Of a DNA stretch of 64,000 bases, positions 1 through 64,000 are shown piece by piece. Source of the stretch: Rhizobium rhizoryzae (GTDB lineage Bacteria > Pseudomonadota > Alphaproteobacteria > Rhizobiales > Rhizobiaceae); contig NZ_CP049250.1 in assembly GCF_011046895.1 (NCBI RefSeq), forward strand, positions 3,136,501 through 3,200,500, written 5' to 3'. The position numbers and the translations under genes are program-made. The notes below the pieces were generated by a model, which saw only the letters and a list, made by a program, of their open reading frames with translations, did no database searches and was not told the origin of the DNA. Position 1 is the first letter of the stretch. The number at the start of each line of letters is the position of its first letter.

Positions 1-767
1 TCTTCGCGCCGCTCAGCCAGACGCTGATCAACCTCTATGGGTGGTCGGACAGCCTGGTCATCATGGGCGGCCTGATGCTCATCATTCCGCTGCTCGCCTT
101 CCCGCTGAAGGGGAATGCAAATTCCGGTACCCAGAGCGCATCCAGCGTTCAACAGAGTGTTGGACAAGCCCTGCGCGAGGCGTTTGCGCACCAGAGCTAT
201 CTGCTGCTGGTTAGCGGCTTTTTTGTCTGCGGTTTCCAGGTGGCGTTCATCACAGCGCACTTCCCGGCCTATCTCGGCGATATCGGCATCGATGCGAAAT
301 ACGCCGTCATCGCCATGGCCCTCATCGGCTTTTTCAACATCATCGGCTCGCTGGGCGCGGGCTGGATCGGTCAGCGATATTCGAAACCCTATTTCCTGGC
401 CTATATCTATATCGGCCGGTCAATTGCCGTGACGGCCTTCCTGCTTCTGCCGCAGACTCCCCTTTCGGTCATCGTCTTCGCCACCGTCATGGGCCTGCTG
501 TGGCTATCCACGGTTCCGCCGACGAACGGTCTCGTGGCCATCATGTTCGGCACGCGGCATCTTGGCCTCCTAGGCGGCATGGTATTCCTGTCGCACCAGA
601 TCGGCTCCTTCCTCGGCGTGTGGATGGGCGGATATCTCTACGATCACTTCGGTTCGTATGATCCCGTGTGGTGGCTGGGCGTCGGTCTTGGCATCTTTGC
701 GGCAATCGTTCACTGGCCTATCCGCGAACGTCCGGTCGAACGGCTTCTGGCCGCGAACCCAGCCTGA
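1..767 (+). CDS. MFS transporter, C-terminal part (cut by window edge)
   Basis: The frame is open from the first bases and ends with TGA, so about 254 residues of the C-terminal half are visible; the start lies outside the window. The protein is very hydrophobic, with about seven membrane segments, an internal charged loop after roughly 40 residues, and a typical MFS half-repeat with small-residue-rich helices. A glycine-rich pair of final helices (motif GSFLGVWMGGYLYDHFG) resembles MFS proteins of the oxalate/formate antiporter or YbfB-like type. It would be an inner-membrane secondary transporter; the substrate cannot be told. Its stop codon directly abuts the recO stop codon on the other strand, so the two genes converge with no spacer and no obvious terminator hairpin between them. 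Confidence 0.85.
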   Translation, partial: FAPLSQTLINLYGWSDSLVIMGGLMLIIPLLAFPLKGNANSGTQSASSVQQSVGQALREAFAHQSYLLLVSGFFVCGFQVAFITAHFPAYLGDIGIDAKYAVIAMALIGFFNIIGSLGAGWIGQRYSKPYFLAYIYIGRSIAVTAFLLLPQTPLSVIVFATVMGLLWLSTVPPTNGLVAIMFGTRHLGLLGGMVFLSHQIGSFLGVWMGGYLYDHFGSYDPVWWLGVGLGIFAAIVHWPIRERPVERLLAANPA

Positions 768-1535
768 TCAAACGTCCGACGGAACCGGCTCGCTTGGCTT
801 GTTCCTGCGCTCCAGTGCTTTCAGCGCCGCCTGGACGAAACCGTCCCGGGCGGCGTTTTGCTGCAGGCCTCTCGGCTCGTAGACATGTCGATGTAGAAAG
901 AAGCCACTGAGGCGGAAGGCATCCGCCAGTTCGCGCACGCCCGCCGGTTCGGAGGGCTCCGGCGAGAGAAAACCGGGGAGCGGCAACATTCTGTCCGCAT
1001 AGGGCGCACCTGCATCCCGACTGACCGCGCGTCCGCTTTTCGGGGACACGTAGACCAGCCTCTCCCGCGTACCCGTGGCCGCGCATTCGCCCAGATCGAG
1101 CCCGAAGCCGAGATCATTCAAGACGGCAAGTTCGAAGCGAACATAAAGTTCCCCGGCCCCGGCAGGATCTTCCATATGATCGAGAATGGCATCCAGAGCA
1201 TCGAACAGATGCGGATGCGGATCTCGCTCCGGCAGCAGGCGAAGCAGCGCCCCCATGGCCTGCACGCCATAAACCGCGGTTGCGCTTTCCATGAGACGCG
1301 CCGCCCGCAGGTGGATCGGCTCAAGTTTGTAATCACCCAGATGCTCGTCCAGTCTGGCGCGCCAGACCGCATCCACGCGGTTTCCCGGCTGAAGCACCGG
1401 CTGCATGGTGCGGGAACGTCCACCGCGAACGAGGCCCATGTGGCGACCGCGCGTCTTTGTCATCAGCTCCGCAACGACGCTCGTTTCGCCGTGGCGGCGA
1501 ACACCGATCACAATGCCTTCATCCTGCCACTGCAT
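768..1535 (-). CDS. recO: DNA repair protein RecO
   Basis: The 255-residue product matches RecO, the RecFOR mediator that loads RecA on SSB-coated gapped DNA and anneals strands. The N-terminal 75 residues (start [11 protein letters not shown], then a strongly basic stretch) form the OB-fold, and the helical C-terminal part carries the family block [18 protein letters not shown]. Only one cysteine remains near the position of the zinc-binding cluster, as in many alphaproteobacteria. I chose the ATG at 1535 because homology begins there and a GAAGGAAG ribosome site lies upstream; the frame itself stays open to 1895, but that extension has no RecO similarity. It is the last gene of the rsh-acpS-lepB-rnc-era-recO block, but a plus-strand gene is inserted between era and recO, so recO probably needs its own promoter. 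Confidence 0.93.
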
Positions 1536-1698
1536 AGTGTCCGTGTCTTCCTTCTGGAACGCAGTTTCACCTGACATCGGGTCTACGCGCAATCGCGAAG
1601 ACGTGCTGGAACAAAACATAGCATCCGGTGTCTGGATGCGGGAACCAAACAGGGGGCTGATCGGTTGCTGCGCCGAGAGTAAAAATTCCGGAGAAACC

Positions 1699-2091
1699 AT
1701 GCGCAACGCGTCGCTCGCCGTCCTTATCACCCTTCCCGCATTGATCTCCATTGCGCCGCAAATGGCCCGCGCGCAATCCGCCGAACTGGAGCAGGCCTGC
1801 GTTGCAGTGGCCCAGAGCTTCATGCTGGTCCCGACGCTGAAGACCGGCGTTGTGCAGTCCTTTCCGGAGCTTGATCCGCCGGGTGCACGCCTCACTTACT
1901 CTACACGGGCCAACCCGGAGCCGACGGACTATACCAACGAGATCAATTGCGAGTTCGACAAGGCTCAAGCCCCGTTCGGGCTCAAGCGCTTTTGCATTTC
2001 CAACACCTGTTACTCAGCAAGCGAAAAGGAAGACGAAAATCGTCGACGCTTCCTGGAAGTGAAGGCGCTGATGGACCGTCAGAAGCGGTAG
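1699..2091 (+). CDS. Small secreted protein of unknown function
   Basis: This 130-residue protein begins with a clear cleavable signal peptide (basic MRN start, hydrophobic core, AQMARAQ cleavage region near residue 26), so it is expected in the periplasm. The mature part contains four cysteines, two of them close together near the C-terminus (FCISNTCYS), which could form a disulfide, and ends in a charged helix. I recognise no domain. The start at 1699 is preceded by CGGAGAA at a suitable distance. The gene is on the opposite strand to, and inserted between, era and recO, which are usually contiguous; it faces era tail to tail with only 9 nt between their stop codons. Confidence 0.65.
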
Positions 2092-2100
2092 AGCAAGGGC

Positions 2101-3054
2101 TCAGCCCCTCGGGAACTCCAGCCCCATCTCGCGGAAACGCTCTGGATCATCGCCCCAGTTCTCGCGAACCTTCACGAACAGAAACAGGTGAACGGGCTGT
2201 TCGAGGATTTCGGACAGCTCCTTGCGGGACGCAGTGGAGATTGCCTTGATCGCTTCGCCACCCTTGCCCAGCGCGATTTTCTTCTGGCTGTCGCGCTCGA
2301 CATAGATCACCTGTTCGATGCGAACGGATCCATCCTTACGTTCTTCCCACTTCTCCGTTTCAACATGCGAGGAGTAGGGAAGCTCCTGATGCAGGCGCAG
2401 GAACAGTTTTTCGCGCGTGATTTCGGCAGCGAGCTGGCGCATGGGCAGATCGGAAATCTGGTCTTCCGGATAGTACCACGGGCCTTCCGGCAGAACCTCT
2501 GCGAGGTGATCCATGAGATCTTCGCAGCCAGATCCCGTCGTGGCCGAAATCATGAATGTCCGCTCGAACTTGACGGCCTCGTTCGCAGTCTGCGCCAGCT
2601 TGAGCAGATCCTCCGGCTTCACACGGTCTATCTTGTTCAGAACCAGTATCTTCGGCTGGTGGACGTCCTTCAGACCTTCCAGGATCGCTTCCGCATCGCC
2701 CCGAAGGCCGCGCTCGCTATCAATCAACAGCATGATGAAATCGGCATCTTTGGCGCCGCCCCAGGCGGATGTCACCATTGCGCGATCCAGACGTCTGCGC
2801 GGCTTGAAGATACCAGGAGTATCCATGAAGACGATCTGCGCGTTCTTGTGGATGGCAATGCCCCGCACGATAGCGCGCGTCGTCTGAACCTTGTGGCTGA
2901 CGATCGACACCTTGGCGCCAACAAGCCGATTGACCAGCGTAGACTTGCCGGCATTCGTCGCACCGATCAGGGCCACAAAGCCGGAATGGGTTTTTGGCGC
3001 ATCCGCCGCATGAGTGCCGACACCATCGTCGGCAATGTTCTGTTCTTCGCTCAT
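2101..3054 (-). CDS. era: GTPase Era (ribosome assembly)
   Basis: The 317-residue protein is Era, the essential GTPase that binds 16S rRNA and assists 30S assembly and cell-cycle progression. G1 is GATNAGKST at residues 31-39, switch II has DTPG at 78-81, and G4 is NKID at 140-143. A C-terminal KH RNA-binding domain shows GKGGEAIKAIS near residue 265. An extension of about 20 residues before the G domain is typical of rhizobial Era. The start is preceded by AAGGGTCAAG, and the gene begins 9 nt after the rnc stop codon, so it is co-transcribed and probably translationally linked with RNase III. Confidence 0.97.
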   Translation of the reverse strand: MSEEQNIADDGVGTHAADAPKTHSGFVALIGATNAGKSTLVNRLVGAKVSIVSHKVQTTRAIVRGIAIHKNAQIVFMDTPGIFKPRRRLDRAMVTSAWGGAKDADFIMLLIDSERGLRGDAEAILEGLKDVHQPKILVLNKIDRVKPEDLLKLAQTANEAVKFERTFMISATTGSGCEDLMDHLAEVLPEGPWYYPEDQISDLPMRQLAAEITREKLFLRLHQELPYSSHVETEKWEERKDGSVRIEQVIYVERDSQKKIALGKGGEAIKAISTASRKELSEILEQPVHLFLFVKVRENWGDDPERFREMGLEFPRG

Positions 3055-3063
3055 CTTGACCCT

Positions 3064-3780
3064 TCAGCCTTCTTGTTCAGGCTTTTGCCAGATGCCTTCG
3101 CGCTCCAGCAGTTTCGTTGCTGCAACCTGCTCCGCGGCCCGCTTGGAGCGCTCGATACCGGTTTCGGGCTCTACACCCTCAATTTCGACCGTCACGGTGA
3201 ATTGCGGTTCGTGGTCGGGACCGGAACGATCATCAACGCGGTAATGAGGCGTACGGCCAAACTTCGCGTGGGACCATTCCTGCAATTCCGTCTTGGCATC
3301 ACGGCGGCCATTGGCCGAGCTCTTCGCCCGCTTTTCCCAATGCTTGAGAATGAAGCTTCGCGCAGCCTCCAGTCCGGCGTCAAGATAGATGGCCGCAATC
3401 AGGCTTTCCACAACGTCGGCCCGCACGTTCTGCATGCGCTTGCCAGTCAGCTTCTTCACATCGGAACCGGTACGAATGAACTGGTGAAGACCGAGATCAT
3501 CCGAGACACTGGCACAGCTGTCGGCGCTGACCAGTTGGTTCAGGCGAACGGAAAGTTCGCCTTCCGTCGCCGTCGAATAGGTGCTGAACAAGAGTTCTGC
3601 CACACACAGACCAAGAACGCGGTCGCCCAGGAACTCAAGCCGCTCGTAGTTCGAGGCCTTGCCGCCGCCGGTGCTTGAATGCGTCAGCGCCCGATCCAGC
3701 CACTGCTTATCCGCAAACGTATGCCCGAGCGCCGTTTCCAGCTTCACGCGCTGTTCTGCGGACAGGGTCGTCGACTTCAT
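3064..3780 (-). CDS. rnc: Ribonuclease III
   Basis: RNase III cleaves double-stranded RNA, including rRNA precursors. The 238-residue protein has the nuclease signature ERLEFLGD at 46-53, followed by the second acidic cluster in DVVESLIAAIYLD, and a C-terminal double-stranded RNA-binding domain from about residue 165 (TELQEWSHAKFGRTPHY, then the AAEQVAATKLLE helix). The chosen ATG at 3780 overlaps the lepB stop as TAATG, which signals translational coupling. A longer frame upstream lies inside lepB and has no homology. It sits in the lepB-rnc-era operon. Confidence 0.97.
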   Translation of the reverse strand: MKSTTLSAEQRVKLETALGHTFADKQWLDRALTHSSTGGGKASNYERLEFLGDRVLGLCVAELLFSTYSTATEGELSVRLNQLVSADSCASVSDDLGLHQFIRTGSDVKKLTGKRMQNVRADVVESLIAAIYLDAGLEAARSFILKHWEKRAKSSANGRRDAKTELQEWSHAKFGRTPHYRVDDRSGPDHEPQFTVTVEIEGVEPETGIERSKRAAEQVAATKLLEREGIWQKPEQEG

Positions 3781-4523
3781 TATTGAACGACCTTGAATAG
3801 ACGATCCCAGCGCATGTTGGCAGGCCACTTCCAGATTTCGCTGAAGGACGTATCGTTGCCCAGCGAGAAGAAGATGATGCTGGCGCGACCGACGAGATTT
3901 TCCGCAGGAACGTAGCCCACATCGAAGCGGCTATCGAGAGAATTGTCGCGATTGTCACCCATGAAGAAATAGTGGCCAGCAGGAACAACGAACTCGCGTG
4001 TGTTATCGCCACGGCCATCCTGGATCTGATCCAGCGTTTCGTAAGCCTTGCCATTATCCAGCGTCTCGCGGAAGACCGGCACATCCGTGCCGGGGTCGAG
4101 ACGGTAGTCCGATGTGAATTTTCCATCAGGCTGCTTGGGCACCGGCTTGCCGTTCAAATGCAGGACACCGTTGATCATCTGGATACGGTCGCCCGGCAGG
4201 CCGATCAGGCGCTTGATATAGTCCACGTTCGGATCTGTCGGCAGACGGAAAACGATGACATCACCGCGTGTCGGTTCGCTGGCCAGAATGCGCCCAGAAA
4301 ACAGGTTTGGCGAAAGAGGCAGCGAATACTTGGAGTAGCCGTAGGCGAACTTGTTGACGAAGATGTAGTCGCCCACCAGAAGCGTCGGCATCATCGAGCC
4401 TGACGGAATCGTAAAGGGCTGAAACAGAACAGTTCGGATAACCAACGCCAGCAGAAGCGCCTGGATGATGACCTTGATGTTTTCCCAGAGGGCGCTCTGT
4501 GACTTTTCGGCTTTTTCGGACAC
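3780..4523 (-). CDS. lepB: Signal peptidase I
   Basis: LepB removes signal peptides from exported preproteins at the periplasmic face of the inner membrane. In the 247-residue sequence one membrane anchor covers about residues 17-36 and is followed by PSGSMMPTL with catalytic Ser43; the general base Lys104 is in YIKRLIGLPGD, and the C-terminal box GDNRDNSLDSR is intact. The length fits the short one-anchor form of alphaproteobacteria rather than the two-anchor E. coli form. The start codon is GTG. The gene lies between acpS (65 nt upstream) and rnc (one-base overlap). Confidence 0.97.
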   Translation of the reverse strand: MSEKAEKSQSALWENIKVIIQALLLALVIRTVLFQPFTIPSGSMMPTLLVGDYIFVNKFAYGYSKYSLPLSPNLFSGRILASEPTRGDVIVFRLPTDPNVDYIKRLIGLPGDRIQMINGVLHLNGKPVPKQPDGKFTSDYRLDPGTDVPVFRETLDNGKAYETLDQIQDGRGDNTREFVVPAGHYFFMGDNRDNSLDSRFDVGYVPAENLVGRASIIFFSLGNDTSFSEIWKWPANMRWDRLFKVVQ

Positions 4524-4588
4524 GGTTGACGTCTTTCGTTATCGGCTTTCGCGCTTCTCTAACCCCTTCCAGGGGAGCGGGCAATGCC

Positions 4589-5014
4589 TCAGCGCGACAG
4601 GATGGAGGCTTCACTAGAAATGGGGCGGGCCTCGATGATCACAAAGGCCTGAGCGTAAGGATATTCATCGGTAATGGTCAAATGAATCACAGCTTCGTGC
4701 CCGGCGGGCATCATCGATGCCAGATGCGCACCTGCGCCGCCTGTCAGAAGCATTGTGGGTTTGCCTGATGGCAGGTTGACGACCCCCATGTCACGCCAGA
4801 AGACGCCCTGCGCAATGCCGGTGCCCAAGGCCTTTGAGCAGGCTTCCTTGGCAGCGAAGCGCTTGGCGTAGGAGGCGGCACGTGTCTTGCGCCCGTCGGA
4901 CTTGCGGCGTTCAGTTTCCGTGAAACAGCGATGGGTAAAGCGCTCGCCGAAACGCTCGATGGATTTTTCGACCCTTCGGATGTCAATCAGGTCGCTACCC
5001 ATTCCAATGATCAT
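4589..5014 (-). CDS. acpS: Holo-[acyl-carrier-protein] synthase
   Basis: AcpS transfers 4'-phosphopantetheine from CoA to acyl carrier protein, which activates fatty acid synthesis. The 141-residue protein begins [16 protein letters not shown] with the Mg-binding Asp8 and has the second metal/CoA motif [14 protein letters not shown] near residue 60. The start at 5014 has an AAAGGATCACC ribosome site; the frame continues upstream to 5125 without homology. The gene precedes lepB in the conserved alphaproteobacterial cluster. Confidence 0.95.
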
Positions 5015-5247
5015 GGTGATCCTTTCGCCCTGGTCAACAAAGCCACCATCAAGATGGATCTGTGCCACATGCTGGCGCTCAAGCGACAAAGGCCGCGCAC
5101 GCCAGTCCTCAAGGCGATACCGCAAGGACGCGTATTCTGCAATCGCCGAGCGGCGCCAAGGAACAAGAGCGCCGCGCTACCCATCCGGAGAGTGCGCTCC
5201 TAGACGGAGCCATGCACCTATCGGATATTCAGTCATGTATTTTGCAC

Positions 5248-5264
5248 CGCACAATTATTGTGCG
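5248..5264. repeat. 17-bp perfect palindrome
   Basis: CGCACAAT, one T, then ATTGTGCG form an uninterrupted inverted repeat in the non-coding space between the DUF3563 gene and acpS. The one-base centre makes it look like a dimeric-protein binding site rather than a hairpin loop. No T-run follows in either direction, so a terminator role is doubtful. Its function is unknown. Confidence 0.5.
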
Positions 5265-5287
5265 AGGCAGGTTGTGGGTCGCCCTGC

Positions 5288-5440
5288 TCAGAAGGACTTG
5301 CGGAACATTCCGCGATCGACCTGGCGCATGCGGTATTCGAGTTCGATTGCATCGCTCGCATCGTTCAAATAGGCCATTTCACGTTCCTGAACGGTGGGAG
5401 CGCGAAGGGCGCGGGCGAGCTGTCTCATGGGCTTGAACAT
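5288..5440 (-). CDS. DUF3563 family microprotein
   Basis: This 50-residue protein starts MFKPMRQLARALRAPT, followed by REMAYLNDASD and the tail RMRQVDRGMFRKSF. That is the pattern of the DUF3563 family of short proteobacterial proteins whose function is unknown. It is amphipathic and charged, with no signal peptide, so it is presumably cytoplasmic. An AAGGAG ribosome site lies 10 nt before the ATG at 5440. An in-frame extension to 5521 shows no family similarity. The gene is separated from rsh by 134 nt and from acpS by 273 nt; I see nothing else convincing in those two gaps apart from the palindrome. Confidence 0.82.
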   Translation of the reverse strand: MFKPMRQLARALRAPTVQEREMAYLNDASDAIELEYRMRQVDRGMFRKSF

Positions 5441-5574
5441 GTGTTCGTCTCCTTGTTGCGATGCACAAAACATAAGACGAACCGATTGAAACCACCAGAG
5501 CCAGTCCGCTTCAGCTGCCATGCATTACACGCATGGCTTGATTAGAAGACAGGCAAAGAGCGATTAACGAATGA

Positions 5575-7815
5575 TCAATCGTAGAGCCGCTTGACCGTGG
5601 AGATGCAATCCAGGTCCTTCAACTGCGAAAGCAGCTGATTGAGCTGACGCAAATCCCAGACTTCCAGCTCCAGCGCCAGTTCCGAGAAGTCGGTTGCAAC
5701 ACGCCCCATGGTCATCATGCGGATATTGATGTCGAGGCGGGCAATTGTCTGGGCGACGGTGGCCAGAGTACCGGGCTCGTTCAGCGCGTTGATGACGACC
5801 TTCGCCATGAAACGAGACTTGTTGGCCTCATCCAGATCCCAACGAACATCGATCCAGCGTTCCGGCTGATCGTCGAAGCGTTGAAGCGCGGAAGACTGGA
5901 TAGGGTAGATGGTGAGGCCCTTCCCCTCTTCCATGATACCCACGATGCGATCTCCGGGCACCGCACCGGATGGGGCAAACTGAACCTCGATATGATCGGC
6001 AAGACCACGGATCGGCAAGGGATCGGGACCAGCGCCATTTGGCACGGCCGCTTCGCTTGCCTCCTGCGCCGTGCGTTCACGGCCCGGCAGGCGGAACATC
6101 ATGCCCGAGGCGCTCTGCATGTTGAACCAGCCCTGATCGGCCGCCGGCTTGATGGTGGCGCGCTCGTCTTTGTAATCGGGGAACACAGCCCGGAAGACAT
6201 CCAGCGAGGACAGCTCACCGCGTCCTACAGACGCGATCGCGTCTTCCACATCCTTGTGGCCAAGTCTGAAGAGCGCTGGCTTCAGGATGTCGCGCGAGAA
6301 CTGTTTGCTGGCGCGCTCGAATGTGCGCTCCAGAATGCGATAACCAAGGCCAGCATATTGCTTGCGGATTGCCATGCGAGTTGCGCGCCGAATGGCCGCA
6401 CGCGCCTTGCCGGTCACCACAATCTCTTCCCAGGCAGCGGGCGGAACTTGTACGCCGGACCGAATGATCTCGACTTCATCGCCATTATTCAGGCGGGTGA
6501 CAAGCGGCATGATGCGGCCATTGATCTTCGCACCGACCGTCGTATCGCCGATGTTGGTATGAACCGCGTAGGCGAAATCGATTGGGGTAGCACCGCGCGG
6601 CAGGGCGATCAGCTTGCCCTTTGGCGTGAAGCAGAAAACCTGGTCCTGGAACAGCTCGAGCTTGGTATGTTCGAGAAATTCTTCCGGATTGTCCCCTTCC
6701 GCCAGCGCCTCGATCGTATGACGCAGCCAGGAATAGGCGTTCGATTCCTTGGAGAGCAGTTCGCCGCCCTCCGTGTTCTCCCCATCCTTGTAGAGGCTGT
6801 GCGCCGCGATGCCGAATTCCGCGATCTCATGCATGCGCCGGGTGCGGATCTGCAGCTCGATACGCTGCCGCGACGGGCCGACGATCGTGGTGTGGATGGA
6901 GCGATAGTCGTTCTGCTTCGGCGTCGAGATATAGTCCTTGAAACGACCCGGAACGACGCGCCAGCGAGTATGGACAATGCCGAGCGCACGGTAGCAGGCC
7001 GGAATATCATCCACCAGGATACGGAAGCCATAGACGTCCGAGAGCTGCTCGAAGGACAGGGATTTCGACTGCATCTTGCGGAAGACGGAATAAGGCTTCT
7101 TCTGCCGACCTTTCACGTAGGGGTTCAGCAATCCGTTGGCGACGAGAAGTTCGCGCAATTCCTCCTCGATCTTCGAGATCAAGCCTTCGTTGCGCGAAGA
7201 AAGCTCTGCCAGGCGCTTGGTAACCGTCTCATAGGCTTCCGGGTTCAGATAGCGGAACGAAAGATCCTCAAGCTCGTCGCGCATGTCCTGCATACCCATG
7301 CGACCCGCAAGCGGCGCATAGATATCCATGGTTTCTTCGGAAATGCGGGCGCGCTTGTCATCACGCATGTGTTCAAGCGTGCGCATGTTGTGCAGCCGAT
7401 CGGCAAGCTTGACCAGAAGAACGCGCACATCATCGGAGATCGCAAGCAGCAGCTTGCGCAGGTTTTCTGCCTGCTTTGCCTTCTTGGAAACAAGATCCAG
7501 ACGCTTGAGCTTGGTCAGACCTTCGACGAGGCGGCCGATATCCTCGCCGAAGAGCTCATCGATTTCGGCGCGCGTCGCGGTGGTGTCTTCGATCGTATCG
7601 TGCAGGAGAGCCACGGCAATGGTCGACTCATCCAGATGCATGTCGGTCAGGATGGCGGCAACTTCCAGCGGATGGGAAATGTAGGGATCGCCGCTGGCGC
7701 GCTTCTGCTGGCCATGTTTCTGCATGGCGTAGACATAGGCTTTGTTCAGAAGAGCTTCGTTTGCGTCTGGCTTGTACTTCTGGACGCGCTCAACGAGCTC
7801 GTATTGCCGCATCAT
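5575..7815 (-). CDS. rsh: Bifunctional (p)ppGpp synthetase/hydrolase (Rsh)
   Basis: This is the single long RelA/SpoT homologue usual in alphaproteobacteria; it makes and degrades (p)ppGpp for the stringent response. In 746 residues I see an HD hydrolase domain with LLHDTIEDT at about 71-78 and ADRLHNMRTL further on, a synthetase domain with the block TPKQNDYRSIHTT at about 300-320 and IELQIRTRRMHEIAEFG, a TGS domain near 395-455 (GATPIDFAYAVHTNIGD) and a C-terminal ACT domain from about 665. The intact HD motif supports hydrolase as well as synthetase activity. Two ATG codons are adjacent (7815 and 7812). rpoZ lies 114 nt upstream in the same direction, a classical pairing. Confidence 0.96.
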   Translation of the reverse strand: MMRQYELVERVQKYKPDANEALLNKAYVYAMQKHGQQKRASGDPYISHPLEVAAILTDMHLDESTIAVALLHDTIEDTTATRAEIDELFGEDIGRLVEGLTKLKRLDLVSKKAKQAENLRKLLLAISDDVRVLLVKLADRLHNMRTLEHMRDDKRARISEETMDIYAPLAGRMGMQDMRDELEDLSFRYLNPEAYETVTKRLAELSSRNEGLISKIEEELRELLVANGLLNPYVKGRQKKPYSVFRKMQSKSLSFEQLSDVYGFRILVDDIPACYRALGIVHTRWRVVPGRFKDYISTPKQNDYRSIHTTIVGPSRQRIELQIRTRRMHEIAEFGIAAHSLYKDGENTEGGELLSKESNAYSWLRHTIEALAEGDNPEEFLEHTKLELFQDQVFCFTPKGKLIALPRGATPIDFAYAVHTNIGDTTVGAKINGRIMPLVTRLNNGDEVEIIRSGVQVPPAAWEEIVVTGKARAAIRRATRMAIRKQYAGLGYRILERTFERASKQFSRDILKPALFRLGHKDVEDAIASVGRGELSSLDVFRAVFPDYKDERATIKPAADQGWFNMQSASGMMFRLPGRERTAQEASEAAVPNGAGPDPLPIRGLADHIEVQFAPSGAVPGDRIVGIMEEGKGLTIYPIQSSALQRFDDQPERWIDVRWDLDEANKSRFMAKVVINALNEPGTLATVAQTIARLDINIRMMTMGRVATDFSELALELEVWDLRQLNQLLSQLKDLDCISTVKRLYD

Positions 7816-7929
7816 GCCGTGGAAAATCCTGTCGAACTTGAAAACAAAAATGGCGCGCCGACCTATGCGTCGACGCGACCATCAATATATCTGCTGCGCT
7901 GCATGAGATACAGCGCTGACTGATAAATA

Positions 7930-8340
7930 TCAGTAGTCGTCGCTCTTTTCCGGCGGAACGAGACCTTCGATACCGGCAAGCAGCTCTTCTTCCGACATCT
8001 GGTCGAACGTCAACGTCTCAGGAAGATCGTCTTCGTCAAGCACCTTGTCCTGACCGGAAGCACCTGCATTGGCGGCAATGAGGCTGGACGGATCGGGTTC
8101 CGGCTCATCGACTTCCACATGCTTTTGCAGGGAGTGGATCAGATCTTCCTTCAGATCGTCCGGCGATAGCGTCTCATCGGCGATTTCGCGCAGGGCCACG
8201 ACCGGGTTCTTGTCGTTATCGCGGTCAACGGTGATGGAAGCACCCTGCGAAATCTGACGCGCCCGATGACTTGCCAGAAGCACAAGCTCAAAACGGTTAT
8301 CGACTTTGTCGATGCAATCTTCTACTGTGACGCGGGCCAT
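7930..8340 (-). CDS. rpoZ: RNA polymerase omega subunit
   Basis: The 136-residue protein starts [20 protein letters not shown] and continues with [13 protein letters not shown], the conserved omega core that helps beta-prime fold and takes part in the ppGpp response. The C-terminal half is a long acidic tail characteristic of rhizobial omega. The ATG at 8340 has an AAAGGACAGG ribosome site. It sits upstream of rsh, so the polymerase subunit and the alarmone enzyme are probably co-expressed. Confidence 0.96.
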
Positions 8341-8380
8341 AGCCTGTCCTTTATGGTCGGTATTTCAGGATTTGATATGC

Positions 8381-8409
8381 CGGATACAGGCAAAGGTCGC
8401 CAAATTCAA
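8381..8409 (-). promoter_or_regulatory. Probable sigma-70 promoter of rpoZ-rsh
   Basis: On the minus strand TTGAAT and TATCCG are separated by 17 bases, about 41 nt before the rpoZ start codon. It is the only sigma-70-like pair I noticed in that leader. Assigned by eye, without experimental support. Confidence 0.42.
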
Positions 8410-8491
8410 GTTTTTCCTCGGGCGGCTGCGATTTACCCCCTTCTCACCACAAAGTCTATGGTATATTCAACCATAAGTTGCTTGGATAAAT

Positions 8492-8520
8492 TTGAGCCGT
8501 GCCGTAAAGGCTGGTTATAT
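8492..8520 (+). promoter_or_regulatory. Probable sigma-70 promoter of the NYN-domain gene
   Basis: TTGAGC and TTATAT are spaced by exactly 17 bases in an unusually AT-rich stretch, leaving a leader of roughly 100 nt before the gene at 8630. It is divergent from the rpoZ promoter. Confidence 0.48.
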
Positions 8521-8629
8521 GAAAATATCATAATGTTACCAGCCATTTCTACAACTCTGTTGTGAAATTATTCGTACGACAGACATAGTGGCAGGGTCGC
8601 AGTAGCATTTCTGGGACGGATGAGGATTT

Positions 8630-9208
8630 ATGTTTGACCCCCGCGAAAAAATAGCTCTCTTCATCGATGGCGCGAATCTTTACGCAGCCTCGAAAAGCCT
8701 TGGTTTTGACATTGATTATCGCAAATTGCTGAAGGCTTTTCAGAAGCGCGGCTACCTGTTGCGGGCTTACTATTACACCGCTCTTATTGAAGATCAGGAA
8801 TATTCGTCCATTCGTCCGCTGATCGACTGGCTTGATTACAACGGCTACAAGGTTGTGACAAAGCCTGCCAAGGAATTTACCGATTCCATGGGACGCCGGA
8901 AGGTAAAGGGCAATATGGACATCGAACTGGCTATCGACGCGATGGAACAGTCCGAGACCGTTGATCACCTGGTGCTCTTCTCTGGCGACGGCGATTTCAC
9001 GACGCTCGTGGAAGCACTGCAGCGCAAGGGCCGCAAGGTTTCGGTCGTGTCGACCATGGCAACGCAGCCACCGATGATCGCAGACGACCTGCGCCGTCAG
9101 GCGGACCATTTCATCGATCTTCTGTCTCTGAAGGCGGAAATCGGTCGCGACCCCTCCGAGCGGCCTGTGCGTCCACATGATGCCGGTGCAGATCTGCCGA
9201 CGAGCTAA
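8630..9208 (+). CDS. NYN-domain (LabA/DUF88-like) protein, possible RNase
   Basis: The 192-residue protein has a PIN-like NYN fold: FIDGANLYAAS with Asp13 near the N-terminus, the second acidic block KGNMDIELAIDAM in the middle, and FSGDGDFTTLVEAL followed by the VVSTMATQPPM region. These acidic residues match the metal-binding site of NYN nucleases, so an RNA-cleaving role is likely by family, although many LabA-like proteins are uncharacterised. The last 30 residues are a polar tail. A GAGG ribosome site precedes the ATG at 8630, and a strong terminator follows the stop codon, so it is a single-gene transcription unit. Confidence 0.85.
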   Translation: MFDPREKIALFIDGANLYAASKSLGFDIDYRKLLKAFQKRGYLLRAYYYTALIEDQEYSSIRPLIDWLDYNGYKVVTKPAKEFTDSMGRRKVKGNMDIELAIDAMEQSETVDHLVLFSGDGDFTTLVEALQRKGRKVSVVSTMATQPPMIADDLRRQADHFIDLLSLKAEIGRDPSERPVRPHDAGADLPTS

Positions 9209-9229
9209 AACGCATCATCATCATTCACG

Positions 9230-9256
9230 AAAAGGCGCCCGGGTGGCGCCTTTTTT
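9230..9256 (+). terminator. Rho-independent terminator after the NYN gene
   Basis: AAAAGGCGCC and GGCGCCTTTT pair perfectly across a 5-base loop (CGGGT) and run into a stretch of six Ts. It starts 22 nt after the stop codon at 9208. Confidence 0.9.
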
Positions 9257-9472
9257 GTTGTTCGGAATATTTCAGGCCCCCATTATCGATCATAAAACTT
9301 GATCGCATCTATCTCAAACATTCGCTGGACGAATTGATGCTGCAGCAGCATTGTCTGCGTACAGCTTGCGGCGACAGCCGCGCATCATCAACCCCTCACC
9401 CATTCGCCGATCCCCTGCCTGCATGCTGCAGCGCGGGCATCACCTCTTCGTGCCGTTTGAAAGGATATCGCC

Positions 9473-9763
9473 ATGCGCACGATCAGCCACGCCCATTCCC
9501 TCGTCATCTCCGCAGTCACGGAGACCGGCCGCGCCGTTCATGAAACCATCGCGATGCTGACGAGAGCGGCTCTTCGACGCCAGGTGAGGATCTCGAATAG
9601 CATTATCGATCTCAACCCATATCAAATGAGAGATCTCAATGCGGATCTGGAGGGGGAGAGCATGCGCCTCAATCCGGCATTCCGCGCCTATGAGCAGGAG
9701 CGCGCCCTGTACGAAGCAAAGCAGAAGGCTTTGCTCTTCACGCTGGGCATGAGCGGAAGGTAG
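9473..9763 (+). CDS. Small protein of unknown function
   Basis: The reading frame encodes 96 residues, starting MRTISHAHSLVISAVTETG, and has a good GAAAGGATATCGCC ribosome site. It is rich in charged and helical residues, with a middle motif DLNPYQMRDLNADL and a basic tail; there is no signal peptide and no convincing membrane segment. I recognise no family. The gene stands alone between the NYN gene and smpB (convergent with smpB, 32 nt apart). It may be real on the basis of its start signal and composition, but homology is needed to be sure. Confidence 0.55.
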   Translation: MRTISHAHSLVISAVTETGRAVHETIAMLTRAALRRQVRISNSIIDLNPYQMRDLNADLEGESMRLNPAFRAYEQERALYEAKQKALLFTLGMSGR

Positions 9764-9795
9764 CACACCCGACCAACCTGATCGGGAACAACAGA

Positions 9796-10272
9796 TCAGC
9801 CGGTCTTCAACAACCGGCTTTTCTGGCGATTCCAGTCGCGTTCCTTCTCGGTCTCGCGCTTGTCGTGCAGTTTCTTGCCCTTGGCCAGAGCGAGTTCCAG
9901 CTTGGCCCTGCCCTTTTCATTGAAATAGATCTTCAACGGCACGAGTGTCATGCCCTCACGATTGATACCTGCCCTTAGACGGCTGATCTCCCGCTTGTTC
10001 AGCAGCAGTTTACGACGGCGCCGAGGCTCATGATTGAACCGGTTCGCCTGCAGATATTCCGGCAGGTGCGAGTTGATCAACCAGATTTCGTCACCTTCAT
10101 CCGAGGCGTAGGATTCGGCAATATTGGCTTTTCCATCGCGCAGAGATTTGACCTCGGTGCCGGTCAGAACCAGACCTGCTTCGTAGGTATCGACGATCTC
10201 GTAGTTGAAGCGCGCCTTGCGGTTCTCCGCAACGATCTTGTTGACGACGCGCTGGCTGCCTCTGGGTGCCAT
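9796..10272 (-). CDS. smpB: SsrA-binding protein SmpB
   Basis: SmpB escorts tmRNA to stalled ribosomes for trans-translation. The 158-residue sequence has the oligonucleotide-binding beta-barrel ([37 protein letters not shown]), the conserved LINSHLPEY segment and the basic C-terminal tail ([17 protein letters not shown]) that enters the decoding site. The ATG at 10272 has an AATAGGCAG ribosome site. It lies downstream of dapA in the same direction with 110 nt between, an arrangement that is common in rhizobia. Confidence 0.97.
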
Positions 10273-10382
10273 CTGCCTATTCCAGTTCCTGATGATCCGC
10301 CCGATAGCCGGACGATATCAATGATGTAGTGTGTCGGCTCTCAAAAGCAAAGATGGCAGCCAAGCAAGGGCTGCCGACCTTG

Positions 10383-11267
10383 TCAGTTCAGGAGGCCCGC
10401 ATGCTTGAGTGCCGCATCGATGGCAGCCTCGGTGGCAGGTTCAAGCGTCGACATGAGCGGCGAACGCGCATGCCGGTTGAGGCCACGCGTGCGCGACAGA
10501 GCGTACTTGGTGCCGCAGACACCCGGCTCCATGAAGATGGCCTTATGGAGCGGCATCAGGCGATCCTGGTATTCCAATGCCTTGGCATAATCACCGGCCA
10601 GCGTCGCCTGCTGGAACTCTGCACACAGGCGTGGTGCCACATTGGCAGACACCGAGATACAGCCAACACCGCCATGGGCATTGAAGCCGAGAGCCGTGCC
10701 ATCTTCGCCAGACAACTGGATGAATTGCTTGCCGCATGTCATGCGCTGTTCGGAAACACGATCGAGCTTGCCAGTCGCATCCTTCACGCCCACGATATTG
10801 GAATGTGCCTTGACCAGGGCGCCCATTGTTTCCGGCGTCATGTCGATGACTGAACGCGGCGGGATATTGTAGATGATGATAGGCAGCTTCACGGCCTCTG
10901 CAACCGCCGAGAAATGGGCAAACAAGCCCTTCTGCGTCGGCTTGTTGTAGTAGGGCGTCACAACGAGCAAACCGTCTGCACCCGCCGCTTCCGCGTGCTG
11001 GGCCAGTTCGATAGCTTCGCGCGTATTGTTGGAGCCGGCGCCCGCAATGACGGGCACACGTTTGCGAGCGACTTCAATGCACAGTTCAATGACGCGCTTG
11101 TGCTCATCATGTGAGAGCGTAGGAGATTCGCCCGTGGTTCCGACCGGCACCAGACCAGTGCTGCCTTCCGTAACCTGCCACTCCACGTGAGCAGCAAACG
11201 CCTCCTCATCCACTGCGCCCGCATCGGTAAATGGCGTGATGAGCGCGGGCATGGACCCCTTGAACAT
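10383..11267 (-). CDS. dapA: 4-hydroxy-tetrahydrodipicolinate synthase
   Basis: DapA condenses pyruvate with aspartate semialdehyde in lysine and diaminopimelate synthesis. The 294-residue TIM barrel has the [14 protein letters not shown] signature at about 43-56, Tyr133 and Arg138 in YNIPPRS, and the Schiff-base lysine at position 162 in VGVKDATG. All catalytic residues are present, so this is a true DapA rather than one of the many catabolic paralogues. A GAGGAGAC ribosome site precedes the start. Confidence 0.95.
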
Positions 11268-11495
11268 GCAAAGTCTCCTCGGCGACCGTACTCATTCTTC
11301 GGCCGCATTATTCTTGTTTAAGTGCGCGCACCATAAAGGGCGAGTTGAGCCGCGACAAGCGTGACAAGGTGCGTTTTGCAATAGATCGTGATAGAAGATT
11401 GCCGATGCGAGGCCCATGCAGTAACGGGCTGTTAATCAAGATGGAGCGTAATTAACTATCGGAACGGATTGCAACTGTGCGAACATGAGTGCGGG

Positions 11496-13571
11496 ATGAA
11501 GACCTCTCTCTGCGTAACAAGTCTGACGCTTTTATTGACGGCATCCGCGGTCGTTTGTGCGCCGTTGCCGGATGGTCCGCTTCCGCATCCTGTTTCCCGG
11601 CCAAAAGACTTTCAGCCCGCCGCCGTGCCTGTTCCGGAAATCACGGGTTCCATTCCGCGCGCCACTGCGCCGCAGGACGCCGACGCTTCTCTTTCGCTTC
11701 TGAAGCAGGGCCTGGATTCTCTGTCCAACCGCGACATCGCCTCAGCACTTGCTGCCCGGGACGCGCTGACCCCCGGTTCGCTTGATCATCATCTTCTCAC
11801 CTGGGCACTCGCAACGTCGGGTGCTCGCGGCGTCCCCTCCTCCGAGATTGCCGAAGCCCAACGGGAGCTGACCGGCTGGCCGGGGCTTTCCAGGCTACGC
11901 GCCAATTCCGAGCGATCGCTTTTTGCAGAAAATCCTCCGCCAGCGCAGGTGCTTGCGGCGTTTGGCAGCACACTTCCAGAAACGCCCCAAGGCGCCATCA
12001 TTCTGGCCAGAGCGCTTGCGGCGCAGGGAAATGGACCGGGAGCAGCAAAGATCCTGCGGCCATTCTGGATCGGCTATGCGCTGGATAAGGATCTGGAAGA
12101 TCAGATCCTGCGGGAATTCGGCTCTGTGCTGACAGCGTCCGATCATCGAGCGCGGATGGATTACCTCATGTACCGGGGACGCTCAGCGCAGGCACAGCGT
12201 TTTAGCGAACTTGGTCGCGCGCCATCTCTCTACAAAGCCTGGGTTGCAGTTGCGACCAATGCAAAGAATGCAGCCGCCCTCATAAGCAGTGTCGACCGGT
12301 CGCTGCAGGACGATTCCGCCTATCTCTTCGTCCGGATCGAGTATCTCCGCCGTCAGGATCAATATGAACAAGCGGCCTCTTTGCTTGCTCGTGCTCCCAA
12401 GGACCGTGGAGACATGGTCAATGCCAGCGAATGGTGGAACGAGCGCCGGATCATTGCGCGCGGTCTGGCGGATAATGGCGATTTCAGGTCGGCCTATCAG
12501 GTGGTGGCCGCCCACAACGCGAAAAGTCCGACAGATATCGTTGATGCCGAGTTTCATGCCGGCTGGTACGCCTTGCGCGGCATGCGCGACCCGAAGGTGG
12601 CTTCCCAGCATTTCGAACGGATTCTGAAGGCCTCGAGTAGGCCTCTATCGGCTTCGCGCGCCTGGTACTGGCTTGGTCGCTCTGCGGAAGCCGGTGGTCC
12701 GGGCAATGCCGGTGACTATTTCTCGAAGGCCGCGGCCTATTCCGCGACCTTTTATGGACAGCTTGCAGCGGCACGCCTCAACCGCCCTGCCCTCAATGTT
12801 TCCTATCCATCGCCCAGTGCCCAGGATCGGCGGCTGTTCGAATCGCGGGAAGCGGTGCGCGCCATCGACAGGCTGGATCAGGCCGGACACGCGAAAAGAG
12901 CCGACGCACTTTACAAGGCATTGGCTGACGAAATGACGAGCCCCGGGGAGCTGGCAATTCTGGCGGCGCGCGCGGAGCGGAACAACAACCACGCCATGTC
13001 CCTTGAGATCGGCAAGTCTGCGTTCAACCGCGGGCTGGATGTCGCTGCATTGGCATTTCCGATCGGCGTCATCCCGCCCTCTGCCAATATCAATGGTTCC
13101 GGAAAGGCGCTTGCCTACTCCATTGCGCGGCAGGAAAGCGCGTTCAATCCGACCGCAATTTCGGGCGCAGATGCGCGCGGCCTGCTGCAATTGCTACCCG
13201 GTACAGCGAAAGCGGTTGCCGGCCGGCATGGCTTGCCTTTTACGGCGGCCAAGTTGACCTCTGATCCAGGCTATAACGCGACCCTTGGCGCGCATTATCT
13301 TGGGGAGCAGATCGACGCCTTCGATGGCTCCTACATCATGACCTTTATTGCTTACAATGCTGGGCCGCGGCGTGTGCCGGAGTGGATTGCGCGTTATGGA
13401 GATCCACGCGGCAAGACCATCGATGAGGTTGTCGACTGGATTGAGCGGATACCGTTCCCGGAAACACGCAACTATGTCCAGCGTGTGATGGAAAACTATC
13501 AGGTCTACAAGGTTCGCCTGGGTCAAAAAGCCGATATCGTCGATGACCTTCGGTTTGGACGCCGGTCGTAG
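11496..13571 (+). CDS. slt: Soluble lytic murein transglycosylase
   Basis: The product (691 residues from the ATG at 11496) has a signal peptide (basic start, hydrophobic core to VVCAP near residue 24), a long helical superhelix rich in TPR-like repeats, and a C-terminal SLT catalytic domain from about residue 530 with ARQESAFNPTAISGADARG; Glu547 is the predicted acid/base. GLLQLLPGTA and the later FIAYNAGPRRV block complete the family-1A pattern. It would cleave peptidoglycan glycan strands in the periplasm, producing anhydromuropeptides. A four-codon mini frame (ATG at 11485) ends at TGA overlapping the start codon. It lies downstream of the divergent dapA promoter region. Confidence 0.92.
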   Translation: MKTSLCVTSLTLLLTASAVVCAPLPDGPLPHPVSRPKDFQPAAVPVPEITGSIPRATAPQDADASLSLLKQGLDSLSNRDIASALAARDALTPGSLDHHLLTWALATSGARGVPSSEIAEAQRELTGWPGLSRLRANSERSLFAENPPPAQVLAAFGSTLPETPQGAIILARALAAQGNGPGAAKILRPFWIGYALDKDLEDQILREFGSVLTASDHRARMDYLMYRGRSAQAQRFSELGRAPSLYKAWVAVATNAKNAAALISSVDRSLQDDSAYLFVRIEYLRRQDQYEQAASLLARAPKDRGDMVNASEWWNERRIIARGLADNGDFRSAYQVVAAHNAKSPTDIVDAEFHAGWYALRGMRDPKVASQHFERILKASSRPLSASRAWYWLGRSAEAGGPGNAGDYFSKAAAYSATFYGQLAAARLNRPALNVSYPSPSAQDRRLFESREAVRAIDRLDQAGHAKRADALYKALADEMTSPGELAILAARAERNNNHAMSLEIGKSAFNRGLDVAALAFPIGVIPPSANINGSGKALAYSIARQESAFNPTAISGADARGLLQLLPGTAKAVAGRHGLPFTAAKLTSDPGYNATLGAHYLGEQIDAFDGSYIMTFIAYNAGPRRVPEWIARYGDPRGKTIDEVVDWIERIPFPETRNYVQRVMENYQVYKVRLGQKADIVDDLRFGRRS

Positions 13572-13705
13572 TTACCTATTTCCCGCATATTGCTGTTGCC
13601 GGACGTGCTGGAAGGCGAGGCATGCATCTTGCGCCTCAGGACGCGACATGAAACTTTGACCCTAGACAAGCGAAGCATTCGGCCACACAGGAAGAAGGAT
13701 CCAGC

Positions 13706-14593
13706 GTGCGAGAAGACGGCGCCAAACTCGACTTCGTGACATCAGCGGACGGCACACGGATCGCTTACCGGACCTACAGGAACCATGAGCCCTCTTCCGA
13801 GGCCCTCCCCGTTGTCTGCCTGGCTGGTCTGACCCGCAATAGCCGCGATTTTCATGCTTTTGCCAAGCGGGTCTCTGGCGATCCGATCAAGCCACGCAGC
13901 GTCATTTGCATCGATTATCGCGGGCGCGGCGCCTCGGACCGGGCTGAAGATCCCGCAACCTATTCCATCTTCACTGAAGCACAGGATTGCCTGTTGGTTC
14001 TGGATGCGCTCGGGATCACGCAGGCGATCTTCGTCGGCACCTCACGCGGCGGCCTTATTCTTCATATCCTCGCTCAACTTGCCCCGGATCGAATAGCAGC
14101 CGTGATGCTGAACGATGTCGGTCCAGAACTCGGATTGGAAGGATTGAAACTGATCCAGAGCTATCTCGGCGAAGGCAACACCAGCGCCATTCCAGACTGG
14201 GCATCTGCGGCGGAACAGCTGTCCCGCGTGCATGGAGCCGCCTTCCCTGCTCTCGAGCCAAGCGATTGGCAGGACATGGCTCGCGCCATCTATACCGAAC
14301 AGGGCGGACAAATTGTTCCCGACTGCGATCCAGCCATCGCGCGTGCATTCGCATCGATGGATCTTGAACAACCGCTCCCTCACCTATGGACCCAATTCGA
14401 TCTGCTGAACGACAGGCCGATGATGGTTGTTAGAGGCGAACACTCAACCTTGTTGACCGAACAGATCGTAGCGTCCATGCAAGACCGGCACCCGGAACTC
14501 CGTGTCGTAACAGCCGCAGGTCAAGGTCATGCGCCGCTTCTGCACAAGCCGCAGGTGTACGATGCGCTCCTAGACTTTCTGCGTCCCGTCTAA
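13706..14593 (+). CDS. Alpha/beta-hydrolase fold protein
   Basis: The 295-residue protein has the alpha/beta-hydrolase pattern: an oxyanion-side loop (LAGLTRNSRDFH), IDYRGRGASD, the nucleophile elbow GTSRGG with Ser113, and the His275 box GQGHAP. It has no signal peptide and is cytoplasmic. It is of the size of esterases, lactonases and MhpC-like hydrolases; the natural substrate cannot be inferred. The start is a GTG preceded by GAAGAAGGAT. It is followed by a bidirectional terminator shared with the porin gene. Confidence 0.85.
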   Translation: MREDGAKLDFVTSADGTRIAYRTYRNHEPSSEALPVVCLAGLTRNSRDFHAFAKRVSGDPIKPRSVICIDYRGRGASDRAEDPATYSIFTEAQDCLLVLDALGITQAIFVGTSRGGLILHILAQLAPDRIAAVMLNDVGPELGLEGLKLIQSYLGEGNTSAIPDWASAAEQLSRVHGAAFPALEPSDWQDMARAIYTEQGGQIVPDCDPAIARAFASMDLEQPLPHLWTQFDLLNDRPMMVVRGEHSTLLTEQIVASMQDRHPELRVVTAAGQGHAPLLHKPQVYDALLDFLRPV

Positions 14594-14712
14594 CCCAACT
14601 CGCGACTGTCCAGTTCGCTGCCAGCGTTTACGGCCTTGTTCTGTTGCGTGCTGTAACCGTGAGATCGACGCGCACTTCCGCAGATATGCATCTGCCTGCC
14701 AGCTAAAACGAG

Positions 14713-14736
14713 AAAACCCGCCTTTCGGCGGGTTTT
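14713..14736. terminator. Bidirectional Rho-independent terminator
   Basis: AAAACCCGCC and GGCGGGTTTT form a perfect 10-bp stem across TTTC. The flanking A and T runs let it end both the plus-strand hydrolase transcript and the minus-strand porin transcript. Confidence 0.88.
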
Positions 14737-14759
14737 CAAAACTTTGTCGTGAGGCGCTC

Positions 14760-15800
14760 TTAGAATGCGCGCTGCAGACGGAAGAAGCCAGTCCAGCTTT
14801 CCGGACCGTTGTCGATGTCCTGGTAGTTTGCAGTCACCTTGGCCGACAGGTTCGTGGCCAGCTGGTAATCCACGGTTACGCCAGCGCGCCATGCATCGCC
14901 ACCGACGAAGTCGCCAACGCGGTTGGTCTGTACCTTCCAGAGGTACTGAGCAGCCGGGGTGACCGTGAACTTGTCGTTCAGCTTGATGGCGTACTCACCG
15001 GCGACAGTCCACTCGGACTCATCGTAGTAAGCGTTCGCACCGCTAGCCCAGGCAGCGGACAGGCCGAGCGTGCCAGGACCGATATCGGCATAGGCAATCG
15101 CGCGCAGAGCGCCGTTTTCCTGGTCGATGTCGTAGGAGCCAATCAGGTTACCGCGGATCGCACCTTCGGAAATGCCAACTGCACCGCTGATGCCGACATT
15201 GTTGTTAGCCTTCGGAACGAAACCGTAAGCAACGCCGAGGTTCGAACCGCCAGCATAGGCGCTTTCGAGTTCTTCAACGGCGACGCCAGCGAAAAAGGCA
15301 CCCGATGTGTAGGTGTAGCGGATGGCGTTGTACTGAGTCGTGTTGGACGACAGGATGTCTGTTTCGCCAGACAGATCGTCATCCCACCAGCTGTAGAAAA
15401 AGCCGACCTTCAGGCCACCGACTTCGATGAAGGCCTGATCGACGTTTACGCCGCGCGAGGTGGAGTTGTCGGAGTTGCCACGAAGGCCGATGAAGCCGCG
15501 AAGCGTACCAAGTTCCGTATCCGAGCGAGCATCGAGTTCCAGCTGTGCACGTGTAAAGGCGTTCCAATCAGAACGACCAGAAAGATCACGGCCGAAATCA
15601 GTCTGGAAACGGACGTAGCCACCGATCTTCAGGCAGGTCTCAGAACCCGGAATGTAGAAGAAGCCAGCGCCGAAAGCGTCGCACACGCGGACATATTCCA
15701 TTGGCTCAGGCTGAGCAGCAACGATAGCATCGGCAGCATAAGATGCCGAAGCAAAGGACAGCGCAGCTACAGAGCTTGCGGCGAGAACCTTGAAGTTCAT
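14760..15800 (-). CDS. Outer-membrane porin (Porin_2, RopA-like), copy 1
   Basis: The 346-residue precursor has a signal peptide cleaved near residue 22 (SASYA|AD) and the rhizobial porin N-terminal block EYVRVCDAFGAGFFYIPG with two cysteines that may form a disulfide. The rest is alternating beta-strand sequence, and it ends in the terminal aromatic residue (LQRAF) recognised by the Bam complex. It should form a trimeric 16-stranded general diffusion pore. A GAGGGAAAAAC ribosome site precedes the start. It is a close paralogue of the next gene. Confidence 0.93.
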   Translation of the reverse strand: MNFKVLAASSVAALSFASASYAADAIVAAQPEPMEYVRVCDAFGAGFFYIPGSETCLKIGGYVRFQTDFGRDLSGRSDWNAFTRAQLELDARSDTELGTLRGFIGLRGNSDNSTSRGVNVDQAFIEVGGLKVGFFYSWWDDDLSGETDILSSNTTQYNAIRYTYTSGAFFAGVAVEELESAYAGGSNLGVAYGFVPKANNNVGISGAVGISEGAIRGNLIGSYDIDQENGALRAIAYADIGPGTLGLSAAWASGANAYYDESEWTVAGEYAIKLNDKFTVTPAAQYLWKVQTNRVGDFVGGDAWRAGVTVDYQLATNLSAKVTANYQDIDNGPESWTGFFRLQRAF

Positions 15801-16304
15801 GTTTTTCCCTCGAGAATTGAAACCATCGGGCGTCAGGTGGCTTGGGTCAACCTGATGTGAGGCTATTAAAACACCGGCGTTCGCAGTCGCAAAATTAAAA
15901 AGCTACGTTTTGAGATTATCAACGGTCGTTGAATTCAACATTGTTGCGAAATCGTGACACATTCGCGTCAGCGCAACATCTAATAGTTAATCACATCATA
16001 TCAGCACACGCCAGACACGTCATAAACTAACGAAATATTAATGAAATCAAGGATTTCACTGACACATTTACGCCTCAATCCGAGCTTGATCCGCCGAGCA
16101 ATTCAGATTCGGAATCAATTGATGGGAGATGGCTGGTCGATCGACGGGACTCATCATGGCCGCAAAACCTGAACGAGCTGGCTTAGAATGCTCATCACAA
16201 GCGTGCTGAGCCAAGCAACGACGAGTGTGCGGCTTCGGCCTTGCTGCAAACGCAAAAAGCCCGGCACTAAGCCGGGCTTCCGCAATCAGACCTGAATGGT
16301 CAGA
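15801..16304. other. Long porin intergenic region
   Basis: About 500 bases without a gene separate the two porins. The part next to copy 1 is unusually AT-rich and presumably holds its promoter and a long leader; the far end contains the terminator of copy 2. I cannot name a regulator site or a small RNA here, although long leaders of porin genes are common sRNA targets. Confidence 0.5.
16253..16279 (-). terminator. Terminator of porin copy 2
   Basis: On the minus strand AAGCCCGGC and GCCGGGCTT pair across TTAGT and continue into TTTTT, 26 nt after the porin stop codon. Confidence 0.88.
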
Positions 16305-17345
16305 TTAGAACGAACGCTGCAGACGCAGGTAACCAGACCAGGACTCCTGAGCGCGGTCAGGATCGTAGTACTGTACCGAAGCCTTTGCAGACAGGTTCTT
16401 TGCCAGCTGGTAGTCGAACGTCAGACCAGCCTTCCAAGCGTCACGCGAACCAACGAAGTCGCCGAAGCGGTTCTGGTCGAGCGTCCAGAAGTACTGGAAG
16501 CCGGGGGTGATCTTGAACTTGTCGGTGACCTTTACAGCGTATTCAGCTGCAACAGTCCACTCAGCCTTGTCGTAGTAGAAGTTCTGGCCAGAAGACCAGA
16601 TAGCTGCGAGGCCGAAGGTGCCTGGGCCAACATCAGCCGTCAGGATACCACGGATTGCGCCATTTTCCTGGTCTGTGTCGTAGCCGCCGAGTACGTTGAC
16701 CTTAACGCCGCCGAATGCGCCACCAACGATACCGGAGATGCCGACGTTGTTGTTCGGATCAACTGCACGAGCTACGCCGAAAGGAGCGACCTGAGTGGTT
16801 GCTGACTGGCTTTCCAGTTCGTCAACCGAGAGACCAGCGTAGAAGGAGCCAGCCGTGTAGGTGTAACGGATGGAGTTGAAGATCGTGTTCTGGCCGATAT
16901 CATCGGTTTCGCCAGAGAGGCCGTCATCCCACCAGTTGAAGAAGTAACCAACCTTGAGGCCACCGATTTCGATGAAGGCCTGGTCGACGTTTACGCCACG
17001 GCTCGTGCTGTTCAGCGCGTTACCCTGCAGTGCAATGTAACCACGGAGCGTGCCGAGTTCAGAGTCGGAACGGGCGTCGAAGTTGACCTGACCGCGGGTA
17101 AAGGAATTCCAGTCAGACGTGCCAGAAGCGTTACGGCCGAAGTTCGTCTGGAAACGAACGTAGCCGTCGATCTTGAGGCAGGTTTCAGAACCCGGAATGT
17201 AGAAGAAACCAGCGCCGAATGCGTCGCAAACGCGAACGTATTCCATCGGCTCCGGCTGAGCAGCAACGATAGCGTCGGCAGCCTGGGCGCCGGATACTGC
17301 TGCGAGAGCAGCAGCGGAGCCGAGAAGAAGGCTCTTGATGTTCAT
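16305..17345 (-). CDS. Outer-membrane porin (Porin_2, RopA-like), copy 2
   Basis: The protein has 346 residues, like copy 1, with a distinct signal peptide (MNIKSLLLGSAAALAAVSGAQ) but a nearly identical mature N-terminal segment starting ADAIVAAQPEPMEYVRVCD, and similar strands ending LQRSF. The surface-loop regions differ most between copies, for example around ESQSATTQVAPFG. Function is the same: an outer-membrane diffusion channel. The ATG follows a TGGAGGTCATT ribosome site. Both copies read in the same direction and look like a tandem duplication, but each has its own terminator, so they are separately transcribed. Confidence 0.93.
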   Translation of the reverse strand: MNIKSLLLGSAAALAAVSGAQAADAIVAAQPEPMEYVRVCDAFGAGFFYIPGSETCLKIDGYVRFQTNFGRNASGTSDWNSFTRGQVNFDARSDSELGTLRGYIALQGNALNSTSRGVNVDQAFIEIGGLKVGYFFNWWDDGLSGETDDIGQNTIFNSIRYTYTAGSFYAGLSVDELESQSATTQVAPFGVARAVDPNNNVGISGIVGGAFGGVKVNVLGGYDTDQENGAIRGILTADVGPGTFGLAAIWSSGQNFYYDKAEWTVAAEYAVKVTDKFKITPGFQYFWTLDQNRFGDFVGSRDAWKAGLTFDYQLAKNLSAKASVQYYDPDRAQESWSGYLRLQRSF

Positions 17346-17740
17346 AATGACCTCCAGTCAAGTTTAACGAGGGTTTGGGTTTTTAGATCGCGAAACGACC
17401 TTCCCTGCCCCACACCCGTTTAATCAGAAGGTAGACGATCCACCGCCTCGCTTCTGATGGTGAACATACTCGGTCAGTTGACGCTTGCAATCGTGAAGTT
17501 GACCGCAATCAGACAAGCCGGGCTGCTTCACAAATGGCTGTTGCTCAAACGACACAAAAGCGCGTGGACAACGTTTCAAATTTTACCAATGATTAAGAAA
17601 GTCGTTATCCGACAGGGTGTTACGCGCAGCCAGACCTGCGAAGGCCATGTTGCGCAATTGCACCAGCAGCTCATCTCGCGAGTCTGCCTCATGCTCAGTC
17701 ATGTATGAGATATTTGAAATGCGCGCTTTCGCATCAATAG
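17346..17740. other. Intergenic region upstream of porin copy 2
   Basis: There is no supported gene between the porin start and the tRNA. The region must contain the porin promoter; I see no clear hairpin, repeat or recognisable operator. Short frames here lack ribosome sites and family similarity. Confidence 0.5.
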
Positions 17741-17831
17741 TGGCGGAGAGGAAGGGATTCGAACCCTCGATACGCTTTTGACGTATACTCCCTTAGCAGG
17801 GGAGCGCCTTCGACCACTCGGCCACCTCTCC
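17741..17831 (-). tRNA. tRNA-Ser (anticodon GCU)
   Basis: Read on the minus strand, the 91-nt sequence starts GGAGAGGTGGCCGAGTGG and ends CTCTCCGCCA with an encoded CCA. The acceptor arms pair, the D-arm, a long class II variable arm (TATACGTC...AGCGTAT) and the T-loop GGTTCGAATCC are all present. The anticodon GCT lies at 17795-17797 in a loop flanked by a CTCCC/GGGAG stem, so it decodes AGC and AGU serine codons. There is no integrase or att repeat beside it. Confidence 0.97.
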
Positions 17832-17843
17832 GGTGCCGACGTG

Positions 17844-17870
17844 ATTATGTCGTCGAGCCACCGATTGCAA
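17844..17870 (-). promoter_or_regulatory. Probable promoter of tRNA-Ser
   Basis: On the minus strand TTGCAA and CATAAT are spaced by 15 bases, with the -10 hexamer 12 nt before the mature 5' end. The spacing is shorter than ideal. Confidence 0.4.
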
Positions 17871-17946
17871 GGCATTTTGCGAGACTGCCTGCAAAATCCC
17901 CCGATATCATCTGAAATCCTTGAGCTTTTTGCGACGAGACACGGCT

Positions 17947-19164
17947 TCAGGCAAGCAGCTCCTTTAGATCGCGCGTCGGATCCTCAAGAATCGATCTGTT
18001 CAAAGGCATGTTCGAATCCAGCAGTTTCTTGCCGGTAACATAGGCCTTGGCATCGTTGATGGCATCGACAGCAACAAACCGATTCTCCCGGAAATACCAG
18101 ATTGATTGGCTTCCCGGTCGCACTCCCTGCCTCACGAAGGTTTCGTCGAACCCGACGTTCAGTCCGGCAATCTGCAGTTTGACATCATACTGATCCGACC
18201 AGAACCACGGTTTAGGCTCATAGGCCTTGTCACTGCCTGCGAGAATCGCAGCGAGCGCCTCGGCCTGATCAACGGCGTTTTGAACTGATTCCAGCCTGAT
18301 CATTGTGTTTTGCCAAGGCAAGCTGGCGCAGTCGCCGATCGCGTGGACGTCCGGATCCGATGTCCGCGTCATTGAGTCGACCACGATTCCATCCGTCACC
18401 GTCAGTCCGGCAGCCTGGGCAAGCTCCGTATTCGCCGTCACGCCGATTCCGACGATTGCCAGATCGAGATCGATGACGGTTCCGTCTGCCAATTCGGCGC
18501 CCACCAGCTTGCCGCCCTCCCCAATCAGGCGACGCAAGCCCGTCGACTCACGAATCGCAACGCCGTGCGATTCGTGGATCGCCCGCATGGCGTCTGCGGT
18601 CTGAGAAGAGGCGACTCGCTTGAGGATACGGTCCGCCATTTCGATAAGCGTGACCTCAAGCCCTTTGTGTCTTGCAACGGCCGCCGCTTCCAGGCCGATG
18701 TAACCGCCGCCTATCACCAGAGCCCGCGCGCCTGGTTGGAATGCCGCAGCCAATTGGTCCGCATCGCGCTTGTCACGCATGACGAAAACGTTGTCGAGAT
18801 CGCCTCCGATGGCTGCGGGAAGGCGTCTCGGGGTAGCCCCTGTTGCAAGGACGAGCTTGTTGTAGTTCAGGCAGCAACCGTCCTGAATGCGAACCGAGCG
18901 AGCAGCAAGGTTGATCTCCTCCACGAATGTCGAAAGTCGCAGATCAATTGCCTGCTCGCCATACCAGGCGTCTGGGCGCATCTGAAGACGGTCGAACTCC
19001 ATCTCGCCCAGCAGATACTTCTTGGAGAGAGGCGGACGTTGATAAGGAGCAACATTCTCCGCGGTCAGGATCGTGATCGAGCGGCTGTCACCAAGGCTGC
19101 GAAGCTTGGCCACAAGTGAGAAAGCAGCCTGTCCGCCCCCAACAACCACCAGATCAACCGTCAT
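17947..19164 (-). CDS. FAD/NAD-dependent ferredoxin reductase-type oxidoreductase
   Basis: The 405-residue flavoprotein has an N-terminal FAD-binding Rossmann motif VVVGGGQAAF, the PYQRPPLSKKYL segment typical of rubredoxin/putidaredoxin/rhodocoxin reductases, ATGATPRRLP, a second nucleotide motif VIGGGYIGLE for NAD(P)H, and HAIGDCA before the flavin ring. The C-terminal reductase domain is present. By family it transfers electrons from NADH to a ferredoxin for a monooxygenase or dioxygenase, but no partner ferredoxin or oxygenase is adjacent. The ATG at 19164 has an AAGGAG site; the in-frame upstream extension to 19248 lacks homology. Confidence 0.88.
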   Translation of the reverse strand: MTVDLVVVGGGQAAFSLVAKLRSLGDSRSITILTAENVAPYQRPPLSKKYLLGEMEFDRLQMRPDAWYGEQAIDLRLSTFVEEINLAARSVRIQDGCCLNYNKLVLATGATPRRLPAAIGGDLDNVFVMRDKRDADQLAAAFQPGARALVIGGGYIGLEAAAVARHKGLEVTLIEMADRILKRVASSQTADAMRAIHESHGVAIRESTGLRRLIGEGGKLVGAELADGTVIDLDLAIVGIGVTANTELAQAAGLTVTDGIVVDSMTRTSDPDVHAIGDCASLPWQNTMIRLESVQNAVDQAEALAAILAGSDKAYEPKPWFWSDQYDVKLQIAGLNVGFDETFVRQGVRPGSQSIWYFRENRFVAVDAINDAKAYVTGKKLLDSNMPLNRSILEDPTRDLKELLA

Positions 19165-19372
19165 TGCCCGCTCCTTCATTCGCGTCTTCCGCCCTTTCCT
19201 ATGGAGCGTAGAGACTGCTTGGGTAGCGCCGTGCGGACAAGGCGTCAACGAGGAGCAGGCAGTTGAAGAAACTATCGAAAAGATAAGCTGCCTATCATAT
19301 TTTACGCAGCGCCTTTACCGCTTGGTAGGTGATATCCCTTATTCTTGGGTTCCAATAGCGATGGAGGGCGTC

Positions 19373-19723
19373 ATGTCCTTGAATATCAACCTTGATCCGA
19401 AAGCGAACATTCCGCGCGACCAGGCATTTCCGAAATACGTCATCGACCGGCCGGGAAAAGTCATCTTCGTCGGCCATCACCTGAGCACGGCCTCTCACTT
19501 CCGCTGCATCGTGCGCAACATTTCCCTTTACGGCGCGGATCTGGATGTCAGCCCCAACCTGACGATGCCGAAAAACTTCTTCCTCGAAATTCTCGGCATC
19601 CATGACGAAATCGGCTGCACCGTGATCCGGCGCGAAGCTGAGCATGTGGTTGTCGGCTTCAACATGCTGTTGGCACCGGAATTCCTGCATCACGTCATTC
19701 GGCGGGGATTTGAAGACGCCTGA
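19373..19723 (+). CDS. PilZ-like domain protein
   Basis: The 116-residue protein carries one small beta-rich domain with HFRCIVRNISLYGADLDV, which resembles the PilZ N-x-S-x-x-G segment that contacts cyclic di-GMP, and a preceding basic stretch. The classical RxxxR motif is not clear, so cyclic di-GMP binding is possible but not assured. A GGAGG ribosome site lies 6 nt before the ATG at 19373; an in-frame ATG at 19361 has no such site. It is an orphan cytoplasmic protein. Confidence 0.68.
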   Translation: MSLNINLDPKANIPRDQAFPKYVIDRPGKVIFVGHHLSTASHFRCIVRNISLYGADLDVSPNLTMPKNFFLEILGIHDEIGCTVIRREAEHVVVGFNMLLAPEFLHHVIRRGFEDA

Positions 19724-19764
19724 GAAGGCGTTGCGGGTCTGACGGGCGAGTGTACCAGTCTCGC

Positions 19765-19782
19765 CGCAAGTGTACTTGCGGA
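19765..19782. repeat. 18-bp palindrome upstream of aminotransferase
   Basis: CCGCAAGT and ACTTGCGG flank a GT centre. It ends 54 nt before the aminotransferase start and could be an operator; as RNA it would form a 7-bp stem with a 4-base loop and no T-run. Confidence 0.45.
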
Positions 19783-19836
19783 TAAGCCGGAGCACTTTAT
19801 GGTGTGGCTCTCATTGCCCTTTGAGCCGGGAACATC

Positions 19837-20949
19837 ATGCCAAGCTTTGCGCGCTTCACACCTCTTCTTTCCTCACTGCCTGCCACTGTTCCTTTTGTCG
19901 GACCGGAAGCAATCGAACGCAACCGTGGACTGATAGTGAGGGCCAGAATCGGCGCCAATGAAAGCGGTTTCGGTCCGGCACCGTCCGTCGTGGCCGCCAT
20001 GGCGGAGGCCGCCTCTGATACCTGGCATTATTCCGACCCGGAGAATTTCGAACTCAAGCAGGCCTTGGCAGCTCATCTCGGCTGCTCCCCGACCAATATC
20101 GCGGTGGGCGAAGGCATCGATGCCCTTCTCGGCCATATCGTTCGCATGATCATAGAGCCGGGCATGCCGGTGGTGACATCGCTTGGCGCCTATCCCACCT
20201 TCAATTTTCATGTCGCTGGCTATGGCGGCCGACTTGTCACCGCACCTTACGTGCAGGATCGGGAAGATCTGGCCGGTCTGCTTGAGCTTGTGAAGCGCGA
20301 AAATGCGCCACTGGTCTATTTCGCCAACCCGGACAATCCCATGGGCAGTTGGTGGAATGCCGATGCCGTGGCCGAATTTGCCGAAGCGCTGCCGGAAACC
20401 TGTCTGCTGATCCTGGACGAGGCTTATTGCGAAACAGCGCCAGACGGCACGACCCCGGCGCTTTCCCGTTTGATCGACCGCCCCAATGTCATGCGCACGC
20501 GCACGCTTTCCAAAGCCTATGGTCTTGCCGGGGCGCGGGTTGGATATGTCATCACCACGCCTGAAAACGCGCAGGCCTTCGACAAGATTCGCAATCATTT
20601 CGGAATGGCGCGGATCAGCGTCGCTGGTGCGCTGGCGGCCCTGAAGGATCAGGCCTATCTCACGGATGTGCTGCAGAAAATCTCTGCCTCCCGTGACGCG
20701 ATTTCCGACATCGCCAGAGCGAACGGGCTTCTGCCCCTCGTGTCGGCGACCAACTTCGTCGCGATCGATTGCGGTCGGGATGGCGCCTATGCGCGGGCCA
20801 TCGTGGATGGCCTGATGGAGCACGGCGTGTTCATCCGCATGCCGGGTGTTGCGCCGCTTAACCGGTGCATCCGCATCAGCACGGGTCTGCCGCAGGACAT
20901 GACACTGCTGGCGGAGGCCCTGCCGCAGGTTTTGAAGACGATCGGCTGA
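19837..20949 (+). CDS. PLP-dependent aminotransferase (HisC-like)
   Basis: The 370-residue fold-type I enzyme shows the usual landmarks: GANESGFGP at the N-terminus, YSDPENFELKQALA, the cofactor region NPDNPMGSWW, LILDEAYCE, and the Schiff-base lysine 226 in TLSKAYGLAG, followed by ARVGY. It resembles histidinol-phosphate aminotransferases and related class II transaminases. Rhizobia carry several such paralogues, so the true amino donor (histidinol phosphate, aromatic amino acid or another) cannot be assigned. There is no his operon nearby. Confidence 0.88.
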   Translation: MPSFARFTPLLSSLPATVPFVGPEAIERNRGLIVRARIGANESGFGPAPSVVAAMAEAASDTWHYSDPENFELKQALAAHLGCSPTNIAVGEGIDALLGHIVRMIIEPGMPVVTSLGAYPTFNFHVAGYGGRLVTAPYVQDREDLAGLLELVKRENAPLVYFANPDNPMGSWWNADAVAEFAEALPETCLLILDEAYCETAPDGTTPALSRLIDRPNVMRTRTLSKAYGLAGARVGYVITTPENAQAFDKIRNHFGMARISVAGALAALKDQAYLTDVLQKISASRDAISDIARANGLLPLVSATNFVAIDCGRDGAYARAIVDGLMEHGVFIRMPGVAPLNRCIRISTGLPQDMTLLAEALPQVLKTIG

Positions 20950-21011
20950 AGATTACTAAGCTCTTCAGCCTCTTCGTCGATCTGCCGGTTCAGGGATAGA
21001 CGTGCGATGGA

Positions 21012-21278
21012 TCAGTGCGTGGTCATCCAGTCGCGGGCGGCGCGGAGGGCTTCCGCAAGCTGCATCTTTGTCATCATGTGGGAGAGGTCCGCCCGCAATT
21101 CCGCGGCACGGTCGGATCCCTTGATGGCGGCGATGTTCAGCCACTTGTGAGCCGCAACCAGATCCACCGGGCAGCCGCGTCCGGTGGCATACATCAAGCC
21201 CATGTCACAGAAGAGTTCAGCGCGGGCCTCGCCACCCATCGCCGTCATTTCGCATTCCTGAATGTCAAAGCGTGCCAT
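21012..21278 (-). CDS. Short Sel1-repeat protein
   Basis: The 88-residue product has one to one and a half Sel1-type helical repeats (AELFCDMGLMYATGRG, VAAHKWLNIAA) after a short lead, with no signal peptide. Sel1 repeats mediate protein-protein contacts. The ATG at 21278 has an AGGGAT site; the upstream in-frame extension has no homology. Function is unknown. Confidence 0.78.
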   Translation of the reverse strand: MARFDIQECEMTAMGGEARAELFCDMGLMYATGRGCPVDLVAAHKWLNIAAIKGSDRAAELRADLSHMMTKMQLAEALRAARDWMTTH

Positions 21279-21747
21279 TGGTTTAATCCCTGTTGAACCG
21301 GTTATTCTTGCCCTGTTTTCGAGAGCCCTTGCGGGCATCGAAAGTGCGAAACCTCTCCGGGTTCTCATCACCTCCGACCGGCAGATTTTCTGCTCGTCTT
21401 CATGGGTTCACTATGCGGCAGCGGCTTCAAAATTCGCCTAAAATGCATGATTAATTTGAAACAAACAAAGTCCAAACAGTTGGTAAACCTCAGTTTTTGT
21501 TAAACATCACATCCCTTGTGGACCAGTCGATTCCGCGTTTTGTTAGGTTTACGGCAACCATGGCGTTTTCACCCTTTCTTGACCATGATTTCGCATGCAA
21601 ACTCTGATGCCAGGACCGGGCCTGACGAAATGGCACCTATTTACCTTTACGTGTGCGTAAGCTAATCTCAGCACATCAGCCCGAGAACGCGGAGGAGGAA
21701 CTGCGTTCGGGGAAGACGGATTTCACTTTGGCGGAGGAGCGTCACAT
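21279..21747. other. Non-coding region between Sel1 and DUF2147 genes
   Basis: Roughly 470 bases hold no gene I can support. The middle is AT-rich and probably contains divergent promoters. A short inverted repeat (TTACG, 4 bases, CGTAA) at 21647-21660 is the only structure I noticed. Confidence 0.45.
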
Positions 21748-22089
21748 ATGATTCGCATGACTGGACTGATCGCAGGAGCAATGCTGGCGTTCTCAGGCAT
21801 TGCCTGGGCCGCGGAACCGATCGAAGGCAACTGGAAGACTGCCAGTGGCGAGACGGCAGCCATCAGCAAGTGTGGTTCTGCCTTCTGTGTAACGCTGAAG
21901 ACCGGCAAACATGCGGGCAAGCAGATCGGCAAGATGAGCGGCACCGGCGGCAATTACAGCGGTGAGATCACCGATCCCGAAGCCGATAAGACCTATAGCG
22001 GATCGGGCGCAGTCAGCGGAAACTCTCTGAAGATGAAGGGCTGCGTCATGTCGGTGTTCTGCAAATCGCAGACCTGGACGCGCCTCTAA
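21748..22089 (+). CDS. DUF2147 family secreted protein
   Basis: The 113-residue precursor has a signal peptide cut near AWA|AEP at residue 22 and a small beta-barrel-like domain with EGNWKTASGE, then cysteines at KCGSAFCVTL and a terminal KGCVMSVFCKSQTW, the DUF2147 pattern. It is predicted to be periplasmic; the family function is unknown. A GGAGGAG site precedes the ATG. A strong terminator lies just downstream. Confidence 0.83.
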   Translation: MIRMTGLIAGAMLAFSGIAWAAEPIEGNWKTASGETAAISKCGSAFCVTLKTGKHAGKQIGKMSGTGGNYSGEITDPEADKTYSGSGAVSGNSLKMKGCVMSVFCKSQTWTRL

Positions 22090-22118
22090 ACTCGCTCCCA
22101 CACGATTCGTCCAGAAGG

Positions 22119-22147
22119 TCCGCCGGTCACTCCGGCGGATTTTTTTG
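22119..22147 (+). terminator. Terminator of the DUF2147 gene
   Basis: TCCGCCGG and CCGGCGGA pair across TCACT and run into a T tract, 30 nt after the stop codon. Confidence 0.88.
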
Positions 22148-22261
22148 TTCGCTCGCGTCTCGTTAAGACTCTTGAATTGCGGATGAACGGTTGCCTCAGT
22201 GCAGGTTCAGGCAAGTCTTGTCATCTTTGATACAGGGATAAGGCATAAGGGGTGGACGGAC

Positions 22262-22426
22262 ATGACAAGACTGGCGCGCAGAATGACAATCATAACGCTG
22301 ACGATGATGGTATTTGCAATTTCAATGTCGGCACTTGTGAACCAGACACGGAAAGCGAATGCCCTATCGGATGCCTCTGCGTTTTCCTGCCGGACCACAG
22401 GCGGGCAATGCGGCGCCCTCCTCTGA
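22262..22426 (+). CDS. Possible small membrane or secreted peptide (54 aa)
   Basis: The frame starts MTRLARRMTIITLTMMVFAIS, a basic N-terminus plus one hydrophobic helix, and then has a short polar tail with two cysteines (CRTTGGQCG). This looks like a signal peptide or a single-span membrane peptide. A purine-rich AAGGGGTGGACGGAC precedes the ATG. I know no family; it is offered as a plausible small gene only. Confidence 0.42.
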   Translation: MTRLARRMTIITLTMMVFAISMSALVNQTRKANALSDASAFSCRTTGGQCGALL

Positions 22427-22494
22427 GTTCAAAACTCGGCAATCTGCTTCCCGGCCGTAATTGGCTTGTCAACAAGTCCACACTATAATGGCTC

Positions 22495-23991
22495 ATGACA
22501 AAACGAATCTTTTCCCAATCTGCCCCCACCTTCATCAATCCACCGGCTTATGAGCCTAGGGTCTTCAGTGATCCCGCCGCTGCGGTGGACGCGCTGACCG
22601 AGCTTTACGAGCGCAATACCGGGTTCCTGATCGAGGCATTCGGAAATCTGGCGAAGGGCCAGCCGATCGAAGGTCGCTATCGGGCGTGCTATCCGCAGGT
22701 GAGCATAGAAACCACCAGCTTCGGGCATATCGATTCGCGCCTGTCCTACGGCCATGTCACGGCGCCCGGCCATTACACGACCACCGTCACACGGCCGAAA
22801 CTGTTCCGCCATTATCTGAAGGAACAGCTGGGTCTTCTGATGCGCAATCACAACGTACCGATCACGGTGTCCGAATCGCAGACGCCGATTCCGTTGCATT
22901 TTGCCTTCGGAGAAGGCGCGCATATCGAGGCATCCGCGTCTGCGACGGTATCGGACATGCCGCTCCGCGATATCTTCGATACGCCGGATCTCAACAACAC
23001 GGACGATCTGATCGCGAATGGTGAATATGATCAGGTTCCGGGTGAGCCCGCGCCGCTTGCGCCGTTTACGGCACAGCGCATCGATTACTCGCTGGCCCGC
23101 CTCAGCCACTACACGGCCACGAGCGCGGATCATTTCCAGAACTTCGTACTCTTCACCAACTACCAGTTCTACATCGACGAGTTTGCGGCCTGGGCTCGCG
23201 AATTGATGGCGAATGGCGGCGAAGGCTATACAGCCTTCGTCGAGCCCGGCAACATCATCACCCCTGCCGGAAGCCGCACCAACGAAGCGCCTGTACGCCT
23301 TCCCCAGATGCCTGCCTACCATCTCAAGAAGAAGGGTCATGCCGGAATTACGCTGGTGAATATCGGTGTCGGCCCGTCGAATGCGAAGACGATCACCGAC
23401 CATATCGCCGTGCTGCGCCCGCATGCCTGGCTGATGGTTGGTCATTGTGCCGGGCTTCGCAACAGCCAACGGCTGGGCGACTACGTTCTTGCACATGCTT
23501 ACATGCGCGAAGACCATGTTCTGGACGACGACCTGCCGGTCTGGGTGCCGATCCCGGCGCTCGCTGAAGTTCAACAAGCGCTGGAAGATGCGGTCGAGGA
23601 AATCACGGGCCTCGAGGGGTTTGAGCTGAAGCGCATCATGCGAACGGGCACGGTTGCCACCATCGACAACCGTAACTGGGAACTTCGCGACCAGGCAGGA
23701 CCGGTCAAGCGATTGTCGCAGGCGCGCGCGATTGCGCTGGACATGGAATCGGCCACCATTGCGGCCAACGGTTTCCGCTTCCGCGTTCCCTATGGCACCC
23801 TGCTGTGTGTTTCCGACAAGCCTTTGCATGGCGAGTTGAAGCTGCCGGGAATGGCGACCGAATTTTACAGGACGCAGGTTCGCCAGCACCTCAAGATCGG
23901 CATCCGTGCCGTACAGAAACTTGCCGCCATGCCGACAGAAACGCTGCATTCGCGCAAGCTGCGCAGCTTCTACGAGACGGCGTTCCAGTAA
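22495..23991 (+). CDS. amn: AMP nucleosidase
   Basis: AMP nucleosidase hydrolyses AMP to adenine and ribose 5-phosphate and thereby adjusts adenylate pools. The 498-residue length is that of the full enzyme: an N-terminal regulatory domain (about 1-175, TELYERNTGFLIEAFGNLAKG) and a C-terminal phosphorylase-like catalytic domain with VNIGVGPSNAKT, GHCAGLRNSQRLGDYVLAHAY and ALDMESATIAANG, where the Glu of DMES is the ribose-binding residue. No good ribosome site precedes the ATG. Confidence 0.94.
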   Translation: MTKRIFSQSAPTFINPPAYEPRVFSDPAAAVDALTELYERNTGFLIEAFGNLAKGQPIEGRYRACYPQVSIETTSFGHIDSRLSYGHVTAPGHYTTTVTRPKLFRHYLKEQLGLLMRNHNVPITVSESQTPIPLHFAFGEGAHIEASASATVSDMPLRDIFDTPDLNNTDDLIANGEYDQVPGEPAPLAPFTAQRIDYSLARLSHYTATSADHFQNFVLFTNYQFYIDEFAAWARELMANGGEGYTAFVEPGNIITPAGSRTNEAPVRLPQMPAYHLKKKGHAGITLVNIGVGPSNAKTITDHIAVLRPHAWLMVGHCAGLRNSQRLGDYVLAHAYMREDHVLDDDLPVWVPIPALAEVQQALEDAVEEITGLEGFELKRIMRTGTVATIDNRNWELRDQAGPVKRLSQARAIALDMESATIAANGFRFRVPYGTLLCVSDKPLHGELKLPGMATEFYRTQVRQHLKIGIRAVQKLAAMPTETLHSRKLRSFYETAFQ

Positions 23992-24102
23992 CCCGAGAGA
24001 TTCGAGCGTCGGGCGACCAATCGGAAACGGCCCGCCGCTCTAAATTCTTTGTTGACGCATCGGTTGAGCGAAAAACCGGATTCCACTTTTTCGCCCGATG
24101 CT

Positions 24103-25068
24103 TTAGCGGGGTGTTTTCGACCGCCCCGCAACCAGCATCGACAGCCCGGCGCCAATGACGGAGCTGAGAATGATCAGCAGGTGCGCGTTGATGGCGGCCT
24201 GCCCCAGCTCAGCCAATGCGCTTTCCGAACGTTCGGCACCGAAAGCCAAGGCTCCGGCTGTTATTCCTGCCGGATAGGTTCCGATGCCGCCCGGCGCATG
24301 CAAGGGAAGCACTGAGGAGAGCTCTCCCCCAAGCGCGCCACCGAAGCCTGCGGCAAGGCCGATGTTTGCGAGCAGAACCAGAACCCAGGCCATGACCGCA
24401 ATTTTCACGAACCAGTTGACGAGGGTTACACCCCAAGCGCGAATGAATGATGATGTGTTGGCCGGAAGTCCTTGTTCGAGTTCCGCCATCATGTGCTGAA
24501 GCTTGGGGTGAGAGATCTTGCGCGCCTGCCTCAGCAGACCCTCTTTGAGCGCGAAGGCAATCGCGGGACTGAACGCGAACAGTGCCCAAAGAAGCCAGAG
24601 CCAGAGATTGCGGTGTTCCAAAGCCAGACCGAACCCCGCTGCCGCAAAGAGCGCATGCAGATCGAAAAGCCGCATGACCAGCAGTGCAGCGCTGGCCCGT
24701 GTGATGGAGACGCCAAACTCCTGCTTCATCAGCAAGGGAAAGCTCAGTTCACCGCTGCGAAAAGGAAGCATGACGTTCAGGAGATTATGGACCTGCACCA
24801 CACGAAACAGACGGCGAAAGCTGCCTTTCGTTTCTCGCGGAAAATAATCGTAGATCCGCCAGGTGCGAAGCACATAGGTCATCAGCAAAAGCAGAAGCGC
24901 GGTGCTTGCAATGCCAAGACCGGCTGTTCTCCAGATCCCGACGATTTGCGCCCATCCCCATACCCACTGGATGAAGCCTACATAACACACCACCGCAACA
25001 AGTGTCACAAGTGTGGTCGCATGGCGGAGAATCCATGGCTTTTGGCTGGCAAGCCTTTCGTTCTTCAT
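24103..25068 (-). CDS. Flippase-like membrane protein (UPF0104/LPG synthase TM family)
   Basis: The 321-residue integral membrane protein has about eight helices and the family's conserved features: a charged early loop (RTWRIYDYF), NVMLPFRSGELSFPLLM and LPLHAPGGIGTYPAG. It matches the UPF0104 (YbhN/AglD-like) family related to the membrane part of lysylphosphatidylglycerol synthase, but the aminoacyl-transferase half is missing. It is divergent from the GT2/GT-C pair by 127 nt, so a role in sugar-lipid or phospholipid transport is suggested by position only. The ATG at 25068 is the only ATG near the start; the upstream frame is open to a GTG at 25140. Confidence 0.82.
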   Translation of the reverse strand: MKNERLASQKPWILRHATTLVTLVAVVCYVGFIQWVWGWAQIVGIWRTAGLGIASTALLLLLMTYVLRTWRIYDYFPRETKGSFRRLFRVVQVHNLLNVMLPFRSGELSFPLLMKQEFGVSITRASAALLVMRLFDLHALFAAAGFGLALEHRNLWLWLLWALFAFSPAIAFALKEGLLRQARKISHPKLQHMMAELEQGLPANTSSFIRAWGVTLVNWFVKIAVMAWVLVLLANIGLAAGFGGALGGELSSVLPLHAPGGIGTYPAGITAGALAFGAERSESALAELGQAAINAHLLIILSSVIGAGLSMLVAGRSKTPR

Positions 25069-25195
25069 ATAGAGGACGCGTCCATCAGCAATAGATCCAC
25101 TTCGGCAATTCCCGGAGGAGATATCGCCACGCGATATCACCCGGCCGGGTCGATGGCCATCAAGGCAAGCCCCCGAGGTTTAGGAGAAAGACCAG

Positions 25196-26215
25196 GTGCG
25201 TACAACTGTGGAATTGATCGGCGCGGATACGGTGGGCACAGGCGGGCTTGAACTTTCGCTTGTCGTGCCTGTCTTCAACGAAGAGGAAAGCGTCGGCCCG
25301 CTGATTGCGCGCGTTCAGGAGGCAATGGCTGGATATGCCGGACGCTGGGAACTGATCCTCGTCGATGACGGCAGCACCGATGCCACACTGACCGCCGCCC
25401 GTTCCGCCATCGGGCGCGAGGGGCTGGAACTTCGCATCGTCGCCATGCAGCGAAATTTCGGCCAGACGGCTGCCATGCAGGCGGGAATCACCGAAGCGCG
25501 CGGACGGCTGATCGCAACGCTCGATGGCGATCTGCAGAACGACCCGAAAGACATTCCGGCCATGGTGGCGGAACTGGAGCGCCGTGAACTGGACCTTCTG
25601 GTCGGCTGGCGCAAGAACCGGCAGGACGGCCTTGTCCTGCGCAAGATCCCTTCCTGGATCGCCAATCGCCTGATCGGGCGCATTACCGGCGTTCGCCTGC
25701 ACGACTACGGTTGCAGCCTGAAGATCTATCGCGGGTCGGTGATCAAGCAGGTCCGGCTAATGGGTGAAATGCACCGCTTCATCCCCGCCTGGGTCGCCAA
25801 CGTGGTGCCGAGTTCCCGCATCGGAGAAATGCCCGTCACGCACCATGCACGGCAGCACGGCGTTTCCAAATACGGCATTTCGCGCACGTTCCGGGTTATC
25901 CTCGATCTTCTGTCGGTCCTGTTCTTCATGAAATTCAAGGCGCGGCCAGGCCACTTTTTCGGCTCGCTTGGCCTTGGCATCGGCGCGCTCTCGGCGCTCA
26001 TCCTGTTTTACCTGTTCATCGACAAGTTCATTCTTGGCAATGACATTGGTACGCGGCCGCTCTTTCTCGTCGGAATCATGCTGTTCCTGTCCTCGGTTCA
26101 GATGATCACCACCGGTATTCTGGCGGAAATGCTGGCGCGCGTTTACTTCAAGGATGACAGCAGCCTGAGTTATGTGGTCAGGGAAATCTATAGCCGTGAT
26201 CAGCAGAACCCGTAA
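25196..26215 (+). CDS. GT2 polyprenyl-phosphate glycosyltransferase (DPM1/RgtE-like)
   Basis: The 339-residue enzyme has a GT-A domain (VVPVFNEEESV near residue 25, LVDDGSTD, RNFGQTAAMQAGI and the metal motif LDGDLQNDP) and two C-terminal membrane helices separated by a short loop. Enzymes of this type transfer a sugar from a nucleotide donor to polyprenyl phosphate on the cytoplasmic face. The GTG start at 25196 has a TAGGAGAAAG ribosome site. It overlaps the start of the GT-C gene downstream, so the lipid-linked sugar is probably used by that enzyme. In Rhizobium, RgtE makes dodecaprenyl-phosphate galacturonate; that identity is a hypothesis here. Confidence 0.87.
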   Translation: MRTTVELIGADTVGTGGLELSLVVPVFNEEESVGPLIARVQEAMAGYAGRWELILVDDGSTDATLTAARSAIGREGLELRIVAMQRNFGQTAAMQAGITEARGRLIATLDGDLQNDPKDIPAMVAELERRELDLLVGWRKNRQDGLVLRKIPSWIANRLIGRITGVRLHDYGCSLKIYRGSVIKQVRLMGEMHRFIPAWVANVVPSSRIGEMPVTHHARQHGVSKYGISRTFRVILDLLSVLFFMKFKARPGHFFGSLGLGIGALSALILFYLFIDKFILGNDIGTRPLFLVGIMLFLSSVQMITTGILAEMLARVYFKDDSSLSYVVREIYSRDQQNP

Positions 26216-27713
26216 TCTTCTCGTCCGCCAACCGGGCGTCATTGTGTGGGCAGTCCTCGCCTACTTCATTCTCTGCGTCATCATGCGGGTTCTGCGTTCC
26301 GACAGCCTGCAGAATGACGAGGCGGAGCAGGCATTTCTGTCGCAAATGCTGCTGCTAGGCTATGGACGGCAACCGCCGCTGTATGACTGGCTGCAGATCG
26401 GCATGAACGCGCTGTTCGGCCTGTCGGTTGCGACGCTCTCGGCACTCAAGAACAGCCTGCTGTTTCTCTGTTGCATCTTCTACGGGCTTGCCGCGCGCCA
26501 GGTGATGGAAGACAGAAGACTGCCGCTCATTGCCATGCTCGGCTTATTGATGGTTCCCTCCATCAGCGTTCTGGCGCAGCGGGATCTGACGCATGCCATC
26601 GCAACGCTCTGCTTCGTTTCGCTGTTCCTGCTTGCCTTCCTGAAGACGCTCGACAGGCCAAGTCTCGGCTCGTACATCCTGCTCGGATTGACGGTCGGGC
26701 TTGGCTTTCTCACAAAATACAATTTCGTCATCATCCCGATTGCGGCCATCATCGCCGTCTTGCCGGAACCCGATTTTCGCAAGCGGTTGCTAGACTGGCG
26801 CATGATTCCGGCCATGCTGGTTGCGGCGGCCATTGCCTTGCCGCATCTGATCTGGGCGCTGATGAACCTGGATGTGGCGACTACCGGCACAGTAGAAGCC
26901 ATGCGCGAGGGTGCGTCCGGAGATCTGGCGCGTGACAGTATCCGCGGCCTCATCTCCATCCTGCTATCGACCCTGAAGGGCACCTTGCCGGTCATCGCGA
27001 TCTTCGCCGTTATCTTCTACAGGGATCTGGGAGCGGTTTTGAGAGCCAGCGATCGCTGGAGCCGGGTCATCGGATGGATGATCGTGGTCTGTCTTGTGCT
27101 GGTTACGCTGATCGGCCTCGGGTTCGGCGCTTCCAGCATCCGTCAGAAATGGCTCTCCCCCTTCCAGATGCTGCTTCCTCTTTACCTTACCCTGAAGATT
27201 GCAGCGGCACGGATCGACACAAGGGAGAGCGTGGCCCGTATGGGCATTCCCGTCATGGCCATCGTGACGGTCAGCGTCTTGTATTTCGCAGCCGCCAATA
27301 TCATCGCGCCCTATATCGGCCGCTACAGCAAGGAGCACACGCCTTACCAGCCCATGCTGGAACAGGTCGTTGGCGCACGCAATGAGCGGCCTGCCTACAT
27401 TCTCACCGACGATCTGATGATGGCTGGCAATGCACGGCTGGAGTTCACCAGCGTTCCGGTGCTGATGCCGCAGCTTCAGCCTATCGCTTTTGCCGATGCC
27501 GTGCGGCGCGGTCCGGGCCTCATCGTCTGGCCACTGCGGGACGGCCGCGAAGGTTTCTCGGTCGACTTGGCCGACTTCCTGAAAGCGAATGATGTTTCGA
27601 CCGCATCGCTGAAAATCACCTATGTCGACGTTCCGTACAACTTCGCGCAGGATGGCGATACCATGCGGTTCGGGTATGTCTGGCTGGAGCAGGTCGCCCT
27701 GCCCCAGCGCTGA
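26172..27713 (+). CDS. GT-C family glycosyltransferase (PMT_2/ArnT/RgtD-like)
   Basis: The 513-residue protein has about eleven membrane helices in its first 370 residues. After the first helix comes a loop with QNDEAEQAFLSQ, the acidic pair expected in the GT-C active site, then PPLYDWLQIG. A soluble C-terminal domain follows. Such enzymes use polyprenyl-phosphate sugars to glycosylate lipid A, core or protein on the periplasmic side. Two starts are possible: ATG at 26172, overlapping the GT2 gene by 44 nt, or GTG at 26196 with a shorter overlap. The overlap implies translational coupling with the GT2 synthase. Confidence 0.83.
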   Translation: MWSGKSIAVISRTRNLLVRQPGVIVWAVLAYFILCVIMRVLRSDSLQNDEAEQAFLSQMLLLGYGRQPPLYDWLQIGMNALFGLSVATLSALKNSLLFLCCIFYGLAARQVMEDRRLPLIAMLGLLMVPSISVLAQRDLTHAIATLCFVSLFLLAFLKTLDRPSLGSYILLGLTVGLGFLTKYNFVIIPIAAIIAVLPEPDFRKRLLDWRMIPAMLVAAAIALPHLIWALMNLDVATTGTVEAMREGASGDLARDSIRGLISILLSTLKGTLPVIAIFAVIFYRDLGAVLRASDRWSRVIGWMIVVCLVLVTLIGLGFGASSIRQKWLSPFQMLLPLYLTLKIAAARIDTRESVARMGIPVMAIVTVSVLYFAAANIIAPYIGRYSKEHTPYQPMLEQVVGARNERPAYILTDDLMMAGNARLEFTSVPVLMPQLQPIAFADAVRRGPGLIVWPLRDGREGFSVDLADFLKANDVSTASLKITYVDVPYNFAQDGDTMRFGYVWLEQVALPQR

Positions 27714-27721
27714 GACAGCTT

Positions 27722-29059
27722 TCAATCGAGATGCTGCTCTCGCAAATGGTCGAGACCGTGGCGGATATATTGAACCAGCCCGTCCACCTCTTCGCGGCTG
27801 ATGATCAGGGCGGGCGAAATCAGCATCCGGTCCGCTGTCGCGCGCATGATGAGCTGGTGGTCGTAGCAGAAGCCGCGCACCACGCGCCCGGCGCGATCGG
27901 GATCCTTGAACCGCTGGCGGGTGGACTTGTCCTTGGCCAGTTGAACCGCGCCCAGCAATCCGACCGATTCGACCTGCCCGACCACTTCATGATCCTCAAG
28001 GGTCTTGAGGGACTGTGCGAGGTAGGGGCCGATATCGTCGCGCACCCGTTCCACCAGTCCTTCTTCTTCCACGATACGAAGGTTTTCCAGCGCTGCCGTG
28101 GCGCAGACCGGATGGCCGGAATAGGTGTAGCCGTGGTTGATGTCGCCGGCCTCAGCCAGCACAGCGGCGACTTTTTCGCTGATCAACACGCCGCCGATCG
28201 GCAGGTAGCCGGATGAAAGCCCCTTCGCGATCGATGCCATATCGGGTTTGAAGCCGAAATGCTGATGGCCGAACCAGCTGCCAAGGCGTCCAAAACCGCA
28301 AACGACTTCATCCGCAATCAGCAGAATGTTGCGCGCCCGGCAAATACGCTCAATCTCTGGCCAATAGGTATCCGGCGGGATGATGACGCCGCCTGCGCCC
28401 TGAATGGGCTCGCCCACAAAGGCCGCCACATTCTCCTCGCCCAGTTCATCGATCTTGGCCTCAAGCTCGCGCGCCATCTTGAGCCCGAATTCCGCTGGCG
28501 TCAGATCACCACCGTCTGCGTACCAATAAGGCTGACCGATGTGGTGAATACCCTCGATCGGCAGATCGCCCTGCTCGTGCATATGCTTCATGCCGCCGAG
28601 CGATGCGCCGGCCACGGTAGACCCGTGATAGGCGTTGCGTCGTGCGATGACCTGCTTCTTGGAAGGTTGGCCCAGCACCTTCCAGTAGATCCGGGCCAGC
28701 CGGAACCAAGTGTCTGTTGCCTCGGACCCTGACGAGGTGAAGAAGACATGGCTCATCAGGCCTTGCGTATAGCTCGTGACCTTCTGGGCTAGAAGGGTCG
28801 CGGGCTGGGTCGATGTGCCGAAAAAGGTATTGTAATAAGGCAGCTCGTTCATCTGCCGCATGACGGCTTCGCCGATTTCCTTGCGCCCGTAGCCGATATT
28901 CACGCACCAGAGACCGGCGAAGGCATCCATGTAGGGATTGCCCTGCGAATCGAAGATCCAGATCCCCTCACCTCGCGCCATGATCTGCGTACCATGACGC
29001 GCCATGTCCTTCATGTCGCAAAAGGGATGGATGTGATGCGCCAGGTCGATTGCGCTCAT
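27722..29059 (-). CDS. Omega-aminotransferase (putrescine-pyruvate type)
   Basis: The enzyme has 445 residues from ATG 29059. It is a class III PLP transaminase: GSEATDTWFRLARIYWKVLG, ARRNAYHGSTVAGASLGG, ADEVVCGFGRLGSWFGHQ, and the catalytic lysine near residue 279 in ASIAKGLSSGYLPIG. The best-known close relatives, such as SpuC of Pseudomonas, deaminate putrescine and cadaverine to aminoaldehydes with pyruvate as acceptor. The start is ambiguous: a TTG at 29086 has a strong GGGGGAA site, whereas ATG 29059 has a weak one. It is divergent from the glutamine synthetase-like gene, and the pair suggests amine catabolism controlled from the shared 196-nt spacer. Confidence 0.85.
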   Translation of the reverse strand: MSAIDLAHHIHPFCDMKDMARHGTQIMARGEGIWIFDSQGNPYMDAFAGLWCVNIGYGRKEIGEAVMRQMNELPYYNTFFGTSTQPATLLAQKVTSYTQGLMSHVFFTSSGSEATDTWFRLARIYWKVLGQPSKKQVIARRNAYHGSTVAGASLGGMKHMHEQGDLPIEGIHHIGQPYWYADGGDLTPAEFGLKMARELEAKIDELGEENVAAFVGEPIQGAGGVIIPPDTYWPEIERICRARNILLIADEVVCGFGRLGSWFGHQHFGFKPDMASIAKGLSSGYLPIGGVLISEKVAAVLAEAGDINHGYTYSGHPVCATAALENLRIVEEEGLVERVRDDIGPYLAQSLKTLEDHEVVGQVESVGLLGAVQLAKDKSTRQRFKDPDRAGRVVRGFCYDHQLIMRATADRMLISPALIISREEVDGLVQYIRHGLDHLREQHLD

Positions 29060-29255
29060 GTTCTCGGAATTACGAACCGGGTCCAAAGACTTCCCCCGTC
29101 TGACTTGTTTACGATGTTGGCGATTGAACGGAGGCGGCCACGTTGTAAGCCCCTGTTCGATCCGCTACGAACATGGACCAACAGCAACAGGCTTGGCAAG
29201 CAAGGTCCATCCGGACTGACGGCCAGTGATGAATACAAAAAGCAGCGAGGCGCGG

Positions 29256-30587
29256 ATGCCGGTCGAGACCCAGGAACCGAGAATCGAAATCTTGCTCGTC
29301 GGCATGAACGGCGATCTTCGCGGCAAGCAGATTCCTCTCAGCGCGCAGAACAAGGTGTGGGATGGCAAGGTGCGGCTGCCGACATCCACGCAATCGCTGG
29401 ACATCTGGGGCGATGACAATGACGATATCACGGGCCTCTCACTGACGCTCGGCGATCCCGACGGCTGCTGCATTCCCGATCCCAGAAGTCTGGCACCCAT
29501 GCCCTGGGCGCCGCAAGGATCGGCACAGGTTCTTTCCACAATGCATGAACTGACGGGCGAACCGAGCTTCATGGATCCGAGGGCGATCCTGTCCTCCATG
29601 CTTGCCCGGTTTGCAGAGCGGGGGCTGACACCGGTCGTTGCGACCGAGCTTGAATTCTACGTGATCGAGGACGATTGGCGAGAGAGCGGCAAACCGCGCC
29701 CGCCAAGATCTCTCACCTACCGGGGCGAACCGAACGGATTTCAGCTCTACGACATGAGCGCCGTGGACGCCCTGCAGGGCTATCTGGACACGTTGCGCGA
29801 ATGGGCGGATCTGCAGGGCCTGCCAGCGGACGCCTCGACGGCAGAATTCGGCCCTGGCCAGTTCGAGATCAACCTCAACCATCGGCCGGATGCTCTGGCG
29901 GCGGCCGATGACTGCATCTATCTCAAGCGTCTTGCGCAGATGGCGGCACGCAAGCATGGCCTTCGCTCAACCTGCATGGCCAAACCCTATGGCGACCATG
30001 CTGGTTCCGGCCTGCATGTGCATGCCAGCGTCATAGATAGATCAGGGCGCAACGTGCTGGATGCGGCAGGTGGGGAACCGACTGCCTTGAAATCTGTCTG
30101 TGCCGGAATGCTGGAGACGATGCGGGAAGCGCAGCTCGTCTTTGCACCCTTTGCCAATTCCTACCGACGGTTCCAGCCCGGCTCCTTTGCTCCCGTGGAT
30201 ATCGATTGGGGTGTCGGCCATCGCGGGACGGCGATCCGCATTCCGGAAACCGATGGACCGGGCGCACGTATCGAGCATCGGGTGGCAGGCGCAGACGCCA
30301 ACCCCTACCTGCTGCTGACGGCGATTCTCGGCGGCATTCTGAGAGGGCTCGATTCGACGCTGGATCCGGGTCCGGCAACCGAGGCGGGCCAGCAAGCCAC
30401 GAGTGGCAGAAGACTGACCCATGACTTTCTCACCGCCGTCGAGGACTTCGCGCAGTCAGAGTATATTCGAGATACGTTCGGCGAAGGCTACCAGCGCCTC
30501 TATGCGGATACGAAACGCAAAGAGGCCATCGCCTATCTGCGCACGGTGTCCGATTTCGATTACCAGACCTATCTCGCGCGTATCTAG
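29256..30587 (+). CDS. Glutamine synthetase-like gamma-glutamyl ligase
   Basis: The 443-residue protein is of the GS superfamily: a beta-grasp N-terminal domain (MPVETQEPRIEILLVGMNG), then ATELEFYV, the metal-binding GQFEINLNH, KPYGDHAGSGLHVHAS, and RIPETDGPGARIEHRVAGADANPY, which contains the Arg and Glu expected at the active site. It is not the main GlnA; it resembles gamma-glutamylputrescine or gamma-glutamylmethylamide synthetases and GlnT-type paralogues. GAGG lies 5 nt before ATG 29256, while the GTG at 29226 and the ATG at 29229 have no clear site. Tail-to-tail overlap of 4 nt with the downstream kinase gene is noted. Confidence 0.82.
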   Translation: MPVETQEPRIEILLVGMNGDLRGKQIPLSAQNKVWDGKVRLPTSTQSLDIWGDDNDDITGLSLTLGDPDGCCIPDPRSLAPMPWAPQGSAQVLSTMHELTGEPSFMDPRAILSSMLARFAERGLTPVVATELEFYVIEDDWRESGKPRPPRSLTYRGEPNGFQLYDMSAVDALQGYLDTLREWADLQGLPADASTAEFGPGQFEINLNHRPDALAAADDCIYLKRLAQMAARKHGLRSTCMAKPYGDHAGSGLHVHASVIDRSGRNVLDAAGGEPTALKSVCAGMLETMREAQLVFAPFANSYRRFQPGSFAPVDIDWGVGHRGTAIRIPETDGPGARIEHRVAGADANPYLLLTAILGGILRGLDSTLDPGPATEAGQQATSGRRLTHDFLTAVEDFAQSEYIRDTFGEGYQRLYADTKRKEAIAYLRTVSDFDYQTYLARI

Positions 30588-31540
30588 AGGGAAGGCTGCT
30601 GTTCAACCATGCCTTCCTGGTCCTGCACCTGAAGGGTGGGCTGCTGCGGCTGGCGAACCAGCACTTTAAGCTCCCCGGCGTGAATACGCAGTTTGACATC
30701 CCTCGCCATTGGCAGCAGCTCCCCATCGATGACGCAGCGCACATCGTGCCGCCGCTTGGGAAAATGCAGTTCCAGTTCGGTGGCTGTCATCGCGGTTACG
30801 GCCTCGTTCTCCTTCAGCTTGCCGCGCAGGATATCGATCGTCAGCTTGGCAACGCCCGCCGGCGTCAAGGCGTCTGCGATGTAGAAACCGAGGTGGCCGC
30901 CCGTGACACTGTCGGCGTAGAGAAGCGCATCCTCGCCGAACTCGTTGTTGGAGACCGAAATGGCGGAAACCTTGCGCAGACCGCGGCGGCCTTCGGCGTT
31001 AAATTCCACCTCGAAAACCGGTGGATTGAACATCACGCCCAAAGCGGCCCTGGCATTGGCTCGCATCTTTCCAAGCCGCGAGGCATAGCTCATCTGGTTG
31101 CGATATCGCACCATGCGGGCATGCAGACCCGCGGAAAACTGGTGCACGAAGCTGTGGCCATTGGCGCTGGCAATATCCACGTGCTCCACCTCGCCTCGCG
31201 CCAGAACATCGATCACCTGCCAGATATCGAGAGGCAGTTTGAGAGTGCGCGCGAAGAGGTTCATGGTGCCTGCAGGCACGATGCCCAGCACGAGACCGCT
31301 TTTCCAGGCAATGCCAGCCGCCGCGGAAATGGTTCCATCGCCACCACCGGCAATCAAACCGTCGACCCCGCTTTTCGCGACCTCTTCCATGGCGCTTACG
31401 ACATCGTCTCCGGCTACGACCCGGCATTCGATGTCATGCCCTTGCTCTGCGAAGATGCGCGCGGCATGATCGCAATAGGCGTCCATGTCGGTCGTCTTGA
31501 AGGTACCGCCGTCACGGTTGAAGATCGCAATGAGTTTCAT
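30584..31540 (-). CDS. Diacylglycerol kinase-like lipid kinase
   Basis: The 318-residue protein has the DAGKc fold. GGGDGT at 65-70 binds ATP phosphates and is followed by VPAGTMNLFARTLKLP. A C-terminal beta-sandwich comprises the second half, where VCIDGE-type residues appear as VIDGELLPMARDV. Members phosphorylate diacylglycerol, sphingosine, ceramide or related lipids, so the substrate is uncertain. There is no membrane anchor. Its stop overlaps the stop of the converging ligase gene. Confidence 0.85.
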   Translation of the reverse strand: MKLIAIFNRDGGTFKTTDMDAYCDHAARIFAEQGHDIECRVVAGDDVVSAMEEVAKSGVDGLIAGGGDGTISAAAGIAWKSGLVLGIVPAGTMNLFARTLKLPLDIWQVIDVLARGEVEHVDIASANGHSFVHQFSAGLHARMVRYRNQMSYASRLGKMRANARAALGVMFNPPVFEVEFNAEGRRGLRKVSAISVSNNEFGEDALLYADSVTGGHLGFYIADALTPAGVAKLTIDILRGKLKENEAVTAMTATELELHFPKRRHDVRCVIDGELLPMARDVKLRIHAGELKVLVRQPQQPTLQVQDQEGMVEQQPSL

Positions 31541-31704
31541 TGAAGCCCGCGTTCCATCTCAAATCCGCACCACAACGGCGCCAGAGTTAAATGGTTGCCT
31601 TTTATGAATGCGACAAGCCCGACCAGCACATTGCCGGACAATCCGATTGCGATTTGCCAATTTAAACCGTTTCGCAGTGCAATATGATATGCTAGCCTTA
31701 TTAA

Positions 31705-31723
31705 GCGATGTCAAAAACATCGC
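31705..31723. repeat. Inverted repeat upstream of MFS gene
   Basis: GCGATGT and ACATCGC flank CAAAA, 36 nt before the MFS start. It may be a regulator site or an mRNA hairpin; no T-run follows. Confidence 0.4.
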
Positions 31724-31759
31724 CTTCAAAGTTTCTCCTCCCGCCAGACAGTGAATTTC

Positions 31760-32989
31760 ATGACTGATACCCTTGCCGCAGACCGGGCTAACGATCCGTC
31801 AGTTCTGCGCGACCGAACCGCTCAATCCCTCTCTCCCATGACAATCGTGCTCATCGAGATCGCGCTGGCGGTCGGTGGGTTCGGTATCGGAACCGGCGAA
31901 TTTGCCATCATGGGCCTGCTGCCGGATGTTGCCGCTACCTATGGCGTCAGCATTCCTCAGGCGGGCTATGTCATCACCGCCTATGCGCTGGGCGTGGTGA
32001 TCGGCGCACCGATCATAGCTGCACTGACAGCTCGGGTTAGTCGCCGCAGCCTTCTGCTGATGCTGATGTCCATCTTTGCGATCGGCAATATTCTGAGCGC
32101 CGTTGCGCCGGATTTCACCACCTTTACCGCTCTCCGCTTCGTCACAGGCCTGCCCCACGGTGCCTATTTTGGTGTCGCGGCTCTTGTGGCCGCCTCCATG
32201 GCAGCCCCACACAGGCGTGCCCGCGCTGTCGGACGCGTGATGCTAGGCCTGACCATCGCAACGCTGATCGGCACGCCCATCGCTACCTTCCTCGGTCAGA
32301 TGATGAGTTGGCGCGCCGCATTTCTGCTGGTCGGCGGCGTTGGCCTGCTGACGGTCGCACTCGTCTGGCTGTTCCAGCCGCAGGATCAGGTTCAGCCGGG
32401 CGCGAGCATTCGCCGGGAGTTGGGAGCGCTTCAGCGACCGCAGGTCTGGCTGACGCTCGGCGTGGCCGCAACCGGCTTTGGCGGCATGTTCTCCATCTTC
32501 AGCTACATCGCCTCAACGACGACCGAGACCGCCATGATGCCCGTCGCCATGGTGTCGTTCGTGCTTGCGCTCTTCGGCATCGGTATGAATGTCGGCAATG
32601 TCATCGGTTCCCGTCTGGCTGACATATCGCTCAAGGGGACGATCGGCGGCGTGATGCTGTTCAACGTCGTGGTTATGACGGTGTTCAGCCTGACGGCGGA
32701 TGTGCCGTTCATGCTGTGCCTTTGCGTGTTTCTCATCGGCTGCGGATTTGCCGCCTGCCCCGCGGTTCAGACGCGCCTGATGGATGTTGCCGCCGACGCG
32801 CAAACGCTTGCTGCTGCGTCCAGTCATTCGGCTTTCAACATTGCCAATGCGCTTGGGGCGTGGCTCGGCGGCCTGACGATCGCCTGGGGCTATGGCTACG
32901 GCTCCACCGGCTATGTTGGCGCGGCACTCTCGCTGGTGGGCCTTGCGGTCTTTGCCGTGTCTGTCGCACTGGAGCGGAAGAAGGACTGA
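31760..32989 (+). CDS. MFS transporter (DHA1/AraJ-like efflux)
   Basis: The product is about 409 residues long, with twelve predicted helices. The GTGEFAIMGLLPDVA motif in helix 1 and PHGAYFGVAALVA in helix 5 are characteristic of the arabinose-efflux/AraJ-type DHA1 subfamily (drug, sugar or purine efflux). The basic loop ARVSRR between helices 2 and 3 is the MFS signature. Initiation at the ATG 31760 or the in-frame GTG 31751 is uncertain; neither has a good ribosome site. It is a single gene with a terminator shared with the converging transpeptidase gene. Confidence 0.88.
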   Translation: MTDTLAADRANDPSVLRDRTAQSLSPMTIVLIEIALAVGGFGIGTGEFAIMGLLPDVAATYGVSIPQAGYVITAYALGVVIGAPIIAALTARVSRRSLLLMLMSIFAIGNILSAVAPDFTTFTALRFVTGLPHGAYFGVAALVAASMAAPHRRARAVGRVMLGLTIATLIGTPIATFLGQMMSWRAAFLLVGGVGLLTVALVWLFQPQDQVQPGASIRRELGALQRPQVWLTLGVAATGFGGMFSIFSYIASTTTETAMMPVAMVSFVLALFGIGMNVGNVIGSRLADISLKGTIGGVMLFNVVVMTVFSLTADVPFMLCLCVFLIGCGFAACPAVQTRLMDVAADAQTLAAASSHSAFNIANALGAWLGGLTIAWGYGYGSTGYVGAALSLVGLAVFAVSVALERKKD

Positions 32990-32998
32990 TCGGAAGCA

Positions 32999-33036
32999 AA
33001 GGCGGCGACTGGTTTCCCTCCGCCGCCTTGTTGTTT
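32999..33036. terminator. Terminator between MFS and L,D-transpeptidase genes
   Basis: AAGGCGGCG and CGCCGCCTT pair perfectly across a 13-base loop; the following sequence GTTGTTTC is T-rich. The loop is large, so efficiency is uncertain. Confidence 0.65.
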
Positions 33037-33049
33037 CAACCTTTTGAAA

Positions 33050-33673
33050 TCAGGCGCGGGCTTCCTGAATGACGACAACCTTGTCGCCCACCTTCACGCG
33101 GGAATAGAGATCCACGACATCGTGGTTCATCATGCGAATGCAGCCACTCGACATGGCATGACCGATCGACTCTGGCTGGTTGGTGCCGTGGATGCGGAAA
33201 TGGGTATCGGCACCGCCCCGGTAGAGATACATTGCGCGTGCTCCGAGTGGATTATTGGGGCCACCCGGCATTCCACCGGCAAGCTTCTTGTAGCGGGCTT
33301 CTCTGCGCTGCATGTTGGCGGTCGGCGTCCAGGTCGGCCATTCGGCCTTGCGACCGACATAGGCATTTCCGGCCAGTGCAAGACCGGCACGGCCCACACC
33401 GACGCCGTAGCGCATGGCGCGTCCGTTATCCAGCACATAGTAAAGACGACGCGCAGGCGTATCCACCACGATCGTGCCCGGCTTGTGTTCCGTCGCATAG
33501 GCCACTTCGGTTCGACGCAGTTCCGGCCTGATCTTGTCGAGCGGCACTTCCTTCAGGGGATGCAATTCGTTCGGCCGGGCCGAGTAATCTGCCTGCTGGG
33601 TTCCGGAGGTAGAAGCGCATCCGGCAAGGAGAAGCGGAAGCCCGATCAGCAGTCCGCGGCGCGAGATCGACAT
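33050..33673 (-). CDS. L,D-transpeptidase (ErfK/YbiS type), lipoprotein
   Basis: The 207-residue protein begins MSISRRGLLIGLPLLLAGC: a twin-arginine-like SRRGLL followed by the lipobox LAGC, so it is probably a lipoprotein, possibly exported by Tat. The YkuD domain covers about residues 65-200 and ends with HGTNQPESIGHAMSSGC, in which His and Cys are the catalytic pair, then IRM. It would make 3-3 cross-links in peptidoglycan or attach outer-membrane proteins to it. The ATG 33673 has an AAGGA site. Confidence 0.9.
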   Translation of the reverse strand: MSISRRGLLIGLPLLLAGCASTSGTQQADYSARPNELHPLKEVPLDKIRPELRRTEVAYATEHKPGTIVVDTPARRLYYVLDNGRAMRYGVGVGRAGLALAGNAYVGRKAEWPTWTPTANMQRREARYKKLAGGMPGGPNNPLGARAMYLYRGGADTHFRIHGTNQPESIGHAMSSGCIRMMNHDVVDLYSRVKVGDKVVVIQEARA

Positions 33674-33751
33674 GAATGTGTCCTTATTGCGGTCATCTTG
33701 AGATGAATCGCACGTTAAGGACATTATAGTTAATGAAGCACTAATTCAGGC

Positions 33752-34822
33752 TCAGGCAAGCGACCGCAGCGTAACGCAGATGCAGATGATGGTGAACATC
33801 AGCGGCATGACGTACCGGACCACCCGGCGAACTTCGCTGGACAGGAAGGGATAGGCCGTGCGTCCCGGAAAGCGCTCACTTTCCATGAAGAGATCGATCA
33901 GAAGCGCCAGGATCAGATAGAAATATCCGATCGAGATCATGAAGGCGATTGGCGATGTCACCGACATGCTGCCGGGGAAACTTGCCTCGAAGGTGAAGCT
34001 CAAAGCCGCCAGCGCCAGAAGTGCTGAATAGGTGACACCCGTTTTGTCGCCGATCAAACCCTTCGGCTGCCACAGGATGAACAGCGATACGGACAGGACG
34101 GCGATGAACGGAATGAAAATGCGCAGGAAATAGCGCGGCCATTTGCGATCGATGGCAACCTCTGCCGTCAGCTTCGCAAAGGGCCTTGCACTCCAACCAT
34201 AAAACTGGGCCGTCGTGAAGGAGAGGTTCTTGGCGCTCCAGTCCGAGGCAGAAAGCTGGGGCGGCAATCCGGAGAGCTGCCGATCCTGAAAGTCCTGCAC
34301 GAAGACCACATCATCAGCCGGATAGTACTGGGATACGAAGGCCAGCCTCACATGCTGCTGATCGAAGGGAAAGGCCGACAGGTCACGGGCAAAACGGAAG
34401 CTCCCCTCAAGCCTGCGCATCGACGTCACTTCCCCGTTGCTGCGGATCGACAGGGCTTCAAGCTGGAGCGTTTCATCTCCGCTGCGGTTCTCGATCTCGA
34501 CAGCGGGGTTCCAGATCGTGGCGAGCTTCGCTGCGGCTTCCGCGCCGGTGAAATCCTGCCGATCACGACCGAACTGGATGGCATTGAACTGAAGCGCGGG
34601 ATCTTTCCAGCGCTGCTGCACTTCGACGACCAGTTGCGCATCGCCCGTGGTCTCATCGATCTTGAGAATATCGAGCACACGGACAACCAGATGGATCTGC
34701 AGGGGACGCTGCACGCCTTGCGGAAGCGGCTGACGTTCAGCCCCCTCCTGCGCAGAGACAGCGAACGATCCGAGCAGGATGACGAGACACGCAACGAAAA
34801 GCCGAAGAAACATATTGTGCAT
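33752..34822 (-). CDS. Pentameric ligand-gated ion channel homologue (pLGIC)
   Basis: The 356-residue protein looks like a bacterial member of the Cys-loop/pro-loop receptor family (GLIC/ELIC group). A signal peptide (about residues 1-24, cut near VSA|QE) precedes a periplasmic ligand-binding beta-sandwich. The characteristic loop FPFDQQHVRLAF sits near residue 150 and lacks the animal Cys pair, as in other bacterial members. Then come three helices, M1 (YFLRIFIPFIAVLSVSLFIL, about 232-252), M2 (GVTYSALLALAALSFTFEAS) and M3 (PIAFMISIGYFYLILALLID), with the expected proline-containing M2-M3 loop (FPGSMSVTSP), and a last helix M4 (PLMFTIICICVTLRSLA) ending at the C-terminus. It would be a homopentameric ion channel opened by an unknown extracellular signal. 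Ion selectivity cannot be read from this. The ATG has GGGGAG 11 nt upstream and begins 3 nt after the stop of the receptor gene. Confidence 0.88.
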   Translation of the reverse strand: MHNMFLRLFVACLVILLGSFAVSAQEGAERQPLPQGVQRPLQIHLVVRVLDILKIDETTGDAQLVVEVQQRWKDPALQFNAIQFGRDRQDFTGAEAAAKLATIWNPAVEIENRSGDETLQLEALSIRSNGEVTSMRRLEGSFRFARDLSAFPFDQQHVRLAFVSQYYPADDVVFVQDFQDRQLSGLPPQLSASDWSAKNLSFTTAQFYGWSARPFAKLTAEVAIDRKWPRYFLRIFIPFIAVLSVSLFILWQPKGLIGDKTGVTYSALLALAALSFTFEASFPGSMSVTSPIAFMISIGYFYLILALLIDLFMESERFPGRTAYPFLSSEVRRVVRYVMPLMFTIICICVTLRSLA

Positions 34823-34825
34823 GGT

Positions 34826-35932
34826 TCAAGGCTCCCCGGCCCGATCCTGCCTCGTGGACACAGCATCGGAGACGGCTTTTTGCAGATCGCGGAACTCCTT
34901 CAGTCCACTGGTCGCCTGCGATTTGGCGGCTTCTTCAGGCGACGCCTTCACCCGGACCGCCAGATCCTTCAGGGGTCTGATCACGGCTGCGCGCACCGTG
35001 CTCATGAAGATCGCGGTCACGATCAGGAGGCCGGCCAGAAATACTGACCCGATCGTGACCAGTGAACGGTTGTAATAGCTTTCCAGCGATCCAAAATCAC
35101 TGACAGTCAGGATCGTTCCGATCATGTTACCGCTATAGTCGATCAGCGGGCGACCCTGAATGGTCAGATCCCGGTCCCCCAGTCGATGGAAGAAAAGAAG
35201 CTCGCTACGGGAGAGCTGGACCTTGCCAGCGCCGAGAATGCTTTCGAACAGACCCTTGTCGGTGGCGGCATCAAGAACAAGACCATTGGCGGACACGACG
35301 GCATTGCCCACGTCTTTCAGGTAGCGACGATCAAGCACGAGAGCAAAATCACTGCCGCTGGCAGCCTTGGCAAGATCGGCAAGCGCCTGCAGATCGACGC
35401 CGACCTCAACGGTTCCGATGAAGTTGCTTCCGCTCGTGTCGAAAACCGGGGATACCGCGCGAAGGCTCAAGCCCCGCACGCCAAGCTCCAGCCCCTTCTG
35501 CGTCTGCCGGTCGTGATTGGCAGCCACCACCATCGGACGGAAGGTGGAAAGATCCTGCCCGAAATTCTGCGGTTCCCAGACGCGCAGAAAGGACTTCATG
35601 GCTGCATCATGGAAATGCACCACGCTAACGCCCGCCAGGCGTGCCAGCCGCTCGAACATCGGCTTGGCATAGGCCTGAAGCTCGTTGCGAGAACCTGCCG
35701 CCAGATGGGTACGAATGGAAGGATCAGCGGCCAGAAGCTCGGAATGTGTTGCGGAAAGAATGGCGGCCTGATCCATCGTGGTCGAAAAAACCACCGAGGT
35801 CTGATCGATTTCACGTTGGCGGGCATCGGTGAGCAGTGCCTGCTGGTCGGCAATCATCAACCAACCGCCAAGAAGCAGCACAAGACCGACACAGAGAGCA
35901 GATACGAAGGCGAGAAAACGATCGAGCGACAT
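34826..35932 (-). CDS. Membrane receptor with dCache_3-like sensor and no output domain
   Basis: The 368-residue protein has a membrane anchor (about 7-28), a periplasmic region of roughly 255 residues and a second helix at about 288-310 (GSVFLAGLLIVTAIFMSTV). The periplasmic part carries the double Cache-3 pattern MKSFLRVWEPQNFGQDLSTF, then GLELGVRGLSLRAVSPVFD and IGTVEVGVDL. The cytoplasmic tail is only about 58 residues and HAMP-like (RPLKDLAVRV ... LKEFRDLQKAV), with no kinase, methyl-accepting, GGDEF or EAL domain after it. It should sense small molecules in the periplasm. The immediate downstream neighbour, 3 nt away, is a ligand-gated channel, which could be its output. Confidence 0.85.
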   Translation of the reverse strand: MSLDRFLAFVSALCVGLVLLLGGWLMIADQQALLTDARQREIDQTSVVFSTTMDQAAILSATHSELLAADPSIRTHLAAGSRNELQAYAKPMFERLARLAGVSVVHFHDAAMKSFLRVWEPQNFGQDLSTFRPMVVAANHDRQTQKGLELGVRGLSLRAVSPVFDTSGSNFIGTVEVGVDLQALADLAKAASGSDFALVLDRRYLKDVGNAVVSANGLVLDAATDKGLFESILGAGKVQLSRSELLFFHRLGDRDLTIQGRPLIDYSGNMIGTILTVSDFGSLESYYNRSLVTIGSVFLAGLLIVTAIFMSTVRAAVIRPLKDLAVRVKASPEEAAKSQATSGLKEFRDLQKAVSDAVSTRQDRAGEP

Positions 35933-35995
35933 GAACCCAAGCTTTGACCGGCGGAGACTGTCGCTGTTTCACTGGTAAAGTGTAATGGAGTCAAT

Positions 35996-36009
35996 CAAGC
36001 GAACGCTTG
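35996..36009. repeat. Inverted repeat upstream of receptor-channel operon
   Basis: CAAGCG and CGCTTG flank AA, about 64 nt before the receptor start, in the only intergenic region that could hold the promoter of the operon. It may be an operator. Confidence 0.42.
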
Positions 36010-36085
36010 CCCACAATAACGATCATCAATGCCGATTGATAATTGTCGCTATGACCAGAAGAACGCAGCCTGAACAGGTCGGAAA

Positions 36086-36859
36086 TCAGTCTTCTTCGCA
36101 GGGCCATTCGACAGGAACGGTCAACCCTTGAGGAAGCTTGGTCTTGCTGTTTCCGCAAGACAAGGCAATCTGATCCTGCTTGAGACCCGTCGCCTGACTG
36201 AGGTCTACGCCCTCGAAACGCGTGAGAAACAGGAAGGCATTAGCGAAATCGACCGGCCCCTTCATGGAGGCGCTCTTGAACGACGCTCTCGCAAGGTTAG
36301 CCATGGCAAAATGCGTGTCTCCCAATTCCGCACCCTTGAACACTGCCCGTCCAAGTTCTGCCTTGGTGAAATCCGCTCCCACAAGCGTTGCATCCGTGAA
36401 ATTGGCGCGCTGCATTTCAGCCATCGTGAATTTGGTCTGCGTCGCCACGACGCTTCCGAAGTCGCTGCGATAGCCTTCCACCTTCAGAAGCGAGGCACTG
36501 CTGAGATCTGCCTTGACGAAGGATGTGCGAATGATGGCTGCCTTGGTGAGATCGGCACCAACCAGCTTGCTGCGGCTGAAATCGGAATTGCTGAGATCCG
36601 CCTCCGCCATCTTCGCCTTTTCAAAATTGCTGTCCTTCAGCATCAGCATTCGCTTCTTGCAGTCAGCCCAGTTGACTTCCGGGCCTGCATCCGCGCGGCA
36701 GCGGCCGCCGCCAAATCCGTTATGCTTGTTGGGGAACAGCAATACCAAGCCACCCGCAATCACGATGATCGGGATGAAGATCTTCATCTTGCTTTGGCGG
36801 ATACGGCTCCAGGCTCTAGACCAGAAGGACTTCGGTTTCCGCTTGACGGGTGCGTTCAT
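36086..36859 (-). CDS. Membrane-anchored pentapeptide-repeat protein
   Basis: The 257-residue protein has one membrane helix (about residues 25-43, FIPIIVIAGGLVLLF) after a basic cytoplasmic N-terminus; the rest, presumably periplasmic, is mostly A(D/N)LXX-type pentapeptide repeats (for example ADLSNSDFSRSKLVGADL) forming a right-handed beta-helix from about residue 75 to 225. Cysteines at each end (GRCRADAG, WADCKK and LSCGN, WPCEED) may form disulfides. The function is unknown. It is transcribed in the same direction as the receptor-channel pair, 153 nt away. Confidence 0.82.
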   Translation of the reverse strand: MNAPVKRKPKSFWSRAWSRIRQSKMKIFIPIIVIAGGLVLLFPNKHNGFGGGRCRADAGPEVNWADCKKRMLMLKDSNFEKAKMAEADLSNSDFSRSKLVGADLTKAAIIRTSFVKADLSSASLLKVEGYRSDFGSVVATQTKFTMAEMQRANFTDATLVGADFTKAELGRAVFKGAELGDTHFAMANLARASFKSASMKGPVDFANAFLFLTRFEGVDLSQATGLKQDQIALSCGNSKTKLPQGLTVPVEWPCEED

Positions 36860-37006
36860 GGTCTTGCCAGTGCACTTTCCAACACAATTGCGTCAGTCTT
36901 AGCGTGGTTACCCCTTAGCCGAAAGAGGAAAGCGATGCCTCTTGACCGCTTTCCCTGCTCATGGCTGTTCGCTCAACGAAATCGCTGACGTGCGGTTCCG
37001 CAGTCG

Positions 37007-38665
37007 CTACATGCTGGGATAGACTGGCCCCTCGCCGCCCTGCGGCGGCACCCAGTTGATGTTCTGGTTCGGGTCCTTGATATCGCAGGTCTTGCAGTGA
37101 ACGCAGTTCTGCGCGTTGATCACGTAGACCTGTTCACCATCCTTCTCCACCCATTCATAGACGCCTGCAGGACAGTAGCGTGCGGACGGTCCGCCATACA
37201 CGCCTAGCTCGGAACGCTTCTGCAGGTCCATGTCCTTCACCTTCAGATGAACCGGCTGGTCCTCTTCATGGTTGGTGTTGGACAGGAAGACCGATGACAG
37301 GCGATCGAACGTCAAAACGCCATCTGGCCGCGGGTATTCAATCTTCTTGTGCTGGGCTGCGGGCTCCAGCGATGCGGCGTCGGTCTTGCCATGTTTCATG
37401 GTGAAGGGTGACGTGCCGAAGATCTGGTTAATCCACATGTCGATGCCGCCGAGCGCGACGCCAAGTGCTGTGCCGAACTTCGACCAAAGCGGCTTCACGT
37501 TGCGCACCCGCTTCAGATCCTTGCCGATGGCGGTCGAACGCCATTCGTTCTCGATCTCGACAGGCTCGTCGTTGGCGCGGCCTGCAGCAATGGCTTCCGC
37601 AATCTTTTCCGCCGCCAGCATGCCGGAAAGAACGGCGTTGTGGCTGCCCTTGATGCGCGGAACGTTGACGAAACCGGCCGAGCAGCCGATCAGCGCACCG
37701 CCGGGGAAGGAAAGCTTCGGCACCGACTGGTAACCGCCTTCTGTGATCGCGCGGGCACCATAGGAAATGCGCTTGGCACCTTCGAAGGTGTCGCGAATGG
37801 CCGGATGCGTCTTGAACCGCTGAAACTCCTCGAACGGGAAAAGGTAGGGGTTCTTGTAGTTGAGGTGCACGACGAAGCCGACAGCCACGAGATTGTCATG
37901 CAGGTGATAGAGGAAGGAGCCGCCACCGGTCTTCATGTCGAGCGGCCAGCCAAAGGAGTGCTGAACCAGACCGGCCTTGTGGTGTTCCGGCTTGACCTCC
38001 CACAGCTCCTTGAAGCCGATGCCGTATTTCTGCGGCTCACGACCTTCATCGAGCTTGAACTTCGAAATCAGTTGCTTGGCGAGCGAGCCCCGCACGCCTT
38101 CGCCGATCAGCACATATTTGCCAAGAAGCGCCATGCCGCGGGTGAAGTTCGGGCCGGGTTCGCCATTCTTCTCGATGCCCATGTCACCGGTTGCGACGCC
38201 GATCACCGCGCCCTGCTCATTGTAGAGCACTTCAGTGGCGGCAAAACCCGGATAGATATCGATGCCAAGCGCCTCCGCCTTCTCGGCGAGCCAGCGACAG
38301 ACGAGACCAAGGGATACGATGTAATTGCCGTGATTGTTCATCAGCGGCGGCATGAAGGCGTTCGGTAGCCGGACGGAGCCTGCCGGACCGAGGAAAAGGA
38401 ACTGGTCGTCGGTCACCGGGGTCTTGAACGGATGGCTGGCATCGTCGCGCCAGTCCGGCAGAAGTCGATCAATGCCGATTGGATCGACGACAGCGCCGGA
38501 GAGAATATGTGCGCCGACTTCCGCGCCCTTTTCCAGCACGACGACCGAAAGTTCCGGGTTCAGCTGCTTCAACCGGATTGCCGCCGACAGGCCTGCGGGC
38601 CCTGCCCCGACGATGACCACGTCGAATTCCATGCTTTCGCGCTCAGGAAGCTCCATATCGCTCAT
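37007..38665 (-). CDS. Electron transfer flavoprotein-ubiquinone oxidoreductase
   Basis: ETF-QO passes electrons from reduced electron transfer flavoprotein to ubiquinone in the inner membrane. The 552-residue product has the FAD motif VVIVGAGPAGLSAAIR near residue 16, a central ubiquinone-binding half, and a C-terminal 4Fe-4S domain with CPAGVYEW, NCVHCKTCDIKDP and the conserved tail WVPPQGGEGP. ATG 38665 has a GGAGTGAGAGA site; the extra upstream frame starting at 38692 lacks family similarity. No etfAB genes are adjacent. Confidence 0.95.
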   Translation of the reverse strand: MSDMELPERESMEFDVVIVGAGPAGLSAAIRLKQLNPELSVVVLEKGAEVGAHILSGAVVDPIGIDRLLPDWRDDASHPFKTPVTDDQFLFLGPAGSVRLPNAFMPPLMNNHGNYIVSLGLVCRWLAEKAEALGIDIYPGFAATEVLYNEQGAVIGVATGDMGIEKNGEPGPNFTRGMALLGKYVLIGEGVRGSLAKQLISKFKLDEGREPQKYGIGFKELWEVKPEHHKAGLVQHSFGWPLDMKTGGGSFLYHLHDNLVAVGFVVHLNYKNPYLFPFEEFQRFKTHPAIRDTFEGAKRISYGARAITEGGYQSVPKLSFPGGALIGCSAGFVNVPRIKGSHNAVLSGMLAAEKIAEAIAAGRANDEPVEIENEWRSTAIGKDLKRVRNVKPLWSKFGTALGVALGGIDMWINQIFGTSPFTMKHGKTDAASLEPAAQHKKIEYPRPDGVLTFDRLSSVFLSNTNHEEDQPVHLKVKDMDLQKRSELGVYGGPSARYCPAGVYEWVEKDGEQVYVINAQNCVHCKTCDIKDPNQNINWVPPQGGEGPVYPSM

Positions 38666-38827
38666 TCTCTCACTCCGCTCGGCCGTTCCCATCTTTCCAC
38701 TTCCTTGTCAAAACCTGCGCGCCTTGTCGAGCGAACATATGACATGGGGGTATGATCGTCCGGCCCCTCCTAGATCTGGGAGCGAAGATAAATAACGTTT
38801 ACGTTCACGTCAATATTTGACGAAGAC

Positions 38828-39385
38828 CTACGAAATGCGCGGCCGGATTTGCGGCACTGCGATCTCTTCCGCCCTTTCGAGCAGAAAGATGTAGTGGTCG
38901 CTCTGCCCTTCAACCACCATCAGACCCATGACGCGATCCGCATCAATCCGGCGGAAATGATCAATGATCGGCTGATCGTCATAGATCATGGCTGCACTTG
39001 ATGCGGCACGGAATTCGGCGGATTTGACGGCAGCAACCGGCCCGCGCGCCCACATTCCCTTCATGGCATAGGCAAACAGGTTTCGGAACCACTGCCGACG
39101 CACCAAACCGCTAAACCGGAGCACCAGACGCAGCGGAAGATGCTTCGGGTCCAGCGGCACAAGCCTTCGGCTACCGACACTGAACAGAAGCGCATCTGCC
39201 CTGCGGTCGGCATGGAAGCGCTTTCCATACCAGCCAAGGCTTTCCAGCGCCCCGTCCAGCGGATGACCGGTCGGCAGGCTAGACCCCTTCCACAGACCGA
39301 TGAGTTCGGACGGCGTGATCGGGTCCAGGGAATCGAAGAAGACCAGGGCTTCTTCCTGTGTTTCGAATTTCAGCGGGGATGACAT
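38828..39385 (-). CDS. GXWXG/DUF4334 protein
   Basis: The 185-residue protein has the GXWXG motif in ELIGLWKGSSLPTGHPLDG near residue 30 and the DUF4334 segment MIYDDQPIIDHFRRIDADRV near residue 140. It is a cytoplasmic beta-rich protein of unknown function. No ribosome site precedes the ATG, but a TATAAT sits 7 nt upstream, so the mRNA may be leaderless. It is divergent from an SDR gene. Confidence 0.82.
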   Translation of the reverse strand: MSSPLKFETQEEALVFFDSLDPITPSELIGLWKGSSLPTGHPLDGALESLGWYGKRFHADRRADALLFSVGSRRLVPLDPKHLPLRLVLRFSGLVRRQWFRNLFAYAMKGMWARGPVAAVKSAEFRAASSAAMIYDDQPIIDHFRRIDADRVMGLMVVEGQSDHYIFLLERAEEIAVPQIRPRIS

Positions 39386-39392
39386 AAATTGA

Positions 39393-39420
39393 ATTATAGG
39401 TGCTCTGGTTCAGGGGGCAA
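39393..39420 (-). promoter_or_regulatory. Promoter of GXWXG gene, probably leaderless
   Basis: On the minus strand TTGCCC and TATAAT are spaced 16 bases apart, and the TATAAT is only 7 nt before the start codon. Transcription would begin at or beside the ATG, with no room for a Shine-Dalgarno sequence. Confidence 0.5.
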
Positions 39421-39525
39421 CTTTATCATCAACATTCGATGAAAAGATCATTCACAACCCTTCACCATCGGACCGTCCGGCGATAACGTCCGCGCCAGAC
39501 TAAGCATGCAGCAAGGAAACTGATC

Positions 39526-40314
39526 ATGGATTTCGGCATTACCGGCAAACGCGCACTGGTGTTGGCCTCATCACGAGGCCTTGGACTTGGCATCGCCACG
39601 GCGCTGGCTCAGGAGGGTGCAAATGTTCTCCTGTGTGGTCGCAGTGGAGAAAAGCTGGCGGAGAACTGCGCACGAATCAACGCTCTGGGCAAAGGCAAGG
39701 CCGATTGGGTCTGGTCCGATCTTGCCGAAGACGATGCGGTCACGGCACTGGTCAAGGCTGTTGAGGAGAAGTTCGGCGGCGTCGATATCCTGGTCAACAA
39801 TACTGGCGGCCCGACACCTGGAACGACCGAAGACATGACACCGGAAAAGCTGGACAGCTTTTTCCAGACCATGGTCCTGCGCGTCATTACGCTGACGAAT
39901 GCTGTGTTGCCCAACATGAAGGCGCAAGGCTGGGGTCGCATCCTGACCGTTGCCTCATCCGGCGTCATCGAGCCCATTCCAAATCTTGCGCTATCGAACA
40001 CGCTGCGCGGGGCGCTCGTCGGCTGGAACAAGACGCTGGCAACGGAAGTGGCGGCGCACGGAATTACGGCGAACATGATCCTGCCGGGTCGTATTCATAC
40101 GGACCGTATCGACGAATTGGATGGTGCCAACGCCAAGCGCCAGGGCAAGTCGCTGGAAGAGGTTCGTACTGCCTCGATCGCCTCGATCCCGGCAAAGCGT
40201 CTCGGAACCGTCGAGGAATTCGGCGCGGTTGGCGCCTTCCTGTGCTCAGGCCCAGCCGCCTATGTGACAGGCAGCACCATTCGCGTTGATGGCGGCGCTG
40301 CAAAGTCAATCTGA
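39526..40314 (+). CDS. Short-chain dehydrogenase/reductase, divergent active site
   Basis: The 262-residue protein has the SDR Rossmann fold: ASSRGLGLGIATAL for cofactor binding, CGRSGEKL, NNTGGPTPG, VASSGVIEPIPN and the PGRIHTDRI loop. The usual catalytic Tyr-x-x-x-Lys is replaced: the aligned positions read Ser and Arg in ALSNTLRGALVGW. Such divergent SDRs are known and may act on other substrates or not catalyse at all. It starts with an AAGGA site at ATG 39526 and is followed by a stem-loop. Confidence 0.85.
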   Translation: MDFGITGKRALVLASSRGLGLGIATALAQEGANVLLCGRSGEKLAENCARINALGKGKADWVWSDLAEDDAVTALVKAVEEKFGGVDILVNNTGGPTPGTTEDMTPEKLDSFFQTMVLRVITLTNAVLPNMKAQGWGRILTVASSGVIEPIPNLALSNTLRGALVGWNKTLATEVAAHGITANMILPGRIHTDRIDELDGANAKRQGKSLEEVRTASIASIPAKRLGTVEEFGAVGAFLCSGPAAYVTGSTIRVDGGAAKSI

Positions 40315-40321
40315 TAGACGC

Positions 40322-40352
40322 GCACTTTCCCGCCAGCCTGACGGGAAAGTGC
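40322..40352. terminator. Stem-loop after the SDR gene
   Basis: GCACTTTCCCG and CGGGAAAGTGC pair perfectly over 11 bp with a 9-base loop. There is no T-run, so it may be a weak terminator or a transcript-end stabiliser. Confidence 0.55.
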
Positions 40353-40495
40353 AACCCTCGCGCAGCGCAGAATAGAAACGCCTACATTACAGAAGTTTAA
40401 GGTGCTTTTGCGTAAGTTGTGGCGTTTCCTGACGATCAAAGCTTTGTCGACTTATGGCTGAGCACGCCCGTCATTATCCCTGCGCGGACAAACCC

Positions 40496-41848
40496 ATGAA
40501 AAAAATTCTCTCGAGCGTTGCAATCCTTGCGATCCTGGCTGCGGGTGCAGTCTATTACAGGGATCAACTCCCCGAGCAGATCAGGCCACCGACCTGGCAT
40601 CAACTGGCGCTGGCAGCCGGGCTGAAATCGGATACGCCTGAACCGGCAACGGCCGATGCCAGCCGCAAGCAAGGTGGCCAGAAGCCGGGTTCTGGCGAGA
40701 CTGCCCAGGCAAATGGCGAAGGTCGTGGCCAGGGCCAAGGTCAGGGTCAGGGTCAGGGTCAGGGTCAGAACCGAAGAGGCGGCGGCCCCTCCGCCGTCAA
40801 GACGATTGCCGTGACTTCCGGCACCCTACCCATGGATGTGGTGGCGACGGGCTTTGCGGAAGCGGCCGATACCACCACGATTGCAGCACTCCAGTCCGGT
40901 CCCGTGGTCGAGATTTTGGCGAAGGATGGGCAGGAGGTCAAAAAAGGCGACGTCATTGCCAGACAGGACGATCGCACGGCACGGGCGCTGGTCGCAAAGG
41001 ATCAGGCAAACCTTGCCAGCGATCAGGCGGCCCTGGCGCAGGCCGATGCCGCATTTGCCAGAACGCAGAACCTGCTGAAGCAGAATGTGCAATCAGAACA
41101 GAGTTACGAGCAGGCCAAGGCGACGCGTGATTCCGCCGCTGCCAAAGTGGAAGCCGACAAGGCGACCCTCTCTTCGGATCAGATCGCGCTGGGCAATCTC
41201 GAACTGAAGGCGCCTTACGACGGACGTCTGGGCAATATCGCCATCAGCCCCGGCGCCTATCTCAGCGCGGGTGCAAGCGTCGTGACCATCACCCGTTATG
41301 ATCCGATCTATGTGAATTTCCGCATGGCCCAGCGCTATCTGCCGCAGCTTCATGCCGGATTGAAATCAGGTGTGAAGGTGGATGCAGACCAGTCAGCAAC
41401 CGGCGGCGTTGCCGATCAGGGGGTGCTTTCCTTCTTCGACAACAATGTCGATCAGGCCTCCGGAACCGTTCTCGCCAAGGCAGAATTCAAGAACGACAGC
41501 GCGCTTCTGTGGCCCGGCGAAAGCCTGAACGTGACAGTGCACTTCGTGACCGACACCAAGAGCCTGATCGTGCCGACGGTGGCTGTGCGGCAGGGTGCCG
41601 ATGGGCCGTTCGTCTATACGGTGGACGACAAGGCGAAGGTCCACGCGACGAAGATCGTACTTGCGCGCACGAATGGCGATCAGGCCGCGATTGCGTCCGG
41701 CCTCACCGAGGGTCAGCATATCGTCGTCGAGGGACAGGTGCAGCTGGCCGATGGCCAGACGATCGTCGAGCAGTTCTCTGGCAGCCAGACGGCGGCAAAG
41801 CCCGCCCGGACGGAACAGGCGGCGCTGATCGAGGGAGCCAAGCCATGA
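40496..41848 (+). CDS. RND efflux periplasmic adaptor (MFP/HlyD)
   Basis: The product (450 residues from ATG 40496) starts with a short signal anchor (MKKILSSVAILAILAAGAV) and carries a low-complexity glycine/glutamine linker near residues 75-95. The lipoyl/barrel-sandwich core (EILAKDGQEVKKGDVIARQDDR), a helical hairpin, LELKAPYDGRLGNIAISPG and the beta-barrel domain follow. It bridges the pump and an outer-membrane channel. The end overlaps the RND gene by 4 nt (ATGA), showing tight coupling. The linker is encoded by a hexanucleotide repeat. Confidence 0.92.
   Translation: MKKILSSVAILAILAAGAVYYRDQLPEQIRPPTWHQLALAAGLKSDTPEPATADASRKQGGQKPGSGETAQANGEGRGQGQGQGQGQGQGQNRRGGGPSAVKTIAVTSGTLPMDVVATGFAEAADTTTIAALQSGPVVEILAKDGQEVKKGDVIARQDDRTARALVAKDQANLASDQAALAQADAAFARTQNLLKQNVQSEQSYEQAKATRDSAAAKVEADKATLSSDQIALGNLELKAPYDGRLGNIAISPGAYLSAGASVVTITRYDPIYVNFRMAQRYLPQLHAGLKSGVKVDADQSATGGVADQGVLSFFDNNVDQASGTVLAKAEFKNDSALLWPGESLNVTVHFVTDTKSLIVPTVAVRQGADGPFVYTVDDKAKVHATKIVLARTNGDQAAIASGLTEGQHIVVEGQVQLADGQTIVEQFSGSQTAAKPARTEQAALIEGAKP
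40727..40768 (+). repeat. In-frame hexanucleotide tandem repeat
   Basis: There are five exact GGTCAG units (40739-40768) preceded by two degenerate ones (GGCCAG, GGCCAA). Each unit is 6 nt, so changes in copy number would add or remove Gly-Gln without a frameshift. Confidence 0.9.
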
Positions 41849-44800
41849 TCCCGGCCTTTTGCATTCGCCGCCCGGTCGCCACGACATTGCTGGCCATCGG
41901 CGTGGTTCTCGCAGGTCTTGCCGGTTACAAGCAGCTGCCCGTCGCGGCCCTGCCGAAGGTGGATTTTCCCACCATCAACGTTTCCGCCTCCCTTTCCGGC
42001 GCCTCGCCCGAAAGCATGGCAACCTCGGTCGCGACACCGCTCATCAAGCAGTTCGAGACGATCCCCGGCATCAGCGAAATCAGCGCGTCGAACTCGCTCG
42101 GCAATACATCCATCGTCCTTCAGTTCGATCTGAACAGAAACATCGATGCGGCGGCGGCAGACGTGCAGGCGGCGATCTCCAACGCCACAAGGCAGCTGCC
42201 GTCCAACATGACGACGCCGCCCAGCTATCGCAAAACCAATCCGGCCGATGCGCCAATCCTGCTGATCACTATCAATTCCGATGAAATGCCACGCTCCAAG
42301 GTGGACGAGATCGCCCAGAACGTGATTTCGCCCATGCTGTCCACGCTGTCGGGCGTGGCGCAGGTCAGCGTCTATGGATCGCAAACCTATGCGGTGCGCG
42401 TCGAGCTTGATCCCTCCAAGCTTCAGGCACGAAATCTCGGTGTCGATACGGTTACCAGCGCCATAGCCAATGCCAACAACCAGACTCCGGTCGGGACGCT
42501 TCAGAGCCGCAGCCAGCAGCTCACCATCGATGCCAAGACGCAGCGCACGAATGCGGAGGAATTCCGCACCCTCGTCATCGCCAACAAAGGTGGTGCGCCC
42601 ATCCATCTGGGCGACGTGGCAACGGTGCAGGACAGCGTGGAAAACCTGAAAGGCGGCAGCTGGTATGACGGCAAGCAGGCTATCATTCTCGCGGTGCAAC
42701 GCCAGCCGGATGCCAATACCGTTGACGTCGTGAACGAGATCAAGGCGAAACTGCCCGCGCTCAAGGCGCAACTGCCGCCATCCGTGCATCTCAACGTCAT
42801 GAACGATGCTTCGACCTCCATCAAAGATGCGATATCGGACGTTCAGTTCACGCTGTTTCTGACCATCGCGCTCGTCATTCTGGTCATCTACCTCTTTACC
42901 GGCCACCTGACCGCGACGCTCATTCCGGGCCTTGCGGTGCCCCTATCGCTGATTGCCACCTTCGGCGGCATGTATGTTCTGGGCTACAGTATCGACAATA
43001 TTTCGCTGCTGGGCCTCACTCTGTCGGTCGGGCTGGTGGTGGATGATGCCATCGTCATGCTGGAGAATATTCTGCGTCTTTCGGAAGAAGGTATGTCCAT
43101 GCGGGAGGCTGCGCTGAAGGGTGCGGCCGAGGTGAGCTATACCATCATCTCCATGTCCGTCTCGCTGGTGGCGGTGTTCATTCCCATTCTGCTGATGGGC
43201 GGCGTCGTGGGTCGGCTGTTCAACGAGTTCGGCATGGTGGTCACGATGGCCATCATGGCCTCGGCCATCGTCTCGCTGACGGTGACGCCTATGCTGGGTT
43301 CGCGCCTCTCCAATCATTCCGGCAAGCCGCCCTTCATCATCCGCTGGTTCAATGCCGGGTTCGACTGGACACTGCGCGGTTACGATCGGGCCGTTTCCTG
43401 GTGCCTGCGTCACCGCGGCCTCGTCCTGCTGCTCTTCATCGGCAGCGTTGCGGCCTCCGGCTATCTGTTCAAGACGCTTCCGTCCAGCTTCTTTCCGCAG
43501 GAAGACATAGGCAGACTTTCGGTCTCTACCCGCGCCCGAGAAGACATTTCCTATGAGGCGATGCGTGACCTGCAGCAGCAGGTGGCGGACATCATTGGCA
43601 AGAACCCGGCGGTGCTGCATGTCACCTCCATTGTTGGCGGCGGCGCGCGTAGCCCGCTGAACAACGGTACGATGTTCGTGGAGTTGAAGCCGAAGGAAGA
43701 ACGCGGGGCACTGACGGAGACCATCAACCAGTTGCGTGGAGCGACGGCGAAAGTGGCGGGCCTGAAGACCTACATCACGCCACAGCAGAGCCTGCGCTTC
43801 GGCGGCCGCTCGACTGCGAGCCAGTATCAGCTGGTTGTTCAGGCGCTCGATACCGCCACGACCACGGAATGGTCTGGCAAGATGATGGCCGCGATGCGCC
43901 AGGACCGGATGTTCACCGATCTCGCGACCGATGCGCAGAACGGTGCGATTGCCGCCAATATCCAGATCGATACGGACAAGGCAGCTGCCTACGGCATCAC
44001 CAATGACCAGCTTCGCAAGACGCTGGAAATGGCGTTCGGTGGCTATGCGGCGGCACAAATCCAGTCGACGGGCGACAGCTACGACGTGATTGTCGAGTTT
44101 GACCAGAGCCGTCCCTACGACGACGAGTTCCTGCGCAATATCAACGTCATGTCCCAGCAGACGGGAACGCTGGTTCCGCTTTCGAACTTCGCAACGGTGG
44201 AGCGCCGCGCTGCACCCGTCACGATCAACCAGACTGGTCAGCTCGTCTCCACCACGATCTCCTTCAACCTGCCTGAAGGCGTCGCGCTTTCGGAGGCAAC
44301 GGCGCGGATCGACCAGATCAGATCCAGCATCAACATGCCAAGCGATGTCTTCACATCCTATGGCGGAACCGCGGCAATCTTCCAGCAAAGCCAGGGCAAT
44401 ACCGGCATGCTGATCCTTGCGGCGGTTCTCACCATCTATGTGGTGCTGGGCGTGCTCTATGAAAGCTTCATCCACCCGCTGACCATCCTGTCCGGTCTGC
44501 CAGCGGCTGCTTTCGGCGCGCTGATCGCACTGAAGGTGATGAACTTCGACCTGTCCGTGATCGCCCTCATCGGTCTTCTGATGCTGATCGGCATCGTGAA
44601 AAAGAACGCGATCATGATGATCGATGTTGCGGTCGAACTCATCCGCGACAAGGGCGAAACGACCGCGCGTGCCATACACGAGGCTTGCGTGCGCCGTTTC
44701 CGGCCCATCATGATGACGACGTTCTGCGCCCTTCTCGGTGCGCTGCCGATTGCGCTTGGTGAGGGCGCCAGTTCGGAATTGCGCCAGCCACTCGGCATCG

Positions 44801-44973
44801 CCGTTGTCGGCGGGCTCATCGTCTCGCAATTGCTGACCCTGTTCATCACGCCGGTCATCTTCGTCGAGATGGATCGCTTGGGCAAAGCCCTTGGGCGCCT
44901 ATTCCGCCGCAAGGGGCATGACGATCCGGCCAACAGCACCTTCCAGCAGGAAAGCCGAGCTGCCGCCGAATAG
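41845..44973 (+). CDS. RND multidrug efflux permease (HAE1/MdtB-like)
   Basis: The 1042-residue inner-membrane pump is complete, starting MIPAFCIRRPVATTLLA. It has the two RND halves with large periplasmic loops, the helix 4 proton-relay acids in SVGLVVDDAIVMLENI, and the second-half KKNAIMMIDVAVE. It would export drugs or other amphiphiles using proton-motive force with the upstream adaptor. No outer-membrane factor gene is next to it, so a TolC-like protein encoded elsewhere must complete the tripartite pump. A strong terminator follows. Confidence 0.95.
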   Translation: MIPAFCIRRPVATTLLAIGVVLAGLAGYKQLPVAALPKVDFPTINVSASLSGASPESMATSVATPLIKQFETIPGISEISASNSLGNTSIVLQFDLNRNIDAAAADVQAAISNATRQLPSNMTTPPSYRKTNPADAPILLITINSDEMPRSKVDEIAQNVISPMLSTLSGVAQVSVYGSQTYAVRVELDPSKLQARNLGVDTVTSAIANANNQTPVGTLQSRSQQLTIDAKTQRTNAEEFRTLVIANKGGAPIHLGDVATVQDSVENLKGGSWYDGKQAIILAVQRQPDANTVDVVNEIKAKLPALKAQLPPSVHLNVMNDASTSIKDAISDVQFTLFLTIALVILVIYLFTGHLTATLIPGLAVPLSLIATFGGMYVLGYSIDNISLLGLTLSVGLVVDDAIVMLENILRLSEEGMSMREAALKGAAEVSYTIISMSVSLVAVFIPILLMGGVVGRLFNEFGMVVTMAIMASAIVSLTVTPMLGSRLSNHSGKPPFIIRWFNAGFDWTLRGYDRAVSWCLRHRGLVLLLFIGSVAASGYLFKTLPSSFFPQEDIGRLSVSTRAREDISYEAMRDLQQQVADIIGKNPAVLHVTSIVGGGARSPLNNGTMFVELKPKEERGALTETINQLRGATAKVAGLKTYITPQQSLRFGGRSTASQYQLVVQALDTATTTEWSGKMMAAMRQDRMFTDLATDAQNGAIAANIQIDTDKAAAYGITNDQLRKTLEMAFGGYAAAQIQSTGDSYDVIVEFDQSRPYDDEFLRNINVMSQQTGTLVPLSNFATVERRAAPVTINQTGQLVSTTISFNLPEGVALSEATARIDQIRSSINMPSDVFTSYGGTAAIFQQSQGNTGMLILAAVLTIYVVLGVLYESFIHPLTILSGLPAAAFGALIALKVMNFDLSVIALIGLLMLIGIVKKNAIMMIDVAVELIRDKGETTARAIHEACVRRFRPIMMTTFCALLGALPIALGEGASSELRQPLGIAVVGGLIVSQLLTLFITPVIFVEMDRLGKALGRLFRRKGHDDPANSTFQQESRAAAE

Positions 44974-44995
44974 GCAAATCACGCGTAGCATTTAC

Positions 44996-45026
44996 AAAGA
45001 GGGGCGGGATTTTCTCGCCCCTTTTT
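44996..45026 (+). terminator. Terminator of the RND operon
   Basis: GGGGCG and CGCCCC, extended by weaker A-T pairs, form a hairpin with an internal AT-rich loop and a T-run, 22 nt after the stop codon. Confidence 0.85.
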
Positions 45027-45175
45027 GCTGACCCGTTTTTCGTGCCCCTTTTTTCTTGCCAAGCAGCCGATCCTGTGCGATCAGCCCGCCTCCCTATTTT
45101 TCAGCGGCGCCGTTTGCGCCTCCATCGGATGCGCCAGTCGCATTCGTATCCAGCACTTTCAGAAAGGATGCGGCC

Positions 45176-46471
45176 ATGGCACGTGCGCTCGGGCTCGACT
45201 TCGGCACGACCAATACTGTTCTCGCGCTCGGTGAACCGGGTGCCAATGCCACCCATTCCGTGCCTTTCGTCAGTAGCGCGGGAACAAGCGACAGCATGCG
45301 AACCGCCCTCTCCTTCATGAAGGACAAGGCGCTCGGTGCGCAGGCTCTGAAGGTTGAGGCCGGACAGGCCGCCATCCGCCAGTTCATCGATAATCCAGGC
45401 GATTGCCGTTTCCTGCAGTCGATCAAGACCTTCGCCGCCAGTGCGGCATTCCAGGCCACCCTCGTTTTCGCGCGCAGGCAGCAGTTCGAGGATCTGATGG
45501 AGATCTTCCTGCGCAGGCTGAAGGCCTATGCAGGGGACGCGTGGCCGAACGAGATTTCACGGCTGGTCGTGGGGCGTCCTGTCCGGTTTGCCGGCGCAAA
45601 CCCGGATGAGGCGCTTGCCTTGCAGCGCTATCGCACCGCGCTGGAGCGCTTCGATTTCCCGGAAGTGCAATTCGTCTACGAGCCAGTGGCCGCCGCCTAT
45701 TACTTCGCGCAGTCGTTGACTAAGGATGCCAATGTTCTCGTTGCCGATTTCGGGGGCGGCACTACCGACTACTCCTTGATCCGGTTCGAACGCCATGCGG
45801 GGCAGTTGCGCGCCATTCCGATCGGTCATTCCGGTGTCGGCATCGCGGGCGATCACTTCGACTATCGGCTGATCGACAATCTCGTCTCGCCGGAAATCGG
45901 CAAGGGCAGCCATTTCCGCAGCTTCGACAAACTGCTGGAGGTTCCGGCGGGCTACTACGCAAACTTCGGACGCTGGAACCAGTTGTCGATCTTTAAGACA
46001 ACGCGCGAGTTCACGGATCTTCAGTCGCTGGTTCGCTCTGCAACGGAGCCGGACAAGCTGGAACTGTTCATCGAGCTTATCGAGCATGATGAAGGCTATC
46101 CGCTCTATCAGGCGATTTCCGCGACCAAGATGGCGCTTTCGAACGCTGAAGAGGCCGAGTTCAACTTCTCGCCGCTGGGCAAGGCCGGTCGCCGAACCGT
46201 GAAGCGAAGCGACTTCGAAAGCTGGATTTCGGAGGATCTCGCGCGCATCGAAGAGGCGCTGGACGAAGTTCTCGTCAAGACCAATACATCTGCCGACCAG
46301 GTCGACAAGGTGTTCCTGACCGGCGGCACCTCGTTCGTGCCGGCCGTGCGCCAGCTGTTCGTCAACCGTTTCGGCACGGAACGGATCGAAAGCGGCGGCG
46401 AGTTGCTGTCCATCGCGCACGGACTGTCGCTGATCGGCGAGAGCAAGGACATTGAGCAGTGGGTTGCATGA
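45176..46471 (+). CDS. YegD-like Hsp70-family protein
   Basis: The 431-residue protein has only the actin-like ATPase part of Hsp70: phosphate-1 loop LGLDFGTTNTVLALG, phosphate-2 loop VADFGGGTTDYS and adenosine loop VFLTGGTSFVPAVR. There is no substrate-binding lid domain of the DnaK kind; the C-terminal 100 residues are those of the YegD family. It is probably cytoplasmic, and its clients are unknown. The ATG 45176 has an AAAGGATG site. The frame continues upstream without similarity. Confidence 0.9.
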   Translation: MARALGLDFGTTNTVLALGEPGANATHSVPFVSSAGTSDSMRTALSFMKDKALGAQALKVEAGQAAIRQFIDNPGDCRFLQSIKTFAASAAFQATLVFARRQQFEDLMEIFLRRLKAYAGDAWPNEISRLVVGRPVRFAGANPDEALALQRYRTALERFDFPEVQFVYEPVAAAYYFAQSLTKDANVLVADFGGGTTDYSLIRFERHAGQLRAIPIGHSGVGIAGDHFDYRLIDNLVSPEIGKGSHFRSFDKLLEVPAGYYANFGRWNQLSIFKTTREFTDLQSLVRSATEPDKLELFIELIEHDEGYPLYQAISATKMALSNAEEAEFNFSPLGKAGRRTVKRSDFESWISEDLARIEEALDEVLVKTNTSADQVDKVFLTGGTSFVPAVRQLFVNRFGTERIESGGELLSIAHGLSLIGESKDIEQWVA

Positions 46472-46516
46472 GGCCAGAGGCTTTATCCGGCAACCGGGTT
46501 CGGATAGAGTGAAGTC

Positions 46517-47392
46517 ATGACCTCAGCCTCGGAACTTGCCCCAGCAGAACTCGCAGCCCTTCTGCACTTTTATGCGGATTCCGGATGCGACTGGCTTCTG
46601 GAGGACGAGGCCGTTGATCGTATTGCCGAGTTCCAGGCCCAGCGTCTTGAGCGCGAGGCGCAAATGCGCAATCGCCAGCAGGCCGCCCCGCAGACAAGCG
46701 AACGGCCTGCCAATGCCGGGCGTTCAGCTCCGTCGCCCGCGGCCCGGACGCCCGCTCCCGGTGTCAATGTCGCCGTGCCCGACGCGGATGCCGTGGCGGC
46801 TGCCCGGCAGGCTTGCGCTGCCGCCAACAGCCTGGACGCGCTGAAAGCGGCGCTGGAGGGCTTTTCCGGCTGCAACCTGAAGAATGGTGCGCGCTCCACC
46901 GTATTTGCATCAGGCGACCCTTCCTCCGGCATCATGGTCATCGGTCCCATGCCCTCGGCGGAGTGCGACCGGGACGGTATTCCCTTTTCTGGTCGGCCGG
47001 GCCAATTGCTGGACAGAATGCTGGCTGCCATCGGACTTCATCGCGACAAGGTGCTGTTGACGAATGTCGTCGCGTGGAGGCCGCCGGGCAATCGTCCGCC
47101 CTCGCCCGCAGAGATGGACATCTGCCGCCCGTTCATCGAGCGCCAGATCGAGCTTGCGGCTCCTAACCATCTTCTGATCCTTGGCAATTTCACGGCGCGT
47201 TTCTTCTTTGCAGAAGAGCAATCCATCTTTGCCATGCGCGGCACCTGGAGGGATGTGCAGGTCGGTGACCGTGCCATCCCAGCCATTGCAAGCCTGCATC
47301 CGCAGGATCTTTTGACGGCACCGGCCAACAAGGCGCTGGCCTGGAAGGATCTCCTCACGTTCCGCCAGCGCATCTCGCTCAACGAGTCGTAA
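46517..47392 (+). CDS. Uracil-DNA glycosylase superfamily protein (family 4-like, altered)
   Basis: The 291-residue protein has a polar N-terminal region (about 1-95), then a UDG-like domain. VFASGDPSSGIMVIGPMPS aligns with motif A (usual form GEAPG), followed by DGIPFSGRPGQLLD, TNVVAWRPPGNRPPSPAE, LLILGNFTARFFF and LHPQDLL. Compared with family 4 enzymes, two of the four Fe-S cysteines are missing (CNLK in place of CxxC, AWRPP in place of KCRPP), and the motif A glutamate is Pro. It may still remove uracil or another lesion, but its activity is unproven. It is preceded by the YegD-like gene with 45 nt between. Confidence 0.82.
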   Translation: MTSASELAPAELAALLHFYADSGCDWLLEDEAVDRIAEFQAQRLEREAQMRNRQQAAPQTSERPANAGRSAPSPAARTPAPGVNVAVPDADAVAAARQACAAANSLDALKAALEGFSGCNLKNGARSTVFASGDPSSGIMVIGPMPSAECDRDGIPFSGRPGQLLDRMLAAIGLHRDKVLLTNVVAWRPPGNRPPSPAEMDICRPFIERQIELAAPNHLLILGNFTARFFFAEEQSIFAMRGTWRDVQVGDRAIPAIASLHPQDLLTAPANKALAWKDLLTFRQRISLNES

Positions 47393-47527
47393 ATCCGAGT
47401 CTTAAACTTTTATGAAATGTGGTATGCGTAATTTGCATGGCTGCATCACGGTAGCTGCTGTTGAATTCATCATGTTGCGGTGCAATATACAGAAGTGTCT
47501 TGGGAGGAACGTTTAGGAACCAAGGCC

Positions 47528-47719
47528 ATGAGCACACGCATTCGCCCCATTCATTCCGGCTTCGAGACGCTTCGTCTTGCAGGCCTATCGCCTCGCTCAA
47601 CTGCGGGCTACCACAACTTCGGCTCTGCTACGAATGAGCAGCTGACGGCGACGGCCTATGCGCGTCGCGGCGGCCTCTCCCGTCCGACGGCGATCTTCGC
47701 CGATTTTCGTGAACGCTGA
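47528..47719 (+). CDS. Small basic protein of unknown function (63 aa)
   Basis: The frame starts MSTRIRPIHSGFETLRLAG. The predicted protein is basic, with many Arg and Thr and no membrane segment. A purine-rich AGGAACCAAGGCC precedes the ATG. The second small gene starts 17 nt after its stop. I know no family; both may be one operon. Confidence 0.5.
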   Translation: MSTRIRPIHSGFETLRLAGLSPRSTAGYHNFGSATNEQLTATAYARRGGLSRPTAIFADFRER

Positions 47720-47736
47720 TCAAGGAGTGTGAACCA

Positions 47737-47883
47737 ATGAAGTACAGACTTCGCCAGATCCGCGATAACCTTGCCTCGATCTCTGTCGCTGTTCGTGCGA
47801 GCCACGAATACACCCGCTCTGCGGGCCAGAGCGCGGAAAGCCGCGGGCGTGACCATTCTCCGCTCGCCGGTATCCCGATCTGA
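47737..47883 (+). CDS. Microprotein of unknown function (48 aa)
   Basis: The frame reads MKYRLRQIRDNLASISVAV and continues to a polar, arginine-rich tail (SAGQSAESRGRDHSP); the whole is 48 residues and ends with TGA at 47881. AAGGAG lies 9 nt before the ATG, one of the better ribosome sites in this region. The N-terminal half would form an amphipathic helix. It converges on the EamA transporter gene with 18 nt between. Confidence 0.55.
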   Translation: MKYRLRQIRDNLASISVAVRASHEYTRSAGQSAESRGRDHSPLAGIPI

Positions 47884-47901
47884 TCAACGGCCATTGATCA
47901 A

Positions 47902-48840
47902 TCATGTTGACGGCGAGGATGCCTTCCTCGCCGCTTTGCGTTCCAGCCCAAGCTGGTGCTCGCGATAGATGATGAAGATCCCGGCCGAAACAGTGATTGC
48001 TGTTCCCAACAGCATTTGCCAGGTTGGGACGTCGCCGAAAAGCACATAGGCAATTGCGATCCCGAAGATGATCGACGAATAATCGAAGGGAGCGACGGTC
48101 GAGACATCGGCCAGCCGGTAGCTCTGCGTCAGGAAGATCTGGCCGAGCCCGCCACAGATGCCTGCACAGATCAGGATCAGCTTCGTCTCCCAGGAAAGCC
48201 CATTCCATCCAAAAGGCAGGCTGATGAGCGAGAAGGCCGCAGACAGAAGCGAGAAATAGAGCACAATCGTAAACGTCTTCTCGGTCTTTACGAGCTGGCG
48301 GGTCTGAACCATGGCGAGACCGCCGATCACTGCCGATAGCAGAACCGCTATGGCCCCCGTCGCCTCGTTGGCTCCCATTCCGCCCTGTTCGAACATGGTC
48401 AGCTTCGGCCATGAAATGATCAGAACGCCGAGAATCCCGATCGCAACCGCAGTCCAGCGATAGATTCGCACCTTTTCCTTCAGGATCAGCGCGGCAAAGA
48501 TCACCGCCATCAGCGGCGAGGCATATCCGATGGCAATGGCATCCGGCAGCGGTAGATGGATCAGGCCGAAGAAACCCATGACCATGGCGATCATTCCGAG
48601 CGTGCCGCGCTTGAGATGGCCTGTGAAGCTGGACGTCCGGAAGGCAGAGGCCAGTTCCTTTCGCATAGCCAGATAGACGAAAATGGGGATGAGCGCGAAG
48701 AACGAGCGATAGAACGTAATCTGCCCTGCCGGAATGCCTGCGCCTGCGGCCTTAATGAAGGTCTGCATGCCAAGAAAAGCCATGACGGACAACAGTTTCA
48801 TGAGGATCCCCCTCAAGGGATCCGGGGCTTCGGAACTCAT
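47902..48840 (-). CDS. EamA/DMT family transporter
   Basis: The 312-residue protein has ten predicted helices made of two EamA repeats, for example KLLSVMAFLGMQTFIKAAGAG in the first repeat and VAPFDYSSIIFGIAIAY in the second. Members export amino acids, nucleotide sugars or drugs; the substrate is unknown. The start at 48840 lies about 95 nt from a perfect operator-like palindrome at 48935-48946. Confidence 0.88.
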   Translation of the reverse strand: MSSEAPDPLRGILMKLLSVMAFLGMQTFIKAAGAGIPAGQITFYRSFFALIPIFVYLAMRKELASAFRTSSFTGHLKRGTLGMIAMVMGFFGLIHLPLPDAIAIGYASPLMAVIFAALILKEKVRIYRWTAVAIGILGVLIISWPKLTMFEQGGMGANEATGAIAVLLSAVIGGLAMVQTRQLVKTEKTFTIVLYFSLLSAAFSLISLPFGWNGLSWETKLILICAGICGGLGQIFLTQSYRLADVSTVAPFDYSSIIFGIAIAYVLFGDVPTWQMLLGTAITVSAGIFIIYREHQLGLERKAARKASSPST

Positions 48841-48934
48841 GCTTCACTCGTGGCGGCTTGTTTTTCAAAGATCCAAGCCATTCGCAAACTTCGGGGATCA
48901 GGCAGGCTGGGCAGAAGTGTAACCTGATTTGGTG

Positions 48935-48946
48935 AAACGTTTCATC
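48935..48946. promoter_or_regulatory. LacI/GalR-family operator-like palindrome
   Basis: TGAAACGTTTCA is a perfect 12-bp palindrome with the central CG typical of LacI-family operators and equals the core of the enterobacterial Cra (FruR) consensus. It lies in the divergent region between the EamA gene and pepN. Confidence 0.45.
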
Positions 48947-49129
48947 ACGACTTTTGATAGAATGATGATTTCCGGAAATCACACGCAGGTTTTAGCGGAC
49001 GTGTTGAGGGATTAGTGTTTTTATTTGGGACCGCTTTAGCAATCGTTCAGTTTTGGATGCAATAGTGCCGCGAAACTGGGCAAGTAGAGCTCGTCAAAAC
49101 CGATCGGTCATTCCATTTCAGGAAGCAAC

Positions 49130-51784
49130 ATGCTGCGTACAGACACGGGTCAGATCGTACATCTGGCAGATTATCGCCCCACCGATTTCGTCCTGGAACG
49201 CGTCGATCTGACCTTTGAACTTGATCCGCAGGCAACGCGCCTGGAATCCCGGCTCATCTTCCATCGGCGTGAGGGCGTGGACGCGTCGGCGCCTCTGGTT
49301 CTGGATGGTGACGAACTGGTTCTCACCGAACTGCGTCTCGACCAGAACGAGATGCCTGCCAGCCAATACGATCTTTCTCCCGATCAGCTGGTAATCCGCG
49401 ACCTGCCGGGAAGCGAACCGTTCGAAGTGACGGTCATTACGACCATCAATCCGGAGGCCAACACCCAGTTGATGGGTCTCTACCGTACCAATGGCGTCTA
49501 TTGCACGCAGTGCGAGGCGGAAGGTTTCCGTCGCATCACCTATTTCCCGGACCGTCCGGACGTACTGGCGCCCTATACGGTGACCATCATTGCCGACAAG
49601 GCAGCCAATCCTGTTCTGCTGTCGAACGGCAATTTCCTGGGCGGCGGCAATTACGACGAAGGCCGGCATTTCGCCGCCTGGTTCGATCCTTTCCCCAAGC
49701 CAAGCTACCTGTTCGCGCTCGTCGCCGGTGATCTTGGTGTCGTGGAAGACACGTTCGTCACGATGTCGGAACGCGAAGTTGCGCTGAAGATCTATGTCGA
49801 ACACGGCAAGGAAGATCGCGCAGCCTATGCCATGGATGCGCTGAAGCGGTCGATGAAGTGGGACGAGGAAGTCTTTGGTCGCGAATACGACCTCAACATC
49901 TTCATGATTGTCGCCGTATCGGATTTCAACATGGGGGCCATGGAGAACAAGGGCCTCAACGTCTTCAACGACAAGTATGTTCTGGCAGATCCCGAAACGG
50001 CAACGGACCAGGACTACGCCAATATCGAAGCCATCATTGCCCACGAATACTTCCACAACTGGACGGGCAACCGCATTACCTGCCGCGACTGGTTCCAGCT
50101 CTGCCTGAAGGAAGGCCTGACCGTCTATCGCGATCACGAGTTCTCCGCCGATCAGCGCTCTCGTGCAGTCAAGCGCATTGCAGAAGTGCGCCATCTGAAG
50201 GCCGAACAGTTCCAGGAAGATGGCGGCCCGCTGGCGCATCCGGTGCGTCCGACGGCCTATCGCGAGATCAATAACTTCTACACGACCACGGTCTACGAGA
50301 AGGGCTCCGAAGTCACGCGGATGATCGCGACGATCCTTGGCAAGGATGGCTTCAAGAAGGGGATGGACCTCTATTTCGAGCGCCACGATGGCGAGGCGGC
50401 AACGGTCGAGGATTTCGTGAAATCCTTCGAAGATGCCAACAGCGTCGATCTCAAGCAGTTCTCGCTCTGGTACCATCAGGCGGGAACGCCACTGGTGACG
50501 GCATCCGGCATCTATGATGCGGTGGCCAAGACTTTCACGCTCTCTCTGGAGCAGATGATCCCGGCCACGCCGGGGCAGTCCACCAAGCAGCCGATGCATA
50601 TCCCGCTGTCCTATGCCCTCATTCAGGACAATGGCGCCCTGCTTGATGCGCCCAAGGTCAGCGGCGGTCAGGTCACGGCCGATGTTCTGCACCTGACGGA
50701 AAAGGCTCAGGTCTTCGTTTTCGAAAATGTACCGACACGTCCGGTGCTTTCGTTGAACCGCGGTTTCTCTGCTCCGATCAATCTCGATTTCAAGCAAAGC
50801 ACCGAGGATCTGGTGCGCATTGCCCGCCACGATACGGACCTGTTTGCCCGCTGGCAGGCGCTGACGGATCTGGCGCTGCCCAACCTCCTGCAGGCAGCCA
50901 AGGATGCGCGTGAAGGCAAGGCCATCACCTGCAATCCGGTTTTCATCTCCACCTTGCTGGAAGCGGCAGCCGATGAAGCACTCGAGCCGGCTTTCCGTGC
51001 TCAGGCGCTCGCTCTTCCCAGCGAGGCGGACATTGCCCGTGAGCTTGGCAGCAACATTGATCCTGACGCCATCCATAAGGGCCGTCAGGCTATCCTGAAG
51101 GCCATTGCCGAAAGCGGCCAGTCTGTTTTCGAGAACCTGTTCAACACGATGAAGCCGGAAGGCGCCTTCAGCCCTGATGCGGCAAGCGCTGGCAAACGGG
51201 CACTGCGCAACAGCGCGCTTGGCTATCTGGCCTATGTCACGGGCGGCACCGAGCGCGCCGCCAAGGCCTTCGCGGATGCGGATAACATGACCGATATGGT
51301 TCAGGCCCTGACGGTTCTGGCGCACCGCTTCCCGGAGGATGCGGCAACGGCAGAAGCACTGGCAACCTTCGTCAAACGTTTCGAAAACAACCCGCTTGTT
51401 CTGGATAAGTGGTTTGCACTGCAGGCCACCATTCCGGGCGGAGATACGCTGAACCGTGTCAACGCCCTGATGGAGCATCCGCTCTACGTTGCGACGAACC
51501 CGAACCGAGTTCGTTCGCTGGTGGGTTCACTTGCGTTTGCCAATCCAACTGCCTTCAATCGCGCCGATGGTGAGGGATACCGTTTGCTGGGCGCTCAGGT
51601 CACGCAGATCGATCCGCGCAATCCGCAGCTTGCTGCGAGACTGCTGACCGCCATGCGCTCCTGGCGGGCGTTGGATGCCAGCCGCGCCGACCATGCGCGT
51701 GCGGCACTACTGGAAATCGACCGCACATCAAAGCTCTCGACCGATGTTCGGGACCTCATCGAGCGGATGCTGAAAGACAGCTGA
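49130..51784 (+). CDS. pepN: Aminopeptidase N
   Basis: PepN is a cytoplasmic zinc M1 metallopeptidase that removes N-terminal residues from peptides. The 884-residue protein has the exopeptidase box GAMENKGLNVF, and HEYFHNWTGNR with His305, Glu306, His309 and the distal Glu328 in LKEGLTVYRDHEF. C-terminal helical repeats form the fourth domain. The ATG 49130 has an AGGAAGC site. It is followed by a short stem-loop and then the PleC-like kinase gene. Confidence 0.96.
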   Translation: MLRTDTGQIVHLADYRPTDFVLERVDLTFELDPQATRLESRLIFHRREGVDASAPLVLDGDELVLTELRLDQNEMPASQYDLSPDQLVIRDLPGSEPFEVTVITTINPEANTQLMGLYRTNGVYCTQCEAEGFRRITYFPDRPDVLAPYTVTIIADKAANPVLLSNGNFLGGGNYDEGRHFAAWFDPFPKPSYLFALVAGDLGVVEDTFVTMSEREVALKIYVEHGKEDRAAYAMDALKRSMKWDEEVFGREYDLNIFMIVAVSDFNMGAMENKGLNVFNDKYVLADPETATDQDYANIEAIIAHEYFHNWTGNRITCRDWFQLCLKEGLTVYRDHEFSADQRSRAVKRIAEVRHLKAEQFQEDGGPLAHPVRPTAYREINNFYTTTVYEKGSEVTRMIATILGKDGFKKGMDLYFERHDGEAATVEDFVKSFEDANSVDLKQFSLWYHQAGTPLVTASGIYDAVAKTFTLSLEQMIPATPGQSTKQPMHIPLSYALIQDNGALLDAPKVSGGQVTADVLHLTEKAQVFVFENVPTRPVLSLNRGFSAPINLDFKQSTEDLVRIARHDTDLFARWQALTDLALPNLLQAAKDAREGKAITCNPVFISTLLEAAADEALEPAFRAQALALPSEADIARELGSNIDPDAIHKGRQAILKAIAESGQSVFENLFNTMKPEGAFSPDAASAGKRALRNSALGYLAYVTGGTERAAKAFADADNMTDMVQALTVLAHRFPEDAATAEALATFVKRFENNPLVLDKWFALQATIPGGDTLNRVNALMEHPLYVATNPNRVRSLVGSLAFANPTAFNRADGEGYRLLGAQVTQIDPRNPQLAARLLTAMRSWRALDASRADHARAALLEIDRTSKLSTDVRDLIERMLKDS

Positions 51785-51796
51785 GATCAGCCAGCC

Positions 51797-51825
51797 TGGC
51801 GCCCCTGCAGGATCGCGGGGCGCCA
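51797..51825 (+). terminator. Stem-loop after pepN
   Basis: TGGCGCCCC and GGGGCGCCA pair across an 11-base loop, 12 nt after the stop. It is followed by TTTCC only, so it may be a weak terminator. Confidence 0.6.
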
Positions 51826-51946
51826 TTTCCGCAATATGGTTAAATTTTTCTTAAAACCGCATCTGGACAAGGCGAATCAGCAATGATTCACTGCCCTCGG
51901 ATCGCAACATGATTTGCGAATCACTCACGAGGGATCAAGCAAAGCG

Positions 51947-54298
51947 ATGGCGGACGTGCAGCGGGAAACCGCGGCCGAAGGGCGGCTGTTTTTCAAATTC
52001 TGGGATCGGGTGCTGCTGTGGCTGCTGGCCATCGGAGACCGATCGCTGCGCATTGGTCAGCGTCTGCAGGCCATTCCGAACCTGGATGTCTGGCTGAAAC
52101 GCGCAATCCCCGTCCTCATCATCGCCTTTCTCAGCGTCATTGCCATTTCCCGACTGATGGGTCTTGTGTCCGAACGTGCCCGGATGGAAGAGGATGCCCG
52201 GCAAACCACGGCGCTTCTGGCCGCCATCGGCACCTCCGCCCTTCAGGGTCACGACGAGATTTTCGTTGCCGCCGATCAGGCAGCCGCTGAGCAGCGCCTC
52301 AAAACGTTGCCGCAGGATCTGGATCGGCAGAGCTTCATCCTTCTCGTCAACAGCACCGGTCGGATCTTCAGTGCGACGGGCAGCGCCAAGTCGTTCATCG
52401 GGGCGCGGTTCGATTCCTTTTTGCCGGAAATGGTGGCCCTGCGCCGCTTCGGCGGAGGCAATGGCATTATCGAAACCACCTTTGAGGGCGCGCCCCATTA
52501 TGCAGCCATTCGCAGCATCGGCGGCGGATTGCTGGTGGCGGGTCACTCTCTGGACGAGATCGATCAATACTGGCGCCAGCAGGTCTCGCTGAATGTGACG
52601 CTTTTCACCGGCATTTCTTCGGTCATGCTGGTTATCCTCTACGCTTACTACGTGCAGGCCAAACGGGCCCGCGAAGCCGACGAGATCTTTCTCGAATCCA
52701 ACATGCGTGTCGAAACGGCTCTCTCGCGTGGACGCTGCGGTCTCTGGGATTTCGATCTCACGAACCGCAAGCTGTTCTGGTCGCGCTCCATGTATGAAAT
52801 GCTGGGACTTCCGCCCGGCAACAATGTGCTGTCCTTCAGCGAGGCTGCCCGGATGATGCATCCGGCCGATGGCAACCTCTTCGCGCTTGCCCGTGCGGTC
52901 GGTCGCGGCAATGCAAAGCAGGTCGACCAGGTTTTCCGCATGCGCCATGCGGCCGGTCATTATGTATGGATGCGGGCCCGCGCACAGGTAGTCAAAACAG
53001 GCATGGGTCGGACCCACGTCATCGGCATCGCCATGGACGTGACGGAACAGCACCGTCTTGCCCAGCGCTATGCGGAGGCGGATCAGCGTCTGGCGGACGC
53101 CATCGAGTGCACCTCGGAAGCCTTCGTCCTGTGGGACAAGAACGACCGTCTGGTCATGTGCAACACGCACTTCCAACAGGCATACGGCCTGCCCGACAGC
53201 GTACTCGTTCCCGGCACGGAGAAGGCCATCGTGACGGCTGCGGCCTCTCGGCCCGTGGTAGAGCGGCGGATTGCGGATCCCGACCAGAACGGCTTTTCGC
53301 GCACAATCGAAGTGCAACTGGCCGATGAACGCTGGCTCCAGATCAACGAGCGGCGCACGCGGGATGGCGGTCTTGTGTCAGTTGGCACAGATATCACACT
53401 GCTCAAGCGGCATCAGGAGCGCCTGCGTGAATCCGAGCGCCGACTGATGGCAACGATCGGCGATCTCTCGTCATCCCAGAAGAAGCTGGAGCGCCAGAAG
53501 GCAGAACTGTCCGTCGCCAATGCCAATTATTTGGCCGAGAAGGATCGAGCGGAAGCCGCGAACAAGGCGAAGTCGGAATTTCTTGCGAATATGAGCCATG
53601 AGTTGCGCACACCCTTGAACGCGATTCTCGGTTTCTCTGAAATCCTGTTGAACGGCATGTTCGGCCCGGTCGGCTCGCCGAAATACAGCGAATATGCCAA
53701 GGACATCCACGAAAGCGGAAAGCATCTGCTGAACGTCATCAACGACATTCTCGACATGTCGAAGATCGAAGCAGGCCACATGAAGATCCATTGCGAGTCG
53801 ATTGATCTGGCGCCCCTGATCGAGGAGAGCCTACGCCTCACATCAATCCCGGCTGAGGAAAAATCGATTATCGTGACGCAGCGTCTCAGCCCGGATCTGC
53901 GCATGGTGGGCGATCGCCGTGCGATGAAGCAGATCCTGTTGAACCTGCTGTCCAACGCCGTGAAGTTCACCAACGAAGGCGGACGCATCGAACTGCGCGC
54001 CCGCGAGACGGCCAAGGGCCTGCGCCTCACCATTGCCGATACGGGGATTGGAATTCCGAAGGCGGCGCTTGGGAAGATCGGCCAGCCGTTCGAGCAGGTT
54101 CAGAGCCAGTATGCCAAGAGCAAGGGAGGCTCCGGCCTTGGGCTTGCCATTTCCCGCTCGCTGGTCACACTCCATGGCGGCTCCATGCGCATCCGTTCCC
54201 GCATGAAGCACGGCACGGTCGTCGCGCTTACGATCCCGGGGGGCGCCGGCGCGTCGTCGACTGGAAAACCGATCGCACGCCCTTCGACAGCCGCTTGA
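51947..54298 (+). CDS. pleC: PleC/PdhS-family sensor histidine kinase
   Basis: The 783-residue product (from ATG 51947) has two membrane helices, near residues 54-72 and 215-240, flanking a periplasmic domain of about 140 residues. PAS-like domains at roughly 260-380 and 390-500 follow, then a coiled coil, the DHp box FLANMSHELRTPLNAI with His551, and a HATPase domain (NLLSNAVKFTNEGG, DTGIGI, GSGLGLAIS). The DHp continuation FSEILLNGMFG is typical of the PleC/DivJ/PdhS group that phosphorylates or dephosphorylates DivK/PleD in the cell-polarity pathway. Neighbours pepN and glnE agree with the S. meliloti and A. tumefaciens pleC locus as I recall it. A TTG at 51914 is an alternative start. The last 71 nt overlap glnE. 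Confidence 0.78.
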   Translation: MADVQRETAAEGRLFFKFWDRVLLWLLAIGDRSLRIGQRLQAIPNLDVWLKRAIPVLIIAFLSVIAISRLMGLVSERARMEEDARQTTALLAAIGTSALQGHDEIFVAADQAAAEQRLKTLPQDLDRQSFILLVNSTGRIFSATGSAKSFIGARFDSFLPEMVALRRFGGGNGIIETTFEGAPHYAAIRSIGGGLLVAGHSLDEIDQYWRQQVSLNVTLFTGISSVMLVILYAYYVQAKRAREADEIFLESNMRVETALSRGRCGLWDFDLTNRKLFWSRSMYEMLGLPPGNNVLSFSEAARMMHPADGNLFALARAVGRGNAKQVDQVFRMRHAAGHYVWMRARAQVVKTGMGRTHVIGIAMDVTEQHRLAQRYAEADQRLADAIECTSEAFVLWDKNDRLVMCNTHFQQAYGLPDSVLVPGTEKAIVTAAASRPVVERRIADPDQNGFSRTIEVQLADERWLQINERRTRDGGLVSVGTDITLLKRHQERLRESERRLMATIGDLSSSQKKLERQKAELSVANANYLAEKDRAEAANKAKSEFLANMSHELRTPLNAILGFSEILLNGMFGPVGSPKYSEYAKDIHESGKHLLNVINDILDMSKIEAGHMKIHCESIDLAPLIEESLRLTSIPAEEKSIIVTQRLSPDLRMVGDRRAMKQILLNLLSNAVKFTNEGGRIELRARETAKGLRLTIADTGIGIPKAALGKIGQPFEQVQSQYAKSKGGSGLGLAISRSLVTLHGGSMRIRSRMKHGTVVALTIPGGAGASSTGKPIARPSTAA

Positions 54299-57203
54299 GG
54301 TCTGCCTCCACCAGTTTGAGGTTCGGGGCATCCACAGCCGTGGATAGCCGCTCGATCAGACCTGCGGGCGCATCCTTAGGGTCGAACTCGCTGCCGACAC
54401 ACAGCCGGATGATCTGCGAAAGCTCCGTGTAGACGGCGAGCGCCTGAAGGCAGAGATCAAGATCGTCACGGCTGATCATGTCCTGCGCATAGAGCATCAG
54501 GCTTCTGCCGGTGCCCGTCAACTGACGCTCCTCAGCGGTCAGGCTGCTGGCCCGCCCGTTCATCAGCCGGGCAAACTGCGCCAGAAATTCAATGTCGATC
54601 AGGCCGCCCGGTATAAGCTTCAGATCCCATTGGTCGCGTGGTGGCTTTTCCTGTTCGATCAGCGCGCGCATCTCGGCCACATCGGCTGCAATTCTGTCAC
54701 GCTCCCGTGGGCGGTTGAGGATCGATGCGATCACATCATCCGCCTCCCGCATCAGGCTGTCGTCGCCGCAGATCAGCCGTGCTCTCGTCAGCGCCATATG
54801 CTCCCAGGTCCAGGCTTCCTCTTCCTGATATTTGCGGAAGGAATTGATCCGTGTGGCAACCGGCCCCTTGTTGCCGGAAGGCCGCAGGCGCAGATCCACC
54901 TCGAAAACGATGCCCTCCGCAGTTGGCGCCGACAGCGCTGCGATCAGCCGTTGCGTGATGCGTGTGAAATAGCGGAGTGAATCGAGCGGCTTATCTCCGT
55001 CCGATTCAAGGGCGCCGTCATCATAGTCGTAGAGCAGGATGATATCGACATCGGAACCGGCGGTCAGCTCGAAGCTTGCAAGCTTGCCCATGCCGATCAC
55101 CGCGATCCGCCCGCCCGGAAAGTCCCCATGCGCCTGCCGGATCTCGCTGCGCACGCCCTCCAGCGCCTTGGCGATAATCAGGTCAGCCAGATCGGTAAAG
55201 GCATGCCCCGCCTGAATGCCGCTGATGCTGCCCGTCAACAATCTTATGCCGATCAGAAAGCGTTGCTCCGAGGCAAAGATGCGCAGTCGGTCAAGCAAAT
55301 CCTCATAATGCCGCGCGCCGCCGAGAAAGGTCGTCAATCGTTCCTGCAAGTAATCGCGTGTCGGCATCTGCGCCATAAGGCCGGGGTCCAGCATGCCGTC
55401 GAATACATGCGGCCTCGCGGCAATAATATCCGCAAGACGAGGTGCCGCCGACATGACCGTTACCACCAGGCTCAACAGGTTGGGATTGTTGCCAAGAAGC
55501 GAGAAAAGCTGGATACCGGCTGGCAGTGCTTTCAGAAAGCCATCGAACCTAAGCAGCGCCTCATCAGCGCGCTTGCTCTTGCCAAAGGCCATCAGCAGTT
55601 CCGGCATCAGTTCCGTCAGCCGTTCGCGGGCCTCGACCGATTGCGTGGCGCGGTATCGTCCGTAATGCCAGGTGCGGATGACGCGGGACATATCGGCAGG
55701 CCGCTCGAAGCCCATCCGCTCCAATGTCTTCAGGGTTTCCGGATCGTCGTTCTGGCCGGTGAAAACCAGATTGCCATCGGCGGCGGAAAGCTTTGTCTCC
55801 TGCTCGAACAGCCGTGCATAGCGTTTCTCCACGGTGCGCAGGATCTCTTCCAGCCTGTCGCCAAACGCCTTGGTATCGGCAAAGCCCATCATGAAGGCAA
55901 TGCGCTTCAGCTCCGCCTCGCCCTCGGGCAAGCGGTGCGATTGCTCGTCGCGCACCATCTGGATGCGATGCTCCACATCCCGCAGAAACCAGTAGGCCTC
56001 CGTGAGTTCCATGGCGATCTCGGGCCGTATCCACTGCGCATCGGCAAGTGCGGAAAGTGCATCCTCGGTGCGGCGCGCCCGCAAGGGGGGCATGCGGCCT
56101 CCCGCGATCAGCTGCTGGGTCTGCACGAAGAACTCGATCTCCCGAATGCCGCCCCGCCCTAGCTTCACGTCATGGCCCTTCACGGCAATGGCGCCGTGGC
56201 CCTTGTGCGCGTGGATCTGGCGCTTGATCGAGTGAATATCGGCAATCGCTGCGTAGTCGAGATATTTGCGGAAAACGAAAGGAACCAGCTGGCGCAGGAA
56301 ATCGGTGCCTGCCTGAAGGTCGCCAGCAATGGGCCTTGCCTTGATGTAGGCGGCACGTTCCCAGTTCTGCCCCCGCCCTTCGTAATAGACGAGCGCCGCT
56401 TCGACGGAGACGGCCAGAGGGGTCGAGCCCGGATCAGGCCGCAGACGCAGGTCGGTGCGGAACACATAGCCATCGCCCGTGCGCTCCTGCAGCATGCGGA
56501 TCATCCGGCGCATCATGCGACCGTAGAGCTCGCTCGCCTCCAGCGGGTCCGGCAGGATGCCGCTCTCCGGGTCATAGAAGACAACCAGATCGATGTCTGA
56601 GGAGTAATTCAGCTCCTCCGCACCATGCTTGCCCATGCCGAGCACGATCAGCCCGGACCCTTCACTGGGTCGTGCGGGATCGTTCAAGGTCAGCTTGCCT
56701 GCGTGGTGCGCCGTCACCAGCAGATGGTCAATCGATGCGGCGACGGCCACATCCGCCAGCCTTGTCAGCCAGCGGGTCGTCTGTCTTGCATCGTGCAGAC
56801 GCGCCAGATCGGCCAGCGCCAGAAGAACGCTGACCTCCCTCTTGGCATTTCGGAGCGCCGTCATCACTTCGGCTTCTGTGGGCATGGATCCATCAGAGCG
56901 CGGTTCCCAACTTTGCCGCGCGGCCTCCACGCATTGCGCCAGCAGCTGTTCTACCGGTGCAGAGAGGTAGCGCGCCAGCATCGCGGGACGGATGGAAAGG
57001 CTCTCACGCAGGTAGGGAGAAAGCGAAAGCGCTGCGGCCAGGAATTCCTTCAGTACGCCGCCATCCTTCAGCATCTCGGCGACAACGGGCTCCTGTCCGG
57101 CGATCTCTTTCAGAACCGCATTGGCAGCCCTCGCCTCCGTCTGGTTGAAGGCGCGCAAGGGGTTGTCGCGAAGCTCGCCCAGAGAGTGCACCTGCTCAGC
57201 CAC
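54228..57203 (-). CDS. glnE: Glutamine synthetase adenylyltransferase/deadenylylase
   Basis: GlnE adds and removes AMP on glutamine synthetase, under PII control, and so regulates nitrogen assimilation. The product is about 991 residues. It has the two nucleotidyltransferase domains with GMGKHGAEELNYSSDIDLVV and, in the second half, GMGKLASFELTAGSDVDIIL, each with the G-S-x-D-x-D metal motif, a central helical regulatory region and a helical C-terminus. I chose the GTG at 57203 because GGGAGG lies 8 nt upstream; an in-frame ATG at 57230 has a weaker site. Its 3' end overlaps the kinase gene on the other strand by 71 nt. Confidence 0.95.
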   Translation of the reverse strand: MAEQVHSLGELRDNPLRAFNQTEARAANAVLKEIAGQEPVVAEMLKDGGVLKEFLAAALSLSPYLRESLSIRPAMLARYLSAPVEQLLAQCVEAARQSWEPRSDGSMPTEAEVMTALRNAKREVSVLLALADLARLHDARQTTRWLTRLADVAVAASIDHLLVTAHHAGKLTLNDPARPSEGSGLIVLGMGKHGAEELNYSSDIDLVVFYDPESGILPDPLEASELYGRMMRRMIRMLQERTGDGYVFRTDLRLRPDPGSTPLAVSVEAALVYYEGRGQNWERAAYIKARPIAGDLQAGTDFLRQLVPFVFRKYLDYAAIADIHSIKRQIHAHKGHGAIAVKGHDVKLGRGGIREIEFFVQTQQLIAGGRMPPLRARRTEDALSALADAQWIRPEIAMELTEAYWFLRDVEHRIQMVRDEQSHRLPEGEAELKRIAFMMGFADTKAFGDRLEEILRTVEKRYARLFEQETKLSAADGNLVFTGQNDDPETLKTLERMGFERPADMSRVIRTWHYGRYRATQSVEARERLTELMPELLMAFGKSKRADEALLRFDGFLKALPAGIQLFSLLGNNPNLLSLVVTVMSAAPRLADIIAARPHVFDGMLDPGLMAQMPTRDYLQERLTTFLGGARHYEDLLDRLRIFASEQRFLIGIRLLTGSISGIQAGHAFTDLADLIIAKALEGVRSEIRQAHGDFPGGRIAVIGMGKLASFELTAGSDVDIILLYDYDDGALESDGDKPLDSLRYFTRITQRLIAALSAPTAEGIVFEVDLRLRPSGNKGPVATRINSFRKYQEEEAWTWEHMALTRARLICGDDSLMREADDVIASILNRPRERDRIAADVAEMRALIEQEKPPRDQWDLKLIPGGLIDIEFLAQFARLMNGRASSLTAEERQLTGTGRSLMLYAQDMISRDDLDLCLQALAVYTELSQIIRLCVGSEFDPKDAPAGLIERLSTAVDAPNLKLVEADLKRLSKGVRSVFQSTTRRRPPGS

Positions 57204-57308
57204 GATACGAACCTCCCAATTCTGCCGCATATCTTCAGGCTGTAGCGCGGGGATGGCAATCTGTCAGCCCGTTCTCACCACAAAAGAGGCAGATGCTGCA
57301 TAAATAGG

Positions 57309-58724
57309 CTACATGCTTCGCGCTGAAGCCGGAAATACCATGGTCGCGGTCAGACCCGGATGGACATCTGCCCCGGCATTGGTCTGGGACAGTTCCAGAC
57401 GCCCGCCATGCAGTTCCATGACCGCCTCAACAAGCGATAGGCCAAGACCGGTGCCCGGCTTTGAGCGGCTCTCGTCCAGCCGCACGAAGCGCTTCACCAC
57501 CTCGGAGCGTTTGTCCTCCGGCACGCCCGGCCCGTGATCGCAGACGGACAGATGCAATTCCTCGCCCTGTCGCTTCAGGCGCATCAGGATCGGGCGGTCC
57601 TGCTCGCCTTCGGCTGCGTATTTGATGGCATTGTCGAGCAGGTTGAACATTGCCTGCCCGATAAGCTCCCGGTTTCCCTGCACGGCCTGGCCGGGCTCGA
57701 TTTCAGTCACCAGCGAAAGTCCGGCCTCTTCCGCAACCGGCTCGTAAAGCTCGGCGGAATCGGCACAGATGGCGGAGATGTCCACCGGCGTCATTTCGGC
57801 TGCAATCGAACCGGCCTCGACCCGGGAGATCATCAGAAGCGCGTTGAACGTCCGGATCAGCTGGTCTGACTCGCTGATGATGCCTTCCAGCGCCACACGC
57901 CGAACCTCTCCATCATCCTCATCCAGCGCGTCGGCTGCCTTGTTGCGCAGCCGCGTCAAAGGCGTCTTCAGATCGTGGGCGATATTGTCGGAAACCTGCC
58001 GCAGCCCCTCATTCAGCTTCTCGATGCGCTCGAGCATGGCGTTGAGAGACTCGGAAAGCCGGTCGAATTCGTCGCCGGAAACGCCGACCGGCAGCCGTTG
58101 CGACAGATCGCCCGCCATGATCTTGGTGCTTGCCGCCGACATACGATCGATGCGCCGCAAGGCGTTTCGCCCGATACCGAACCAGATCACCAGTGCACCG
58201 AGACCCATGATGGCCAACGCCACCATCAGCGCGCGGCGCACAATGCCTCGGAAACGCCCCGGTTCGCCCAGGTCGCGTCCCACCATCACCCGCAGGCCGT
58301 TGTCGAGGAAAAATACATTCGCCGTTGCAACATGCGGACGCGGCGGCCCCTGCTCCGTGAAGGGCTCATAGCGGAACGGCATCCGCGTCCAGCCCTCCTG
58401 ATCCAGAACGCCCGGCTCCACGGAAGCTACGTTCCCGGCCAGCATCTCGCCCGTTGGGCTTGCAATGACATAGAGATTGGCGCCCGGTTGCCGTGCACGC
58501 CGCTCCATGGTCCTCAGAAGCAGGTTGATGCCGCCGCGATCATAGGCTGCGCGAATATCGGCGGCTTCCTGATTGATACTCTCTCGAACCTGCTGCGTCA
58601 GAATTCGCTCTGACATGGCCGTCACATAGACGACCAGAAAGGCGGCGCAGAGCGAGAACAGGATGATGTAGAGCGCCGACAGCCGAACGCTGGTCGAGCG
58701 AAACAGCAGGCGAAGACGGCTCAT
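57309..58724 (-). CDS. Two-component sensor histidine kinase (EnvZ/PrmB type)
   Basis: The 471-residue kinase has an N-terminal helix (about 15-36), a periplasmic sensor of roughly 130 residues with no recognised domain, a second helix (about 164-184), a HAMP domain, a HisKA box (DNIAHDLKTPLTRLRNK) with His250, and a HATPase with NLLDNAIKYA, DHGPGVPEDK and GTGLGLSLVEAV. It starts 2 nt after the stop of the response regulator gene, so they are translated together. The signal is unknown; proximity to degP suggests envelope stress. Confidence 0.9.
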   Translation of the reverse strand: MSRLRLLFRSTSVRLSALYIILFSLCAAFLVVYVTAMSERILTQQVRESINQEAADIRAAYDRGGINLLLRTMERRARQPGANLYVIASPTGEMLAGNVASVEPGVLDQEGWTRMPFRYEPFTEQGPPRPHVATANVFFLDNGLRVMVGRDLGEPGRFRGIVRRALMVALAIMGLGALVIWFGIGRNALRRIDRMSAASTKIMAGDLSQRLPVGVSGDEFDRLSESLNAMLERIEKLNEGLRQVSDNIAHDLKTPLTRLRNKAADALDEDDGEVRRVALEGIISESDQLIRTFNALLMISRVEAGSIAAEMTPVDISAICADSAELYEPVAEEAGLSLVTEIEPGQAVQGNRELIGQAMFNLLDNAIKYAAEGEQDRPILMRLKRQGEELHLSVCDHGPGVPEDKRSEVVKRFVRLDESRSKPGTGLGLSLVEAVMELHGGRLELSQTNAGADVHPGLTATMVFPASARSM

Positions 58725-58726
58725 GC

Positions 58727-59404
58727 TCAAGCTTCGTCCTTGATCATGTAACCGGCGCCGCGAATGGTCTTCAGCAGCGGCTTGTCAAAATCCTTCTCGA
58801 TCTTCGAGCGCAGGCGCGAAACATGCACGTCGATGACATTCGTCTGCGGATCGAAATGATAGTCCCAGACATTCTCCAGAAGCATCGTCCGGGTCACAAC
58901 CTGACCGGCATTCTTCATGAGATATTCCAGCAACCGAAACTCGCGCGGCTGCAGCAGGATCTCCTTGCCTTGACGGCGAACCTCATGGGAAAGCCGGTCA
59001 AGCTCGAGATCGCCGACACGGTAGGTCATCTCCTGCTCGGGCGTCCCTTTTCGCCGACCCAGCACTTCCACGCGCGCCAGAAGCTCGCTGAACGCATAGG
59101 GTTTGGGCAGGTAATCGTCACCCCCCGCACGCAGGCCCGTCACGCGGTCGTCCACCTGTCCAAGTGCAGAGAGAATGAGAACGGGCGTATTGATGCCGCG
59201 CTTGCGCAATTCACTGATCACAGACAGCCCATCGCGCCGCGGCAACATGCGGTCGATGACCATGACATCATAGGCGTTTTCAGAACCCATGAAGAGGCCG
59301 CTTTCGCCATCGCTGGCGTGATCGACCACAATACCCGTCTCGCGAAAGGCCTTGGTCATGTAAGCGGCGGCTTCGAGATCGTCTTCAATCACAAGAATCT
59401 TCAT
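58727..59404 (-). CDS. OmpR/PhoB-type response regulator
   Basis: The 225-residue regulator has a receiver domain starting MKILVIEDD with phospho-acceptor Asp51 (VMVIDRMLPRRDG) and Lys in PKPYAFSELLAR, and a C-terminal winged-helix DNA-binding domain (about 130-224, VVTRTMLLENVWDYHFDPQT). Starts further upstream are possible: ATG 59485 has a good AGGGAG site and ATG 59464 has AGGAAAG, so 20 to 27 extra residues may exist. It sits between degP and its kinase; degP's terminator hairpin precedes it. Confidence 0.92.
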   Translation of the reverse strand: MKILVIEDDLEAAAYMTKAFRETGIVVDHASDGESGLFMGSENAYDVMVIDRMLPRRDGLSVISELRKRGINTPVLILSALGQVDDRVTGLRAGGDDYLPKPYAFSELLARVEVLGRRKGTPEQEMTYRVGDLELDRLSHEVRRQGKEILLQPREFRLLEYLMKNAGQVVTRTMLLENVWDYHFDPQTNVIDVHVSRLRSKIEKDFDKPLLKTIRGAGYMIKDEA

Positions 59405-59505
59405 GTGCGGGACAATAGCCTCGCGACCCTGCCCGGTGGAAGGGGTTTCAGCGGGCTTCTCCATGCTTTCCTGCTGTAACGGCATTGGTGTCTCCCTGAA
59501 ATCGA

Positions 59506-59543
59506 AAATGAAAATGGCGCCGAACCATTGCTGGTCCGGCGCC
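59506..59543 (-). terminator. Hairpin between degP and the response regulator gene
   Basis: On the minus strand GGCGCCGGACCA and TGGTTCGGCGCC pair (one weak pair) across a 4-base loop and are followed by TTTTCATTTTC. It starts 26 nt after the degP stop. The regulator gene's best ribosome site begins just after it. Confidence 0.72.
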
Positions 59544-59569
59544 CCAAACAAGAGGAGTTGACCGGTCCC

Positions 59570-61123
59570 TTAGCCTTCCTTGATCGGAAGTGCGATGAAG
59601 CGGCTGCCGCTCTGCGATTCGATCTGGAACAGCGCCCGGGTACGGCCATCCTTGCGGGCGGCGGCGATGGCCTTGGTAATGTCGGCTGCCGTTGCGACCT
59701 GCTGGTTGTTGACGGCGGTGATCTTCTCACCTTCCTTCAGTCCCTTGGCTGCAGCTTCCGAGTCCGGATCGACATCGGTTACCGCAACGCCCGTGCCATC
59801 ATCGGAAGGGCCGACGGTGATGCCAAGGTTGGCAAGCGCCTTTTCGCTCGAAGGCTGCGCCTGCTGCTGGCTCTGCTGCGTTTCGGCCTTGGAGGCTTCG
59901 TCGCTTGCGAGATTGCCGAGCGTCACTTCAACGGATTGCGCCTTGCCGCCGCGCCAGATGGAAACATCCACCTTCTTGTTCGGGCCGATGGCTGCAACCT
60001 TCTTGGCCAGGTCACGGGCATCCTTGATCGGCTCGCCATTGACGGCGGTGATCACATCACCCTGCTTGATGCCAGCCTTTGCGCCCGGAGACCCGTTCTG
60101 CGGAGACACGACCAGCGCACCCTTGGCTTCTGCAAGACCGAGCGATTCCGCGATTTCCTGTGTCACTGGCTGGATCTGGACACCAAGCCAGCCGCGTTCC
60201 ACCTTGCCGCTCTTCATCAGGTCGGCCACCACATCCTTTGCGGTCGAGGCGGGAATTGCGAACGCGATGCCGACGCTGCCGCCGGAGGGCGAGAAGATCG
60301 CGGTGTTTATACCGACCACTTCACCGTTCTGGTTGAAGGTCGGGCCACCGGAGTTACCGCGGTTGACCGGCGCATCGATCTGGATGAAGTCGTCATAGGG
60401 ACCGGAACCGATATCGCGGCCACGGGCAGAGACGATACCGGCCGTGACTGTGCCACCGAGACCGAAGGGGTTGCCGACGGCAACGACCCAGTCGCCGACG
60501 CGGATCTTCGCGTCATCGGCAAACTTCACATAGGTGAACTTGCGCTTGGTATCGACCTTCAGGACGGCGAGATCCGTCCGGCTGTCCTTGCCGATCAGCT
60601 TCGCATCGAGTTCGGTCCCGTCGTTCATGACCACCGTATAGGCCGAACCGTCAGCCACGACGTGATTGTTGGTGACGAGATAGCCGTCTTCCGAGATGAA
60701 GAAGCCGGAGCCCTGTGCGACAGGACGCATGTAATGCTGGCGGTTGCCGTTGCGGTTGTTGCGCTCGGCGCGCTCCTGGTTTCGGCCGTTCGGCATCTGG
60801 CCGCCAAATTCACGGAAGAAGCGCTTCAACGGATGGTCGTCCGGAAGCTCGTCAAAGCCGCGGCCTCCAAATGAGAAGCCATTGCTGGCATCGTCCGAGG
60901 CTGGCGTCGTATCGGATTTAACGCGAACGGAAACAACGGCAGGCGATACGGCGGAAACGACATCTGCGAAGCTTGGAACCTGCGGCGAAGCAACAGTCAC
61001 CGGCTCAGCATAGGATTGATAGACTTGTGCGGGAATGCCGGTCGAAAGCATTACGGCTGCGAGGCCCGCCACAGTGGTTCCCTTGAGAATGGTCTTCAGG
61101 GAGGGGCGTCCGATCTTGCTCAT
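59570..61123 (-). CDS. degP: Do-family periplasmic serine protease/chaperone
   Basis: DegP degrades or holds misfolded periplasmic proteins. The 517-residue protein has a signal peptide (about 1-39), the trypsin-like triad His154 (VTNNHVV), Asp184 (RTDLAVLKV) and Ser258 (NRGNSGGP), and two PDZ domains at roughly 300-390 and 430-515 (GSPGAKAGIKQGDVITAVNG and AAAKGLKEGEKITAVNN). A polar Asn/Arg-rich stretch lies at about 112-131. The ATG 61123 has an AAAGGT site. It sits between the cytochrome maturation genes and the two-component pair. Confidence 0.95.
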   Translation of the reverse strand: MSKIGRPSLKTILKGTTVAGLAAVMLSTGIPAQVYQSYAEPVTVASPQVPSFADVVSAVSPAVVSVRVKSDTTPASDDASNGFSFGGRGFDELPDDHPLKRFFREFGGQMPNGRNQERAERNNRNGNRQHYMRPVAQGSGFFISEDGYLVTNNHVVADGSAYTVVMNDGTELDAKLIGKDSRTDLAVLKVDTKRKFTYVKFADDAKIRVGDWVVAVGNPFGLGGTVTAGIVSARGRDIGSGPYDDFIQIDAPVNRGNSGGPTFNQNGEVVGINTAIFSPSGGSVGIAFAIPASTAKDVVADLMKSGKVERGWLGVQIQPVTQEIAESLGLAEAKGALVVSPQNGSPGAKAGIKQGDVITAVNGEPIKDARDLAKKVAAIGPNKKVDVSIWRGGKAQSVEVTLGNLASDEASKAETQQSQQQAQPSSEKALANLGITVGPSDDGTGVAVTDVDPDSEAAAKGLKEGEKITAVNNQQVATAADITKAIAAARKDGRTRALFQIESQSGSRFIALPIKEG

Positions 61124-61268
61124 GGTTCGATACCTTTATCATCATTCAGACTGGTTGCCGGAGGTCCGGCGGCGGTGGATGACTGAAGATATAGGTGCCG
61201 TGACCTTAACTGCACGTGTCCGATGGGTGAAATGTTTGTAATGTTGCGGAGAGCGGAAAAAACGCCGC

Positions 61269-61742
61269 TCAGCCCTCTTCCTTGCGCAGCAGTTCCGCCA
61301 GTCGCGCCTGCTCTTCCGCCGTCAGGGCCTTCTCAGCACCCGTCGTGGGACGGGAGCGGCGAGACAGCCGGTAGACGGCAATTCCGCCGATGATGAAAAG
61401 GACCGCAGGGGTTGCCCAAAGCGCGATCGTCCGGGCGCTTAGTCGTGGCTTCAGCAGCACGAATTCGCCGTAGCGCGAGACGAGGTAGTTGATCACCTGC
61501 TCGTCGCTATCGCCCGCCGTTATCCGCTCGCGCACCAGCACGCGCAGGTCCTTGGCAAGCTCGGCGTTCGAATCGTCGATGGACTGGTTCTGGCAGACCA
61601 TGCAGCGAAGCTGAGCTGACAGGTCACGGGCGCGCTGCTCTAGCTTCGGGTCCTTCAGAACCTCATCGGGATTGACGGCAAGAGCAGTCACCGGCGCCAG
61701 CATCAGGCTCGCCAGCAGGACGAGAGGAAAACGCCTCTTCAT
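61269..61742 (-). CDS. ccmH: Cytochrome c maturation protein CcmH (CycL)
   Basis: CcmH reduces apocytochrome c CXXCH cysteines before haem attachment. The 157-residue precursor has a signal peptide (about 1-22), the active motif [10 protein letters not shown] with Cys47 and Cys50, and a C-terminal membrane helix (about 104-122, [18 protein letters not shown]). Its ATG overlaps the ccmF stop codon by 4 nt, showing translational coupling. This is the short CycL form; the CycH (TPR) protein is encoded elsewhere. Confidence 0.95.
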
Positions 61743-63736
61743 TGCGCAGGCTCCATGGCGGGCTTGGCCGGCTTTGCCGCCTTTGCTCTGCGGCTTGGCG
61801 CGCCAACACGCAGGCGGCGGTCAGAGAGCGAAACAAAGCCGCCAATCATCATGATCAAGCCACCAAGCCAGATACAGAGAATGAAAGGCTTCCACCAGAT
61901 GCGTACCACGATACCGCCATCGGCCATCGGGTCGCCCAGCGACACATAAAGCTGGCTGAGACCGAAGCTAACGATACCGGCTTCCGTCGTCGGCATGCGG
62001 CGCGCGGTATAGATTCGCTTGGAGGACCAGACGTCGGCAACGGCAACGCCCGCCTTGCTGATCGTGAAATGCGCTCGCTCTTCGGTAAAGTTCGGGCCGA
62101 CCGCTTCCTTCATGCCATCGAATACGAGCGTATAGCCGCCTGCATCCGCTGTCATGCCCTGCTTCATTTCCAGCACGTGCTCGGTCTCGAAAGCCGTCAC
62201 CGCCACGATGCCCAGCACGGTAACGCCAAGGCCCATATGCGCCAGCGCCGTTCCGAAGGCAGAGCGTGGAAGCCCCTTCAACCGGGCAAGGGCAATGGAA
62301 AAAGCCAGCTTGCCGAAGTTGGCGCGGTACCAGAGGTCGACCAGCGAACCGAGAATGAGATAGATGCCGAGCGCCAGACCGAGGAAGGCCAGAACAGGGC
62401 CGCCATTTTCCACGTAGTAGATCCCGAGCCCTACAACCAGCGCCAGCCCCGCAACGAGATAGAGCCGCTGCATGGCGCCCAGGAGATCACCCCGTTTCCA
62501 GGCCAGAAGCGGCCCCATGGGCACGATCAGCAGAAGCGGAATCATCAACAGGCCGAAGGTCAGGTTGAAGAAGGGCGCGCCGACGGAAATCTTCTCACCC
62601 GTCAGCGTCTCCAGAACCAGCGGATAAAGCGTACCGGTCAGCACCGTCGCGGTCGATACCGTCAGGATCAGATTGTTGAGAACCAGAGCGCCTTCGCGGG
62701 AAATGGGCGCAAAGATTCCGCCGCTTTTCAGCTGCGGTGCGCGCCAGGCAAACAGTGCAAAAGCTCCGCCGACGAAGATCGAGAGGATGGCCAGAATGAA
62801 GGTGCCGCGGGTCGGGTCTGTCGCGAAGGCATGCACGGAGGTAAGAACGCCGGAGCGGACGAGGAAGGTTCCGAGCAACGACAGCGAGAAGGTGATGATC
62901 GCCAGAAGCACGGTCCAGATCTTCAGCGCCTCGCGCTTTTCCATCACCAGCGCCGAGTGCAGAAGTGCTGTTCCCGCAAGCCACGGCATGAAGGAAGCGT
63001 TTTCGACCGGATCCCAGAACCACCAGCCGCCCCAGCCGAGCTCGTAATAGGCCCAGTAGGACCCCATGGCGATGCCAGCCGTCAGGAAGGTCCAGGCAGC
63101 CAGCGTCCAGGGGCGAACCCAGCGCGCCCATGCCGCGTCGATGCGTCCTTCGATGAGGGCAGCAACGGCAAAGGAGAAGCAGACGGAGAAGCCGACATAA
63201 CCGAGATAGAGCAACGGCGGATGCACTGCCAGACCCGGGTCCTGAAGAACGGGGTTCAGGTCCTGCCCTTCCGCGGGTGCCGGCATCAGGCGGATGAAGG
63301 GATTGGAGGTCAGCAGAATGAACAGCAGGAAGGCGACCGTCACCCAGGCCTGCACGGCCAGCACGTTGGCCCGCAATGTTTCCGGCAGATTGCGCCCGAA
63401 GAATGCAACGAGTGCGCTGAACAGCGTCAGGATCAGCAGCCACAGCATCATGGAACCTTCGTGGTTCCCCCAGACGCCGGAAAGCTTGTAGACCATGGGC
63501 ATCAGCGAATGGGAGTTCTCCCAGACATTGCGCACGGAAAAATCGGAAACCGCATAGGCCCAGGTCAGCGCCAGAAACGAAAGCGTCACCATGCCAAAGA
63601 GGATGATGGAGCCCGAGGGTGCCAGCGCCATCAGCGCCGCATCGTTCCGCCGCGCACCCACAACGGGCGCGATGGAGACGATCAGGGCAATCGCAAGCGC
63701 CAGAACCAGCGCATAATGGCCGATCTCGACAATCAT
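61739..63736 (-). CDS. ccmF: Cytochrome c haem lyase subunit CcmF (CycK)
   Basis: CcmF takes haem from CcmE and delivers it to apocytochrome c at the periplasmic side. The 665-residue integral membrane protein has about fifteen helices and the WWD haem-handling signature [20 protein letters not shown], plus conserved histidines in periplasmic loops (EGSMMLW and [10 protein letters not shown]). It lies between ccmE (ATGA overlap) and ccmH in one operon. Confidence 0.96.
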
Positions 63737-64000
63737 CGCGTCACACTCCCTTTGGCGCCGGTGGTCGGGCTGCCTTCGCCCTCCTTCCAGACGCCGTCCG
63801 CCTTCAGGCGATCCGCCACTTCCTTCGGCATGTAGTTCTCATCATGCTTGGCCAGCACCGAATCTGCAACGAAGGCACGGGAAGACGTGAACACGCCTTC
63901 GGTCACCACGCCCTGGCCCTCGCGAAACAGGTCCGGCAGAATTCCGGTATAGCTCACAGGTACGCTCGCCGAGCCATCGGTCACCTTGAAGCTCACGGTC
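63733..64000 (-). CDS. ccmE: Haem chaperone CcmE (CycJ), C-terminal part
   Basis: The frame is open to the window edge, so the N-terminal anchor is missing. The visible part ends the beta-barrel domain with [16 protein letters not shown] and then HDENYMP, where the His binds haem covalently and Tyr is the axial ligand, followed by the usual flexible tail. CcmE carries haem to CcmF. Its stop overlaps the start of ccmF. Confidence 0.95.

Follow-up and report, generated by a model that had tools for sequence, protein, structure and literature searches.

The window, a 64,000-nucleotide stretch of Rhizobium rhizoryzae DNA, encodes a pair of adjacent genes in which a double-Cache sensor without an output domain precedes a pentameric ligand-gated ion channel (pLGIC). 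This is a genuine, conserved arrangement, and within one pLGIC lineage it is near-obligate. On balance we favour the reading that the sensor, a headless chemoreceptor, serves as a dedicated sensor or accessory subunit controlling that lineage, and from the evidence below we infer both contact with the channel and an influence on its gating.

The receptor gene (34826..35932, minus strand) encodes a protein of 368 amino acids, identified by Pfam and an AlphaFold2 model as a dCache_3 sensor. Starting from the N terminus, a first membrane helix (amino acids 9–27, 35852..35908, minus strand), found by hydropathy and forming in the model part of a long helix spanning residues 2–68, leads into the periplasmic dCache_3 double sensor domain (amino acids 39–279, 35096..35818, minus strand), which matches PF14827 with an E-value of 1.5e-27 and 97.2 bits against a curated cut-off of 25.7. 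A second membrane helix (amino acids 291–309, 35006..35062, minus strand; hydropathy) returns the chain to the cytoplasm, where it ends in a degenerate HAMP-like tail (amino acids 310–368, 34829..35005, minus strand) that is missing in some relatives. Pfam matched neither an output domain in general nor MCPsignal in particular at E≤1, and the protein, related to chemoreceptors (MCPs), is not itself an MCP. These Pfam and hydropathy results bear out the dCache_3-like sensor, two membrane helices and missing output domain of the original prediction. Its HAMP-like tail is on weaker ground than stated there: in the alignment the tail begins as the HAMP domain of MCPs does, but it gives no Pfam HAMP match at E≤1. 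The AlphaFold2 model (mean pLDDT 89.2, pTM 0.74) shows a first helix of 67 residues, a pair of mixed alpha/beta lobes connected by helix 181–192 and a long helix 281–330, a predicted shape that is as expected for a double-Cache transmembrane receptor.

The named relatives are Rhizobium lemnae (98% identity in the receptor), Rhizobium sp. FKY42 (96%), FY34 (68%) and R. terrae (57%), and database protein P0002 is 82% identical by BLAST. Searched by sequence against solved structures, the receptor gave nothing convincing, and its profile gave weak matches only: the second helix resembles NarQ (E 0.02), residues 149–181 a histidine kinase sensor (E 0.02) and residues 151–182 the citrate sensor CitA (E 0.24–0.51). 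Because these matches are weak, an anionic ligand is a lead only; the predicted ligand is a small, perhaps anionic, metabolite. The published passages on dCache_3 at hand name no ligand.

The channel gene (33752..34822, minus strand) encodes 356 amino acids. Its extracellular ligand-binding domain (34142..34717, minus strand) matches PF02931 (Neur_chan_LBD; E 3e-19, 69.7 bits against a cut-off of 26), and its best solved relative is the proton-gated ion channel Glr4197 (E 8.1e-14), which we take to be GLIC and to which residues 32–346 align into M4. Both results agree with the earlier assignment as a bacterial homologue of Cys-loop receptors. Neur_chan_memb was not matched by Pfam at E≤1, and hydropathy alone flagged M1, M3 and M4 and missed M2. 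The pore helix M2 region (amino acids 259–283, 33974..34048, minus strand) was placed by conservation over 57 channel rows, 50 of which are database homologues entered without sight of their gene neighbours and drawn from the 113 proteins of a database search (alignment A4). With prime positions assigned by nicotinic-receptor numbering, the residues of the window channel are D −1′, K 0′, L 9′, E 19′ and P 23′. Leu 9′ is found in 54/57 rows, Pro 23′ in 55/57, D or E at −1′ in 52/57 and E at 19′ in 54/57. Acidic M2 residues in the pLGIC superfamily point to cations, and the acidic residue at −1′ suggests that the channel is probably cation-selective. A plasmid search returned nothing matching the channel.

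The two genes lie on the same strand, 3 nucleotides apart, an arrangement that matches the predicted operon type of a stand-alone Cache gene with a pLGIC gene. The coordinates of both reading frames and the gap are as originally described, and the junction (34820..34837, minus strand) reads TGA ACC ATG, from receptor stop to channel start. A Shine–Dalgarno-like GGGGAG, judged by eye, lies within the receptor gene, 9 nucleotides before the channel ATG. Promoter and terminator scans gave matches no commoner than chance, Rfam found no match over window positions 30000–40000, and PHROGs matched neither the receptor nor the channel. An L,D-transpeptidase (YkuD) gene (window positions 33050–33724) starts 27 nucleotides behind the channel, and frames of the same size lie behind the channel at the same distance in loci L020 and L021.

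PF02931 was searched in overlapping genome samples and occurs in 9/57 genomes of the genus, 16/200 relatives, 24/397 genomes of the order, 5/385 of the class and 7/398 of the phylum, with 4/12, 2/15 and 1/18 genomes in three families, the last being that of genome G916. Of the 44 distinct pLGIC loci that these samples of the phylum yielded, 21 are immediately preceded, on the same strand, by the gene of a homologous sensor. These comprise 18 of the 38 loci in the first survey, L020 and L021 (near copies of the window pair) and L086, and cover 8 genera and 6 families, one outside the class; within the genus, the sensor is upstream in all 10 pLGIC loci. The original prediction had staked a functional receptor–channel pairing on neighbourhood conservation beyond near-identical strains, and the wide conservation found here supports that pairing strongly. 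The remaining 23 pLGIC genes lack a sensor partner; they include L081, whose channel is cut by the contig, the weak matches L077 and L089, and L087, where the upstream contig is too short for a whole receptor gene and the absence is uncertain. The receptor profile of the first survey was built from 10 of its 18 loci, the other 8 being found unseeded, and a later 20-pair profile found L086 unseeded.

In each of the 20 measured pairs, and in L086, the receptor gene comes first. The stop-to-start spacing in the 20 pairs is −4 in 12, −1 in 3, +3 in 3, +4 in 1 and +16 in 1, with starts picked by script and the +16 case (TTG) uncertain; L086 has a spacing of −4 with a GTG start, and stop and start codons overlap in 16 of 21 pairs. 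No conserved third gene emerged: among the longest flanking frames of 18 loci, which include antisense and out-of-frame ones, no further frame is common to more than 4 loci, with a script that recovered the receptor in only 11/18 and the channel in only 10/18. A 697-aa frame in L012/L053 was considered as a natural fusion and rejected, its front half being another frame of a separate 416-aa receptor gene. Individual loci show further features. A solute-binding protein gene lies 5–38 nucleotides behind the channel in L065 and L066 (DctP) and L071 (PBP_like_2), bringing together at one locus two partner types that appear apart from each other in Tasneem et al. In the channel at L072:5590-6957, a Pro/Ala-rich stretch of about 90 additional residues, judged by eye, separates the signal peptide from the ligand-binding domain, and at L076:6955-8238 a DUF5624 protein gene follows 15 nucleotides behind a pLGIC gene that has no receptor partner.

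The phylogeny of the channel follows the presence of the sensor. In a first tree, built without L081 and four phylum loci, one branch separates channels with a sensor from those without (20 versus 19 rows, support 100/99), and P0132, a channel of Rhodopseudomonas palustris, is placed on the paired side. A second tree gives the same split (18 versus 20 rows, support 100/100); it adds three phylum rows and is built without L081, L077, P0132, L089 (a weak 194-aa frame), L053 (a near copy of L052) and the near copies L020 and L021. The split is present in 100% of 200 bootstrap trees for both, with some branches long enough that the tree program warns of false joins. From the receptor side, a profile run over 397 genomes of the order gave 11 matches of 340–538 bits, all 11 beside a channel; the next match scored 201 bits, and three lower matches are short frames of 221, 225 and 288 aa. 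The alignment behind the profile includes 29 of the 33 proteins from the receptor database search. Given that the run scored at most 5 candidates per genome and that the profile contains several of the proteins it finds, each partner was seen in this lineage only together with the other.

Receptor and channel distances are strongly correlated across 20 pairs (Mantel r 0.92, with 0 of 5000 permutations as high). This correlation indicates inheritance as a unit and not contact, because linkage alone would produce it. Two genomes, G054 and G183, each hold two pairs that are only 22–36% alike. For L047 and L059, one and the same locus supplies the closest receptor and the closest channel, and for L058 both belong to a single group of four loci that are nearly equal; three of the four members thus follow their partner's relatives, and L054 gives no clear answer.

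The sensor is related to chemoreceptors. In the genus, dCache_3 occurs at 55 places in 37/57 genomes. Short frames (<480 aa) number 14, of which 10 lie beside a pLGIC gene, as opposed to none of the 41 long frames (Fisher p 3e-8), two of which run to the contig start (G028, G031). The other four short frames are a 223-aa piece (L093), a frame at a contig end (L094), a dCache_3–HAMP protein of 467 aa (L095) and a split chemoreceptor (L096). At L096:3794-6057, the dCache_3 frame overlaps a HAMP–MCPsignal frame, as if one chemoreceptor were laid out in two frames. All five complete long genus members scanned are dCache_3–HAMP–MCPsignal proteins, the contig-cut long frame L098 shows dCache_3–HAMP, and all nine long matches scanned from the order carry MCPsignal, so that every complete relative with an output domain that was scanned, 14 in total, is an MCP. 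Pfam HAMP is found in 11 of these 14, 5/5 at E≤0.01 and 6/9 at E≤1e-6. Other outputs of dCache_3 proteins include histidine kinases and cyclases besides MCPs, with no ion channel among them in the passages of Upadhyay et al. 2016 (PMC4822843) that treat them.

The dCache_3–HAMP–MCPsignal chemoreceptors share the sensor domain and two-helix topology of the receptors; unlike them, the receptors have no recognised HAMP domain and no signalling head, and form their own group. This group is recovered against nine MCP-group dCache_3 proteins, L095 and L098 among them (support 99/99), and against the 14 scanned MCPs (100/99), in trees that cover MCPs and leave out dCache_3 histidine kinases and cyclases. 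L095, which is headless and has no channel, groups with the MCPs. A receptor protein search returned 32 short dCache_3 proteins and 1 MCP among 33 matches, at a limit of 1.75 times the query length that leaves out most long MCPs. The receptor is likely to have descended from an MCP, a direction of descent that the trees do not settle. At the level of residues, R117 and R132 are present in 20/20 receptors and 9/9 MCP-group rows, and P121, G147 and E149 in 18–19/20 and 9/9. D127 and K189, which every receptor has, occur in only 3/9 and 1/9 MCP-group rows, respectively, and are candidates for an altered ligand or partner contact.

Conservation also bears on where the output of the sensor could go. 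In the receptors, conservation is lowest in the tail, with an identity of 0.23 as opposed to 0.54 in the MCP group, and highest in the distal Cache module (0.43, equal in the MCP group); these values compare 16 receptors from several families with 8 MCP-group rows from one genus, and their absolute sizes are not strictly comparable. The two membrane helices are poorly conserved (0.24 and 0.25). Such low identity is not what a tight, conserved membrane interface predicts, and it counts against control of the channel by the sensor. In 4/20 sensors, those of L065 and L066 (near copies), L069 and L071, only 8–11 residues follow the second membrane helix, which makes a cytoplasmic output unlikely in these four. 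The receptor probably sends its output sideways and not into the cytoplasm.

We propose that the two genes encode one sensor–channel unit. Receptors of the dCache_3 type are probably dimeric. The dCache_3 module, probably as a dimer, would bind a small solute in the periplasm and shift its own membrane helices; with no kinase relay, the receptor would then act through the periplasm and the membrane on the channel translated along with it (probably a homopentamer) and alter its opening, in a role like that of the dCache-bearing accessory subunit of animal calcium channels. A bolder version, to which we give slightly less than an even chance, is that solute recognition in one lineage of Cys-loop homologues has been handed to a decapitated chemoreceptor, with binding at dCache_3 gating the channel. 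Against sensor control stand the 23 of 44 pLGIC genes without a sensor partner and the complete extracellular domain that the channel retains, with which it may need no helper. Should the proposal hold, a chemoreceptor sensor has been re-wired to an ion channel, one sensor fold controls kinases in chemotaxis and ion flow in this system, and the pair would offer a bacterial counterpart of alpha2delta control and, with just two proteins, a simple model of how an accessory subunit controls a Cys-loop-type channel. What bacterial pLGICs do in nature has long been asked, and a near-obligate sensor partner offers a direct way into that question.

The rival we take most seriously, at perhaps one chance in several, makes the receptor a factor for assembly, stability or localisation of the channel and leaves solute sensing to the extracellular domain of the channel itself. 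A partner that is near-obligate for the paired lineage only would fit such a factor, as would the fixed gene order, and animal alpha2delta, which bears a dCache domain, has trafficking roles in calcium-channel complexes according to the relevant part of PMC9420018. The high conservation of the distal Cache module and the invariance of R117 and R132 look instead like a binding function that has been kept. Somewhat less probable, and in our view unlikely, is a role as a binding protein tethered to the membrane, which would concentrate the ligand or present it to the channel's own site with no direct gating contact. For Cache and PBP partners, such a role was put forward by Tasneem et al. in the section of PMC549065 concerned, and the solute-binding proteins encoded right behind the channel in three loci lend it some colour; in those same loci, however, a second binding protein would be redundant, and two membrane helices with a long stalk helix seem typical of transmembrane signalling and not of tethering.

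Two further readings we consider improbable, the latter the more so. Two independent sensors could share an operon and answer the same condition, with the receptor having no action on the channel: linkage alone would yield the co-inheritance, and the patchy spread of the channel (9/57 genomes in the genus, 1/18 in the family of G916) fits gain and loss as a block. A receptor without recognised output, virtually tail-less in 4/20 cases, would nevertheless have nothing to signal through. Very doubtful is a headless receptor whose target is intact chemoreceptors, where it might serve, for instance, as a decoy or as one half of a mixed dimer in chemotaxis arrays. The kinship with MCPs and the 38 MCP signalling-domain matches in the window genome make the idea conceivable, but that genome, with one dCache_3 match, offers no second dCache_3 protein as a partner, the tail has degenerated or is missing, and the channel would be left unexplained. 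We therefore retain the dedicated sensor or accessory subunit as the preferred reading.

A pairing of this kind has been described before. Tasneem et al. 2004 (PMC549065), in the part that deals with gene neighbourhoods, report a stand-alone Cache gene beside an ART-LGIC channel gene in a predicted operon of Rhodopseudomonas, propose cooperation between the two, and describe other channels fused to Cache domains. The supposition in the original prediction that the pairing was undescribed is partly wrong on this account. The Rhodopseudomonas genes have the same arrangement as the window pair and are very probably the same system, judging from the place of the R. palustris channel P0132 in the paired clade. 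That report, in the same part, concerns one bacterium and is without the receptor family, the chemoreceptor kinship, the tail-less forms and a clade-wide association. New here are the near-obligate association, the chemoreceptor kinship, the tail-less forms and the binding-protein genes behind the channel in three loci. Among the matches listed from the openly accessible literature, as far as their text could be seen, no other paper treats a Cache–pLGIC pairing, and Jaiteh et al. 2016 (PMC4795631) makes no mention of Cache, operon, neighbourhood, periplasmic, rhizobial or chemotaxis matters.

Several known channels offer partial parallels. GLIC is homologous to the window channel over nearly its whole length, and we know of no separate dCache_3 subunit for GLIC or ELIC. 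In DeCLIC, extra periplasmic modules influence the gating of a prokaryotic pLGIC, as stated in the portion of PMC9897478 that covers them; these N-terminal accessory domains resemble the window pair in adding a periplasmic module to the channel, but they are covalently fused jelly-roll lobes, whereas the window sensor is a separate two-helix Cache protein. Animal alpha2delta, described in the corresponding passage of PMC9901441 as a dCache-bearing accessory protein of voltage-gated calcium channels, is likewise a dCache-bearing partner of an ion channel. The likeness would lie in the way of working only: alpha2delta has dCache_1 and serves another channel superfamily, and common descent of the pairing is not implied.

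A second, separate Cache–pLGIC neighbourhood was found in four genomes of another family (L070, L073, L074 and L075, with L090–L092). There, an ELIC-like channel (L073: E 2e-71 to ELIC) lies between the genes for a PLP decarboxylase and a Cache protein. The decarboxylase was identified by Pfam in 3/3 copies scanned, and glutamate decarboxylase TIGR01788 scored over its cut-off in 2/2 scanned; ELIC itself has been reported near a glutamate decarboxylase gene in the pertinent lines of PMC3119659. The Cache protein, identified in the one copy scanned (L073), has a long tail that matches nothing in Pfam and appears kinase-like by eye, and an MFS transporter gene comes next in the one copy scanned.
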